Source: Bacteroidaceae bacterium (GTDB taxonomy: Bacteria > Bacteroidota > Bacteroidia > Bacteroidales > Bacteroidaceae). From it: DNA of 48,106 nucleotides. Positions 1 through 48,106 of this stretch are shown piece by piece (the first letter of the stretch is position 1; each line of letters opens with the position of its first letter). The notes under the pieces are model-generated. The model did not search any database. It saw only the letters and a list, made by a program, of their open reading frames with translations, and was not told the DNA's origin. The stretch spans positions 1 to 48,106 of the forward strand of contig JAKSLJ010000027.1 of assembly GCA_024401275.1 (NCBI GenBank), in the 5' to 3' direction. The translations under genes and the position numbers were made by a program.

Positions 1-54
1 TAGAATACATGCCTGTCACGCATGGGGTCACGGGTTCGAGTCCCGTACGCACCG
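1..54 (+). tRNA. tRNA-Asp(GTC), 3' part
   Basis: This is the 3' part of a tRNA cut by the window edge. The anticodon arm has a CATGC/GCATG stem around the loop CTGTCAC, giving anticodon GTC (Asp). The T arm is ACGGG-TTCGAGT-CCCGT, followed by the acceptor strand and a G discriminator, which is usual for tRNA-Asp. CCA is not encoded and must be added after transcription. The D arm and 5' acceptor strand lie outside the window. Confidence 0.93.
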
Positions 55-55
55 C

Positions 56-84
56 AAAAAGGAAGCCAATCGGCTTCTTTTTTT
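56..84 (+). terminator. Rho-independent terminator after tRNA-Asp
   Basis: A GAAGCC/GGCTTC stem with an AATC loop is followed by seven T residues. The A run before the stem pairs with the T run, so it could work in both directions. It directly follows the tRNA. Confidence 0.85.
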
Positions 85-188
85 GTTGGTTTACGAATCA
101 TTTTCATATGCCATGTCGCTTTTTGGTTTATACAGACAATAAAACTAAAAATAGTATAAAACGATAATAACTAAAAATCCAAAAACAA

Positions 189-1748
189 ATGAAATACTTT
201 CTCTTACCCTTAGCAGTAGCGATGTTTCTTTTCGCTTCCTGCAAGAATGTAGCGGCAGAGGAAGAAGTGCCGGAAGAACCGATAATCGTAGAACCGGCTG
301 TGCTTCCCGATACGGCTTTTGCCTCAGTAGATGATCTTGATTACGAAGTGGAGATTGTTGACACTACCGTTTCTGGTCAGTTGAAATTCACTCACAGCGA
401 GTATCAGGACACAATTTCGCAGCTTACCTTCCGTGGCAACAATTTCCGCAATGCTGACTTCCACGGCAAAGTGAAGGGCAAGCCGACAAAGATTGTCGTT
501 GACTGGACTTTCGAGACGGAACAAGGTCGCCCTGCCAATCTCGGAGGCAGCTGGGGTGGCGGCAACGGCTGGACTGGTCAGCCGCTCTATGTACAATGGC
601 CTGACTCCATAGCACGGCTTATGAAGAAAGCTCCTGGCGTGACTGCAGAACTGGACAGCGTGGAACTCATCATCGGCTCTCTTTGTGGTCAGATTTATTT
701 CATAAACCCTATGACTGGAAAGAAAACCCGCGAACCGCTCGATGGTGGTGCGGTGTTGAAGGGAACTCCGTCATTGGACCCTTCGTGGAACGGAAATCTC
801 TATGTAGGTCAAGGTGTGTCTTTCAAAGGTTCTACAATGGGCAATCAGGCGTTCAATCTCTTTACAATGAAGCGCACTTACTACATGCCGCATGATCCGA
901 AAGCTCGTCGCGGTTGGAATGCATTTGACTCTTCTGCCATTAGTGCGGGCGGTTTCCTCTTCTGGCCAGGCGAGAACGGCACATTATATAAATACATACG
1001 CGAAGCTGACACACTGAAACTTCACTCTGCAATGCGATATAATGCAAAAGGACATAGGGCTGCAGGAATGGAGTCGAGCATGGCTGTCTATAGCAATTAC
1101 GGCTATGTTTCGGATAGCGAGGGCAATGTGCTTTGCGTAAATCTCAACACAATGAAGCCTGTATGGCGATACAACAATATGGATGACAGCGACTCGAGCC
1201 CTGTGCTTGAACTCGAGAACGGTGTGCCTTATATCTATACTGGATGTGAGGTGGACAAGCGCGGAACAAACCAGCCGGCTCGCCTTGTGAAAATAAACGG
1301 TCTAACAGGTCAGCAGGTTTGGCTACATGAGGAAGTGTGCATTCGTTGGCACCGTGGTGACAACGACTACTCCGACGGCGGCTACTTTGGAACTCCGCTC
1401 TTGGGAAAAGGGAATTGCGACAACCTTATTTTCGCAACACCATGCAAGCACGGCAGTGAGCGCGGATATATTCTTGCCATAGACCGTAAGACGGGCAAAG
1501 AGGTTTATCGCACTCAGCTGCAGCGTTATGCATGGTCATCGACGGTTGGTTTCTATAACGAGAAGGATGAGATGTTCATCTTCCTCGGCGATTGTATAGG
1601 CAATGTTTATCTCGTAGAAGGAAAGACGGGAAAGATCCTCTTCACCGAGCATTATGGCGACAACTTTGAAGCTTCGCCAGTAGCCTTTGGAAACAGCGTT
1701 GTGGTAGGCTCACGCGGCAACAGAATCCTTAAGATGAGTATTCTGTAG
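189..1748 (+). CDS. PQQ-like beta-propeller lipoprotein
   Basis: The 519-residue product begins with a lipoprotein signal peptide (MKYFLLPLAVAMFLFASC) whose lipobox cysteine is Cys18, so it should be lipid-anchored in the envelope. The body carries propeller-type repeats such as GLTGQQVWLHEE, DRKTGKEVYRTQ and EGKTGKILFTEH, typical of PQQ-binding-like propellers. These domains often act as scaffolds (BamB is one), and no enzymatic residues can be assigned. The region before it has no clear promoter. The gene converges on the carboxylesterase gene with only four bases between the stop codons and no visible terminator. The fold is fairly sure; the function is unknown. Confidence 0.8.
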   Translation: MKYFLLPLAVAMFLFASCKNVAAEEEVPEEPIIVEPAVLPDTAFASVDDLDYEVEIVDTTVSGQLKFTHSEYQDTISQLTFRGNNFRNADFHGKVKGKPTKIVVDWTFETEQGRPANLGGSWGGGNGWTGQPLYVQWPDSIARLMKKAPGVTAELDSVELIIGSLCGQIYFINPMTGKKTREPLDGGAVLKGTPSLDPSWNGNLYVGQGVSFKGSTMGNQAFNLFTMKRTYYMPHDPKARRGWNAFDSSAISAGGFLFWPGENGTLYKYIREADTLKLHSAMRYNAKGHRAAGMESSMAVYSNYGYVSDSEGNVLCVNLNTMKPVWRYNNMDDSDSSPVLELENGVPYIYTGCEVDKRGTNQPARLVKINGLTGQQVWLHEEVCIRWHRGDNDYSDGGYFGTPLLGKGNCDNLIFATPCKHGSERGYILAIDRKTGKEVYRTQLQRYAWSSTVGFYNEKDEMFIFLGDCIGNVYLVEGKTGKILFTEHYGDNFEASPVAFGNSVVVGSRGNRILKMSIL

Positions 1749-1752
1749 CTTT

Positions 1753-3261
1753 TTATTTGCGCTTAGCCTTAAAGAAGTCTTCAAAGAAGTCAAGCTGTGC
1801 TTGGTTAGGAATAGCTGTGAGGCGGAAACCGTTGTGGATGTTCATCACGGTTTCCTCGCCTTGCTTGTATGTTGTCCAGTAAGGGAGTCCGTCGGCATTT
1901 GGATTACCAGTCTTGATGAAGTTTATCCAGTACTTTGGCATGATTTGCGCCATGTGCTGCTCGGTAACGGTCATTGGCCCCCAGTTCCAGCCGTAGATGA
2001 ATGGCATTTCGGCAACGTGGTTTGCTCCGCGAGGCGATTTCATGAACATGTTGTCTGAGCTCTGGTCGAAGTAGTAGAGATAGACATTCTTCTTGGATGT
2101 CTTGCTCTGGAGATTTCCCCAAGCGTATGTACCCCAAGCGAAAGAACCGTCGCGGAAGATGTCGGCAGAAGCGAAGTGAACTTCCTCTGGAGTAGTGGCA
2201 GGATAGAGCTTCAGCATGCGGTCAGCCCATTCGCCATAGACAGCCTTGATGCGCTGCTTGTAAGCATCTACAGGAGCTTCGCCGCTGAACATCCAGCCTT
2301 CGTCGGAGTTTGTGCCGGCAATGATGTCAACATCGTTGTAGTTGCCTGATTCATAGAGTTTGTACTGGTCGTCAATGATATACTTGCCGTCAACAACAGG
2401 CCAGAAAGCCTCCATGCTTGTTCCCGGTTCAATAAGTTTGTCGAAAGGAAGTTTACGGAGCTGCTTGATGTTCTTTGCGCCCATGCGCTTCATGAACTCG
2501 ATGCCGCCCTTTTCAGCTGCTTTGTCTGTGAGCATGGCAGTATTGCCGTTGCGGTCTTCAGCCACAGGCCAGAAAGAGCCGCCACTCTCACTGATTGCTC
2601 TCTGGAAAAGTCCCTTTACCATTGGTGAAGCGCAGTGCATACTGACAGAGATACCGCCAGCAGACTCGCCGCAGATAGTGATGTTATCAGGATCGCCACC
2701 GAAGGCAGTGATATTGTCGTGAATCCAACGGAGTGCCATCTGCTGGTCCTGAATACCGTAGTTGCCAGAGATATGGTCAGGCGACTCCTTTGCAAGTTCC
2801 GGATGAGCCATAAAGCCGAGTACGCCGAGGCGGTATTCTATAGAGCAATATACGATGCCTTCCTCAACAAAAGGCTCCATAGTGCCTTGATAAGAGTTTG
2901 AGTTGAAGCCGCCGCCATGGATGTTGACGAACACTGGCAAGCGATCGCTCTTGCTCTTGGCAGGAGTTTGTACGAGGAGATAAAGGCAGTCTTCGGAACA
3001 GTCTTTCTCGTTTGCCTGAGGAGGTTTAGGGCAGTAAGTCTCGCGCTTGTAAACGCCTTCCCATGCCTTTTTAGGCACAGGCGATTTCCAACGAAGGTTG
3101 CCAACAGGAGCTTCTGCGTATGGAATGGCAGGATAGAGCACATAGCCGTCATGGACGATGCCCTCAATTTCGCCCTGCTGTACGGTTGTTCTAGCAATCT
3201 GTGCAGAACAAGGAGCTGCTGCCAAGAATGCAGCAAAGAGAGAGAAAAGGATTTTTTTCAT
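1753..3261 (-). CDS. Secreted type-B carboxylesterase
   Basis: The 502-residue product starts with a cleavable signal peptide ending near SAQ (residue 21). The alpha/beta-hydrolase carboxylesterase landmarks are present: oxyanion-hole GGG near 116-118, nucleophile elbow GESAGG (Ser200), acidic residue in NSDEG (Glu321) and the histidine in GANHVAEMP (His415). The length is normal for the family. It probably hydrolyses esters in the periplasm or outside the cell; in gut and rumen Bacteroidales such enzymes often deacylate plant or dietary esters, but the substrate cannot be read from sequence. It may be co-transcribed with the PEGA/FGE-like gene 84 bases upstream. Confidence 0.9.
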   Translation of the reverse strand: MKKILFSLFAAFLAAAPCSAQIARTTVQQGEIEGIVHDGYVLYPAIPYAEAPVGNLRWKSPVPKKAWEGVYKRETYCPKPPQANEKDCSEDCLYLLVQTPAKSKSDRLPVFVNIHGGGFNSNSYQGTMEPFVEEGIVYCSIEYRLGVLGFMAHPELAKESPDHISGNYGIQDQQMALRWIHDNITAFGGDPDNITICGESAGGISVSMHCASPMVKGLFQRAISESGGSFWPVAEDRNGNTAMLTDKAAEKGGIEFMKRMGAKNIKQLRKLPFDKLIEPGTSMEAFWPVVDGKYIIDDQYKLYESGNYNDVDIIAGTNSDEGWMFSGEAPVDAYKQRIKAVYGEWADRMLKLYPATTPEEVHFASADIFRDGSFAWGTYAWGNLQSKTSKKNVYLYYFDQSSDNMFMKSPRGANHVAEMPFIYGWNWGPMTVTEQHMAQIMPKYWINFIKTGNPNADGLPYWTTYKQGEETVMNIHNGFRLTAIPNQAQLDFFEDFFKAKRK

Positions 3262-3345
3262 GTTTTTTTGTTTGTTTTTTAGTATTTAGCCCAAAGCTGA
3301 TGCTTTGGGAACGGGGGCTGGTGAAAGGAGAGGGAGCGGGGCTGG

Positions 3346-5133
3346 TTAGCGCTTGATAGTTGGTTCCAATACCACGCGAAGTCCGAGATAGAAGTGGGCA
3401 AAGTCTGGCGAAGAGTTGGCGCGGCGAGTGATGCGGCAGTCTTTCTGATTGCTGAACCAGCTGCCTCCGCGATAGATGCGGTAGTTGCCTGTCTGCGAGC
3501 CAGTAGGATTTGTCTGTGAGCCGTAAGGATAATCTCCGTAAAGGTCGGAACACCATTCCCAGACATTACCCGACATGTCGTAGATGCCAAGCTCATTTTC
3601 TTGCTTAGTCGCTACGAGCTGCGTCTCCTTTGCATTGTCGTTGAACCATCCGAAATCCCACAAATCGTTTGTTCCAGCGTATGTGTTCGTATTGTTCTTC
3701 TTTGTCTTTATACCGCCGCGGGCAGCAAATTCCCACTGAGCCTCAGTAGGCAGTAAGAACTTCAAGCCGGTAATGGACGATAGTCGCTGGCAGAAGAGTT
3801 GGCAGTCATCCCACGAAACTTCTTCCACAGGTCGGTTGTCCCCCTTGAAGTGGCTCGGATTATAGCCCATGACAGCTTCCCAAAGTTCCTGGGTAACTTC
3901 TGTTTGTCCGATATAATAATCGGAAAGAGTTACGCGGTGGGCTGGCTTTTCGTCGGCTCCGGAAGGACTGGAAGCAGAACTTCCAGAAACGGTGGTGCCC
4001 ATAAGGAAAGTTCCGCCTTTTACCGGCACCATCTTGAAGCGTATTCCTTTGGCGGTAATGGTAAGCAAGTCGCCGCCATTGTCCATGACTCCGCTTACGA
4101 CAGTCTCTTTATTGTCTTCCACCTTGACTTGTTGGCGGAAGTCATTGAAACCGTCTTTCTTTAGGACTACAGTATAATTTCCGGCAAGCATATTCTCCAA
4201 TATGTTCGGAGTTTTTCCATAGGAAATGCCATTGATGAAAATCTCGGCTCCCATCGGATTCGACTCAATGGAGAGCGCGCCGTAGAGTGGGGTAGGAGTG
4301 ATGGAAATAGTCTGATTCTGGCTGTTCTTTACTTCTATGAACTGTTTTGCCGGACGATGACCGTAAAGTGCGGCTTCTATCTCGTAGATGCCATCGGTCA
4401 GATAGAGCGTCGTAGTGCCTTTGCCCTTGACTACACCACCAACTTTTACTTCGGCATTCGGCAAGGTTACAACCTGCACAGAAGCAAAGTTCGGAGTTAG
4501 CGAGATGTTCAGCGGCGTCTGACTTTGGTTTATTGTCACGCTACCCTCAGCATCTTTATAGAGATCATGGGTGAGGCGGTAGCTGATGTTCGTGTTCAAT
4601 GGGAAGCGCTTTGAGAACGGTGTAATGCCTTCCTCTTCGCCGTCGAGATAGACGCGGCAACCCTGAGGTTCCGTGTTTATGATGAGAAAACCAGCGTTGG
4701 AGACCTGGCCGGCAGCAAAACTGCCGGGAACGGTGGCTGGGGAGGAGATGGTGAGGCGATAAGTGCGGAGTCGCTCCAGAGGTTCGGTAAACTCATAAAT
4801 TATAGGAAGGAAGCGTGGCGCGTGGATTTCAAGATAGGAAGCGCCGCCGGCAAGATATACCCAATATTCGCTTACATAAGGCACTACCTTCACGACATCG
4901 CCGAAGAACTGCACGCCGTCAATTGCCATTCCGACCTTTACGAGTGCGCAGCCGTTGTTGTTGGCATCAAGCACTCTCTGCGTACGAGCAGAAAGGTCGA
5001 TGTCGTCGCTGGCAAAAGACTTTATGCGCAGCTCCTGGGCGTTTAGGGAAATGCAGAATGCGGAGAGTAGAATGCAGAATAGGCTGACCTTAATGCAGAA
5101 TGCAGAATGCGGAATGCAGAATAATCTTTTCAT
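3346..5133 (-). CDS. Exported PEGA-repeat / FGE-sulfatase-like protein
   Basis: About 595 residues. Order: signal peptide, an N-terminal domain I do not recognise, three PEGA-type beta modules (for example GCRVYLDGEEEG, AEVKVGGVVKGKG and GAEIFINGISYGKTP), then an FGE-sulfatase/SUMF1-like domain (GGTFLMG, HRVTLSDYYIGQTEVT, LPTEAQWEFAARGG, GNVWEWCSD, YRGGSW). In true formylglycine-generating enzyme the active region has two cysteines; here the first aligned position is Ser and only the second remains (KDCR), so sulfatase activation is doubtful. I chose the ATG at 5133: AAGGAG lies about 11 bases upstream, and the codon overlaps the upstream ABC-F stop as TGATG, suggesting coupling. An ATG at 5154 would add seven residues. 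The signal peptide is encoded by heptamer repeats. Confidence 0.82.
   Translation of the reverse strand: MKRLFCIPHSAFCIKVSLFCILLSAFCISLNAQELRIKSFASDDIDLSARTQRVLDANNNGCALVKVGMAIDGVQFFGDVVKVVPYVSEYWVYLAGGASYLEIHAPRFLPIIYEFTEPLERLRTYRLTISSPATVPGSFAAGQVSNAGFLIINTEPQGCRVYLDGEEEGITPFSKRFPLNTNISYRLTHDLYKDAEGSVTINQSQTPLNISLTPNFASVQVVTLPNAEVKVGGVVKGKGTTTLYLTDGIYEIEAALYGHRPAKQFIEVKNSQNQTISITPTPLYGALSIESNPMGAEIFINGISYGKTPNILENMLAGNYTVVLKKDGFNDFRQQVKVEDNKETVVSGVMDNGGDLLTITAKGIRFKMVPVKGGTFLMGTTVSGSSASSPSGADEKPAHRVTLSDYYIGQTEVTQELWEAVMGYNPSHFKGDNRPVEEVSWDDCQLFCQRLSSITGLKFLLPTEAQWEFAARGGIKTKKNNTNTYAGTNDLWDFGWFNDNAKETQLVATKQENELGIYDMSGNVWEWCSDLYGDYPYGSQTNPTGSQTGNYRIYRGGSWFSNQKDCRITRRANSSPDFAHFYLGLRVVLEPTIKR
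5051..5122. repeat. GCAGAAT heptamer repeat array inside a signal-peptide region
   Basis: Degenerate tandem copies of ATGCAGA/AGAATGC occupy this stretch and are translated on the minus strand as (H)SAFCI-type units in the signal peptide of the PEGA protein. Similar arrays lie at 5395-5510, 10553-10648 and 27607-27640. Confidence 0.75.
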
Positions 5134-7133
5134 CAGTTCAGTTTCTCCTTCCATTCTTCAAGTTGCATGGCAAGTTCTTCCCATTGCTCCATCTCCTTGG
5201 AGAGTTTCTCCTGGAGTTCCGTGTATTCATTGACAAGCTTCATGTCGCTGGCGTGAGCTGGATCCATGAGTATCTCGTCGAGTTCTGCCTGTCGCGACTC
5301 AAGCTTCTCGATATTTCCCTCGCAGACGGCAAGTTGCTTTTCAATCTTGTTTATGCGCTTCTGTATCTCCTTGCGAGCTTCGTAGGACAATGGTAATGCA
5401 GAATTCTGAATGCAGGATGCAGAATTATTGTTCGCAACACCTTGCTCTTTGTTCTTTTTATCAGGATGACCTTGATTCTGCATTCTGCATTCTGCATTCT
5501 GCCTTCCATTAAGCTCGTCGAGGCTTTCAATCTTCTTGCTTTGGAGGAAATCGTATATTCCGCCGAGATGTTCCTTCACCTTTCCGCCGCCGAACTCATA
5601 GACCTTCTCCACGAGTCCATCGAGGAACTCACGGTCGTGACTTACCACTATGACTGTTCCGTTGAACGCCTTGATGGCATCTTTGAGAACATCCTTCGAC
5701 TGCATGTCGAGGTGGTTTGTCGGCTCGTCGAGGATGAGCAGGTTGACAGGTTCGAGCAGAAGTTTTATCATTGCCAGACGACTGCGTTCGCCACCGGAAA
5801 GTACCTTTACCTTCTTGTCGGAAGCCTCGCCGCCGAACATGAATGCACCGAGAATGTCGCGAATCTTCAGGCGAATCTCGCCCTTTGCCACATTGTCGAT
5901 AGTTTGGAAGACGGTAAGACTCTCATCCAACAGCTGCGCCTGGTTCTGTGCAAAATAGCCAATCTGTATGTTATGTCCTATCTTGAGGTTTCCCGTAAAC
6001 GGAATCTCGCCCATGATACATTTTACGAGCGTAGATTTTCCCTCGCCGTTCTTTCCTACAAAAGCAACCTTCTCGCCACGCTTGATGGTGAAGTTAACAT
6101 GGTCGAAGACGGTGTGCGCGCCATAATCCTTGCGCACCTCGTCGCAGATTACCGGATAATCGCCACTGCGCTCTGCTGGTGGGAACTTGAGTCGGAGAGC
6201 CGAAGTGTCAACCTCATCAATCTCGATAGGCACGATTTTCTCCAACTGCTTCAGTCGCTGCTGCACCTGAATAGCCTTTGTAGCCTGATAGCGGAAACGC
6301 TCCACGAAAGCCTTTATGTCAGCAATTTCCTTCTGCTGGTTCTCGTAGGCACGAATCTGCTGCTCTCTTCTCTCCTTGCGAAGAACGACATATTCGTCGT
6401 ACTTTACCTTATAGTCAATGACATTGCCGCAGGAAATCTCCAGCGTACGATTCGTAACATTATTTATAAAGGCGCGGTCGTGGCTGACCATTACCACCGC
6501 CTTTGCCGACTGAGCAAGGAACTGCTCAAGCCATTGGATACTCTCTATGTCAAGGTGGTTCGTCGGCTCGTCGAGAAGAAGAACATCAGGCTTCTGGAGA
6601 AGAATCTTGGCAAGTTCTATACGCATACGCCAACCGCCGGAGAACTCGCTCGTAGGTCGTTCGAAGTCTGAGCGTTGGAAACCGAGACCAGTCAGCGTGC
6701 GCTCAATCTCAGCCTCGTAGCCGTCAGCACCGAGCATCATGTAGCGCTCATGCTCGTGGGTGAACTTTTCCACAAGTGCCAGATAACTCTCGCTCTCGTA
6801 GTCGGTGCGTGTGGAAAGTTCCTCCTGCATTCGGTCAATCTTCTCCTTCAGTTCCGTGTTTCCGGCGAAAGCCTTTCGTGCCTCCTCGCGTACGGTAGTG
6901 TCATCCTGAAGAATCATCACCTGTGGCAGATAGCCGATGGTGGTGTCTGTAGGCACGGAGACATTGCCGCTGGTAGGCTGCTGCTTGCCACAGAGTATCT
7001 TGAGCATGGTCGATTTGCCCGCTCCGTTCTTTCCGACCAGCGCAATGCGGTCGCGGTCGTTTATGACGAAACTGGCATTTCTGAAGAGAGGTTTTACGCC
7101 AAATTCTACGGTGAGATTATCTATTGAGAGCAT
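5133..7133 (-). CDS. ABC-F family ATPase (Uup/EttA-like)
   Basis: The 666-residue soluble protein has two ABC ATPase domains: Walker A GKNGAGKS and GKNGEGKS, signatures SGGWRMR and LSGGERSR, and Walker B followed by LLLDEPTNHLD and LLILDEPTNHLD. There are no membrane segments. Between the domains lies the ABC-F linker, and the C-terminus is a charged coiled coil as in Uup. ABC-F proteins act at the ribosome in translation or antibiotic protection; which one cannot be told here. Residues about 541-580, between the second ATPase domain and the coiled coil, come from an inverted pair of GCAGAAT heptamer repeats. The stop codon overlaps the next gene's start. A CAAATTTA (TAAATTTG) box lies about 114 bases upstream. 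Confidence 0.93.
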   Translation of the reverse strand: MLSIDNLTVEFGVKPLFRNASFVINDRDRIALVGKNGAGKSTMLKILCGKQQPTSGNVSVPTDTTIGYLPQVMILQDDTTVREEARKAFAGNTELKEKIDRMQEELSTRTDYESESYLALVEKFTHEHERYMMLGADGYEAEIERTLTGLGFQRSDFERPTSEFSGGWRMRIELAKILLQKPDVLLLDEPTNHLDIESIQWLEQFLAQSAKAVVMVSHDRAFINNVTNRTLEISCGNVIDYKVKYDEYVVLRKERREQQIRAYENQQKEIADIKAFVERFRYQATKAIQVQQRLKQLEKIVPIEIDEVDTSALRLKFPPAERSGDYPVICDEVRKDYGAHTVFDHVNFTIKRGEKVAFVGKNGEGKSTLVKCIMGEIPFTGNLKIGHNIQIGYFAQNQAQLLDESLTVFQTIDNVAKGEIRLKIRDILGAFMFGGEASDKKVKVLSGGERSRLAMIKLLLEPVNLLILDEPTNHLDMQSKDVLKDAIKAFNGTVIVVSHDREFLDGLVEKVYEFGGGKVKEHLGGIYDFLQSKKIESLDELNGRQNAECRMQNQGHPDKKNKEQGVANNNSASCIQNSALPLSYEARKEIQKRINKIEKQLAVCEGNIEKLESRQAELDEILMDPAHASDMKLVNEYTELQEKLSKEMEQWEELAMQLEEWKEKLN
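5395..5510. repeat. Inverted GCAGAAT heptamer arrays within the ABC-F gene
   Basis: AATGCAGAATTCTGAATGC-type sequence at 5395-5424 faces GCATTCTGCATTCTGC-type sequence at 5473-5510. The pair could form a hairpin and codes in frame for a Q/N/C-rich linker (near NAECRMQNQ and NNSASCIQNSA). It does not match the ABC-F family core. Confidence 0.75.
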
Positions 7134-7246
7134 GGGCTATTATAATTGATAATTGAAAATGGATAATTGAAAAATATTGGGCGCACAGCACTTTTCAATT
7201 TTTCGTTTTTCCTTTTTCACTTGAGTTTCTGTATTAATTTCGTGCG

Positions 7247-7254
7247 CAAATTTA
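7247..7254 (-). promoter_or_regulatory. Possible -7 box upstream of the ABC-F gene
   Basis: CAAATTTA on the plus strand reads TAAATTTG on the minus strand, a match to the Bacteroidetes -7 consensus TAnnTTTG. No clear TTTG -33 partner is visible. Confidence 0.45.
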
Positions 7255-7349
7255 CTATTATTTATTGATAATAAAAAGATTTTCAGTGAAAATCAGTCGT
7301 TTCTCCCGCTAATCTTTTAGCCGTGTTAAGTATTTTTAAGTGGAAAAGT

Positions 7350-7380
7350 TTTGTTTGTTTGCCAAAAAGTAGTAATTTTG
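7350..7380 (+). promoter_or_regulatory. Bacteroidetes-type promoter for queH
   Basis: TTTG (7350-7353) and TAATTTTG (7373-7380) are separated by 19 bases, which fits the -33/-7 consensus. Transcription would start near 7387, upstream of the palindrome, so the palindrome would lie in the 5' leader of the queH mRNA. Confidence 0.7.
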
Positions 7381-7417
7381 CACCTAATTTAGGGAATAAA
7401 AAAATCCGTTCCAAAGG

Positions 7418-7489
7418 TGTAGGGCGAGGATTTCCGAGCCGTTTGCGGGTGTAAAACCTGAATCGCGGCTCGGAAATCCTCGCCCTACA
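7418..7489. repeat. 72-bp dispersed palindrome, copy 1
   Basis: Two perfectly complementary 24-base arms (7418-7441 and 7466-7489) enclose a 24-base loop. The arm begins TGTAGGGCGAGGATTTCC and ends GAGCCG. The same arms occur at 41686-41758 and 46031-46101 with unrelated loops. This copy ends 18 bases before the queH start, in its probable leader. It resembles REP or MITE-like elements; no transposase is present. Confidence 0.9.
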
Positions 7490-7507
7490 ACAAAAAAAGA
7501 TCAAATA

Positions 7508-8215
7508 TTGAATAAGCGAAACTATCAGAAAGAACTCGACCAGCTCCTTGTTCGTCTTCAGGAAGAAGGTGCTATAACAGAAGAAACGGCTCCAACGCTG
7601 CTTCTTCACTCTTGCTGTGCGCCGTGTAGCAGTTACACGCTCGAATATCTGAGCCGCTATTTCCGCATCACCGTCCTCTACTTCAATCCGAACATCATGA
7701 GGAAGGAAGAGTACGAAAAACGAGTGGCAGAGCAGCAGAGGCTGATAGAAGAAATTAGACCCCCTCTAACTCCCCCACAGGGGGAGGACTTAATGCCGCT
7801 CAAAGGGGAAGATCAAAATCAGAGTCAAGGTCAAAGTCTTTCGGGGCTTTCCTTTATTGCCGGTCGCTACGAGCCGCGAGAGTTCGTTGAGGCTGTCAGA
7901 GGCTTGGAACAGGAGCCGGAAGGCGGAGCGAGGTGCCGCGTGTGCTATCGTTTGCGACTGGAAGAGGCTGCGAGAATGGCGAAGGAAGGCGGCTTTGATT
8001 TCTTCTGTACTACGCTGAGTATCAGTCCGCTGAAGCATGCCGACTGGTTGAATGAGATAGGCGAGGAACTTGCCGAGCAATATGGCGTAAGTTGGTTGCC
8101 GAGCGATTTCAAGAAGAAGGGCGGCTACAAGCGCTCCATCGAACTATCTAAAGAACATAATCTCTACCGCCAAAACTTCTGCGGCTGCGAATATTCAAGA
8201 AACAACAAAAACTAA
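7508..8215 (+). CDS. queH: Epoxyqueuosine reductase QueH
   Basis: QueH reduces epoxyqueuosine to queuosine at the tRNA wobble base and replaces QueG in many bacteria. The 235-residue product shows the family cysteines: HSCCAPC (Cys36, Cys37, Cys40), RCRVC (Cys143, Cys146) and CGC near the end, which bind metal and an Fe-S cluster. The reading frame opens with TTG at 7508; no in-frame ATG precedes the essential CC motif, so TTG is the likely start. Residues about 84-115 (RPPLTPPQGEDLMPLKGEDQ and on) are an insertion encoded by a GC-rich palindromic repeat, between two conserved blocks. The patatin-like gene follows after two bases, implying an operon. Confidence 0.92.
   Translation: MNKRNYQKELDQLLVRLQEEGAITEETAPTLLLHSCCAPCSSYTLEYLSRYFRITVLYFNPNIMRKEEYEKRVAEQQRLIEEIRPPLTPPQGEDLMPLKGEDQNQSQGQSLSGLSFIAGRYEPREFVEAVRGLEQEPEGGARCRVCYRLRLEEAARMAKEGGFDFFCTTLSISPLKHADWLNEIGEELAEQYGVSWLPSDFKKKGGYKRSIELSKEHNLYRQNFCGCEYSRNNKN
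7758..7800. repeat. GC-rich dispersed palindrome inside queH
   Basis: CCCCCTCTAACTCCCCCAC followed by AGGGGGAG is the same family as elements near 34380-34411, 40518-40545 and 42251-42376. It is inserted in frame and translated as PPLTPPQGE. Confidence 0.75.
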
Positions 8216-8217
8216 CT

Positions 8218-9063
8218 ATGACAATAACAGAAAATACAGGTCTTGTCCTTGAGGGCGGCGGCATGCGCGGCGTGTTTACCTGCGGCGTTCTCGATGCCTT
8301 CATGAAGCACGAAATGTGGTTCAACTACGTCATCGGCGTGTCAGCAGGTGCCGGAAACGGTGCTTCCTATATGAGTCGCCAGATACGACGTGCGCGCTGT
8401 TCCAATATCGACTTGCTGAAGAAGTACGACTTCATCGGTTTCAAGCAGCTGTTGCGCAAAGGAACAATCTTTGATATGGACCTTCTCTACGATAAGTTTC
8501 CTAACGAAATCTTCCCTTACGACTACGAAGCCTATCGCGCCAATCCCGCTGTCTTTGAGATGGTTACGACGAACTGCATAACAGGTCGTGCGGAATATTT
8601 TACGGAGAAGGATGATTCGGAGCGCATGCTTAAGATACTGCGTGCCAGCGGCAGTCTGCCTTTTATCAGCAAGATGGTGGAAATAGACGGCGTGCCGATG
8701 CTCGACGGCGGACTTGTTGACTCCATTCCTCTGCAGCGTTCCATGAATCTCGGCCATGAGACAAATGTCGTAATCCTTACCCGAAATGCTGGCTATCGCA
8801 AGAAGGAAAAAGACCGCAAAGTGCCGGCATTCATCTACAAGAAATATCCGCGTCTGCGCCTCGTTCTCTCAAGTCGCGCCAAGGTCTATAATCAGCAGCT
8901 CGCCCTCGTGGAGCAGATGGAGGAAGAAGGCAAGGTTATCTGCATCCGTCCGGAGAAACCGATAGAGGTTGACCGCATAGAAAAAGATGTGGAGAAACTC
9001 GAGCGATTGTATCAGGAAGGATACCAATTAGGCGAGAAATTCTGCGCAAAGTATGGTCGATAG
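8218..9063 (+). CDS. Patatin-like phospholipase
   Basis: The 281-residue product has the patatin catalytic dyad and oxyanion loop: GGGMRG at 13-18, nucleophile motif GVSAG (Ser42) and DGG (Asp163). No signal peptide or membrane segment is seen, so it probably acts in the cytoplasm, as do RssA-like bacterial patatins. Likely activity is acyl-ester hydrolysis of phospholipids; the true substrate is unknown. It starts two bases after the queH stop and so is probably translated from the same mRNA. No terminator is evident before the tig promoter. Confidence 0.88.
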   Translation: MTITENTGLVLEGGGMRGVFTCGVLDAFMKHEMWFNYVIGVSAGAGNGASYMSRQIRRARCSNIDLLKKYDFIGFKQLLRKGTIFDMDLLYDKFPNEIFPYDYEAYRANPAVFEMVTTNCITGRAEYFTEKDDSERMLKILRASGSLPFISKMVEIDGVPMLDGGLVDSIPLQRSMNLGHETNVVILTRNAGYRKKEKDRKVPAFIYKKYPRLRLVLSSRAKVYNQQLALVEQMEEEGKVICIRPEKPIEVDRIEKDVEKLERLYQEGYQLGEKFCAKYGR

Positions 9064-9103
9064 ATGATAAATGATAAATCTGAAGTCGTATTTTGGCACA
9101 AAA

Positions 9104-9135
9104 GTTGCTTATAATGAAATAATTGTGTAATTTTG
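9104..9135 (+). promoter_or_regulatory. Promoter for tig
   Basis: GTTG (9104-9107) and TAATTTTG (9128-9135) are 20 bases apart, matching the -33/-7 layout. The predicted start leaves a 5' leader of roughly 40 bases before the tig ATG. Confidence 0.65.
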
Positions 9136-9182
9136 CGCCCTAATTGTGCATACGAACAAAAATAATAAATAAGAAAAAGACA

Positions 9183-10544
9183 ATGAATATTACATTTGAA
9201 AATCCAGACAAGATCAATGGTAAATTGACTCTCGTCGTAGAAGAATCAGACATCGCTCCTCGTGTGGAGAAGGCTCTCAAAGACTATCGCAAGCGCGCTA
9301 ACATTCCTGGTTTCCGTCCAGGTCAGGCTCCTATGAGCATGCTCAAGCGCCAGTTCGGTCCTTCTGTGAAGATGGAAGAGACTTACAAGTTCATGAGCGA
9401 GGCACTCAACAACTACATCAACGACAACAAGATCAACGCTCTCGGCGAACCACTTCCAAACGAGGAGGCTGAGCAGGTTGACCTTTCAAAGGACGGTCCA
9501 TACACATTCGTATTCGACATCGCTGTTGCTCCTGAGTTCGACGTAGATCTCACTGCTGCTGACAAGCTCACTCACTACTCTATCGCTCCAAACGATAAGG
9601 AGGTTGAAGAGCGCATCAATGTTCAGCGCGGTCAGCTCGGCAAGCAGGTCAATGTAGAGGAGTATCAGGCTAACGACATGCTCCGTGGCGACCTCCGCGA
9701 GCTCGATGCAGAAGGCAACACAAAAGAAGACGGCATGACAATCTCTGAGGCTGTCCTCATGCCAACATACTTTGCTAACCAGGACGAGGCAAAGAAGTTC
9801 GACGGCTGCAAGCTCGGTGACATCATCACTTTCAACCCAAAGAACACTTACCAGGATCGCACTGCTGCCCTCGCTTCACTCCTCAAGATTTCTAAGGAAG
9901 AGGCTGAGAAGGTAGAGGCTGACTTCTCTTTCCAGATCACAGAGATCTCTCGTCATCAGGACGCTGACCTCGACGAGGACTTCTTCGCTCAGGCTTGCCC
10001 AGGCAAGGACATCAAGACAGAAGAGGACTACCGCGCAGAGGTTAAGGAAAGCCTCGCTCAGCAGTTCGCTTTCACTGCTGACCAGCAGTTCCACGTAGAT
10101 CTCCGCAAGCATCTCGAGGAGAAGGTTGGTGAGCTCACTTACCCAGAGGCTATCCTCAAGCGCTTCATGGCTGCTCGCAACAAGGATAAGGACGCTAAGT
10201 TCATCGAAGAGAACTTCGCTCCATCTATCAAGGAGCTCACTTGGAGCCGCATCAAGAGCGTACTCGCTCAGAAGCTCGACATCAAGATTGACCAGGAAGA
10301 CGTAAACGCTACTGCCAAGGAAATGTGCCGCATGCAGTACGCTCAGTACGGCTACGCTAACCTTCCAGAGGAGTTCTACGAGCAGGGTGCTCAGGAGATG
10401 CTCAAGAAGGAAGAGCAGCTCAACAACGTTATCGAGTTCGCTGTAGAGAACAAGCTCGTTGCTAAGGCTAAGGAGGTTGTTACTCTCGACGAGAAGAACG
10501 TTTCTTGGGACGAGTTCCGCAAGATGGTTGCTCCAGAGGCTTAA
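9183..10544 (+). CDS. tig: Trigger factor
   Basis: Trigger factor is the ribosome-bound chaperone that meets nascent chains at the exit tunnel. The 453-residue protein has the N-terminal ribosome-binding domain with GFRPGQAP, a PPIase-like middle domain and an acidic helical C-terminal domain, as usual in Bacteroidetes. I chose the ATG at 9183 (MNITFENPDKING); the open frame extends to 9144, but the extra 13 residues are unlike the family and lie near the promoter. Codon use is strongly biased (many CTC, GAG, AAG and GCT), as expected of an abundant protein. leuS follows after a heptamer repeat hairpin. Confidence 0.93.
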   Translation: MNITFENPDKINGKLTLVVEESDIAPRVEKALKDYRKRANIPGFRPGQAPMSMLKRQFGPSVKMEETYKFMSEALNNYINDNKINALGEPLPNEEAEQVDLSKDGPYTFVFDIAVAPEFDVDLTAADKLTHYSIAPNDKEVEERINVQRGQLGKQVNVEEYQANDMLRGDLRELDAEGNTKEDGMTISEAVLMPTYFANQDEAKKFDGCKLGDIITFNPKNTYQDRTAALASLLKISKEEAEKVEADFSFQITEISRHQDADLDEDFFAQACPGKDIKTEEDYRAEVKESLAQQFAFTADQQFHVDLRKHLEEKVGELTYPEAILKRFMAARNKDKDAKFIEENFAPSIKELTWSRIKSVLAQKLDIKIDQEDVNATAKEMCRMQYAQYGYANLPEEFYEQGAQEMLKKEEQLNNVIEFAVENKLVAKAKEVVTLDEKNVSWDEFRKMVAPEA

Positions 10545-10552
10545 TTTAATTC

Positions 10553-10648
10553 GGAATTCAGAATGCAGAATTCAGAATGCAGAATTGGGCAGCGCAGTAT
10601 TTGCGGCGTTGGAATCATTCTGCATTCTGTATTCTGCATTCTGCATTT
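10553..10648. repeat. Inverted GCAGAAT heptamer arrays between tig and leuS
   Basis: An array of CAGAATG units (10553-10587) faces an array of GCATTCT units (10616-10648). The arms are almost complementary over about 30 bases and could fold into a long hairpin that ends a few bases before the leuS start codon. Confidence 0.8.
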
Positions 10649-10660
10649 AAAATGATAACT

Positions 10661-13519
10661 ATGGAATATAATTTCAGAGAAATAGAACAGCGCTGGCAGA
10701 CGGCTTGGCGCGAGCAGCAGACTTACAAGGTGAGCGAGGACAGCTCAAAGAAGAAATACTACGTGCTCAACATGTTTCCTTACCCATCAGGCGCAGGACT
10801 TCATGTTGGTCACCCACTCGGATACATCGCTTCCGACATCTACGCACGCCACAAGCGTCTTGAGGGCTACAACGTTCTCAACCCAATGGGCTACGACGCT
10901 TACGGACTTCCTGCTGAGCAGTACGCCATCCAGACTGGTCAGCACCCAGAGAAGACTACCTTCCAGAACATCGACCGCTACCGTGAGCAGCTCGACAAGA
11001 TTGGTTTCTGCTTCGACTGGGACCGCGAGGTTCGCACTTGTGCTCCTGGCTACTACCATTGGACACAGTGGGCTTTCCAGAAGATGTTCAACTCATTCTT
11101 CTGCAACTCATGCCAGAAGGCGCAGCCAATAGAAAAGCTTATCCAGCACTTCGAGGAGAAGGGTACTGAAGGCTTGAACGTAGCTTGCTCGGAAGACCTC
11201 ACTTTCACTGCTGAAGAGTGGAAGGCTATGGACGAGAAGCAGAAGTCCGACACGCTGATGAACTACCGCATCGCCTTCATGGGCGAGACAATGGTGAACT
11301 GGTGTGCTGGTCTCGGCACTGTGCTTGCCAACGACGAGGTTGTTGACGGACTCTCTGTCCGCGGCGGTTTCCCTGTTGAGCAGAAGAAGATGCGCCAGTG
11401 GTGTCTCCGCGTTTCGGCTTATTCACAGCGACTCCTCGACGGACTCAACGACATCCAGTGGAGCGATTCCATCAAGGAGACTCAGAAGAACTGGATCGGC
11501 CGTTCTGAAGGTACAGAGGTAGAGTTCAAGGTTGCCGACAGCGACAAGCAGTTCACTATCTTCACCACTCGTGCAGACACAATGTTCGGCGTAACATTCA
11601 TGGTACTTGCACCTGAGAGCGACCTCGTGAAGGAACTCACCACTCCTGAGCAGAAGGCTGAGGTTGAGGCATACGTGAAGTATGTTGCCGGTCGTACAGA
11701 GCGCGAGCGTCAGATTGACCATAAGGTAACTGGTGTGTTCTCAGGTTCTTACGCCATCAACCCATTCACAGGCGAGAAGAATCCTATCTGGATTTCAGAG
11801 TATGTCCTTGCCGGCTACGGTACAGGTGCCATCATGGCTGTGCCTGCCCACGACTCTCGTGACTACGCTTTCGCAAAGCACTTCGACCTTCCTATCGTTC
11901 CGCTCATTGAGGGGGCTGATGTCAGCGAGGAGTCATACGATGCTAAGGAAGGTATCGTAAGCAACTCTCCAGCTGCTGGCAAGACTGCAGTAGAATACGA
12001 CGGCGAGGCACTCAACCTCAACGGCTTGACCGTAAAGGAGGCTATCGCTGCAACAAAGGAATTCGTTAAGAAGCACAATATCGGTCGTGTGAAAGTGAAC
12101 TATCGTCTCCGCGACGCCATCTTCTCTCGTCAGCGCTACTGGGGCGAGCCATTCCCAGTATATCACAAGAACGGCATCCCGACAATGATTCCAGAGCACT
12201 GCCTCCCAATCGAGCTTCCTGCCGTTGACAAGTTCCTTCCTACAGAGACTGGCGAGCCACCACTCGGCAACGCTACCGTTTGGGCTTGGGACGAGAAGAA
12301 CGAGAAGATCGTCGAGAACTCAAAGATCGACAACGAGACAGTCTTCCCTATCGAACTTTACACAATGCCTGGTTTCGCTGGTTCATCGGCTTACTACCTC
12401 CGCTACATGGACCCACACAACGACAAGGCTCTCCTTTCTGAGGAAGCTGCTGCCTACTGGCAGAACGTTGACCTCTATGTAGGTGGTTCTGAGCACGCTA
12501 CAGGTCACCTTATCTACTCACGATTCTGGAACAAGTTCCTCTTCGACCTCGGCGTAAGCAAGAAGGAAGAGCCATTCCAGAAGCTCGTCAACCAAGGTAT
12601 GATCCAGGGCCGCTCTAACTTCGTTTACCGTGTAGAGGAAGGCGAGCAGAAAGGCAAGTTCGTTTCGTTCAATCTCCGCAAGGACTATAAGGTTACTCCA
12701 ATCCATGTTGATGTGAACATCGTGAGCAACGATATTCTCGACATCGAGGCATTTAAGGCTTGGCGTCCTGACTACAACGACGCTGAGTTCATCCTCGAAG
12801 GCGACAAGTACATCTGCGGATGGGCAATAGAAAAAATGTCAAAGTCCATGTTCAACGTTGTTAACCCAGACATGATCGTCGAGAAGTACGGTGCCGACAC
12901 TCTCCGTCTCTACGAAATGTTCCTCGGTCCTGTTGAGCAGTCAAAGCCTTGGGACACTAACGGCATCGACGGCTGCCACCGCTTCCTCAAGAAGTTCTGG
13001 GCGCTCTACTACAACCGCGACGGACAGTTCCTCCCTGCTGATGGCGAACCAACAGCAGACAATCTCAAGTCTGTTCACAAACTCATCAAGAAGGTTTCGG
13101 CAGACATCCCTGCCTTCTCATACAACACAGCCATCTCTGCCTTCATGATTTGCGTGAACGAGCTCTCACAGCAGAAGTGCAACAACAAGCAACTCCTCGA
13201 GAGTCTCGTCATCTGTATCGCACCTTTCGCACCACATATCGCAGAAGAGCTCTGGCACGCCCTTGGCAACGAGCAGACCGTTTGCGATGCACAGTGGCCT
13301 ACATACGACGAGAAGTACCTCGTTGAGAGCACTATGAAGCTTGGCGTTTCGTTCAACGGCAAGGCACGTTTCGACATCGAGTTCCCTGCCGACGCTGACA
13401 ACAAGGCAATCGAGGCAGCCGTTATGGCAGATCCTCGCACAGCGAAGTACACAGAAGGAAAGACCGTCAACAGAGTCATCATCGTGCCTAAGCGACTCAT
13501 CAATGTCGTTGTGAAGTAA
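10661..13519 (+). CDS. leuS: Leucyl-tRNA synthetase
   Basis: The enzyme charges tRNA-Leu with leucine using ATP. The 952-residue class I synthetase has HVGH (the HIGH motif, residues 48-51, in [12 protein letters not shown]), a long CP1 editing insertion, and EKMSKSMFN (KMSKS) ahead of the anticodon-binding domain. I chose ATG 10661 ([12 protein letters not shown]), which matches the usual LeuRS N-terminus; ATG 10652 would add three residues. The frame is open back to 10577 through the heptamer array, but that stretch ([11 protein letters not shown]) is repeat-derived. A strong terminator follows. It may share the tig promoter. Confidence 0.95.
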
Positions 13520-13582
13520 GCAGGGAAGCCCACTGACTCCCTTTAATCGCAATGCAATTTATACGCATTACACATAAGTTTC

Positions 13583-13644
13583 AAAAACCAAAGGAAAACG
13601 ATGCAGAATCCTTAGGAAAACGCATCAAAATCCTTTGGTTTTTT
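13583..13644 (+). terminator. Terminator after leuS
   Basis: AAAAACCAAAGGA (13583-13595) pairs with TCCTTTGGTTTTTT (13631-13644), with an inner GATGC/GCATC stem. A T-rich tail follows. Confidence 0.8.
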
Positions 13645-13649
13645 ATTTT

Positions 13650-14204
13650 CTTTTATTGGTGTCCGGTAAAATAGCCTAAAAGGCTTATAGCTATCAGCCC
13701 TATGGCAAAGCGTCAGCGGCGCCTTGGGAGAATGTCGGTGCGTGAAGACGCCTTAAAAGGCAAAAGCTTTATATATCAGGACATATTTTTGCTTATGCCC
13801 TTTCTAGGCGCACAACACTAATATATTCGCTTCGCTATGCCCTGTGCTAAAAAGCTGTAAGCCTTTCAGGCTATCTAAGCCATCGATGTTAATAACCAAT
13901 AATATAACAAATAATCTGATTTTTTCGATTTATCAGTCCATTTTGCGTCAAAAAACATAAAATATGTGATATTTGGGTCTGATTCTCTTATTTATTCAAA
14001 TCACACTATACTATAAAAACTAATCTGGCGCGAATCTTAACTGTTATATTTGTTGGGATTTGCGCCAGATTTGTTTAGATTAATCCATCCGCAAAAATGC
14101 GTAAATTACGAGAAATTTTGAATAAGAAGCATATTCTATCCGCTAAAATATGTAAATTTACATAAAATTTCGGATGGGAATGGCTGTTTTCGGAAATAAA
14201 GATG
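13650..14204. other. Long intergenic region with small palindromes, no gene seen
   Basis: No credible reading frame is visible here. It holds three 12-13-base palindromes, AGCCTAAAAGGCT (13673-13685), GCCTTAAAAGGC (13750-13761) and AGCCTTTCAGGCT (13860-13872), and a hairpin with arms AATCTGGCGC (14022-14031) and GCGCCAGATT (14062-14071). The first part may be a decayed repeat element; the AT-rich second part leads into the promoter of the OstA-like gene. Confidence 0.5.
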
Positions 14205-14212
14205 TAACTTTG
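14205..14212 (+). promoter_or_regulatory. Possible -7 box for the OstA-like gene
   Basis: TAACTTTG matches TAnnTTTG. It lies inside the upstream extension of the reading frame, so transcription starting here would exclude the ATG at 14174 and favour the TTG at 14237. No good -33 match is visible. Confidence 0.5.
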
Positions 14213-14236
14213 CACCGATTTTTACATTATACGCAC

Positions 14237-16036
14237 TTGCAGAAAGCATTCCTCGTAATATTATCCCTCTTGGCTTTTAGCGTCCTGGCGATGGGTCAGA
14301 AGCATAAAAAGACGACTAAAACCACTGACGACCGCATCTATCTGGAACATGCGGACAACCTTCGCTATGACCAATACGGTCCGCAGGGAGGAAAGCAGGT
14401 GGTTACAGGAAATGTGAAGTTCATCCACAAAGGCTCCATACTGACTTGCGACAGTGCTTATTTCGACCAAAACGCAGAGAAGTTCCAAGCTTTCGGTCGT
14501 GTGCACATGAAGCAGGGCGACACGCTCGACATAAAGGCTAACTATGCCGACTACGACGGTGGAGTAGGACGCGAGATGCTCACAGCGAGCAAGAATGTGG
14601 TGCTGACACATAAGAAAAAGAAGACTACCGTGCTCACTACGGACAGCCTTGTCTATGACCGTCTGTACGACTTTGCCTATTATCTTAACAACGGAAAAAT
14701 CGTTGACAATGGCACGGAGTTGACATCCGAGTGGGGAGAGTATCACCTTGACACCCAAAAGGCTACATTTGTTTATACCGTTCGTGTCAAGGGCAAGGAC
14801 TTTGACCTTGAGACGGACACACTGATGTACGATGCCAATACTTCGCTGGCACACAGCCTTGGCCCTGCAATAGTACATTCGGACAAGACAACGATTGAGA
14901 CAAAAGATCTCTATTTCGACAGCAAGACAAACTGGGCACACATGCTCGGACCGTCGAAGGTTACCGGAAAGGATATGACCATCGACACGGAAGATGGCGA
15001 ATACAACACGAAAACGGAAGATGCCCGCTTCAACGGACCTTCTACCATCGTAAACAAAGGCACCATCATTACGACAGACAAAGGCGAATACAACACGAAG
15101 ACGGAGCTTACGAGGCTGACACATCGCTCTACCGTAGTAAATGGCGACCGTACACTCATTGCCGACACACTATACAGCGATGACAAGACTGGATATCAGG
15201 AAGGTTTCGGTGATGTCATCTTCGTTGACAAGAAGAACAAGAACGAACTTACCTGTGGCTACTTCAAGTACAACAAGAAGGAAGGCCACGGCTTCGCTAC
15301 CGCCCGCCCATGGGACAAGAATCGCGACCGCCTTCCTTTCATGAAAGACTATTCGCAGAAAGACACGCTCTATGTTCATGGCGACTCCATCCGACTGGAG
15401 TCATTCAATGTCGATACAGACTCCATGTGGCGCAAGGTGCATGCCTACCCACATGTAAGGGTTTATCGTAAGGATGTTCAGGCAATAGCCGACTCACTTT
15501 CCGGCAATACTCTCGACTCTGTCCTCATACTTTATCGTGACCCTATCGTATGGCACGGACAGCAGCAGCTTCTCGGCGATGAGATACATGTATATATGCG
15601 CGATTCCACCGTAGATCGTGCCCATGTAGTAGGCAACGCATTCTCCGCAGAACTCCTGCAACGCTCATCCGAGGAGAAGCTGAACAGCAAGTCCACAGAC
15701 CACTTCAACCAGATATCCTCAAAGGAGATGTGGGCATGGTTTGAAAACAAGAAGATGAAGCGTGCCGAAGCAATCTCAAATGTCCTGGTAGATTATTATC
15801 CTATTGACGATGCCGATTCCACCATTATAGGCATGGTTTATTGCGAGACGGACACCATGCGCATGTTTATGAATGACGGCAAACTTGACCATATCTGGAC
15901 CTGCGGCAATACCGGTACGATGTATCCTCTCAACCAAGTGCCCACTGGCAGAGACCGCCTCCCGAAATTCGCCTGGTATGAAGACATCCGCCCGAAAGAC
16001 CAGAACGATTTGTTTGAATGGAAACCGAAGAAATGA
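14237..16036 (+). CDS. OstA-like envelope biogenesis protein
   Basis: The mature region begins RIYLEHADNLRYDQYG and holds repeated beta-jellyroll strands with motifs such as VTGNVKFIHKGSILTCDSAY, GEYNTKTE (twice) and KVTGKDMTIDTEDG, typical of OstA/LptA-like proteins of Bacteroidetes. LptA-type proteins carry lipopolysaccharide across the periplasm; that role here is inferred from the family. The open frame reaches ATG 14174, but a -7 box at 14205-14212 and a clean signal peptide beginning at TTG 14237 (MQKAFLVILSLLAFSVLAMG) make the TTG more likely, giving 599 residues. The ATG would add 21 residues. A bidirectional terminator separates it from the convergent CotH gene. Confidence 0.82.
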   Translation: MQKAFLVILSLLAFSVLAMGQKHKKTTKTTDDRIYLEHADNLRYDQYGPQGGKQVVTGNVKFIHKGSILTCDSAYFDQNAEKFQAFGRVHMKQGDTLDIKANYADYDGGVGREMLTASKNVVLTHKKKKTTVLTTDSLVYDRLYDFAYYLNNGKIVDNGTELTSEWGEYHLDTQKATFVYTVRVKGKDFDLETDTLMYDANTSLAHSLGPAIVHSDKTTIETKDLYFDSKTNWAHMLGPSKVTGKDMTIDTEDGEYNTKTEDARFNGPSTIVNKGTIITTDKGEYNTKTELTRLTHRSTVVNGDRTLIADTLYSDDKTGYQEGFGDVIFVDKKNKNELTCGYFKYNKKEGHGFATARPWDKNRDRLPFMKDYSQKDTLYVHGDSIRLESFNVDTDSMWRKVHAYPHVRVYRKDVQAIADSLSGNTLDSVLILYRDPIVWHGQQQLLGDEIHVYMRDSTVDRAHVVGNAFSAELLQRSSEEKLNSKSTDHFNQISSKEMWAWFENKKMKRAEAISNVLVDYYPIDDADSTIIGMVYCETDTMRMFMNDGKLDHIWTCGNTGTMYPLNQVPTGRDRLPKFAWYEDIRPKDQNDLFEWKPKK

Positions 16037-16050
16037 AAGAAATAAAATAG

Positions 16051-16092
16051 AAAAATGGTGCAACATATTTGAAGTTTGTTGCACCATTTTTT
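16051..16092 (+). terminator. Bidirectional terminator
   Basis: AAAAATGGTGCAACA pairs perfectly with TGTTGCACCATTTTT across a short loop. A runs on one side and T runs on the other let it serve both the OstA-like gene and the convergent CotH gene. Confidence 0.9.
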
Positions 16093-16119
16093 GTTTGATT
16101 TTTATATCTCTAAACTAGA

Positions 16120-18531
16120 CTACTTAACCACCTTCTTTACGCTATTGCCTTTGCGAATAAGGAAGACGCCAGACTTGTTTGGAGCAGAAACGCGCTTACC
16201 GTCCATGGTGTAGATTTGCTCTTCGGAAGAATCAGAGCCTGAAAGTGTCTGTGAATTGCCAGCGAAAATGTTTTCAATGCCTGTACCTTCTATGATGGCA
16301 TTTACGGTTACCGTTGTGGCATTGGCAGGATAGACGAACGATACGCTGCTGCCTTCAAGGGTTTGTTCTTCCACACCGCCAGCCTTGCTGATGAGCACTT
16401 TCCATCCCGAAATGGCTGGAGCGTCTTCGCGAGGCTCAGCAGAAAGTCTGATCTCACGGCCCGAGAAGAGTGTGCCGCTGTATTTACCCGTCTTGAGCCA
16501 TGTGTCGTTGAGCAGGAAGTTGTAGTCGTTGACATCGCCCTCGAACTCTGAGTTTACCATGCAAGTCTTCAGTGTGCCGCCAATCTTGAAGTAGTCCTTA
16601 AGGTAAGTCTTCATGAAGCTGGTGCGTCTGACAGCCCAATTCTTTGCGTCGGTGAGGCACTGGTCGTGGTTTGGCCACCAAGGGTTGAGTCGGTCGTGAT
16701 GGTACTTGTATTCTGTCTTTATCACATTGTTCATGCTATCAATGACCTCTGCGATGCCATCGCCATTGAGGAATGTGCCCATGAAGACGGTGAGACGGTC
16801 GATGAAACGATCCTTGAAGCGCTGGTCTGTCATAAGACGACGGAAAAGACGGGTGTGTTCGTATTCGTTAGCCCATTTGTTGTCTTGGTCATATTCGTGG
16901 TTGTAGAGCCAATCTATATATCTGTATTCTGAGCTGCGGCCGTAGAGACCGAGTCCGAAGTCAGTGTCCTTCATTATCCAACGCCACTTACCGCCTTCTG
17001 CTGTTGGGCGCCACATTACGATGTTGTTGCCTGGGAAGTCAAGGTTTGCATGGAAAGTGTTCACAGCCATGAGATTGATGAACTCGTCGATGTCCATCTT
17101 GTCGGCATAATTATCCATGTTTGTATTTTCTTCATTTGCCGATGCAGTGTAGAAATCCTTGAAACTTTGGAAGTTGTCCCAAGTGCCGGTTTTCAGTTCC
17201 CACCAGTTCTCTATCATGTCAATGTCCTCAAGACCTTCGTAGTTAGAGTAGATGTTGTCCTCGTTAGAGCGCTCACGAATGTTGAGCATTCCGTAGTATT
17301 CTCCGTTGAGGAAGAACGCAGTAGGCTGCCAAGCCTGCCAATCAAGGTCGCAGTTCATTGCAACATTATGCTGAATTGCAGCATCGCGGAAGTAGAGATC
17401 GTTGAAGTCGTTGCCAGAGTTACGGAGAATAATGCTCTTGAACTCCTTGATTCCTGGCTTCTCTGTTGGGAAGAATTCGTAGGTAAAACGCTTCTCTCCG
17501 AAACGCTTGTTGGCATAAACGGCAAGTGATTTCACGGGATTCGTTCTCGTAGCACCACCCTGAATACGAGTTTCGCAGAGCTGATTGATGGCTGCCTCTG
17601 AGTTAGATGCTTCAAAATATTCCACATTCACTGGTCGACGCCATTCATATTCATAGTTCTTCTTGCCTGCTTCGTAAGTGCCATCAACATAGATGCCAAT
17701 CTGGTCATCGAAGAAATAAGTTCCATCAGTAGTCATTGAAACTACAGGAATAGTCATCTCACGACCAAGGTAAATGTACGACTGTGTTACAGAGCGAGGA
17801 GAGAGATAGCCTTCGCAGAATAGCTTTGCGCGGACAATCAGGTTTTTGTTCATAATGACAAAAACCTTTTCATACAGCGTACTCTTTTCCGTTGGCTCCG
17901 AACCATCTGTCGTATATCGGATAACAGTTCCTTCAGGAGCATCTTCCGGCAGCGAAAGCTTCACTGTAAGACGCGTGCTGTTGGCATAGACTTTTCCTGG
18001 AATGCTGAATATAGGATCGCCAAGAATCTTCTTGTTGTCAACAATACCACCTGTGTTAGCAGCGTTTGGAGTAGGCTTTAGCATGTATCCCATCTTCTTG
18101 GCGCCATCTTCCTCGCGACCGTACGAAATGTTTGGCGCAGGCATTTTCTTCATCTTCACATACGAATCGACTATCTCTCCCTGTGAATTGAAGAGGTAGA
18201 TGCAACCGTCCTTTCCGCTTTCAAGACGGAAAGTGGCATGCATATCCATGCCTTCCTTGTCGCAATAAATGAGAGCATATCCTTTTGCCGGAATGTTATG
18301 ATTAGGAAGTTTGTAAGCCTCATCAATGTTTTCTGTAAGAGAGAGACCGTAGTTTAGCAAGTTTACATCATTGTCAGTAGGGTTATAGAGTTCCACCCAT
18401 GAGTCAGGAAACTCATTGATGTCGTCCATGATGCAATCAATGTTCGATTGCATTACCTCATTGATTACCAACTGTGCTCTTGAGATTGTGCAGCACAGCG
18501 CAAGAGAGAAGATTAAGTAAAGTTTTCTCAT
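16120..18531 (-). CDS. Secreted lamin-tail / CotH protein with T9SS tail
   Basis: The 803-residue product has a signal peptide (cleavage near SRA, residue 19), a lamin-tail-like domain (LVINEVMQSN, DSWVELYNP), a chitobiase-like beta domain (IRYTTDGSEPTEKS), and a CotH-type region (RIQGGATR, LNGEYYGMLNIRERS, KWRWIMKDTDFG). CotH proteins are atypical kinases that phosphorylate spore coat proteins in Bacillus; in Bacteroidetes they are surface proteins whose target is not known. The C-terminus (YTMDGKRVSAPNKSGVFLIR) looks like a T9SS type A sorting domain, so it is probably secreted through the outer membrane. A TAATTTTG box lies about 46 bases upstream of the ATG. Confidence 0.85.
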   Translation of the reverse strand: MRKLYLIFSLALCCTISRAQLVINEVMQSNIDCIMDDINEFPDSWVELYNPTDNDVNLLNYGLSLTENIDEAYKLPNHNIPAKGYALIYCDKEGMDMHATFRLESGKDGCIYLFNSQGEIVDSYVKMKKMPAPNISYGREEDGAKKMGYMLKPTPNAANTGGIVDNKKILGDPIFSIPGKVYANSTRLTVKLSLPEDAPEGTVIRYTTDGSEPTEKSTLYEKVFVIMNKNLIVRAKLFCEGYLSPRSVTQSYIYLGREMTIPVVSMTTDGTYFFDDQIGIYVDGTYEAGKKNYEYEWRRPVNVEYFEASNSEAAINQLCETRIQGGATRTNPVKSLAVYANKRFGEKRFTYEFFPTEKPGIKEFKSIILRNSGNDFNDLYFRDAAIQHNVAMNCDLDWQAWQPTAFFLNGEYYGMLNIRERSNEDNIYSNYEGLEDIDMIENWWELKTGTWDNFQSFKDFYTASANEENTNMDNYADKMDIDEFINLMAVNTFHANLDFPGNNIVMWRPTAEGGKWRWIMKDTDFGLGLYGRSSEYRYIDWLYNHEYDQDNKWANEYEHTRLFRRLMTDQRFKDRFIDRLTVFMGTFLNGDGIAEVIDSMNNVIKTEYKYHHDRLNPWWPNHDQCLTDAKNWAVRRTSFMKTYLKDYFKIGGTLKTCMVNSEFEGDVNDYNFLLNDTWLKTGKYSGTLFSGREIRLSAEPREDAPAISGWKVLISKAGGVEEQTLEGSSVSFVYPANATTVTVNAIIEGTGIENIFAGNSQTLSGSDSSEEQIYTMDGKRVSAPNKSGVFLIRKGNSVKKVVK

Positions 18532-18576
18532 AATCGAGTCTTGGGGAAGGTTTGGTTATTTTGATTTTAGTTTTTG

Positions 18577-18584
18577 CAAAATTA
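18577..18584 (-). promoter_or_regulatory. -7 box for the CotH gene
   Basis: CAAAATTA on the plus strand reads TAATTTTG on the minus strand, a match to TAnnTTTG. An ATTG on the minus strand 19 bases further upstream could be a weak -33 element. Confidence 0.55.
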
Positions 18585-18728
18585 ATACTTTTCCGCTAAT
18601 TAGCAATGATTTTCTCTCATTTTGTGTTTAAATTGCTGAATATTGGCATAAATGTATCATAAACACGCCATTATGAGAAGCAAAAGAGTAATAATTCGTA
18701 CTTTTCAGCGTTATTATTAGTAATAAAG

Positions 18729-18752
18729 CGGCTCAGTAAACTTCGCCCTACA
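18729..18752. repeat. Solo arm related to the dispersed palindrome
   Basis: The sequence CGGCTCAGTAAACTTCGCCC and its last bases TACA match the right arm of the 72-base palindrome at 20 of 24 positions. No left arm is found upstream. It ends two bases before the ATG of the ketoisomerase gene, so this remnant now forms that gene's ribosome binding region. Confidence 0.6.
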
Positions 18753-18754
18753 AT

Positions 18755-19159
18755 ATGAAAGCAAAACTTGTACAACTACCCAAAATAACCGATCCTACCC
18801 GCGGCAGCCTGACCTTTGTCCAAAACAGCGACGAATTTCCATTCGAGATAAAGCGTGCTTACTGGACTTACGATGTTCCGGCAGGCGAGTGGCGCGGCGG
18901 TCACGCACATAAGAAACTGAAGCAACTCATTCTTGCCGTATCCGGATGTTTCACACTGAAACTTGACGACGGCAAGGAAAAGAAGGAATTCCTCTTGAAA
19001 AATCCGTTTCAGGCAGTACTTATCGAAGAAGGAATATGGCGCGAACTCCACGATTTCTCTGCAGGAGCTGTCTGCATGGTTCTGGCAAGCGAAGAGTTTG
19101 ACGAGGAGGACTACATCAGAGATTACGATGAGTTTATAGAGTGGACACGGGGAAATTGA
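18755..19159 (+). CDS. Sugar 3,4-ketoisomerase, FdtA/QdtA type
   Basis: The 134-residue cupin matches the FdtA/QdtA/WxcM-like family, which isomerises dTDP-4-keto-6-deoxyglucose to the 3-keto form on the way to 3-amino-3,6-dideoxyhexoses. Family hallmarks seen are RGGHAHKKLKQLI (catalytic and binding histidines), the beta strands around GCFTLKLDDG, and IEEGIWRELHDFS. It is cytoplasmic and opens the glycan gene run; the aminotransferase that would normally follow is not in the window. The acetyltransferase next to it could N-acylate such a sugar, but its family also acts on other acceptors. The family is quite certain; the sugar made is an inference. Confidence 0.87.
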   Translation: MKAKLVQLPKITDPTRGSLTFVQNSDEFPFEIKRAYWTYDVPAGEWRGGHAHKKLKQLILAVSGCFTLKLDDGKEKKEFLLKNPFQAVLIEEGIWRELHDFSAGAVCMVLASEEFDEEDYIRDYDEFIEWTRGN

Positions 19160-19178
19160 AAACTGAAAAGGGAAATAA

Positions 19179-22010
19179 ATGATAACCATCCATAAATATA
19201 CAGCAGAGAATAAACAGGAATGGAACGAATTTGTTCTGAAGAGCAGAAACGGGACATTCCTTTTTCTGCGTGACTATATGGACTATCACAGCGACAGATT
19301 CTGCGACCACTCGTTGATGTACAAAAATGCCAAAGGACGACTGGTAGCCGTAATGCCTGCCAACGAAAAAGACGGCGTGCTTCACTCGCACCAAGGTCTC
19401 ACATACGGTGGCATAGTGATGGCAGAAGAGTTGCGTACTACTGATGTAGAGGAAATTTTCTCTTGCACAAAAGAATACCTGAAACAGCATGGATTCCACG
19501 AGTGGACATACAAGCAGATGCCAGACATCTACCACCTTATTCCGTCAGAAGAAGATGAATATTGGTTATGGCGAAACGGCGCAGAATTGTCGGCATGCGG
19601 CATCAGCAGCACAATCCGACTGCAAGAGCCTGTCGTAAAGATGGAACGACTCAGAAAGCGATGCGTTAAAAAGGCACAAGAGGCGGGTTATACGGTAGAA
19701 GAAAATGCTCCGCTGAAGGACTTTTGGCCTATCATGGAGAAGAACCTGATGGAACGCTATTCGGTGAAGCCGGTGCATACGCTAGAAGAGATGCAAAGAC
19801 TGCAAAATCTGTTGCCAGAATATATTGAGTGCTACCTCTGCCGAAACAGTTCTGGCGATTCCGTTGGCGGTGCCGTGATATACAAATCAAACAGCAAGGT
19901 GGTGCATGTGCAATATGCTCATGCCAACGCAGAAGGCAAGCAGAACGGAGCGATAGACCTATTGTATGCTTATTTGCTTGAGAAATATGCCAACCAAGGA
20001 TATACCTACTACGACATCGGCATAAGCACCGAAGACAAAGGCCGCAAACTCAATGACTCCCTGATAATGTACAAGGAGGGATTCGGTGCAAGAGGCATAA
20101 CTTATAAACAATGGAAGATTGTTTTCGCTTTTCTTCTGCTCTTTTCTCTCACATCCTTTGCCCAGCAGAAGGTTGGAAAACTTCATCCGCGCCATATTAA
20201 AACCATGCGTCTTGACGAGGCTTCCATGGATATTTCCGGCGGATTTGTAGGTTCTGACAAAGCGGCTCAGGGAATAAATCTCCCACAAGCTTTTGACGGA
20301 AGTGGGGTAGTGGTAGGAATTACGGATATCGGTTTTGACTTCACTCATCCTAACTTTGCTTCCACAAACATTGTTTCCTTCTGGGACATGCTTTCCACGG
20401 ACACGCTTTACAATCAGAAGAAATTGCTCGTCGGTCGTGACTATGACAAATGGGAACTTCGCGCTCTCAAACACAGCTACGACGGACTTCTGCAAACTCA
20501 TGGCACTCATGTTATGGGTTCTGCCGTAGGTGGCGACAGCAAATACAGGGGAATAGCCCCAAAGGCAGATGTTGTAGTAGTGGGAAATGTGCTTTCCAAC
20601 AACTACAAGCAACTTGACTCTCTCCAGCAAATAAAACTGGAAAACACTCCTGGCTATAAGATAGACGAGTTCCGCTATATGTTCGAGCAGGCTGACAGGC
20701 TCGGAAAACCTTGTGTCATCAATATAAGTGCCGGCTCAAGACAAAGTTTTGGCGATGATTTCCCTATTTACAACGAGCATATTTCCGAACTTTGCGGACC
20801 AGGCAGGATAATCGTTGCCTCGGCAGGAAACAACGGTCAGCAACTCGTTACCTTGCACAAACCAGCAGGGAAAGAGAGCGTAGGCAGCCGTGCCATGATA
20901 ACCAACTCCGAACTTTGCTATCTCTTCTTCCAGAAAAATGGCGATGTAGAGTGCCAGTTGCTTTATTCGGAGAAAGAAGGTGGCGAAAAAAAACTAGTGC
21001 CAGACACTCTGTATGAAGCCATAGACACCGTAAGCGACTATGACGGTTCCTTTGTTCGCTATTATATCCTGGAACACAAAAAAATGGAAGGGAAAGGCGA
21101 ATTCTTCTATGCAAGACTCACGGGAAGTGGCGAAGGCAGCCTTTATACTCAGGATGTTCTTTTTCGAAACAGTGGCACGAATGATGGTTTCAACGATGCC
21201 ATCTATGACTATAGCGTGAACTTTCCTGGCTGTTACGATGATGTAATCTGCGTAGGAGGCGTTGACCATCGCAACGGCTTTGTAAATCCTGAAGGCAAGC
21301 AGTTGTATGCAAACAATGGCGAGATAGGTTTACATTACAGATTCACTTCAGTTGGTCCACGACTCGACGGATATCAGAAGCCCGACATCTGTGCTCCGGC
21401 AAGCATCGTCTTGTCGTCTTACAACAGTTTCTACGAGGAAGAAAATCCTACGGCAGAAGACCTTGGCTGGATAAAGGAGCGCGTAGAATATAACGGTCGC
21501 ACCTACTCATGGAATGCTAATTCCGGCACAAGTCAGGCAGCACCTATCGTTTCCGGAATCATAGCCCTTTGGCTTCAGGCCAATCCAAACCTCACTCCGC
21601 AGGACATAAAGGATATTTTTGCCCACACAGCGCACCATCCTGACCCTAATCTCACATATCCGAACAATATCTACGGCTACGGTGAGATAGACGCTTACGC
21701 AGGACTTCTCTATATTCTCGGAATAGACAAGATAGAAGCTGTCAGCAAGGAACAAGCTAAAGACCTGCTTTTCAGCATGCGTGACGGCATTCTGACCATA
21801 ACCCCCAACACTATGGGAGATAACTCAACCTCAACGCAGCAACAAGCCGCTATACAGATTTTCACTACCAGCGGTCAGCTCGTTCATCAAGAATCGGTCA
21901 GCCTCTACGACACTCCTCAGACCATTTCCCTGCAACATCTGCCTAAAGGTGTTTATGCCGTTCAGGTTAATGCAGGCAATATAAAAGGTTCTAATCTAAT
22001 AAGAAGATAA
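19179..22010 (+). CDS. FemAB/GNAT-like acyltransferase fused to a T9SS subtilase
   Basis: One open frame of 943 residues joins two proteins. Residues 1-311 are a FemAB/GNAT-like acyltransferase common in glycan loci (NGTFLFLRDYMDYHSDRF, YYDIGIST). Residues about 315-328 are a hydrophobic signal-like stretch (VFAFLLLFSLTSFA), followed by an S8 subtilase with Asp in GITDIGFDFTHPNF, His in THGTHVMG and Ser in SGTSQAAPIVSG, then a T9SS-type tail (LPKGVYAVQVNAGN). The junction reads CAATGGAAG at 20109-20117. With one G fewer it would be CAATGAAG: the acyltransferase would stop at TGA and the protease start at the overlapping ATG (MKIVFAFLLLFSLTSFA). The fusion may therefore be a one-base insertion or a sequencing error. 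The GT2 gene starts one base after the stop. Confidence 0.8.
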   Translation: MITIHKYTAENKQEWNEFVLKSRNGTFLFLRDYMDYHSDRFCDHSLMYKNAKGRLVAVMPANEKDGVLHSHQGLTYGGIVMAEELRTTDVEEIFSCTKEYLKQHGFHEWTYKQMPDIYHLIPSEEDEYWLWRNGAELSACGISSTIRLQEPVVKMERLRKRCVKKAQEAGYTVEENAPLKDFWPIMEKNLMERYSVKPVHTLEEMQRLQNLLPEYIECYLCRNSSGDSVGGAVIYKSNSKVVHVQYAHANAEGKQNGAIDLLYAYLLEKYANQGYTYYDIGISTEDKGRKLNDSLIMYKEGFGARGITYKQWKIVFAFLLLFSLTSFAQQKVGKLHPRHIKTMRLDEASMDISGGFVGSDKAAQGINLPQAFDGSGVVVGITDIGFDFTHPNFASTNIVSFWDMLSTDTLYNQKKLLVGRDYDKWELRALKHSYDGLLQTHGTHVMGSAVGGDSKYRGIAPKADVVVVGNVLSNNYKQLDSLQQIKLENTPGYKIDEFRYMFEQADRLGKPCVINISAGSRQSFGDDFPIYNEHISELCGPGRIIVASAGNNGQQLVTLHKPAGKESVGSRAMITNSELCYLFFQKNGDVECQLLYSEKEGGEKKLVPDTLYEAIDTVSDYDGSFVRYYILEHKKMEGKGEFFYARLTGSGEGSLYTQDVLFRNSGTNDGFNDAIYDYSVNFPGCYDDVICVGGVDHRNGFVNPEGKQLYANNGEIGLHYRFTSVGPRLDGYQKPDICAPASIVLSSYNSFYEEENPTAEDLGWIKERVEYNGRTYSWNANSGTSQAAPIVSGIIALWLQANPNLTPQDIKDIFAHTAHHPDPNLTYPNNIYGYGEIDAYAGLLYILGIDKIEAVSKEQAKDLLFSMRDGILTITPNTMGDNSTSTQQQAAIQIFTTSGQLVHQESVSLYDTPQTISLQHLPKGVYAVQVNAGNIKGSNLIRR

Positions 22011-22011
22011 A

Positions 22012-22767
22012 ATGCAAAACAATATACTCTCCGTCATTATCCCAATCTTCAATGCAAAGGCATCGCTTATCCGCTGCATTGACAGCGTGGTACTGCAAGA
22101 TTTGACTCCAGAGCAAGGCAAGTCTTCAATAGCAGATTCATTGGAGCTCATCCTCGTTGACGATGGCAGCACAGACGGATCTGCAGAACTCTGTGAGAAC
22201 ATCAAGCGACAGTACGAGGACGACAGCTGCCACATCGTGGTTCTCCATCAGCAGCATGCCGGTGTCTGGGCAGCACGCAAGGCAGGCTTTGAAGCCTCAA
22301 CAGGCGAGTTGGTAACCTTCATTGATGCAGACGATTTTCTCGGAAAGAACACATATTCCAAGCAGATGGAGTTCTTCCAATGTGCCGATGATGTTGATGT
22401 GGTGGAGTTTCCTGTTGCAAAATTCTACAATGAATTCCTAAAAAAAGAAGTAATAGAACATGCCGTTGATTTCTACAACAGCTTTGAGGATTATCTCTAT
22501 GATACGAAAACGAAGGGCCACACCTTCATCTTCAACAAGATTTTCAAGCGCCAAATACTCATCTCCGACTCAGGCGATGCTAACCTTCAGTCAGCAATGA
22601 CCTGGCTCTCAAAAGCTCGTCGTATAGTCACAAACGACGGCGGCATGTACTTCTACACCTACAGCCCCAACGGACTTCCATACGAAGAGAATATGCAGCA
22701 AATAGAACATAAGTTCAGCACAAAGGAACTTATAATGAGAAAGCTTAAAAAAATCTGTAAATTTTAA
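22012..22767 (+). CDS. Family 2 glycosyltransferase
   Basis: The 251-residue product has a GT-A fold start (LSVIIPIFNAKASLIRCIDS), the nucleotide-binding VDDGSTDGS and the metal-binding motif in TFIDADDFL. It probably transfers a sugar from a nucleotide donor onto a lipid-linked glycan at the inner membrane face. It is a little shorter than the usual 280-330 residues, and its C-terminus has no membrane helix. It follows the subtilase stop by one base, so it is in the same operon. Donor and acceptor cannot be told. Confidence 0.88.
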   Translation: MQNNILSVIIPIFNAKASLIRCIDSVVLQDLTPEQGKSSIADSLELILVDDGSTDGSAELCENIKRQYEDDSCHIVVLHQQHAGVWAARKAGFEASTGELVTFIDADDFLGKNTYSKQMEFFQCADDVDVVEFPVAKFYNEFLKKEVIEHAVDFYNSFEDYLYDTKTKGHTFIFNKIFKRQILISDSGDANLQSAMTWLSKARRIVTNDGGMYFYTYSPNGLPYEENMQQIEHKFSTKELIMRKLKKICKF

Positions 22768-22775
22768 ATCCGTAG

Positions 22776-23768
22776 ATGATAACGGTCATCATAACAACAT
22801 ATCAGCAAGAGGATGTAATAGCGCGAGCCATAGAAAGCGTTCTTGCCCAGAAAACATCCTACCCCTACGAACTGCTTATAGGCGAAGACGGCGGAACAGA
22901 TCGTACTCGAGCTATATGCCAGGACTATTGCGACCGCTATCCTGACCGCGTAAGACTGATGCCGGAAGCTCCAAATAAGGGCGTAACGCGTAATTATTTT
23001 GACTGTCTGCAAGCTGCAAAGGGCGAGTTCATAGCCGAGATGGGCGGCGATGACTATTGGACTGACTGCTACAAACTGCAGAAGCAAGCCGACGCACTCT
23101 TGAACAATTCCGAACTTTCGGCTGTCCACACTTCATGGGTCATAGAGATGAAGTCCGACCTCAGTCTGTCAAAAGGCAAAGACACAGGATGTAAATATAA
23201 GCCAATTGCAGCAAATCTTACCGAGTCTGTCGACATCATCCGCGCCATAGCTACGCAGAAAGGCACTCCCGCAATGCATTCCTGTTCGTGGATGTACCGC
23301 AAGAAAATCGTTATTGACGCTTTTGCCAAAGATCCTGACTTCTTCCTTAACTATTGCTGCGAAGACATACAGACAGCCTATACACTGGCTAAGGCAGGCA
23401 AAATACTCTACATGGATGAGCCGACACTCTGCTATGAAATAAGCGAACGAACAATCTCAAACGGCAAAGTAGCAATCAAGCAGTATGAATTTGTGCTGTC
23501 GGCAACAAGACTTTTCTTCGAGATTATAAACAAGGAGAAACTCCAAGGCAGCGATATAGACAGCTTTCTTCAGCATAAAATATACGTGCTACTCATGAAC
23601 CTTATTCATGCCGACAGAGCTGACAAACTGCCAGAATTGCTCTCCTTTGCTAGGCAGTGGCAGAAAGGTTTTAACCTAAGAAATCGCATAACAATGTTGG
23701 CATTGAAGAATAGCCTCTTCCGTCCATTGTTCCTAACACTTCACGGACTACTGAAAAGCTTAAAGTAA
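22776..23768 (+). CDS. Family 2 glycosyltransferase
   Basis: The 330-residue product starts MITVIITTYQQEDVIARAIE, carries GEDGGTDRT in place of the usual DDGSTD, and has the acidic motif MGGDDYWTD. This pattern is common among GT2 enzymes of capsule and O-antigen loci. It is cytoplasmic or membrane-associated. It starts eight bases after the previous glycosyltransferase and ends 13 bases before the next one, so the three form one transcription unit. The sugar transferred is unknown. Confidence 0.87.
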   Translation: MITVIITTYQQEDVIARAIESVLAQKTSYPYELLIGEDGGTDRTRAICQDYCDRYPDRVRLMPEAPNKGVTRNYFDCLQAAKGEFIAEMGGDDYWTDCYKLQKQADALLNNSELSAVHTSWVIEMKSDLSLSKGKDTGCKYKPIAANLTESVDIIRAIATQKGTPAMHSCSWMYRKKIVIDAFAKDPDFFLNYCCEDIQTAYTLAKAGKILYMDEPTLCYEISERTISNGKVAIKQYEFVLSATRLFFEIINKEKLQGSDIDSFLQHKIYVLLMNLIHADRADKLPELLSFARQWQKGFNLRNRITMLALKNSLFRPLFLTLHGLLKSLK

Positions 23769-23781
23769 ATAGCTTTAATAA

Positions 23782-24864
23782 ATGAAACTGATTTATTTCA
23801 TAGATGGCATACAAGGAATGGGCGGCATGGAACGCATCATCATTGGCAAGGCAAATGCCCTGGCAAACGAACTGAACCATGACGTAACGATAATCTCTGC
23901 CTACAGCAGCGATAAGCCCATCTGCTATCCTATAGACAGCAAGGTGCGCTTCGTCAGCCTCGATATAGAGAAAGCCCGACACGACTGCAACGCCCTCATG
24001 TTCGTTTATGAGCAGATGCGAGTATTCCTTCAGACACTTTGCCGCACAAGAAGACAGTTGCGGCAGATAAAACCAGATGCAATTTTCTTCGTCTGGGTGC
24101 TTGGAGCCATTATGCTACCCTTCGTAGGCGGCAAGGCAAGGAAAATATTCGAGTCACATTCTTCGCTCAGCAACACTCCTCACCATTTCTTTCTCCGTCT
24201 CATGGAGCAGTTTGCTGACACCATCGTAACCCTTACAGAAGGCAATGCCCGCGAATTCAAGCACTGCAAGGATGTCAGAGTAATACCTAACTACACACAG
24301 AAACCGTCAAAAAGAGTTATTGACTATAGCGCAAAGAGAGCCATTGCCGTTGGCAGATTAGACCCAGTGAAAGGTTTCGACCGACTTATCCGAATGTGGA
24401 AGAATACGGAAGACCTTCATGCCGACTGGACACTAGACATCTTTGGCGAAGGACCGCTTGAGGATGAACTGAGGCAGCAGATTGTCAGCAGCCATCTTAC
24501 CGACAGCGTCCGTCTGCGTGGATATTCCGACAACATAATCGACGAATATTCCAACTACAGCGTCCATCTGATGACCTCACATGCCGAAGGGCAAGGACTC
24601 GTACTTCTCGAGGCACAAGCGGCAGGTGTCCCTTCCGTCACCTTCAACTTCCAGTTCGGCGCAAGCGATGTTGTAACAAACGAAAGCAACGGACTTCTTG
24701 TAGCGCAAGACGACGAAACAGCCTTTCAGCAAGCCATGTGCCGCATAATGAACTCAGAGGAAGATCGCAAACGCATGGGAGAGGAAAACCTTCGCCAGTC
24801 CTGCCGCTACACAAAAGAATCCATAATAAAGCTTTGGGACAAACTCTTGAAAGATTATTCTTAG
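23782..24864 (+). CDS. Family 4 glycosyltransferase
   Basis: The 360-residue product has a GT-B layout: an N-terminal acceptor domain (FIDGIQGMGGMERIIIGKAN) and a C-terminal donor domain with AVGRLDPVKGFDRLI and the E-x7-E type motif in EGQGLVLLEAQAAGVPS. GT4 enzymes retain the anomeric configuration and commonly extend capsule, O-antigen or exopolysaccharide chains. It is the last gene of the rightward glycan run and converges on the SH3-like gene with nine bases between; no clear terminator is visible there. Confidence 0.9.
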   Translation: MKLIYFIDGIQGMGGMERIIIGKANALANELNHDVTIISAYSSDKPICYPIDSKVRFVSLDIEKARHDCNALMFVYEQMRVFLQTLCRTRRQLRQIKPDAIFFVWVLGAIMLPFVGGKARKIFESHSSLSNTPHHFFLRLMEQFADTIVTLTEGNAREFKHCKDVRVIPNYTQKPSKRVIDYSAKRAIAVGRLDPVKGFDRLIRMWKNTEDLHADWTLDIFGEGPLEDELRQQIVSSHLTDSVRLRGYSDNIIDEYSNYSVHLMTSHAEGQGLVLLEAQAAGVPSVTFNFQFGASDVVTNESNGLLVAQDDETAFQQAMCRIMNSEEDRKRMGEENLRQSCRYTKESIIKLWDKLLKDYS

Positions 24865-24873
24865 TTCAAGTGG

Positions 24874-25413
24874 TTACATCGTCTTCTCTACACAGTATTT
24901 CTTTGGAATGAAGATGCCGTCGTGAGCAGATACGAGAACATAGCAATCACTGCGCTTGTCATATTCGTACTCATCAGCAATGATTGTGCCTTCAGTCAGC
25001 CTAAACATAGGCTTACCGCGTCTTGCACCAGCAGGCTCCTTACCGAAATCCTCACAATATAAAGGACAGTTGGCCTTAGCCACCAAAACTCTTTTTTCAT
25101 TGCCTTTATACCAAGTCATAGATCCCAAGAAGCGAGAGTTTGCATATCCTACCTTTCCGTTAGCAGTCTTCACTTTACACCAGTTACCATTTTCGAGCAG
25201 CATAGCGTCACCGAGTCCATACATAACAGAGTTAATCTGGGCAATGACTTTTCCGTTCGGCACTAAACGCACATTTACAAAACCGTCGTCACTTTCAGCA
25301 TAAAGCATAGTGAAAACTTTCACAGCCTTTCCGGTAGAATTCTTGCCAACAGTCTGTGCAGAAGCTGCCACAGCCGCAAGAACGATAACAAGTATAAAAA
25401 ATAGTTTCTTCAT
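24874..25413 (-). CDS. Exported SH3-like protein
   Basis: The 179-residue product starts with a signal peptide (MKKLFFILVIVLAAVAASAQ). The middle (FVNVRLVPNGKVIAQI, NGNWCKVKTANGKVGYANSR) fits a bacterial SH3 domain: a short beta barrel with the NVR and GxVGYxxSxFL signatures. Such domains often bind cell wall peptides. The C-terminal 70 residues (VLVAKANCPLYCEDFGKEPA and on) are not recognised. It is transcribed alone against the glycan genes, with a TAATTTTG box about 44 bases upstream. Confidence 0.7.
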   Translation of the reverse strand: MKKLFFILVIVLAAVAASAQTVGKNSTGKAVKVFTMLYAESDDGFVNVRLVPNGKVIAQINSVMYGLGDAMLLENGNWCKVKTANGKVGYANSRFLGSMTWYKGNEKRVLVAKANCPLYCEDFGKEPAGARRGKPMFRLTEGTIIADEYEYDKRSDCYVLVSAHDGIFIPKKYCVEKTM

Positions 25414-25456
25414 GATTATAAATATTATTTTTTCCTGGTCTTATGCTTGTCCGTTG

Positions 25457-25464
25457 CAAAATTA
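25457..25464 (-). promoter_or_regulatory. -7 box for the SH3-like gene
   Basis: CAAAATTA on the plus strand reads TAATTTTG on the minus strand, matching TAnnTTTG. The -33 position (CTTC) is a poor match. Confidence 0.5.
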
Positions 25465-26163
25465 CAAAAAAAAATCTAAATATAGAAGTATTCTCTCATT
25501 TTTCTTTCGCTTAATATCAATAATCATAAAAAGGGAATCTACTAAAAGTGGTAAAATTAAAAAATATCTGATTGTAAGCAAAAAGCCCGATTTGCTTACA
25601 CTTTGCTTTTGCGTATGTACGTGAGAAGAGCGTATTTGGAATTTATGTATATTTGGCTGTAAATATGGAAGGGAGAGCGATATAGATACGTATTGATTAT
25701 CAATAAGTTAGAATTTGAGAGAACATAAAGACTCTCCAAACTTACCTTAAAGGAGGTTTTTTCGCGGTCAGTTTCGCATTGTTTCTACGGCAGTTTCGCA
25801 TGAAAAGCCTTAGGAAAACGATTGCTTTCCTAGGGAGTTTTGTATAGGAAGCGTAAATTGGAGATAAATTAAAGATTAAAATGAAATATTTAAGGTTGGA
25901 GAAAATTATCTGAAGGAAAATACCGACAAAGGACAAACTTACTATTTGAAAGGAAAATAAATAAATAAAATAAATTATATGCCACACATTGCCCTATTCC
26001 TATTAGTAAGTTATTCCTTAATTAAATATAATATATAATAGATGTGTAAGCACAAAATGTATATAAAAATTTTTTATTTATTTATTGATTTATTGATTGT
26101 AGTGAGTAGGCAAAATTCAATAAATAAATAAATAAATAAAATAAATGCATACTACTATAATAG
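25465..26163. other. AT-rich intergenic region, no gene seen
   Basis: About 700 bases between two leftward genes. No reading frame here looks like a protein. It contains AT-rich filler and a stretch with short repeats of TTTCGCAT and CTTAGGAAAACG/CTTTCCTAGG (25780-25840). The end is an inverted tetranucleotide array next to the flippase stop codon. Confidence 0.5.
26070..26146. repeat. Inverted TTTA/TAAA tetranucleotide arrays
   Basis: A TTTATTTATTTATTGATTTA-type array (26070-26098) faces an AATAAATAAATAAATAAA-type array (26117-26146). They can pair into a long A/T hairpin immediately downstream of the flippase gene, and could act as a terminator or be prone to slippage. Confidence 0.7.
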
Positions 26164-27498
26164 TTATTTTACAATGAAGACATAAAGTGTGGCTAATAGA
26201 ACAATTCCTGCAACGAGCATTGCCAGCGCTCTTGCGGAAACAAGATACTTCCACCTGTAACGGAAGAAAATGAGTACGAAGACAATCAAAAGTGAATAGC
26301 TGACTACCCAACCAGCTCCCATGCCCCACAATCCGAAGTTAAGAAATCCCACAGTAAGACTTATCATGGTTATTATGCCGGAAATTATCTCGATGAGCAG
26401 AAAGGTTTTTGCTCCTCCTCGGGCTAGCGAGATATACTCCACAGGCAGCGAAGCTGAGCGTATGAACATGGCTACAAGCGTTACCTGCGTCATCGGTATG
26501 ACATCGCAGAACTTAGAAGAGAAGAGAAGCGGCATAACAACTGGCATGGCTATCATCAGAAGAGCCAAAACCGGAAACATTACCATCAGCAGAACTTCCA
26601 CCTGGGCATTGACGGTTCGCGAAACGGCAGCGGTGTCGTTATTGACTGACGAAAGGCGAGCAAAATAGTCGTTCTCAAGTGAATTGAGCAAAGCGCTAGG
26701 ATAGGTTATGGCTATGGAGAATCCGGCAAAATAGAGTCCTACCATTTCCAGATCGCCCTGCATATTGAGGAATGAGCGTATGTACATTTCCACACCACTG
26801 CCAACTATGCCGGCAAGTACGAAGGAAAGTCCGAGACGGACCATCGGCTTGCCTTCTTGTATATGCTTTCTTATTCCACTCAACCGCAGCGGATAACAGC
26901 GATAAGAATAGCGCAAGGTGGCTATGGTGGTGGTCAGCATGGTAAGGAATATTACCGGCACTATACCGCTCTGTCCGAAGAAATAGTAAACTGGCAGCGA
27001 GATGATGACAGAGACCGTCATGGTGATGACTTGTATGATGGCAAGATTCCTCAGTTTTCTCTCTGCTTTGAGAATGGCTGCCTCGCCGCCTATTATTGCC
27101 ATGAGCGACACAACTGGCGCAAGGGCTATGTAATGGAGTGTATGTTGTCCCCATGAAAAGGAGAACTTGTCTATCAACGGTGCTGCCATCACGGTTGCCA
27201 CAAAGCCTATGGCGGCGGCTATCAATGACCATGTGCGAATAATGGCTACCTTTCTCTCCTTTTCTTTGTGATCTTCCAGCTCGGAGAGTTCCTTAACTCC
27301 TGATATTCCAATACCGAGATTCGTTCCGGAATTTAGCAGCTGTATTGCCGTATTGAACAAGGACAGTAATCCCATGCCTCCAGGACCGAGAAGTATAGCA
27401 ACTATTTTGCTGCGAACAAGTCCTACAAGGAGGTTTAGTCCCTGTATGCTTCCGAAGAAACCTACGTATTTTAATATGTTCTTATATTGAGTAGACAC
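26164..27498 (-). CDS. Polysaccharide flippase, Wzx type
   Basis: The 444-residue protein is almost wholly hydrophobic, with about 12 predicted membrane helices, and begins with the family's typical KYVGFFGSIQGLNLLVGLVR followed by IVAILLGPGGMGL. This fits O-antigen/capsule flippases of the MOP superfamily, which move lipid-linked repeat units across the inner membrane. It lies in reverse orientation among glycosyltransferase genes and is probably the exporter for the glycan made by them. No polymerase (Wzy) is evident in the window, though the region may continue functionally elsewhere. Confidence 0.88.
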   Translation of the reverse strand: MSTQYKNILKYVGFFGSIQGLNLLVGLVRSKIVAILLGPGGMGLLSLFNTAIQLLNSGTNLGIGISGVKELSELEDHKEKERKVAIIRTWSLIAAAIGFVATVMAAPLIDKFSFSWGQHTLHYIALAPVVSLMAIIGGEAAILKAERKLRNLAIIQVITMTVSVIISLPVYYFFGQSGIVPVIFLTMLTTTIATLRYSYRCYPLRLSGIRKHIQEGKPMVRLGLSFVLAGIVGSGVEMYIRSFLNMQGDLEMVGLYFAGFSIAITYPSALLNSLENDYFARLSSVNNDTAAVSRTVNAQVEVLLMVMFPVLALLMIAMPVVMPLLFSSKFCDVIPMTQVTLVAMFIRSASLPVEYISLARGGAKTFLLIEIISGIITMISLTVGFLNFGLWGMGAGWVVSYSLLIVFVLIFFRYRWKYLVSARALAMLVAGIVLLATLYVFIVK

Positions 27499-27589
27499 CG
27501 AAAGGATTTATAATTTACTAATTAAAAACGCAAATAAAGGAAAATTAGTATAAAAACACAATTATTTAGGATATTTTGCGTTATTTATT

Positions 27590-29653
27590 ATGATGAAAAG
27601 AACTATTCTGCACTCTGCTTTTTGCTTTCTGCTCTCTACAGCATTAAGCATAAATACATTTGCCAACGACGGTAAATGGAATATATACCTTTCTTACAAC
27701 GGCACGCCACAGGACATTGAGTCGGCTGACAAGAAGATTTATGTACAGGCTAATAATGGTCTGTATTCTTATAATCGTAATGACGGTAGCATTGAGACTT
27801 ACAACAAGCTTAATCTTCTCTCTGACATTGATGTTCAGTACATTGCATGGGCTAAGGCTGTGAAGAAACTTGTTGTGATCTACAACAACGGAAACATTGA
27901 CCTTATCTGCAACAATGCTACGGAAACTGAGAACATCTCCGACTATTTCAATAAGTTTACTACCGACGACAAGACCATCAACGGCCTTTATGTGAAAGAT
28001 AACATACTGCTGCTTGCCACTAATTTCGGTATTGTGAAAATAGACATTCGCAAAGCCGAGATAATGGAAACCTATAATCTTGCGCAGAAATTCCAAAAGG
28101 CTGGCATGGACGATAAGTTCATCTACGGTCTTAGTAATAATACGCTTTACAAAGGAACTCGCACAAAGAATCTTATAGATCCTAACAGTTGGACTAAGGA
28201 AGAGTGGAAAGGACAGTTTGATTTCCGTACCGTAAACGACGAAATTAACGCTGAAGACAAGGCAATCGTGGAAAACATCAAAATGGACGATTCGCCAAAG
28301 AATAACCAAATTTCGAGCTTGTTGTTTGATAACGGCAGATTGATAGTTACAGCTGGCGGATTGAGAGAAGGAGTGGACAAGGCTTCAAACTATATAAAAC
28401 CTGCCATCTGCGAATACAGCAGAAAGAGCGGCTGGAAACATTATGACGAGATAGTAAGTGCTGTCCAAGTAAGAGGAAACAGGGATTTTTATCAGATAGC
28501 CGTCAATCCAGCCGACCACAACAATGTTTTTGCAGGAACATGGGGAAATGGCATCTTTGAATTTTATAACGGTAAACTTATAGGCAACTATACTGCTGCC
28601 ACTCACGACATCATAAAAAGTGCCGTTGAAGGCAGTAATGATTATGTTGTAACTACAGCACTATGCTTCACAAAGCCTAACCAGCTTTATATCTACAACG
28701 GAATGTCTGAAAATGCCATTCTAAACTATGACTGCACTACAAAGAGCTTTACGGCTACAAGTCCAGATGAAGTAATGCAACTTGAAGGCAGAACAAAAAG
28801 CTGCTCAAAGATTTACAGAATGATGGCGGATTCGCGTGGAACGATTTGGATGGGAACTTATGATCCAACTTATATGGCTTTGTTTTCATATAATCCGCAG
28901 ACAAATAAAGTCAATACATACAACACTTTCACTAATCAGGACGGTTCAGCAATTTCTGTTCCTGTACACATAGAGGATGTGGCAGAAGACAGATTGGGAA
29001 ATATCTGGGTGGCTACTGATGTAGGTCCTATATTGCTAAATCAGCAACTCATTGATAATCCGCAACAGGGTTTTTATCAGGTCAAGGTGCCACGCAATGA
29101 CGGCACGAACTTCGCTGATTATCTTATGTCTGGAATACCTTTGACCTGCATAGCCATAGATGAGGCTGACAATAAGTGGTTCGGAACTTTGGGCAACGGC
29201 GTCTACTGTATTTCAGCCGACAATATGGAGCAGATTTATCACTTTACTACAGCAAATTCTGCCCTACTTTGCGACGATATAAAGGACATAAAGATAGACA
29301 ACGAGACGGGCGAAGTGTTCATTGCCACAGACAAGGGACTTTGTTCCTATCTCTCAGGCATAACAAAGTCTAACGAGGAGATGTCAAATGACAATGTCTG
29401 GGCTTTCCCTAACCCTGTGACTCCTGACTACGACGGAGAAATAACCATCTGCGGACTTTCCTTTGCTTCGAAAATAACTATAACCACAGCTTCAGGTGCA
29501 TTCGTGACAGAGGGAATTTCTTCTGGCGGTACTTTCAAGTGGGATGGCCGCGACAGAACAGGAAAACGAGTAGCAAGTGGTGTTTATATGGTTCATTCAG
29601 CAACAAGCGAAGGCGAAAAAGGAGTGGTTTGCAAGGTGGCTATTATCAATTAA
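27590..29653 (+). CDS. porZ: PorZ-like T9SS beta-propeller protein
   Basis: The 687-residue product starts with a signal peptide (ILHSAFCFLLSTALSINTFA) and continues WNIYLSYNGTPQDIESADKK, a pattern typical of the N-terminal propeller of PorZ. Two-component-regulator-type propeller blades follow (GTIWMGTYDPTYMAL, GNIWVATDVGPI, NKWFGTLGNGVYCI). The C-terminus (NPVTPDYDGEITI, GRDRTGKRVASGVYMV) has a T9SS-type tail. PorZ is a surface component of the T9SS attachment complex and delivers anionic LPS to cargo in Porphyromonas gingivalis, where it is about 90 residues longer. Here it sits among glycan genes. Another propeller lipoprotein function is possible. The signal peptide includes TTCTGCA-like heptamers. 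Confidence 0.65.
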   Translation: MMKRTILHSAFCFLLSTALSINTFANDGKWNIYLSYNGTPQDIESADKKIYVQANNGLYSYNRNDGSIETYNKLNLLSDIDVQYIAWAKAVKKLVVIYNNGNIDLICNNATETENISDYFNKFTTDDKTINGLYVKDNILLLATNFGIVKIDIRKAEIMETYNLAQKFQKAGMDDKFIYGLSNNTLYKGTRTKNLIDPNSWTKEEWKGQFDFRTVNDEINAEDKAIVENIKMDDSPKNNQISSLLFDNGRLIVTAGGLREGVDKASNYIKPAICEYSRKSGWKHYDEIVSAVQVRGNRDFYQIAVNPADHNNVFAGTWGNGIFEFYNGKLIGNYTAATHDIIKSAVEGSNDYVVTTALCFTKPNQLYIYNGMSENAILNYDCTTKSFTATSPDEVMQLEGRTKSCSKIYRMMADSRGTIWMGTYDPTYMALFSYNPQTNKVNTYNTFTNQDGSAISVPVHIEDVAEDRLGNIWVATDVGPILLNQQLIDNPQQGFYQVKVPRNDGTNFADYLMSGIPLTCIAIDEADNKWFGTLGNGVYCISADNMEQIYHFTTANSALLCDDIKDIKIDNETGEVFIATDKGLCSYLSGITKSNEEMSNDNVWAFPNPVTPDYDGEITICGLSFASKITITTASGAFVTEGISSGGTFKWDGRDRTGKRVASGVYMVHSATSEGEKGVVCKVAIIN

Positions 29654-29656
29654 ACT

Positions 29657-30559
29657 ATGACTCTATCCATTCTTATCCCTACATATAACGACTCATGCCT
29701 TGCCCTTGCAAACAATCTGCAAAGGCAGATAGACGATTTCATTACATTAAGAAACAATGTAGGAGTGGAACTTATAATAGCTGACGACTGCAGCACAAAC
29801 TCTGCTATAATAGAAGAAAACAGTAAGATAAACTCACTACAGAACTGTCGCGTTATCCGTGCTGAGCATAATCTTGGTCGCGCTGGCATACGAAACTTCC
29901 TTGCTGACAATGCCAAGGGAGATTGGTTGCTCTTCATAGACGGCGACATGAAAATGAAGAATGACAAATTTCTTGAGAAATACATTGACTCCATTGTAGA
30001 TGTGGAAACACAAGTGGTTTATGGCGGCTACTGCATAGACAATAGCAATGAAGACAATCTGAAAGGAAATCTAAGATATAAGGCTGAGCGTGAGGCAGAA
30101 TCAAAGAAAACACTTAGCGCCAGAAAAAATCATCCTTACAATCATTTTCATACGGCTAATTTCCTAATTCGCAGCGATATTTTCCATAAGATTCGCTTCA
30201 ACGACGAAATGAAGTTATATGGTTTTGAGGATGTTCTCTTCGGTAAACAGCTTAAGGAAAATGGTTTTGCAATAAAGCATATAGATAATCCTGTATATTT
30301 TGTTGATTTTGAGACAAATGCAGAATATCTCCGCAAAACGGAAGAATCCATAAAGACTCAGCAGCAGTTTGCGGATCTTATTGGTGATTATTCAACTCTT
30401 ATCCGTACTCATCGCACTATAAAGAATCTGCACCTCACCTGGCTGCTTACCATTATAAACAAATGTTTTGGCAGTAAAATAAAAGCTAATATATTGGGAA
30501 ATAATCCAAGTTTATTTGCCTTTAAGCTTTACAAACTATTGAAGATGACAAAAGGATAA
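29657..30559 (+). CDS. Family 2 glycosyltransferase
   Basis: The 300-residue product opens MTLSILIPTYNDSCLALANN, has IADDCSTNSAI (nucleotide-binding acidic pair), NLGRAGIRNFLADNAKG and the DXD-like motif IDGDMKM, all GT2 features. It starts three bases after the PorZ-like stop, so the two are likely to be co-transcribed. It is more AT-rich than the early genes of the window, as are the next two. The sugar and acceptor are unknown. Confidence 0.88.
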   Translation: MTLSILIPTYNDSCLALANNLQRQIDDFITLRNNVGVELIIADDCSTNSAIIEENSKINSLQNCRVIRAEHNLGRAGIRNFLADNAKGDWLLFIDGDMKMKNDKFLEKYIDSIVDVETQVVYGGYCIDNSNEDNLKGNLRYKAEREAESKKTLSARKNHPYNHFHTANFLIRSDIFHKIRFNDEMKLYGFEDVLFGKQLKENGFAIKHIDNPVYFVDFETNAEYLRKTEESIKTQQQFADLIGDYSTLIRTHRTIKNLHLTWLLTIINKCFGSKIKANILGNNPSLFAFKLYKLLKMTKG

Positions 30560-30610
30560 AGAAAATAGTTTAATGTAGAAAGCTTAAAGTGAAAATAATA
30601 AAGATAAAAA

Positions 30611-31678
30611 ATGAAAATAAACGGCAGAATAATAAAGCTAATTTTATTGAAACTGAAAAAACTTAGTTTCAGTAAAAATACTTTTAAATATATACACAAC
30701 AGATGCAGAAAGCTTTTGTTCAATCCACACAAACATCTTCATCTGCCTTATCCAACAGGCTTGATGCTGGAGTTGGGAAACAGATGTAATCTGCATTGCA
30801 TTATCTGTCCGAGAGAATATGATTTCGGAAAACAAATGAACCAAGGTTTCATGAAGCCTGAACAGGTTTATAAAATAGTGGATGAGATTTACCCTTATCT
30901 TGACTCTATAGGACTGACCGGATTGGGCGAAACTTTTCTTTATCCAGAATTGTTGGAAGTGTGCAAATATATAAAGGAAAAGAGAAAAGACATAATAATT
31001 ACTCTGTCCACTAATGCTCACTTCAAGAACTATCTTGAAAAGGCTCTTCCTATAATGCCATACATTGACAGTCTGCAAATATCGGTTGACGGAATAGGAG
31101 AAACATACGAGGCTATTCGTCCTAATACGGACTTTAACTATATAGCAAACAATATACGCGAACTTGTAAAAGCCAGCAAGAATACTGTCATAATGCTCAA
31201 TACTGTCATTACGATAGAAAATTACAAGCATCTGCTTCCTATTGTAGAGTTTGCGCATCAGGTAGGTATTAAGTATGTTAATTTCAACTATATAAACCTG
31301 GCTTCAATACCGGAAAAGAGACAACAATACAATGATTTCTTCAAGAGTAGCGAACTGGAAGAAACCATAAATGAGTTTATACGCGAAAGTGCTGCATATA
31401 CGGATGTAAACATTACTATACCTAATTTGGAACATGGTAATGGTTGCTTCCAAAACTGCGATGCTTTGTGGCACCACCACTACATAACATGGGACGGATA
31501 TCTCGTTCCTTGCTGCGCTAAACCTTTCCCAAAGGAATTGCACTTAGGAAATGTCTTTGAAGAAGGAAGTTTAATGAAGGTTTTGAATGGAGAAAAAGCC
31601 AAGAAGCTTAGAAAATTGTGGCAAGAAAACAAAACCATAGCTTTCTGCAATGAATGTAACGCTATATGCGGATATTAA
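30611..31678 (+). CDS. Radical SAM/SPASM protein
   Basis: The 355-residue product has the radical SAM cluster motif CNLHCIICPRE (CxxxCxxC, in LELGNRCNLHC) and a C-terminal SPASM-like region with cysteines in GCFQNCDALW, VPCCAKPF and FCNECNAICGY, which would bind auxiliary Fe-S clusters. Related proteins are frequent in surface polysaccharide loci, but the reaction is not known. It begins 51 bases after a GT2 gene and overlaps the longest version of the acyltransferase gene, so it belongs to the same operon. A peptide-modifying role is less likely because no precursor peptide gene is seen. Confidence 0.82.
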   Translation: MKINGRIIKLILLKLKKLSFSKNTFKYIHNRCRKLLFNPHKHLHLPYPTGLMLELGNRCNLHCIICPREYDFGKQMNQGFMKPEQVYKIVDEIYPYLDSIGLTGLGETFLYPELLEVCKYIKEKRKDIIITLSTNAHFKNYLEKALPIMPYIDSLQISVDGIGETYEAIRPNTDFNYIANNIRELVKASKNTVIMLNTVITIENYKHLLPIVEFAHQVGIKYVNFNYINLASIPEKRQQYNDFFKSSELEETINEFIRESAAYTDVNITIPNLEHGNGCFQNCDALWHHHYITWDGYLVPCCAKPFPKELHLGNVFEEGSLMKVLNGEKAKKLRKLWQENKTIAFCNECNAICGY

Positions 31679-31683
31679 TAAAT

Positions 31684-33537
31684 ATGGAAAATACTTCGGC
31701 TAAAAAGCGATATGAATATATAGATTTCCTAAAGGGAATAGCTATCATAGCTGTTCTGACTTATCATGGAGGATATATGCCCTCAGGTTTTCTGGGTGTA
31801 GAATTATTCTTTGTTATAAGCGGATTTCTTACTATACCTTCACTAATAAACAAGATTGTTGATGGAAATTTCTCATATATCATCTTTTTAAGAAACAGAT
31901 TGCTGAGGTTGTTGCCATTAATAGTACTTGCTATTGCTGTTTCTCTCGTTGCCGGATATTTTCTCATGTTGCCTGATCACTATGAAAACTTAAGTCAGGC
32001 TTCTGTTGCTGCTGGTACTATGTCAGAAAATATACTTTCGGCTATTACTACCGGTAACTATTGGAATACGGAAAACGAATTCCGCCCTCTTATGCACCTT
32101 TGGTATGTAGGAGTTTTATTCCAGTTCTATATATTCTTCCCACCAATATTATGGATTATAAAGAGAATTTTCAATAATAAAGAGAAGGAAAAACAAAGAA
32201 TAATATTGAGAACAGCTCTTCTGACTGTTTTCTTCTGTTCATTATTGTTGTTCTTGTTTACAGAGGATGAAACTATCAGTTTCTATGGTTTGCATTGCCG
32301 CTTTCATGAGATAGCAGCAGGAGGATTAATAGGAATGATAGTAAATAATGGTGCAAGCGTTGATAGAAATATATCATTCAATAGAATAACTCCATTTGCT
32401 ACTGCTGCAATAATAATTATAACATTTTCGTCACTGATATATGTAATATCAGGTACTGAGATAAATACCAATTATATAATAGGCAGCAATGAAGAAATCC
32501 GCACTTATCTTCTTTTTCCTAAAAAAGTAGGACTTTTAAGCATTGAGATTCTTACACTTATATCGCTTTATGCTTTACCTACAAATAGAATAGACAATGC
32601 TCTGTTCAGATCACTCTGCTGGTTAGGAAAAATCAGTTTTGGCATTTTTATATGGCATCAAATAATAATAGCTTTCTGCAGATATAGCTTCTATCCTAAT
32701 TTGGAAATTGCGGCATTTGCGATTTGCGGCGTATTGTCCTTTATACTTGCTTACATAAGCTATATATTATTGGAGAAAAGAATTAAGTATTCATGGAAAC
32801 AGTTCTTTGCATGGATAACTGCTGATGTGCTTCTTGTTGCATTAAGCTTTTTCATATATTTGCATTCTGGAGTGGTACGCGATGTGCCTGAACTGGATGT
32901 TTATTTAGGAAAAGAACATAGAGGAATGTTTGCTGAATATTGCGATCGTATATATCAATATGACTCTATCGACTTCAATAGCAATAAAATTCCTATGCTT
33001 CTTGTAGGTAATAGCTTTGCAAGAGATTTTGGAAATGTTATCCTGGAATCTGATTATTGTGATAATGTTTCGTTCAAATACATCGAAGATTGGGATTATT
33101 ATGCAGACAATGATTTGCAGGAAATTTCTAAATTCAATCTTATATTCTGCTTCTGCAAAAAAGATGAAATTCCTGAATATGTATTGAAAAATATAAACAA
33201 AAAATGTAGGATTATAGGCATTGGCACTAAGAACTATGGTACTAATGACGGCGTTTTCAATAGAAACAAAAATATATATTCTGACTACACGAAGGTTGTA
33301 AAGCCTATAATTTCAGGCTATGTACAAGTTAATGAGAAATTGAAAAAAGAGTGGAAAGATGATTATATAGATTTTCTTAGCCCTACATTGGTTGATAGCA
33401 CTCATGTTCGCATCTTCACAGACGATGGCCATTACATAAGTCACGACGGAAGACATCTTACTCCTGCTGGTGCTAAATGGTACGCAACTAAAGTAGTAAA
33501 TAATGAACTTAAGAAGTATTTAAGTAAAAATAAGTGA
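31684..33537 (+). CDS. Acyltransferase-3 / SGNH O-acyltransferase
   Basis: The 617-residue product has an N-terminal OafA/YrhL-type acyltransferase-3 domain (YIDFLKGIAIIAVLTYHGGY, ELFFVISGFL, HLWYVGVLFQFY) with about ten membrane helices, then a periplasmic SGNH domain with the serine in VGNSFARDF and the Asp/His pair in DGRHLTPAGA. This arrangement O-acetylates LPS or capsule sugars. I chose ATG 31684, five bases after the radical SAM stop; ATG 31666 would add six residues and overlap that gene. It ends in a hairpin terminator. Confidence 0.88.
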   Translation: MENTSAKKRYEYIDFLKGIAIIAVLTYHGGYMPSGFLGVELFFVISGFLTIPSLINKIVDGNFSYIIFLRNRLLRLLPLIVLAIAVSLVAGYFLMLPDHYENLSQASVAAGTMSENILSAITTGNYWNTENEFRPLMHLWYVGVLFQFYIFFPPILWIIKRIFNNKEKEKQRIILRTALLTVFFCSLLLFLFTEDETISFYGLHCRFHEIAAGGLIGMIVNNGASVDRNISFNRITPFATAAIIIITFSSLIYVISGTEINTNYIIGSNEEIRTYLLFPKKVGLLSIEILTLISLYALPTNRIDNALFRSLCWLGKISFGIFIWHQIIIAFCRYSFYPNLEIAAFAICGVLSFILAYISYILLEKRIKYSWKQFFAWITADVLLVALSFFIYLHSGVVRDVPELDVYLGKEHRGMFAEYCDRIYQYDSIDFNSNKIPMLLVGNSFARDFGNVILESDYCDNVSFKYIEDWDYYADNDLQEISKFNLIFCFCKKDEIPEYVLKNINKKCRIIGIGTKNYGTNDGVFNRNKNIYSDYTKVVKPIISGYVQVNEKLKKEWKDDYIDFLSPTLVDSTHVRIFTDDGHYISHDGRHLTPAGAKWYATKVVNNELKKYLSKNK

Positions 33538-33558
33538 GCATGATTGCTCACTTATTTA
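33531..33558. terminator. Terminator after the acyltransferase operon
   Basis: TAAGTGAGCA and TGCTCACTTA form a perfect 10-base stem with a TGAT loop and a T-rich tail. The TGA stop codon lies in the left arm. Confidence 0.8.
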
Positions 33559-33649
33559 TTTTAATATAAAACCAAGAAGCCCCAGTGCTTGAAGCGTCAG
33601 CTTCAAGTCTATCGCCACATTTCCCGAAATTTTACTTTCGGTCTCTAAA

Positions 33650-34300
33650 TCATTTTTCAAAATGCTGATAGTCCTTGACTGTACGCCAATCACCTCCCCA
33701 GCGAAATCCGTACTTCTTGAAAATCCTTACTACAGCGGGCGTTATTGTATAAGGATAGATATTTGTCCTATTAACATATTTCTCCGCAGTAACGGGCTGC
33801 AATGAGCCTGGTTTATAGCCTTTCGGATTGGTTCTGTCTATCTTGAAACATGGATTATAGAGCGTATTCAAGTCTATTGCCATGCCACGAGAATGCTTTG
33901 AAAGATTCTTGGAGCCTTTCACAACACGATAGCAGAAGGCTGAGGAGTTGTTTTCCCGCATGGAATTTTCATCTACTGCACCGTAATCATCTATCAGTTG
34001 AATGCGCTGAATAGGGTACTTTATATTGTAGAGTTCCTTGAAGATTGCTATTACATCATTAGCTATAGACTTATTTACTATAAGTTCTCCATGCTTTATT
34101 TTTCCGTCAGCATCATAATGAAGCACACGAAGATAGCGCAAGTCATTGAGAGAGATCTGCGCACCTTTCTCCGGATATGATTTTCCCATTATCCTCGCCT
34201 TCACAGCATCGCTGATAAGCGAAATGGAAAATCCTTCCGTCTGTGCCTTTACCGCTATACAGCAGAGAGACATTAATATATATAATAATACCTTCTTCAT
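33650..34300 (-). CDS. Secreted M15-type peptidase
   Basis: About 216 residues with a signal peptide (MKKVLLYILMSLCCIAVKAQ). The C-terminal half carries the M15 zinc ligands: His and Asp in SKHSRGMAIDLN and a final His in DYQHFEK, with the Trp-rich GFRWGGDW before it. M15 enzymes cut D-Ala or L-Ala-D-Glu bonds in peptidoglycan peptides; this short form is closest to the VanY-like/endolysin-like group (M15_4). I chose the ATG at 34300; the frame opens at a GTG (34339) inside a palindromic repeat, which would give an implausible leader. It is exported to the periplasm. Confidence 0.85.
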   Translation of the reverse strand: MKKVLLYILMSLCCIAVKAQTEGFSISLISDAVKARIMGKSYPEKGAQISLNDLRYLRVLHYDADGKIKHGELIVNKSIANDVIAIFKELYNIKYPIQRIQLIDDYGAVDENSMRENNSSAFCYRVVKGSKNLSKHSRGMAIDLNTLYNPCFKIDRTNPKGYKPGSLQPVTAEKYVNRTNIYPYTITPAVVRIFKKYGFRWGGDWRTVKDYQHFEK

Positions 34301-34309
34301 TACTAAATT

Positions 34310-34411
34310 TGCACAAAAGGGTCTGACCCCTTTGTGCACTTTTTGGAAACGACGGCCTCATAGCGTCGTTAATGGGCGAACTTCCCTCCCTCCAGTGGGG
34401 GAGTAGGAGGG
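34310..34411. repeat. Nest of three palindromes between nadA and the M15 gene
   Basis: Three hairpins stand side by side: TGCACAAAAGGGTC facing GACCCCTTTGTGCA (34310-34338, one mismatch), AACGACG/CGTCGTT (34348-34370), and a GC-rich element (CCCTCCCTCC facing GGGGGAGTAGGAGGGGG, 34383-34411) of the same family as the queH insertion. They fill almost the whole gap upstream of the M15 gene. Confidence 0.75.
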
Positions 34412-34413
34412 GG

Positions 34414-35403
34414 TCATGACATTTCCAACATCTTATTGATGCACTTCACAGCCTCCTTAGCTGTTTCCTCTGGCACATCAACTGTTGGCCATTCGTATTT
34501 CAGCGCATTGTAGATTTTAAGCAGCGAGTTCTTCTTCATATATTCACACTCATTGCAGCTGCAACCTACGCTACCTTCTGAAATCTCTGGTGGCACTGGA
34601 ATGAAGTTTACGTCTGGACATGACTTCTGCATCTCATGGAGAATACCGCTTTCTGTTACTACGATAAACTCCTTTTCCTCAGGATGCTGCTGACAGTACT
34701 TCAAGATAACGGCAGTAGAGCCAATAATGTCTGCGCAAGCGAGAACCTCACTCTTACATTCAGGATGTGCAAGCACCTTAGCTCCTGCGTGTTCTTTCTT
34801 GAGCTTTGCAATAGCAGCTACTGAGAAGCGCTCATGAACATGGCAACCGCCGTTCCAGAGAAGCATCTCCCTGCCAGTTACGCTATTAATATATGAACCG
34901 AGGTTCTTGTCCGGACCAAAGATGATCTTCGCATCCTTTGGAAGCTGATCAACAACTTTCTTTGCGTTTCCGGAAGTTACGCAGACATCAGTAAGCGCCT
35001 TTACGGCAGCTGTCGTATTAACATAACTTACCACCATGTGATCCGGATGTTCTGCCTTGAAAGCCTTCAAATCCTCTGCCTTGCATGAATCAGCAAGCGA
35101 ACAACCGGCAGTCAAGTCAGGACAGAGCACCATCTTCTCTGGACAAAGTATCTTGCAAGTCTCTGCCATGAAGTGTACACCACACATTATTATAATATCA
35201 GCCTCTGTCTTCTGCGCCTGCTGAGCGAGTGCGAGAGAGTCGCCTACAAAGTCGGCAATCTCCTGAATGTCGCCTGTAGTATAGTAGTGTGCCATGATAA
35301 CGGCATTCTTTTCCTTAGCAATGCGGCGAATTTCCTCTGCGAGGTTTACGCCTTCCTGTGCAGGCTTATCAATAAAGCCTTGGTTTATCCACGAGAATTT
35401 CAT
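34414..35403 (-). CDS. nadA: Quinolinate synthase A
   Basis: NadA condenses iminoaspartate with dihydroxyacetone phosphate to quinolinate, for NAD. The 329-residue product has IMAHYYTTGDIQEIADFVGD, the Fe-S ligand cysteines in MCGVHFMAETC, TDVCVTSGNA and GCSCNECEYM, and VTESGILHEM. The open frame begins at 35517, but the family start is MKFSWINQGF at 35403; the extra 38 residues are low-complexity and read through the AT-rich flank. nadB and nadC, its usual partners, are not in this window. The gene is flanked by a DnaA-box cluster on its 5' side. Confidence 0.95.
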   Translation of the reverse strand: MKFSWINQGFIDKPAQEGVNLAEEIRRIAKEKNAVIMAHYYTTGDIQEIADFVGDSLALAQQAQKTEADIIIMCGVHFMAETCKILCPEKMVLCPDLTAGCSLADSCKAEDLKAFKAEHPDHMVVSYVNTTAAVKALTDVCVTSGNAKKVVDQLPKDAKIIFGPDKNLGSYINSVTGREMLLWNGGCHVHERFSVAAIAKLKKEHAGAKVLAHPECKSEVLACADIIGSTAVILKYCQQHPEEKEFIVVTESGILHEMQKSCPDVNFIPVPPEISEGSVGCSCNECEYMKKNSLLKIYNALKYEWPTVDVPEETAKEAVKCINKMLEMS

Positions 35404-35476
35404 TTGTAAACAATTAATTATTATATTCTTTTTCTGTTTTTTAAGAAAGAAAAAATTATGATTATGATGATACTTG

Positions 35477-35661
35477 TGTTGATATGTTGATAAGTGGTGT
35501 AAGTGTTTGAAAATCAATATTAAGTTATTAACAAACCGTATGTTTATATTCGTTTTATAACTTTTTACTTATCCACATTTCCTTGTTTTCCACACTCGGA
35601 GTGTTCATAACTCGTGAGTTATTGTAGTGTTTTCAACAAGTTATCAACATAGTTATCAACA
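35477..35661. other. DnaA-box cluster, possible replication origin
   Basis: A 275-base gap, very AT-rich, holds a perfect DnaA box TTATCCACA (35569-35577) and close variants: TTATCAACA at 35641-35649, 35653-35661 and, reversed, 35485-35493; TTTTCCACA at 35586-35594; TTTTCAACA at 35630-35638; TTATTAACA at 35525-35533; and a reversed ATATCAACA at 35477-35485. An inverted ATAACTC/GAGTTAT lies at 35607-35622. This density is typical of oriC or of a DnaA-regulated promoter. dnaA itself is not in the window, which is common in Bacteroidetes. Confidence 0.5.
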
Positions 35662-35678
35662 CTTTTTTTTAGGAAACC

Positions 35679-36680
35679 TTATTTCAACAGCTCTTCCAAT
35701 TCAGATGATTGAGCATTTCTTTTAACCATGAATCCGGCAGCATCAAGAATGATGTTATCGCTTATGCCATAGAATCCAAATGTCTTCATTATAGGACTTT
35801 CGAACATCTTTTCCTGGCAGATTATCTTTATGCCGACATCATTGTATTCAAGTTCGTTGGTTGCAACCTTTTTTGAAGCATCAAGACTTATCTTTACAGC
35901 ATTGAAATTATAGCCTTCTGAATTGATGTATTGCTTTACATTGCGGTCTATGTCATTATTATAATCCCATTGAGCGCTCATGTAGATAATGGTTTTCTTT
36001 CCTTTAAGCGACTCATTATCTATGGTGTTTCCCTTCACATCAGCGACAGAGAAACTCGGAAGTTTGCCTTTATTCTTTGCTTTAGCCAGATACTCAAGTT
36101 TCTGTATAAGCTCGTTGAGATAGCCGTTTTCTGTCTGAACCTTCTTTAGTTCCTTAGCCATCTTGAGCGTTTTTTCGTAATCAGGATTGGCTATTTTTAT
36201 AAAATATTTTTCCAAGAGCCAGATGGCAATCGTCGTCTTTGGATTGTTAAGTATTGTTTCTTCTGCCTTTTTCTGTATTTCAGGAGGTGACTGCTCGAAA
36301 GTTTCAATACGGAAAGTAGTCATCAGCTTGTTGTCTTCCGATCCACTGACAGTAAGATTATTAAGCTGTTGTGCATTTCCTTTCAGCGTAGCTTCATTAC
36401 CAGGTTCAGCAAAAACAGGTATTTCGCTGAAGTTAGGAAAAACAAGCACCAAAGTTCCCTTTCTGTCTATGTTGCGGCTATACTCAAATCTACCACCCAT
36501 TATTTGGATAGTATCTATGTTCTGAATAATGCCATCACTGCTATAGACATAGATGGTACCTTGGTCCATGTTGAGCAACTGACCATCAATTTCGAAGGTC
36601 TTGCCACCAGAACAAGCTGCGAATATAAATGCTACAGCCGCTATTATTATAATATGTAAAGTCTTTTTTATTTTCATCAC
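35679..36680 (-). CDS. DUF4369-type lipoprotein with thioredoxin-like domain
   Basis: The 333-residue product has a lipoprotein signal peptide (IIIIAAVAFIFAAC, lipobox Cys). The N-terminal part (FEIDGQLLNMDQGTIYVYSS, FAEPGNEATLKG) matches the DUF4369 beta domain common in Bacteroidetes, and the C-terminal part (LPSFSVADVKGNTI, KKTIIYMSAQWDYNNDI) has an AhpC/TlpA-like thioredoxin fold. The place where CxxC should be reads AQWDYN, so redox catalysis is unlikely. A GC-rich palindrome remnant lies in the short gap to the DUF2059 gene. It is surface- or periplasm-anchored; the function is unknown. Confidence 0.72.
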   Translation of the reverse strand: MMKIKKTLHIIIIAAVAFIFAACSGGKTFEIDGQLLNMDQGTIYVYSSDGIIQNIDTIQIMGGRFEYSRNIDRKGTLVLVFPNFSEIPVFAEPGNEATLKGNAQQLNNLTVSGSEDNKLMTTFRIETFEQSPPEIQKKAEETILNNPKTTIAIWLLEKYFIKIANPDYEKTLKMAKELKKVQTENGYLNELIQKLEYLAKAKNKGKLPSFSVADVKGNTIDNESLKGKKTIIYMSAQWDYNNDIDRNVKQYINSEGYNFNAVKISLDASKKVATNELEYNDVGIKIICQEKMFESPIMKTFGFYGISDNIILDAAGFMVKRNAQSSELEELLK

Positions 36681-36717
36681 TTATCTTCCTTCTTTAAGGA
36701 GGGAGTTAGAGAGTATC

Positions 36718-37548
36718 TTATTTGGCATTATTTTTATACCAATTTTTGAATTTGCTATCTATTTTATTTGCAATTTCAAAAATATTGCTTGAAAATGCAG
36801 CCGAAGCCTTGTTCATTTTTCTTCCAATTTCTGATTCATAGAAATTAATAATTAAATTAAGCTCGTCTTCGGAAACATTGTTGACCATGGAATTAGCAAG
36901 AAATCCGCTATAATTGTTTTTCATTATGTCAAAAAGACCATTGAAGAATTGCATTATCTGATTATACTGCTCCTCGTCCTGTATCTGACTGCCAAAATAG
37001 CTGGTAATGCTGTTTATGGCATTATCTATAAGCTCCTTGCTGTTTACAGCCTTTTCATATTTTTTTACCAGAACAAGATACTGCGGAGTAACCTCAGGAA
37101 GAAGTTTAGGCGAAGAAACTTCTTGATTCTGTATTATGTTTGCAGTAAGAAATTCCTTAACCTTTTCCTGCAATATGCTGGACGATGCATGTATATTGGC
37201 TAAGGCTTGCTGCAAGTTCTTATCGCTTAAGCTCTTTGTTATAGCCCTCACTTCGTCAATGTTCACTTCCGCGCTATACACTTCGGCATAAATATGCTTT
37301 ATATCCTCCATATATTGCGTGTCCATATATTTGCTTACTATTGATTCATAGTCAACAACGACGCTATCAGAGTCTGATTCATTCAGATCTGTGATGAACA
37401 TCTGCTTCATTTCGTCTTTGTTCAAATTCTCAATATTGTAAACTTCAAGCATTTCTCCAATAGCATCAATATATTCCTGTGACTGCGCAAACAAATTGAT
37501 TGTGCCAGCCATTATAAATATAACTATAGAAAGGATTAACTTTTTCAT
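36718..37548 (-). CDS. Exported DUF2059-like protein
   Basis: The 276-residue product begins with a signal peptide (MKKLILSIVIFIMAGTINLFA) and is otherwise helical, acidic and rich in Asn and Ser. The C-terminal EDELNLIINFYESEIGRKMN resembles the DUF2059 signature, and a weaker similar helix pair lies in the first half, so it may be a duplicated domain. No function is known for such proteins. It is probably co-transcribed with the downstream DUF4369 lipoprotein, 37 bases away. Confidence 0.62.
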   Translation of the reverse strand: MKKLILSIVIFIMAGTINLFAQSQEYIDAIGEMLEVYNIENLNKDEMKQMFITDLNESDSDSVVVDYESIVSKYMDTQYMEDIKHIYAEVYSAEVNIDEVRAITKSLSDKNLQQALANIHASSSILQEKVKEFLTANIIQNQEVSSPKLLPEVTPQYLVLVKKYEKAVNSKELIDNAINSITSYFGSQIQDEEQYNQIMQFFNGLFDIMKNNYSGFLANSMVNNVSEDELNLIINFYESEIGRKMNKASAAFSSNIFEIANKIDSKFKNWYKNNAK

Positions 37549-37590
37549 AATCGTTTAAATGTATTATTATTGAATATTATTCGTTATTAA

Positions 37591-37627
37591 AAAGCAAAAA
37601 AGCAATCCCGCTTTTAGCGAAATTGCT
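37591..37627 (-). terminator. Terminator after tRNA-Leu
   Basis: On the minus strand GCAATTTCGCT pairs with AGCGGGATTGC and is followed by a T run, about 35 bases after the tRNA 3' end. Confidence 0.75.
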
Positions 37628-37660
37628 CTTTAGGCTGGCTGTTTCGCCACCTCAAGGTAG

Positions 37661-37746
37661 TGCCGCGAGCGGGACTCGAACCCGCACGACCGTTTCGGGT
37701 CAAGGGATTTTAAGTCCCTCGTGTCTACCAATTCCACCATTGCGGC
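37661..37746 (-). tRNA. tRNA-Leu(TAA)
   Basis: An 86-base tRNA on the minus strand begins GCCGCAATGGTGGAATTGG. The anticodon stem GGGA/TCCC encloses CTTAAAA, giving TAA (Leu). A long variable arm (CTTGACCCGAAACGGTCG region), T arm GCGGG-TTCGAGT-CCCGC and discriminator A follow. One acceptor pair is mismatched. CCA is not encoded. Confidence 0.95.
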
Positions 37747-37833
37747 GTACCATTGATTTCGGCTGCAAAGGTAATAAAAATAAATGTATTAGAAAGAGAA
37801 AACCAAAGTTTTTTGCCTTTTTACAGCCAAAAA

Positions 37834-37865
37834 TTTGTGTGTTTTAAGTAAAATTACTAAATTTG
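37834..37865 (+). promoter_or_regulatory. Promoter for the alpha-galactosidase gene
   Basis: TTTG (37834-37837), 20 bases, then TAAATTTG (37858-37865): a full match to the Bacteroidetes consensus. It leaves a leader of under 20 bases. Confidence 0.8.
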
Positions 37866-37888
37866 CCCAATAAAACCTTAAAACAAAA

Positions 37889-39121
37889 ATGATGAAAAAG
37901 CTTTTTTTAACTACCTTAGTCATGCTCAGCATGGGCATTGCCGCAAACGCCCAAAAATGGGAAAGCGTGGCTGATACTCCACAAATGGGATGGAGTTCAT
38001 GGAACAAATTCCAAGGAAACATCAACGAACAGCTCATAATGGGCATAGCCGACGCCATAGTGGAGTCAGGACTTAAAGATGCCGGATATGAGTACATCAA
38101 CATCGACGACTGCTGGCATGGCAAGCGCGACGCCGACGGATTCATACAGCCCGACGAGAAGAAATTTCCTCATGGCATGAAGTACCTCTCTGACTATATC
38201 CATTCCAAGGGACTTAAACTCGGTATCTACAGCGACTGCGGTCGCGGAACATGTGCCGGAATGCCAGGCAGCTTTGGCCATGAATACCAAGATGCCCTCC
38301 AGTATGCACGCTGGGGCATAGACTATCTGAAGGAAGACTGGTGCAATACCGATAACATAAATCCTGTAGGAGCCTATCAGCTCATGAGCGATGCATTGCG
38401 CGAGGCAGGTCGTCCAATCTTCCTCAGCATGTGCGAGTGGGGCAGCAACAAGCCTTGGACATGGGCAAGAGAAATAGGTCATAGCTGGCGCATAGGACCA
38501 GACATCTGGTGCGACTTTGACTCAACAAAGGTCTTCGATGCTGGTTACACTCAAGTAGGCGTTATGCAGTGCATTCGTCTCAACGAACCGCTGCGCGCCT
38601 ATGCAGGACCAGGTCATTGGAACGATCCTGATATGCTGGAAGTTGGCAACGGAATGGCGGTAAATGAAGACCGCGCTCACTTCGCCATGTGGTGTATGAT
38701 GGCATCACCACTTATTCTCGGCAACGATATCCGCAACATGAGCGACGAGACAAAGTCTATTCTGCTCAATGGCGAGATGATAGCCGTTAATCAGGACAAG
38801 CTCGGCGTACAGGCACTTCGCCACACCACAGAGCAAGGATTGGAGTTCTGGTTCAAGCCACTTGCCGATGGCGACTGGGCATTCACCATTCTCAATCCAA
38901 CACGAGAGCCTATAACCTACGAACTCAACTGGCAGCACTTCAACCTTACCGACAATGAAGTATCAAAGCGCAGCACACAGTTCGACACAGTAGTTTATAC
39001 AGTGCGCGACCTTTGGCAGCATAAACCAGCCGGAAAGACCACACTCAAGGATAAGACAGATCGCAAACTGACAGTTCCTGCAAGAGATGTCCTCTCTTTC
39101 CGTCTCACACCGAAAAAGTAG
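37889..39121 (+). CDS. GH27 alpha-galactosidase
   Basis: The 410-residue enzyme has a signal peptide (LFLTTLVMLSMGIAANAQ) and a GH27 barrel: PQMGWSSWNKF, YEYINIDDCWH, KLGIYSDCGRGTC, the nucleophile in YLKEDWC (Asp150), the likely acid/base in SWRIGPDIW (Asp205), and GHWNDPDMLEVG. A beta-sandwich domain closes the protein. GH27 enzymes remove terminal alpha-1,6-galactose from raffinose-type sugars or galactomannan, by a retaining mechanism; some family members act on arabinopyranose or GalNAc, so the exact substrate is not certain. It has its own strong promoter and terminator, so it is a single-gene unit. No SusCD pair lies beside it. Confidence 0.93.
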   Translation: MMKKLFLTTLVMLSMGIAANAQKWESVADTPQMGWSSWNKFQGNINEQLIMGIADAIVESGLKDAGYEYINIDDCWHGKRDADGFIQPDEKKFPHGMKYLSDYIHSKGLKLGIYSDCGRGTCAGMPGSFGHEYQDALQYARWGIDYLKEDWCNTDNINPVGAYQLMSDALREAGRPIFLSMCEWGSNKPWTWAREIGHSWRIGPDIWCDFDSTKVFDAGYTQVGVMQCIRLNEPLRAYAGPGHWNDPDMLEVGNGMAVNEDRAHFAMWCMMASPLILGNDIRNMSDETKSILLNGEMIAVNQDKLGVQALRHTTEQGLEFWFKPLADGDWAFTILNPTREPITYELNWQHFNLTDNEVSKRSTQFDTVVYTVRDLWQHKPAGKTTLKDKTDRKLTVPARDVLSFRLTPKK

Positions 39122-39152
39122 AAAGCTTTTTTACTAACCGCACAGCAAAAAT

Positions 39153-39195
39153 TCCCACGATTTCCAATAACAGGAAGTCGTGGGAGCTTGTTTTT
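39153..39195 (+). terminator. Terminator after the alpha-galactosidase gene
   Basis: CCCACGATTTCC (39154-39165) pairs with GGAAGTCGTGGG (39173-39184), one G-U pair, loop AATAACA, followed by GCTTGTTTTT. Confidence 0.85.
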
Positions 39196-39226
39196 ATAAA
39201 TAATATATTTTTACTGTAAATGTGCA

Positions 39227-39237
39227 GAATATTATTT
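39227..39237. promoter_or_regulatory. Operator-like site 1 before the PLP enzyme gene
   Basis: GAATATTATTT, in the context TGTGCAGAATATTATTTTG. It differs by one base from the perfect palindrome GAATATTATTC found before the Lrp-type regulator. It starts 93 bases before the -7 box. Confidence 0.55.
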
Positions 39238-39267
39238 TGTGCATTCTGCTACATTGGGCGATTTGCA

Positions 39268-39278
39268 GAATATTTTTC
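39268..39278. promoter_or_regulatory. Operator-like site 2 before the PLP enzyme gene
   Basis: GAATATTTTTC in the context TTGCAGAATATTTTTCCGAA, 41 bases after site 1 and starting 52 bases before the -7 box. The same distance (52) is seen at the regulator gene. Confidence 0.55.
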
Positions 39279-39319
39279 CGAATGTAAGCAAAGAGAGCGA
39301 ATATACCAGATAAAACCAT

Positions 39320-39327
39320 TACTTTTG
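39320..39327 (+). promoter_or_regulatory. -7 box of the sulfur operon
   Basis: TACTTTTG matches TAnnTTTG, 20 bases before the ATG of the first sulfur gene. No -33 TTTG is visible, as expected for a promoter needing an activator. The regulator gene has the identical box. Confidence 0.6.
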
Positions 39328-39347
39328 CAGAAAATTTTAAGAATACA

Positions 39348-40526
39348 ATGCAAAAGCAGACCCAAGCCATATACACAAACTTCGAACTTGATGACCCTCA
39401 CGGTGCGCTCTCAATGCCCGTGTATCATTCAGCGGCATTTGAGTTCAACTCGGCTGCTGATATGGAGGCTGCGTTTACGGGCAAGATGCACAAGGCGAGC
39501 TATTCGCGAGTGGTAAACCCTACCGTAACGTTTCTTGAAGACAAAGTGACGGAACTGACTGGCGCTGAGGCGACATACGCCTTTAACTCAGGTATGGCTG
39601 CCATTCACAACGCCCTCGTAACATTTGCCGAAAGCGGAAAGAACATCGTAACGTCAAAGCACCTTTTCGGAAACACATTCTCACTTATAGGCGGCACGCT
39701 TAGGCGATTCGGAATCAAGGCGAAGTTCGTTGATCTCACTAATATAGATAAGGTACGCGAGGCGGTTAATGATGACACTTGTTGCATCTTTGCCGAGATA
39801 ATAACCAATCCGCAGATGGAGGTTGCCGACTTCCGCGCCCTTGCTGAAGTTGCTCACGAACACAATATTCCGCTCATTGCCGATACTACAATAATCCCAT
39901 TCACACAGTTTAGTGCAAAAGACTTGGGCATTGACATTGAGGTAGTTAGTAGCACGAAATACATCAGTGGCGGAGCGACATCGCTCGGCGGTCTGATGAT
40001 AAACTACGGTAGGTTTGACTTCGTTGACAAGCGTGTCCGCATGGAACTTCTCTACAACCTCGGTGCTATTATGACTCCTCACGCAGCCTATATGCAGACG
40101 CTCGGATTGGAAACCTTGGAAGCACGCTATAAGATGCAAGCGGCAAATGCCCTTGTCGTAGCGAAAGCCTTGCAGACGGTAGAAGGTATAGCGAGCGTGA
40201 ACTATGTGGGACTTGAGGACAATCCTTACCACGAGCTTGCAAAGAGTCAGTTTGGCGAAACAGCTGGTGCAATGCTCACATTCGATCTTGCATCGCGCGA
40301 AGATTGCTGGAGACTGATAGACAATGTGAAGGTCATTCACCGCGCCACGAATCTCTTTGACAATCGCTCGCTGATTATCCACCCTGCCACTACGATATTC
40401 GGCAACTTCCCACCGGCAGTTCGCAGGTCTATGCAGGTGAATGAGACTACCATCCGACTCAGCGTAGGACTTGAGCACCCGGAAGATATTATTAATGATA
40501 TTGTGCAAGCAATTAAGATCCCCTAA
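39348..40526 (+). CDS. Cys/Met metabolism PLP enzyme (MetY/MetB-like)
   Basis: The 392-residue enzyme belongs to the fold-type I Cys/Met metabolism family. The PLP lysine is Lys204 in VVSSTKYISGG; YSRVVNPT, ELTGAEATYAFNSGMAAI and the C-terminal RSLIIHPATTIFGNF are family blocks. Members make or break C-S bonds on O-acylhomoserine or cysteine (O-acetylhomoserine sulfhydrylase, cystathionine synthase or lyase). Because the next genes encode a ThiS-like carrier, an E1 and a JAMM protease, I infer an O-acylhomoserine sulfhydrylase that takes sulfur from a protein thiocarboxylate, as MetY does with HcyS in Wolinella. Sequence alone cannot exclude cystathionine chemistry. A pair of operator-like sites precedes it. 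Confidence 0.87.
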   Translation: MQKQTQAIYTNFELDDPHGALSMPVYHSAAFEFNSAADMEAAFTGKMHKASYSRVVNPTVTFLEDKVTELTGAEATYAFNSGMAAIHNALVTFAESGKNIVTSKHLFGNTFSLIGGTLRRFGIKAKFVDLTNIDKVREAVNDDTCCIFAEIITNPQMEVADFRALAEVAHEHNIPLIADTTIIPFTQFSAKDLGIDIEVVSSTKYISGGATSLGGLMINYGRFDFVDKRVRMELLYNLGAIMTPHAAYMQTLGLETLEARYKMQAANALVVAKALQTVEGIASVNYVGLEDNPYHELAKSQFGETAGAMLTFDLASREDCWRLIDNVKVIHRATNLFDNRSLIIHPATTIFGNFPPAVRRSMQVNETTIRLSVGLEHPEDIINDIVQAIKIP

Positions 40527-40545
40527 CCCCCCAAAGGGGAACTTT
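40518..40545. repeat. GC-rich palindrome at the end of the PLP enzyme gene
   Basis: GATCCCCTAACCCCCCAAAGGGGAAC is a member of the GC-rich palindrome family. It covers the stop codon and may supply the last codons (KIP) of the PLP enzyme. Confidence 0.6.
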
Positions 40546-40586
40546 TAATAGTTTTGCAGGTATATTCCAAAAACCAAAAACCAAAT

Positions 40587-40802
40587 ATGAAAATAACAGT
40601 AAACGACGAACAGCAGGAGGTACGCGAGGGCTTAAGCATCAGCGACCTTATCAAGGAAAACGATGTGGCTCAGCCAGAAATGGTTTCCGTGCAACTCAAC
40701 GAGGAATTCGTTGACCGTGATGATTTTGACGCTACCATTCTCAAGGATGGTGATGTAGTGGATTTTCTCTATTTCATGGGAGGCGGTACCCTAACTTATT
40801 AA
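40587..40802 (+). CDS. ThiS/MoaD-like sulfur carrier with masked Gly-Gly
   Basis: The 71-residue protein has a ubiquitin-like ThiS fold pattern (MKITVNDEQQEVREGLSISD, ILKDGDVVDFLYFM) and ends FMGGGTLTY. Sulfur carriers must end in free Gly-Gly to be adenylated and thiocarboxylated; here four residues (TLTY) follow the glycines at 65-67. In the Wolinella HcyS and similar systems a JAMM protease removes such tails, and a JAMM gene lies four genes downstream. I chose ATG 40587; a TTG at 40554 would add 11 residues. It is the likely sulfur donor for the PLP enzyme just upstream. Confidence 0.87.
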   Translation: MKITVNDEQQEVREGLSISDLIKENDVAQPEMVSVQLNEEFVDRDDFDATILKDGDVVDFLYFMGGGTLTY

Positions 40803-40851
40803 TGCGAAATTCGCAATAAATCGGCAAATCAGTAAATCGGTAAATGTAACT

Positions 40852-41661
40852 ATGTTTGATTTCACAGAAGAAGAACTGAACCGCTACAGCCGTCATATCC
40901 TGTTGCAGGATGTAGGCGTGGAAGGTCAGGAAAAGATAAGACAAGGCAAGGTACTGGTGATTGGCGCTGGCGGACTTGGAGCACCAGTGGCTATGTACCT
41001 GGCAGCTGCCGGCGTTGGCACTATCGGCATCGTTGATGGCGATGTTGTTGACCTCAGCAATTTGCAGCGACAGATCATCCACACCACTCCCGACATCGGC
41101 AAGGCAAAGGTGATTTCTGCCAAGGAGACCATAGAAGCAATAAATCCGAATGTGAAAGTCAATGCCATTCAGGAATTTCTTTGGGCAGACAACATCCGCG
41201 AGATTATCCGCGACTACGACTTCGTGATTGACGGAACGGACAATTTCCCAGTGAAGTTTCTCATCAACGATGCGTGTGTGATGGAAGGAAAGCCTTTCAG
41301 CCACGGTGGCATTCTCAGGTTTGAAGGTCAGACTTTCACTCACCTTCCAGGCACAGCTTGTTATCGCTGTATGTTCAAGACTCCACCACCAGCAGGTGCT
41401 GTGCCAACTTGTTCACAAGCAGGAGTGCTTGGTGCAATAGCCGGAATGCTGGGAACAATCCAGGCAGCAGAGGCATTGAAATATCTGACAGGCGTGGGCG
41501 AATTGCTCACCAACAAGCTTCTCACATTCAATGCCAAGACGATGGACTTCAGGAAAATCAATGTGAAGAAGACTGCACGTTGTCCACTGTGTGGTGAGAA
41601 TCCGACAGTTACGGAACTCATTGACTACGAACAGGCTGCGTGCGATTTGAAGAACCATTAG
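40852..41661 (+). CDS. ThiF/MoeB-like E1 adenylyltransferase
   Basis: The 269-residue protein activates the C-terminus of a ubiquitin-like sulfur carrier as an acyl-adenylate. It shows RYSRHILLQDVG, the nucleotide loop GAGGLG (38-43), DLSNLQRQ with the ATP arginine, DGTDNFPVKFLIND, the possible catalytic Cys187 in PTCSQAGVLG, and zinc ligands in CYRC (170, 173) and CPLC (244, 247). There is no rhodanese domain, so sulfur must come from another protein; TusA, DsrE and the cysteine desulfurase encoded downstream are candidates. It starts 49 bases after the carrier gene and probably acts on that carrier. Confidence 0.92.
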   Translation: MFDFTEEELNRYSRHILLQDVGVEGQEKIRQGKVLVIGAGGLGAPVAMYLAAAGVGTIGIVDGDVVDLSNLQRQIIHTTPDIGKAKVISAKETIEAINPNVKVNAIQEFLWADNIREIIRDYDFVIDGTDNFPVKFLINDACVMEGKPFSHGGILRFEGQTFTHLPGTACYRCMFKTPPPAGAVPTCSQAGVLGAIAGMLGTIQAAEALKYLTGVGELLTNKLLTFNAKTMDFRKINVKKTARCPLCGENPTVTELIDYEQAACDLKNH

Positions 41662-41685
41662 GATGTACCAATTATATTTTTTCTT

Positions 41686-41758
41686 TGTAGGGCGAGGATT
41701 TCCGAGCCGTTTTATCAACAGAACCACTTAAATGCGGCTCGGAAATCCTCGCCCTACA
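41686..41758. repeat. 72-bp dispersed palindrome, copy 2
   Basis: Perfect 24-base arms (41686-41709 and 41735-41758), identical to copy 1, around an unrelated 25-base loop. It lies inside the sulfur operon between the E1 and DsrE-like genes and ends 14 bases before the latter's ATG, so it would be in the transcript. Confidence 0.9.
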
Positions 41759-41772
41759 TATAACTCTTTATT

Positions 41773-42249
41773 ATGGAAAAGAAGAAACTTTCATTGATAG
41801 CCTTTTCTGGCGATTACGACAAATTGACGGCAGTGTTCACACTGGCAACAGGTGCTGCTGCCGTAGGATATGAAGTAAACATCTTCTTCACATTCTGGGG
41901 ACTTGACGCCATCAAGCAGAAGAAGGGCAGAGCGTTCATCGGCTCAAACTGGCTGACAAAGCTTTTCGGCTTTATGATGGGCGGTCTCAGCGTAACGCCT
42001 AACAGCCGTTTCAACTTCTGCGGCATCGGTCCGAAGATATTCCGCTACTTGATGAAGAAGAACAACGTAGCTACTCTCGAAGAACTCGTAGAGGCAGCCG
42101 CAGCTCTCGGAGTCAACATGTATGCCTGCGAAATGGCAATGCATGTGCTCGGCATCCAGAAGTTAGACTTCATCCACGAGGTGAAGGATGTGCTCGGCGT
42201 AGCCACATTCCTCAACATCTCCGAAGGCGGCAGAACGATGTTCATTTAA
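41773..42249 (+). CDS. DsrE-like sulfur relay protein
   Basis: The 158-residue product has the DsrE/DsrF-like fold pattern: LSLIAFSGDYDKLTAVFTLA, AAVGYEVNIFFTFWGL and a C-terminal MYACEMAMHVLGI in which Cys119 sits where the persulfide cysteine of the larger DsrE-type proteins is expected. Cys83 is a second cysteine. There is a hydrophobic stretch around 60-75 (LTKLFGFMMGGLS), seen in the DsrE2-type subgroup. Such proteins pass persulfide sulfur, often to or from TusA, whose gene follows 131 bases later. It is cytoplasmic or loosely membrane-bound. Confidence 0.85.
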   Translation: MEKKKLSLIAFSGDYDKLTAVFTLATGAAAVGYEVNIFFTFWGLDAIKQKKGRAFIGSNWLTKLFGFMMGGLSVTPNSRFNFCGIGPKIFRYLMKKNNVATLEELVEAAAALGVNMYACEMAMHVLGIQKLDFIHEVKDVLGVATFLNISEGGRTMFI

Positions 42250-42250
42250 G

Positions 42251-42376
42251 ACCCCTCCCAACCTCCCCACAAGGGAGGTGTCCATAATCACATTAATATA
42301 AACCCACATTTAAAATTCCCCTTACAAAATGCCCGGTTTGGGTTCTCCCCCTGTGGGGGAGTTAGAGGGGGTCTCT
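42251..42376. repeat. Pair of GC-rich palindromes between dsrE- and tusA-like genes
   Basis: Two elements of the CCCCCTCTAACTCCCCC family lie at 42251-42283 and, in inverse orientation, 42343-42376, with about 60 AT-rich bases between. The outer ends (GACCCC and GGGGTC) could also pair with each other. The second ends just before the tusA-like start codon. Confidence 0.75.
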
Positions 42377-42380
42377 ACTC

Positions 42381-42602
42381 ATGACCCACACATTAGACAT
42401 TACAAAAGAACATTGCCCAATGACCTTTGTGAAGACAAAGCTTAAGTTGGCTCAGATAGCAGAAGGCGACATCCTTGAGGTGCTGCTTGTAGAAGGCGAA
42501 CCGCTCGAAAATGTGCCTCGTTCGGCTAAGGAGCAAGGCTACAATGTGCTAAGCGTAGAACATGTGGAAGGAAATGTCCACAAGGTAACAATCCAGAAAT
42601 AA
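42381..42602 (+). CDS. TusA-like sulfur transfer protein
   Basis: The 73-residue protein has the TusA/SirA signature: LDITKEHCPMTFVKTKLKLA with Cys12 as the persulfide carrier in the CPxxxxK context, then EGDILEVLLVEGEP and a C-terminal strand HKVTIQK. TusA-family proteins accept sulfur from a cysteine desulfurase and pass it on. This context (desulfurase, DsrE-like, E1 and carrier) is consistent with that role, but the partner is inferred. The ATG follows a GC-rich palindrome; the JAMM gene starts six bases after the stop. Confidence 0.92.
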   Translation: MTHTLDITKEHCPMTFVKTKLKLAQIAEGDILEVLLVEGEPLENVPRSAKEQGYNVLSVEHVEGNVHKVTIQK

Positions 42603-42608
42603 ACAATC

Positions 42609-43010
42609 ATGGCAATAACAATAACTCGACAAGCATACGAGTCAATCCTTGAACAGGCAAGACGCGAAGCTCCGTTGGAGGCGTGCGGATATCTACTGGG
42701 AACGGACAAAGAGAACGCTACAGAGAACTTTGCGATGACAAACATCGATCACTCCGAAGAGCACTTCTCGCTCGACCCGAAGGAGCAGTTTGCAGCCATC
42801 AAATACGCTCGCAAAAACGGTTTGAAGGTGGTAGGCAACTGGCACAGTCACCCAGCCTCTCCGTCGCGTCCCTCACAGGAAGACATCCGACTGGCTTACG
42901 ACCCGAACATTCTCTACTTCATCCTTTCCCTTGCTGCGGAAGACCCCGTCCTGAATGCTTTCCGCATACAGCAAGGCAATGTGGAGAAATTAGAAGTAAT
43001 CATAAACTAA
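42609..43010 (+). CDS. JAMM/Mov34 metalloprotease (HcyD/Mec+-like)
   Basis: The 133-residue protein has a complete JAMM zinc site: Glu24 (LEACGYLLG), His79 and His81 in NWHSHP, Ser89 and Asp92 in RPSQEDI. Related small bacterial enzymes cut after the Gly-Gly of sulfur carriers: Mec+ frees cysteine from CysO, and HcyD acts on HcyS. Here it could both trim TLTY from the carrier and release the amino acid product made on it. It is cytoplasmic and lies 25 bases before the encapsulin gene. Family certain; substrate inferred from context. Confidence 0.92.
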   Translation: MAITITRQAYESILEQARREAPLEACGYLLGTDKENATENFAMTNIDHSEEHFSLDPKEQFAAIKYARKNGLKVVGNWHSHPASPSRPSQEDIRLAYDPNILYFILSLAAEDPVLNAFRIQQGNVEKLEVIIN

Positions 43011-43035
43011 AAAACGTAAATTGTAAATTAAAATT

Positions 43036-44457
43036 ATGTCAGACAATAACATCCAGCGTAGTATCACTACATCAACGGCTCGCAAACTTGCGAATACCAC
43101 CAAGACTGCCCCACAGATGGGCAGCATCACTCCTCGTCTTCTCCTCAAGCTTCTTCCTTGGACTCAGGTGGAAAGCGGTACTTACCGCGTAAACCGCACA
43201 AAAGTGGAACTGAAGAAGGCTGAGAGAATAGAAATCCAGTATATCAACGGTCAGCCAACATTTACAACAAAGAACCTCAGGAAAATTCCTTTGTTCCAAA
43301 ATCTTGACCAGAAGATTGTGAAGGATCTTGCCTATAGTTTCGTCTCTTATGAGCGTAAGCGTGGAGAATTTCTCGTAGAGCAAGGCAAGGACAAGCAGCG
43401 TTTCTTCATTGTAGCTTCCGGTCAGGCTGAGGTCATCAGCACTGGCGACCATAACGAGGAACTCTCCATTGCACTTCTCGGCGGCGGCGAATATTTCGGT
43501 GAGACAGACCTTCTTTCTGATGCTGACAGCACAGTTAGTGTTCGTGCCGTAACAGACTCTGTGTTCCTCGCTCTTGAAACTCCTGTACTTGAGGATATCC
43601 TGAAGCATAACCCTGACTTCCAGACGCAGTTTGAGAATGCCGTCAACGAGTCGCTTCGCCTGAAAGCTACAGTAAATGAACATGGCGAGAAGCACATCGA
43701 CCTTGTGAGCGGTCATGAGGAAGACAACATCATCCCAGAGACTTACATCGACTATGATGAAGAGCCAACGGAATATAGCCTCAATACTCTCCAGACTGTC
43801 GTACGCGTTCACACTCGCGTTAGCGATCTCTACAACTCGCCTTACAACCAGCTTGAGCAGCAGCTTCGTCTTTCTATTGAGAGCATCAAGGAGCGTCAGG
43901 AGTGGGAACTTATCAACAACTCCAAGTTCGGTCTTCTTGCTCAAACAGCTCCAGGTTATAAGATCAGTACTCGTGCCGGCGTGCCAACACCAGACGACCT
44001 TGACGAACTCATCTCACTCGTTTGGAAGCAACCTGCATTCTTCATCGCACACCCTCGTGCCATCGCTGCCTTCGAGCGCGAATGTACTTGGCGCGGTGTT
44101 CCACCAGTAGCCATCGATATGTTCGGTACAAAGGTCATCACTTGGCGTGGCGTGCCTATCATTCCTTGCGACAAGGTGGAGATCAAGGGCAAATATCTCA
44201 CAAACCGTGGCACAGGAACAACAGAAATCATTCTCGTCCGCACTGGTGAGAAGGAGCAGGGTGTCATCGGTTTGCATCAGGCTGGTATTCCTGGCGAGAT
44301 AGCACCAAGCCTCTCAGCACGACTCATGGGACTCGACCAGTATGGCGTAGCAAGCTATTTGCTCACAAAGTATTTCTCACTCGCATCTCTCACTGACGAT
44401 GCCATCGCAGTTCTTGAGAACGTTGAAGTGGGTCATTACCATAACTACGATAAATAA
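43036..44457 (+). CDS. Family 2B encapsulin shell protein
   Basis: The 473-residue protein matches family 2 encapsulins with an inserted cyclic-nucleotide-binding-like domain (2B). Residues 1-75 form the N-arm (SITPRLLLKLLPWTQVESGT), about 84-210 the cNMP-like domain (IPLFQNLDQKIVKDL, FFIVASGQAEVIS, GEYFGETDLLSDADS), and about 245-473 the HK97-type shell fold (AGVPTPDDLDELISLVWKQP, FFIAHPRAIAAFEREC, GVPPVAIDMFGTKV). Family 2 shells enclose cysteine desulfurases; one such gene starts five bases later. The phosphate cassette has Ser where the cAMP-binding arginine normally is, so ligand binding is uncertain. It should self-assemble into a cytoplasmic nanocompartment. Confidence 0.9.
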   Translation: MSDNNIQRSITTSTARKLANTTKTAPQMGSITPRLLLKLLPWTQVESGTYRVNRTKVELKKAERIEIQYINGQPTFTTKNLRKIPLFQNLDQKIVKDLAYSFVSYERKRGEFLVEQGKDKQRFFIVASGQAEVISTGDHNEELSIALLGGGEYFGETDLLSDADSTVSVRAVTDSVFLALETPVLEDILKHNPDFQTQFENAVNESLRLKATVNEHGEKHIDLVSGHEEDNIIPETYIDYDEEPTEYSLNTLQTVVRVHTRVSDLYNSPYNQLEQQLRLSIESIKERQEWELINNSKFGLLAQTAPGYKISTRAGVPTPDDLDELISLVWKQPAFFIAHPRAIAAFERECTWRGVPPVAIDMFGTKVITWRGVPIIPCDKVEIKGKYLTNRGTGTTEIILVRTGEKEQGVIGLHQAGIPGEIAPSLSARLMGLDQYGVASYLLTKYFSLASLTDDAIAVLENVEVGHYHNYDK

Positions 44458-44462
44458 TCAAA

Positions 44463-45977
44463 ATGGCTTTTTTCAACGAAATAGATAATTTCCAGCCGAG
44501 CATACCTGTTCAAACGCGTTATGGCAATGCTCCCGCAGGTCTGACTCTCCCCGACAGCGACCAATGTCTGTTTCGCAATGTCATAGAGAAGTATTTCTCC
44601 GACGACTTGCAGCAAGCCACCGTTCCCGAAGTGTCAACTTCGGGCTACAGCGACGACGCCCACTACACCTTGCCTACTGACAACGCCTGGGAAGGTCCTG
44701 CCTTCGGCATAGACATTCCAGAGCGCGAACTTGTCAAGGATTTGCACTACGAGGAAGTTGACACCATCAACTCTACGGAAATCCGCAATCAGTTTCCAGT
44801 GCTTCAGCAGAAAGTCAATGGTCACGACCTGATATGGATGGACAACGGAGCGACAACCCAGAAGCCGCTTCGTGTCATTGATGGCTTATCCGAATTCTAC
44901 AAGCACGACTACTCCAACATCCATCGTGGAGCACACACATTGGCAGCTCGCAGCACTGACCAGTATGAAGGTGCTCGTGAGAAGGTGGCTCGCTTCATCA
45001 ACGCTCCTGCCAAGGAGAACATTCTCTTTGTACGCGGAACAACTGAGGGCATCAACCTTATTGCGCAGACCTTTGGCAGGAAGTTCCTTGAGAGGGGTGA
45101 CAACGTCATCGTTTCAACACTCGACCATCACGCAAATATCGTGCCTTGGCAGCAGATATGCAAAGAGCGTGGAGCAGAGCTTCGCGCCATACCTTGCGAC
45201 AAGAACGGCGACCTCATCCTTTCCGAACTTGAACGTCTTATCACGCCTCGTACAAAGTTCGTCAGCGTGGGTCATGTAAACAACACTTTCGGAACCATAA
45301 ACGATGTGGAGTCAATCATCCGCACGGCTCACAGTCGCGGAGTGCCTGTCCTTCTGGACGGAGCGCAGAGCGTAGCCCACACTCGCATCGATGTGCAGCG
45401 TCTTGACTGCGACTTCTTCGTCTTCTCCGGTCACAAGATCTACGGACCTTCCGGCATAGGCGCTGTCTATGGCAAGAAGGATTGGCTTGAGCAACTTCCA
45501 CCATGGCAGGGCGGCGGCAATATGATAAAGGATGTTACCATCGAGCATACGGAGTTTAATGCACCGCCTATGCGTTTCGAGGCTGGCACACCGAACATTG
45601 CAGATGCAATAGGTCTCGGCTATGCACTGGATTTCGTCAGCAGCATAGGCATTGAACGCATAGAGGCTCACGAGCACGACCTTACCGAATATGCTCGCCA
45701 GCAGATATCTCGCATACCAGGCATTACGATCATCGGCAATCCGAAGAACCGTGTCAGTGTAATCTCCCTCGATATTCCTGGCATACCGGCACCAGAGGTC
45801 GGACAGTTGCTCGACAAGGAAGGCATCGCCGTGCGTGCCGGTCATCATTGCGCCCAGCCAGCCCTCCGCTCTTTGGGCTATGAGATGTCCGTTCGTCCAA
45901 CTTTCGCCGTCTATAACACTCGCGAAGAGGTTGACCGCCTAGTCATCGCATTGCAGAAGATTGTCGGCAACGCATAA
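44463..45977 (+). CDS. Cysteine desulfurase, encapsulin cargo type
   Basis: The 504-residue SufS/CsdA-type enzyme converts cysteine to alanine and an enzyme-bound persulfide. Residues about 105-504 are the enzyme: FPVLQQKVNGHDLIWMDNGA, DHHANIVPW, PLP lysine Lys325 in SGHKIYGPSG, and active Cys463 in RAGHHCAQPA. The first 105 residues (MAFFNEIDNFQPSIPVQTRY and on) are an extension rich in Pro, Ser and acidic residues, missing in housekeeping SufS; in family 2 encapsulin systems such extensions drive loading into the shell. It starts five bases after the encapsulin stop, so stoichiometry may be coupled. No other SUF genes are nearby. Confidence 0.93.
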   Translation: MAFFNEIDNFQPSIPVQTRYGNAPAGLTLPDSDQCLFRNVIEKYFSDDLQQATVPEVSTSGYSDDAHYTLPTDNAWEGPAFGIDIPERELVKDLHYEEVDTINSTEIRNQFPVLQQKVNGHDLIWMDNGATTQKPLRVIDGLSEFYKHDYSNIHRGAHTLAARSTDQYEGAREKVARFINAPAKENILFVRGTTEGINLIAQTFGRKFLERGDNVIVSTLDHHANIVPWQQICKERGAELRAIPCDKNGDLILSELERLITPRTKFVSVGHVNNTFGTINDVESIIRTAHSRGVPVLLDGAQSVAHTRIDVQRLDCDFFVFSGHKIYGPSGIGAVYGKKDWLEQLPPWQGGGNMIKDVTIEHTEFNAPPMRFEAGTPNIADAIGLGYALDFVSSIGIERIEAHEHDLTEYARQQISRIPGITIIGNPKNRVSVISLDIPGIPAPEVGQLLDKEGIAVRAGHHCAQPALRSLGYEMSVRPTFAVYNTREEVDRLVIALQKIVGNA

Positions 45978-45984
45978 ATATGGA

Positions 45985-46006
45985 GGTGCGGTGCCCTCAC
46001 CGCACC
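45985..46006. repeat. Short perfect hairpin after the desulfurase gene
   Basis: GGTGCGGTG and CACCGCACC pair perfectly around CCCT, eight bases after the stop codon. There is no T run, so it is more like a REP element or mRNA 3'-end stabiliser than a classic terminator. Confidence 0.7.
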
Positions 46007-46030
46007 ATCAGCGAACTTGGCTGATACCTT

Positions 46031-46101
46031 TGTAGGGCGAGGATTTCCGAGCTGCGAATCGGTATTATTGTGCGAAACGGCTCGGAAATCCTCGCCCTAC
46101 A
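46031..46101. repeat. 72-bp dispersed palindrome, copy 3
   Basis: Arms 46031-46054 and 46078-46101 match copies 1 and 2, with one base changed in the left arm (GAGCTG). The loop is unrelated. A T-rich stretch (46106-46115) follows, so this copy might terminate the sulfur operon transcript. Confidence 0.88.
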
Positions 46102-46118
46102 TTTGGTCTTTTTTTGCA

Positions 46119-46129
46119 GAATATTATTC
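46119..46129. promoter_or_regulatory. Operator-like site 1 before the Lrp-type gene
   Basis: GAATATTATTC is a perfect 11-base palindrome in the context TTGCAGAATATTATTCCGA. It starts 94 bases before the -7 box, against 93 at the sulfur operon. Confidence 0.6.
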
Positions 46130-46160
46130 CGACAAAGCGTCTTTAGTTTTACTCCACACA

Positions 46161-46171
46161 GAATAATTTTC
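46161..46171. promoter_or_regulatory. Operator-like site 2 before the Lrp-type gene
   Basis: GAATAATTTTC in the context CACAGAATAATTTTCCGAA, 42 bases after site 1 and starting 52 bases before the -7 box. Confidence 0.55.
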
Positions 46172-46212
46172 CGAAGTTCACGGAGAATGCATAATGTTTC
46201 GTGAAAAGTTTG

Positions 46213-46220
46213 TACTTTTG
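46213..46220 (+). promoter_or_regulatory. -7 box of the Lrp-type gene
   Basis: TACTTTTG, identical to the box of the sulfur operon, 30 bases before the ATG. No -33 TTTG is visible. Confidence 0.6.
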
Positions 46221-46250
46221 CAAAAGACTATTCTATAAAATATGTAATCT

Positions 46251-46727
46251 ATGGAAAAAATTGATGTCACAGATATAAGACTATTGCGCGAACTGCAAAA
46301 AAACGCTAAACTCACCACAAAGGAGCTTGGCGACCGTATAAACCTTAGCGCATCGCCTACCTTTGAACGTCAGAAGCGATTGGAGCGTGAGGGCTACATC
46401 ACCCGCTATGTAGCGAAGGTTGACCATCGTAAGTTGGGCAACAACCTCGTCGTGTTCTGCAATATTCGTCTGAAACATCATAGCAAGAAGCTTGGTGAGG
46501 AGTTTGTCGCTGCCATGCAGAAGATTCAGGAGGTTACCGAATGCTATAACACCTCTGGCGATTTCGACTATCTCATAAAGATCTACCTTCGCAACATGGA
46601 GCATTACCACGACTTCGTCTATAACACCCTCGGCGTGATAGACTGTATTGGAAGCCTCCACAGCGTCTTCGTCATAGCAGAGGAGAAGACAGAGGCAGGC
46701 ATCCCTGTGGCACTTGATGCAAAGTAA
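46251..46727 (+). CDS. Lrp/AsnC family regulator
   Basis: The 158-residue protein has an N-terminal winged helix-turn-helix (IRLLRELQKNAKLTTKELGD, LSASPTFERQKRLEREGYIT) and a C-terminal RAM ligand-sensing domain (VTECYNTSGDFDYLIKIYLR). Lrp/AsnC proteins form octamers that wrap DNA and respond to amino acids. Given the shared paired sites before its own promoter and before the sulfur operon, it probably regulates both, perhaps in response to methionine, cysteine or homocysteine; the effector is a guess. It is a single-gene unit with its own terminator-like hairpin. Confidence 0.93.
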   Translation: MEKIDVTDIRLLRELQKNAKLTTKELGDRINLSASPTFERQKRLEREGYITRYVAKVDHRKLGNNLVVFCNIRLKHHSKKLGEEFVAAMQKIQEVTECYNTSGDFDYLIKIYLRNMEHYHDFVYNTLGVIDCIGSLHSVFVIAEEKTEAGIPVALDAK

Positions 46728-46765
46728 AAACGCATTTGTATTCTTTTTAGCACACAACGACAACT

Positions 46766-46800
46766 CCCACGACTCCGAAATCTGAAGCCGTGGGATTTTA
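46766..46800 (+). terminator. Terminator-like hairpin after the Lrp-type gene
   Basis: CCCACG (46766-46771) pairs with CGTGGG (46789-46794), then ATTTTATATT. It resembles the terminator at 39153-39195. The T tract is short. Confidence 0.6.
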
Positions 46801-46953
46801 TATTGTAGGCCACACAGGGGACACACAGAATTTGCGATAGCCTTTCCATAATCAGAGTAGATCCTATTCTGTCTCTATTGTAAGTTCTTCGGGGAATGGT
46901 ACCAAGACATATATTCAAAGTCTAATGGTAACAATGAGTCAGAGAACCGTCCC

Positions 46954-47118
46954 TCAACTCATTCTTTGGATTTTCTCAAAGAAATAGATAGAATATTTCC
47001 ACATGTCCACAGCTACAGTTCTCCCTTTGGGGTCTGTTGCTCTTACTAGATTATTATACAAATCAGAGGTTAAGTCATCTGCTGTAATTGTGACACATTG
47101 ATCTTGATCCTTTTTCAT
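46954..47118 (-). CDS. Small 54-residue protein, operon with GIY-YIG gene
   Basis: The ATG at 47118 overlaps the stop codon of the GIY-YIG gene as ATGA, strong evidence that this short frame is real and translationally coupled. The product starts MKKDQDQCVTITADDLTSDL and ends FFEKIQRMS. It contains RATDPKGRTVAVDMWKYSIY, with no recognised domain, signal peptide or membrane segment. It is too short for a family call. A partner or regulator of the GIY-YIG protein is possible but unproven. Confidence 0.65.
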   Translation of the reverse strand: MKKDQDQCVTITADDLTSDLYNNLVRATDPKGRTVAVDMWKYSIYFFEKIQRMS

Positions 47119-47630
47119 ATATCATCATTTAAATGATTTCTATTATTAAATATAGATGGTAACAAACCATGAAAACCGGTATTTTCTATGACCAAATCAT
47201 ACCACAAACAATATGATTTTGTCTGTTGTTTATTAGTCAAATTTCTCTCAACTTTATAGCCAAGACTTTGAAGTTCCGTTATTAACCCACTTTCTATGGT
47301 CAAAAGAAGTCTGTCAAAGCCATGAGGCTCATTTTCATATGTTGCTAAACTATGAGGTTCTATGATTCTTCCCAACCGTACATAAAATTCACCATTCTTA
47401 TGCAAAAAGGCTTTGTCTTTATTAATATGTTGCCTGAATCTTTCACGAAAACTTTGCCTAGTCTTTCCTATATAAACTGGAGTTTCATCAATTCGGTCTG
47501 AATAGAAAATACATCTCGATATGTAGTAAACTCCGCACTCATCTATAGAAGGATTATCCTCAAATTCGTCCCATTTTCGGGGATATGTCCAGTCTATCTT
47601 TATATGTCTGAGCCTATTATACCTTTTCAT
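47115..47630 (-). CDS. GIY-YIG nuclease-superfamily protein
   Basis: The 171-residue protein has a GIY-YIG-like core: ECGVYYISRCIF stands for the GIY strand, TPVYIGKTRQSFRERFRQHI for the YIG strand with the conserved Arg and following His. The domain spans about residues 30-125; the Glu that usually completes the site may be in TIESGLITELQSLGY. Such proteins range from homing and restriction nucleases to UvrC-like repair enzymes. The gene is AT-rich relative to its neighbours and sits next to a phage-like gene, suggesting recent acquisition. It heads a two-gene unit with the 54-residue protein. Confidence 0.8.
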   Translation of the reverse strand: MKRYNRLRHIKIDWTYPRKWDEFEDNPSIDECGVYYISRCIFYSDRIDETPVYIGKTRQSFRERFRQHINKDKAFLHKNGEFYVRLGRIIEPHSLATYENEPHGFDRLLLTIESGLITELQSLGYKVERNLTNKQQTKSYCLWYDLVIENTGFHGLLPSIFNNRNHLNDDI

Positions 47631-47647
47631 AATGATTGTTTGATTCG

Positions 47648-47655
47648 CAAAATTA
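47648..47655 (-). promoter_or_regulatory. -7 box of the GIY-YIG operon
   Basis: CAAAATTA on the plus strand reads TAATTTTG on the minus strand, 17 bases before the ATG. A TTTA 20 bases further up could be a weak -33 element. Confidence 0.6.
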
Positions 47656-47756
47656 CAAAAATATATTATAAACCATAAAATTTTCCAGATAATTCTGAAG
47701 TTTTGCCAACATTTTATGTCTTTCCTTCTTCATTTTGCTATGCCTACCTTTGCAAT

Positions 47757-48106
47757 ATGCAAAAGCAAATCACCGAACAACAAACAATAGCAGAACGTGA
47801 GAAATACGTTTCTGCTTTCAACGATACTATGATAAAGATATGGCAAGAGCAGATCACGCTCCTCGGTGTCATCGACACGGGGAGACTGCTGCACTCGCCA
47901 TTGTCCATCGGACTAAGCGCCGATGGACAGTTCTCACAGGTACAGCTGTCACAGGCGTTCCTTGAATATGGTCTTTGGCAAGACTATGGCACTGGTGGCG
48001 AAGTGCCGCGTGGGAACTCTGGTGACATAGGACGTGAAAAGAAACGTCAGCGACGTCCTTGGTTCTCTCGCAAGTACTATGCTTCCGTCATGAACATAAA
48101 GGACTT
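47757..48106 (+). CDS. Phage-like protein, 5' part
   Basis: An open frame starts at ATG 47757 (MQKQITEQQTIAEREKYVSA) and runs off the window after about 116 residues. The segment FLEYGLWQDYGTGGEVPRGN, then GREKKRQRRPWFSRKYYASV, recalls a family of structural (head-tail/neck type) proteins in Bacteroidales prophages; this is from memory and unverified. Its base composition is more GC-rich than the adjoining GIY-YIG gene. TACCTTTG at 47745-47752 is a -7 box so close to the ATG that the mRNA could be leaderless. A prophage or remnant may continue beyond the edge. Confidence 0.55.
   Translation, partial: MQKQITEQQTIAEREKYVSAFNDTMIKIWQEQITLLGVIDTGRLLHSPLSIGLSADGQFSQVQLSQAFLEYGLWQDYGTGGEVPRGNSGDIGREKKRQRRPWFSRKYYASVMNIKD

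Follow-up and report, generated by a model that had tools for sequence, protein, structure and literature searches.

A family 2B encapsulin gene cluster from a Bacteroidaceae bacterium as a proposed sulfur source for carrier-borne homocysteine synthesis

The evidence gathered here on a gene cluster from a Bacteroidaceae bacterium leans, on balance, toward an encapsulin-borne cysteine desulfurase that replaces sulfate reduction as the sulfur source for carrier-borne homocysteine synthesis. The cluster lies in a window of 48,106 nucleotides (contig JAKSLJ010000027.1 of assembly GCA_024401275.1), which is the whole stretch of DNA that was analysed. Nine open reading frames, all on the plus strand at 39348..46727, were matched to named domain families using the ORF list and profile searches, confirming the gene order and identities that a first-pass annotation had read from the sequence:

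39348..40526, plus strand, MetY-like PLP enzyme, proposed carrier-thiocarboxylate-dependent homocysteine synthase (PF01053, 332 bits)
40584..40802, plus strand, ThiS-like sulfur carrier (PF02597, 49 bits; TIGR01683, 65 bits)
40852..41661, plus strand, E1-like carrier-adenylating enzyme without a rhodanese domain (PF00899, 278 bits, its sole Pfam match)
41773..42249, plus strand, predicted DsrE2-like persulfide handler (PF13686, DrsE_2, 137 bits)
42381..42602, plus strand, predicted TusA-like sulfur relay (PF01206, 76 bits)
42609..43010, plus strand, JAMM/Prok-JAB metalloprotease, proposed to be HcyD-like (PF14464, 89 bits)
43036..44457, plus strand, family 2B encapsulin shell protein (NF041163, 567 bits; PF19307, 378 bits)
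44463..45977, plus strand, SufS-type cysteine desulfurase, presumed cargo (PF00266, 478 bits)
46251..46727, plus strand, Lrp/AsnC regulator (PF01037, PF13412)

From the MetY gene to the desulfurase gene the intergenic gaps are 57, 49, 111, 131, 6, 25 and 5 bp, followed by 273 bp to the Lrp gene, and a hairpin repeat lies between the E1 and DsrE2 genes. A promoter scan of the sigma-70 type only gave 17 hits versus 10.1 in shuffles. No riboswitch reached the gathering score upstream of the genes in 16 loci, and in an RNA-family scan of positions 37000-48106 of the window only tRNA did so, with no riboswitch.

The first-pass annotation had suggested surveying genomes for co-occurrence of the encapsulin with ThiS, E1, JAMM and TusA genes, and such a survey finds the neighbourhood well conserved in related gut bacteria, so the proposal withstands the refuting condition, set by that annotation, that related genomes show no such neighbourhood. 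Out of 88 distinct encapsulin loci, the 51 flanked on each side by 5.5 kb or more were used for counts. Within 8 kb of the encapsulin gene, DsrE2, TusA and the cysteine desulfurase (CD) occur in all 51 loci, the ThiS, E1 and JAMM genes in 48, and MetY as well in 41, the eight genes being found in five arrangements (leaving CysK and SAT aside there are seven arrangements in total, of which five contain all eight genes, and 15 if the presence of CysK and SAT is counted). Retention through five arrangements rules out a chance neighbourhood. Across 398 congeneric genomes, in counts uncorrected for relatedness, an E1 ortholog is present in 90 of 96 genomes with the encapsulin versus 24 of 302 without it; the two genes lie within 8 kb of each other in 79 of the 90 genomes having both, and a detected encapsulin is missing in 24 of the 114 E1-bearing genomes. 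The Lrp gene fares differently: it is near the encapsulin in only one of the 51 loci at 60% identity and seven at 40%, so that it probably does not belong to the conserved unit; because of this rarity it was rejected as the regulator of the cluster. Six loci have an Lrp gene (49-52% identity) upstream of MetY on the opposite strand.

The shell protein was rightly called a family 2B-type encapsulin at first pass, since its NF041163 score of 567 bits exceeds the curated cut-off of 400 and solved 2B shells are its best matches (nearest chains 9BJE and 9BIX); the same evidence rules out a phage capsid. It carries an inserted cNMP-binding-type domain at residues 108-192 (PF00027, 59 bits). Only two phage records match the encapsulin, both from Acinetobacter and over an annotated mmpI/sufS pair, and the 37 matching plasmid records are all below 60% identity. 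The desulfurase, which has the motif RAGHHCAQ in 85 of 87 sequences, was said to have a cargo-type extension. The extension itself is real, comprising 105 N-terminal residues in the alignment and missing from another SufS-type enzyme of 411 aa in the same assembly. Its cargo type is less clear: NF041166, a model for family 2A cargo, scores 695 bits, short of its 800-bit cut-off, and matches residues 95-500, the core only, while the extension is poorly conserved and unmatched by the known cargo model. The desulfurase is presumed to be encapsulated in the 2B shell.

The carrier ends in FMGGG-TLTY, that is, with a tail past the glycines, and at least one residue follows FMGGG in all 77 intact carriers of distinct loci. 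Its TIGR01683 thiS score exceeds the cut-off, and its nearest solved chain is 2K5P (63 bits). A thiamine ThiS/ThiF role was rejected on account of this tail and because no thiG or thiH adjoins; the thiamine-type ThiS in locus L158 ends in FAGGG without a tail. The E1 motifs GAGGLG and VPTCSQAGV are present in 81 of 81 sequences, with MoeB/ThiF chains as best solved matches (187 bits), and the JAMM metal motif H-S-H-x(7)-S-x-x-D in 75 of 76, with 2KKS as nearest solved chain (119 bits). An antiphage E1/JAB system was also rejected, as its PADLOC matches are at the level of domains, the best scoring 70 bits (E1) and 37 bits (JAMM protein). In DsrE2, the cysteine motif ACEMAM is found in 84 of 86 sequences, whereas a second cysteine (FNFCG) is found in only 23 of 86; the protein matches PF13686 but scores 70 bits on the equivalog model NF047629, versus a cut-off of 210. 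The TusA motif CPMTF is invariant (85/85), and the gene product is the single TusA match in the host assembly.

The nearest solved chain to the cluster MetY is 3RI6 at 310 bits, the next scoring 231; a part of PMC11568248 names 3RI6 as the Wolinella enzyme. By similarity, the cluster MetY thus appears closest, among solved chains, to the Wolinella thiocarboxylate-using enzyme. The host assembly, which is 91% complete, encodes a second, conventional MetY, for which 3RI6 scores only 230 bits versus 442 for 8SF5, and there is no other strong PF01053 match in it. Given this second enzyme, methionine auxotrophy upon deletion of the cluster, which the first-pass annotation proposed to look for, is not safe to predict. 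The lysine motif SSTKY occurs in 63 of the 67 best MetY matches, some of them paralogs. An ortholog search of 20 encapsulin genomes found a MetY ortholog in 14, only relatives of 30-34% identity in four, and nothing at E 1e-40 in two, and two of eight re-searched genomes have no ortholog. With a threshold of E 1e-100, MetY was scored in 33 of 66 genomes with the encapsulin and in 43 of 213 other genomes of a subset (handles up to G710, as inferred from handle order). These figures are too low, since HMMER splits one subtype, longer by about 20 residues, into two domains: G022, G031, G050 and G051 scored negative, yet MetY adjoins the encapsulin in each. Among 198 congeners that lack an E1 ortholog, 34 have a MetY ortholog, so the MetY-like enzyme may not always be carrier-dependent. 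Acylated homoserine could be supplied by an HTS-family enzyme in the host assembly (441 bits; acetyl and succinyl types not distinguished).

Krishnamoorthy and Begley reportedly described in 2011 a protein-thiocarboxylate methionine pathway of Wolinella succinogenes, comprising HcyS, HcyF, HcyD and MetY. The present cluster shares with it a tailed ThiS-like carrier, an E1 without rhodanese domain, a JAMM protease that is predicted to remove the tail, and a MetY nearest to 3RI6, in addition to the HTS supply. In contrast, encapsulin, cysteine desulfurase, TusA and DsrE2 stand here in place of the sulfate-reduction genes of the Wolinella pathway: no sulfate-reduction genes were found in the window cluster, and no match to the NIR_SIR sulfite reductase domain in the host assembly. 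Such genes do accompany the block in congeners, where the same E1 and JAMM genes adjoin a sulfite reductase-TusA fusion in 10 other loci, eight of them from encapsulin-free genomes; ThiS was recognised in nine of these loci, CysN and CysH in eight, and an adjoining MetY in only one. These fusion loci resemble the sulfate-fed Wolinella pathway, work on which is cited in parts of PMC5764234 and PMC6271081. The fusion is present in 13 of 24 genomes with E1 only, 12 of 90 with E1 and encapsulin, none of six with encapsulin only and one of 278 others; the two modules are not strictly exclusive, because 12 genomes with encapsulin and E1 also carry the fusion. The pairing of one E1/JAMM block with either encapsulin/CD or sulfite reductase-TusA independently supports the part of the first-pass proposal that makes the compartment the carrier's sulfur source, while encapsulation and the direction of flow stay conjectural.

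Other known systems cover parts of this combination. The sulfur-metabolism operons in row 4e of Iyer et al. 2006 (PMC1779556) likewise contain ThiS/MoaD, JAB, an E1 lacking rhodanese, SirA/TusA and O-acetylhomoserine sulfhydrylase, but with sulfate/sulfite assimilation genes, and no encapsulin or desulfurase is named in that row. Sections of PMC8346489 report 199 family 2B CD operons with the same shell type and an adjacent SufS-type enzyme with an unannotated N-terminus, and give SAT and rhodanese as accessory genes; neither "sulfur carrier" nor "homocysteine" appears in its main text. In Synechococcus, SrpI is described in portions of PMC8049743 as enclosing a desulfurase, as is presumed for the present cluster, but its shell is of family 2A, and the main text of that paper has no "methionine" or "ThiF". 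No description of a family 2 encapsulin combined with a carrier-thiocarboxylate pathway was found in the literature searched, in agreement with the first-pass annotation.

In the proposed mechanism, the desulfurase, with its N-terminal extension, would be carried inside, or on, the family 2B shell. The JAMM protease would have removed the short tail of the carrier at an earlier step and the E1 would adenylate the exposed glycine; the desulfurase would then take the sulfur of cysteine, and the persulfide would pass via TusA, and perhaps DsrE2, to this C-terminal glycine. The resulting carrier thiocarboxylate would attack O-acetylhomoserine on the MetY-like enzyme, and homocysteine would be freed by the JAMM protease. 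The net effect would be a cysteine-to-homocysteine transsulfuration without cystathionine, with the shell module filling the place that sulfate reduction (the sulfite reductase-TusA fusion) takes in some congeners and in Wolinella. Here we infer the direction of sulfur flow, homocysteine as the product, any sulfur storage, and MetY rather than CysK as the carrier's acceptor enzyme.

One may argue that the carrier serves cysteine synthesis instead. Mycobacterial CysO/CysM/Mec+ also uses a carrier thiocarboxylate and a JAMM protease for a sulfur amino acid, as proposed here, but its product is cysteine and its synthase is of the CysM type; CysK could similarly use the carrier thiocarboxylate and re-assimilate S0 kept in the shell. 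CysK lies within 8 kb of the encapsulin in 44 of the 51 loci and SAT in 11, and eight of the 10 loci without a nearby MetY have CysK, so cysteine instead of homocysteine could be the product. However, the window has neither CysM nor CysK, and no cysteine synthase was found in the assembly, whose three PALP matches read as two TrpB-type enzymes and ThrC. The single CysK checked, from a relative, exceeds the TIGR01139 cut-off for cysteine synthase A and is not CysM. Moreover, going from cysteine to cysteine is futile without storage, and in loci of other groups CysK accompanies encapsulin and CD without the JAMM block, so CysK may simply supply cysteine. We therefore consider cysteine synthesis by this route unlikely.

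It seems similarly improbable that the cluster is a sulfur island without direct transfer, in which the encapsulin alone stores or detoxifies sulfur, the carrier uses free sulfide, and clustering reflects a shared response to sulfur supply. Gut habitats are presumably sulfide-rich, the encapsulin stands without the ThiS, E1 and JAMM trio nearby in three of the 51 loci, and both modules are on one contig but more than 8 kb apart in six of the 90 genomes; on the other hand, the gene set is retained through all five arrangements, and the carrier block has a TusA with it in either setting, as a sulfite reductase fusion or beside the desulfurase. A role of carrier, E1 and JAMM in protein modification or tRNA thiolation of the SAMP/Urm1 kind is very unlikely: the SAMP E1 model gives the E1 323 bits and the desampylase model gives the JAMM protein 81 bits, but these are under the curated cut-offs of 450 and 130, and the trio has MetY or genes of sulfate assimilation as neighbours. 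The first-pass proposal of a compartment feeding homocysteine synthesis through a carrier is supported in part, by the conserved linkage and the Wolinella-like MetY, and weakened by the rarity of Lrp and the frequent addition of CysK.

A passage of PMC8049743 leaves open what accepts the sulfur that encapsulated cysteine desulfurases release. In the present cluster, candidate acceptors and a product enzyme adjoin the shell as one complete and compact set, so that eight genes suffice to test the question, and some close relatives lacking the shell carry these acceptors next to genes of sulfate reduction. A broader reading, which we offer tentatively and with somewhat less than even confidence, is that a virus-like compartment serves a protein-thiocarboxylate amino-acid pathway as its dedicated source of sulfur; cysteine sulfur, perhaps with shell-stored S0, would pass via TusA/DsrE2 to a ubiquitin-like carrier and on to homocysteine; this would be a third, cystathionine-free transsulfuration, with a donor module exchangeable with sulfate reduction, spreading as a unit among herbivore-gut Bacteroidales. 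If true, gut Bacteroidales could derive the sulfur of methionine from cysteine with no cystathionine step, and the carrier core, ubiquitin-like and constant, would take its sulfur from interchangeable donor modules.

All nine rightward genes of the first-pass annotation were recovered by ORF and profile searches, at the positions and in the families it had assigned. The window is a single contig of a 3.2-Mb host assembly (71 contigs, 91% complete), and the features of interest are as follows.

37661-37746, minus strand: tRNA gene (Rfam 55.9 bits)
39320-39328: TACTTTTGC, directly upstream of the MetY gene
39348-46727, plus strand: genes for MetY, ThiS-like carrier, E1, DsrE2, TusA, JAMM protease, encapsulin and cysteine desulfurase, then Lrp
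7418-7489, 41686-41758 and 46031-46101: three copies of an inverted repeat of 24 bp, perfect or nearly so (REP-like hairpin)

Spacing is tight around the shell gene (TusA-JAMM 6 bp, JAMM-encapsulin 25 bp, encapsulin-desulfurase 5 bp) and wider upstream (E1-DsrE2 111 bp, DsrE2-TusA 131 bp). Since the second hairpin copy lies within the E1-DsrE2 gap, a single transcript for the cluster is not assured; the third lies between the desulfurase and Lrp genes. TACTTTTGC resembles the Bacteroidetes -7 promoter element. No riboswitch reached the gathering score in 16 loci or in window positions 37000-48106.

The shell protein scores 567 bits against a cut-off of 400 for the family 2B model and has an inserted cNMP-binding-type domain. 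In other 2B shells this domain type reportedly does not bind cyclic nucleotides (PMC12407261). The N-terminal extension of the desulfurase, which is conserved mainly directly before the core (GFGIGIPE...HYEEADT), has no match to the family 2 cargo model, and the RAGHHCAQ motif is kept in 85 of 87 desulfurases. An encapsulin/sufS pair is also contained in two ‘Acinetobacter phage’ records (CAKLQH020000001.1 and CAKLQF020000001.1). Sulfur storage has reportedly been described for an Acinetobacter encapsulin.

Scanning genome contigs for the shell protein turned up 418 relatives, and many of the titles point to gut samples from ruminants or other herbivores; the closest named one is from a horse-feces Bacteroidaceae MAG (shell identity 94%), on which basis the host is taken for a gut Bacteroidales MAG. 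The best 80 of the 418, together with nine loci from the host genus and L172, L174 and L186, made 92 loci, or 88 after four duplicates were dropped, and neighbours within 8 kb of the encapsulin were counted in the 51 that have at least 5.5 kb on each side. These loci were gathered by shell similarity and are thus not independent samples. The neighbourhood that a joint compartment and carrier route had implied is conserved: desulfurase, DsrE2 and TusA are present in 51/51 loci, the carrier trio (ThiS, E1 and JAMM) in 48/51 and MetY in 41/51. CysK is found in 44/51, a LuxR-type regulator in 30/51, SAT and a MalY-type gene in 11/51 each, CysH in 2/51, and CysN and CysD in 1/51 each. The 41 full sets fall into five arrangements (16, 13, 5, 4 and 3 loci), seven further loci show one of these minus MetY, and three have DsrE2-TusA-encapsulin-desulfurase only. 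The carrier trio precedes the shell genes in some loci and follows them or is divergently oriented in others, and the retention of the set through such rearrangement is strong evidence for a joint function of shell and carrier genes. Lrp, the regulator named by the first-pass annotation, is indeed present in the window but recurs near the encapsulin in only 1/51 loci at 60% identity and 7/51 at 40%. In L094, L095, L099, L102, L104 and L108, the region upstream of MetY contains an oppositely oriented Lrp-family gene, 49-52% identical to that of the window.

The window shell is 84-85% identical to those of loci titled Salinivirgaceae or Paludibacteraceae (L055-L073) and mostly 74-78% identical to those within its own genus. 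Moreover, the identities of E1, TusA and JAMM track shell identity across loci (rho 0.77-0.80), those of ThiS, DsrE2 and MetY less so (0.25-0.51). The closer relationship to other families, together with the parallel behavior of E1, TusA and JAMM, suggests that the gene set was transferred between families.

Among 100 genomes sampled initially, 10 (host included) passed the shell cut-off, all of one genus, and within that genus the shell is encoded by 96 of 398 genomes. With an E1 ortholog defined by our own threshold of at least 69% identity, which excludes 22 of 136 matching genomes and leaves 114, shell and E1 occur together in 90 genomes, the shell without E1 in 6, E1 without the shell in 24 and neither in 278. 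The proposed co-occurrence is borne out, with E1 in 90/96 genomes with a shell versus 24/302 without (Fisher p ~1e-58, uncorrected for relatedness). The two genes are within 8 kb in 79 of the 90 genomes, farther apart on the same contig in 6 and on different contigs in 5. In at least two E1-only genomes (G526 and G536) the contig edge is reached beside DsrE2 or TusA, so the shell may be missing there through assembly.

At least one residue follows FMGGG in 77/77 intact carriers of distinct encapsulin loci (1-6 residues in 72/77), as expected for a pro-carrier that would be trimmed by the JAMM protease; a tail also follows the glycines of all 20 carriers read from a further set of fetched E1 loci, which includes those of sulfite-reductase context. 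GAGGLG and VPTCSQAGV are kept in 81/81 E1 proteins and the TusA cysteine in 85/85, and DsrE2 has one cysteine in 84/86 and another in only 23/86. The host assembly encodes an HTS-family enzyme, has no NIR_SIR match at 91% completeness, and has three PALP proteins that read, by names assigned from sequence, as two TrpB-type and one ThrC. From these observations, and as far as an incomplete genome allows, cysteine is a plausible sulfur donor in the host.

The cluster MetY resembles that of Wolinella in that its nearest solved chain is 3RI6 (310 bits; next 231), which PMC11568248 identifies as the W. succinogenes enzyme; according to PMC6271081, that enzyme draws sulfur from a protein thiocarboxylate. 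The host has a second, conventional MetY (O-acetylhomoserine sulfhydrylase, L121 1489-2757), which matches 8SF5 at 442 bits and 3RI6 at only 230. Ten of the 51 loci have no MetY within 8 kb. A whole-genome re-search of eight of these found an ortholog elsewhere for L060, L062, L063, L065, L071 and L114 and only ~33% relatives for L058 and L064; G616 (the genome of L172), likewise without MetY near its encapsulin, has an ortholog on another contig, and G052 (that of L035) gave none at E 1e-100 in a survey that undercounts. Among 20 encapsulin genomes searched, 14 have a MetY ortholog, 4 only relatives of 30-34% and 2 no match at E 1e-40. Orthologs are present in 42/81 congeners with E1 (an undercount) versus 34/198 without, and in view of the latter MetY is associated with the carrier but not tied to it. 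A MetY subtype with ~20 extra residues occurs where MetY follows the desulfurase (L036, L037, L038, L106 and L112).

The carrier block also has another partner, a sulfite reductase-TusA fusion of ~800 aa (PF01077, PF03460 and PF01206), which is absent within 8 kb of the encapsulin in all 51 loci. It occurs in 26 of the 398 congeners: 13/24 with E1 only, 0/6 with encapsulin only, 1/278 others and 12/90 with both encapsulin and E1, the last of which counts against a shell-borne desulfurase feeding the carrier in place of sulfate reduction. By position, E1 adjoins the fusion in 10 of the 26, and all 10 loci were fetched (L173 and L177-L185); eight of these genomes lack the encapsulin, G616 has both modules ~46 kb apart, and G804 has both arrangements. 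The order is ThiS (recognised in 9/10)-E1-JAMM-fusion, with two of the 10 loci cut or different, and downstream follow a Met8-like gene (9/10), CysN and CysH (8/10) and a tetrapyrrole methylase (4/10). MetY is adjacent only in L177 (1/10), with an ortholog elsewhere in 7/7 of these genomes covered by the MetY survey. Fusion proteins of ~800 aa adjoin the E1/JAMM block in L173, L177-L183 and L185. The LuxR-type response-regulator gene of the encapsulin loci recurs near the sulfite-reductase version in L173, L177, L178 and L182. A CPM-T/N-F motif is common to the cluster TusA and the TusA part of 8/9 fusions. TusA thus accompanies the carrier block in either setting, as a domain of the sulfite reductase fusion or as a separate protein encoded beside the encapsulin desulfurase. 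A third E1 context, of tetrapyrrole/siroheme-type genes with no encapsulin nearby (L175, L195, L196 and L197), forms one clade with L187. A 107-row E1 tree calls for a minimum of 3 changes in the sulfite-reductase context and 7 in the encapsulin one, from which repeated switching of E1 contexts is deduced.

Elsewhere in the phylum, a shell was found at E 1e-60 in 51/392 genomes: the host, 43 genomes belonging to one family in a different class, and 7 whose shell is 2A-like. No DsrE2, TusA or JAMM was recognised in 12 loci (11 genomes) of that family, four of which (L158, L160, L162 and L163) have a MetY-like gene and apparent thiG/thiH/thiF, named from reading the sequences, adjoining shell and desulfurase. 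The ThiS recognised in L158 is thiamine-type and ends FAGGG. CysK also occurs in encapsulin loci without the JAMM block (e.g. L158, L161 and L170), where it might supply cysteine for the desulfurase; it may do so in the JAMM-containing loci, or be an alternative carrier acceptor.

The thiocarboxylate steps to homocysteine are established in Wolinella. In the proposed pathway, the desulfurase would take sulfur from cysteine as a persulfide and pass it to TusA (DsrE2); JAMM would trim the carrier, E1 would then enable formation of its thiocarboxylate with TusA-borne sulfur, and MetY would use this to make homocysteine, which JAMM would free. We infer the desulfurase-TusA-carrier hand-over from gene linkage and the alternative donor modules. 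The shell may store the sulfur, protect it or shut the desulfurase off from other acceptors. Against this pathway count the loci without a nearby MetY, the MetY orthologs of genomes that lack E1, the 12 encapsulin genomes with the fusion, the lack of a cargo-model match for the desulfurase extension, and the negative riboswitch search. In agreement with the first-pass annotation, which knew of no system combining encapsulin and carrier route, searches of the open-licence literature found no description of encapsulin together with a sulfur carrier protein or methionine biosynthesis, nor, among the matches listed, with TusA, homocysteine or thiocarboxylate; matches for encapsulin in Prevotella or rumen were unrelated by title. 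Both halves are known, and their combination looks new. The cluster is best read as a form of the homocysteine pathway that depends on a protein thiocarboxylate, one in which an encapsulin module would act as the sulfur donor.
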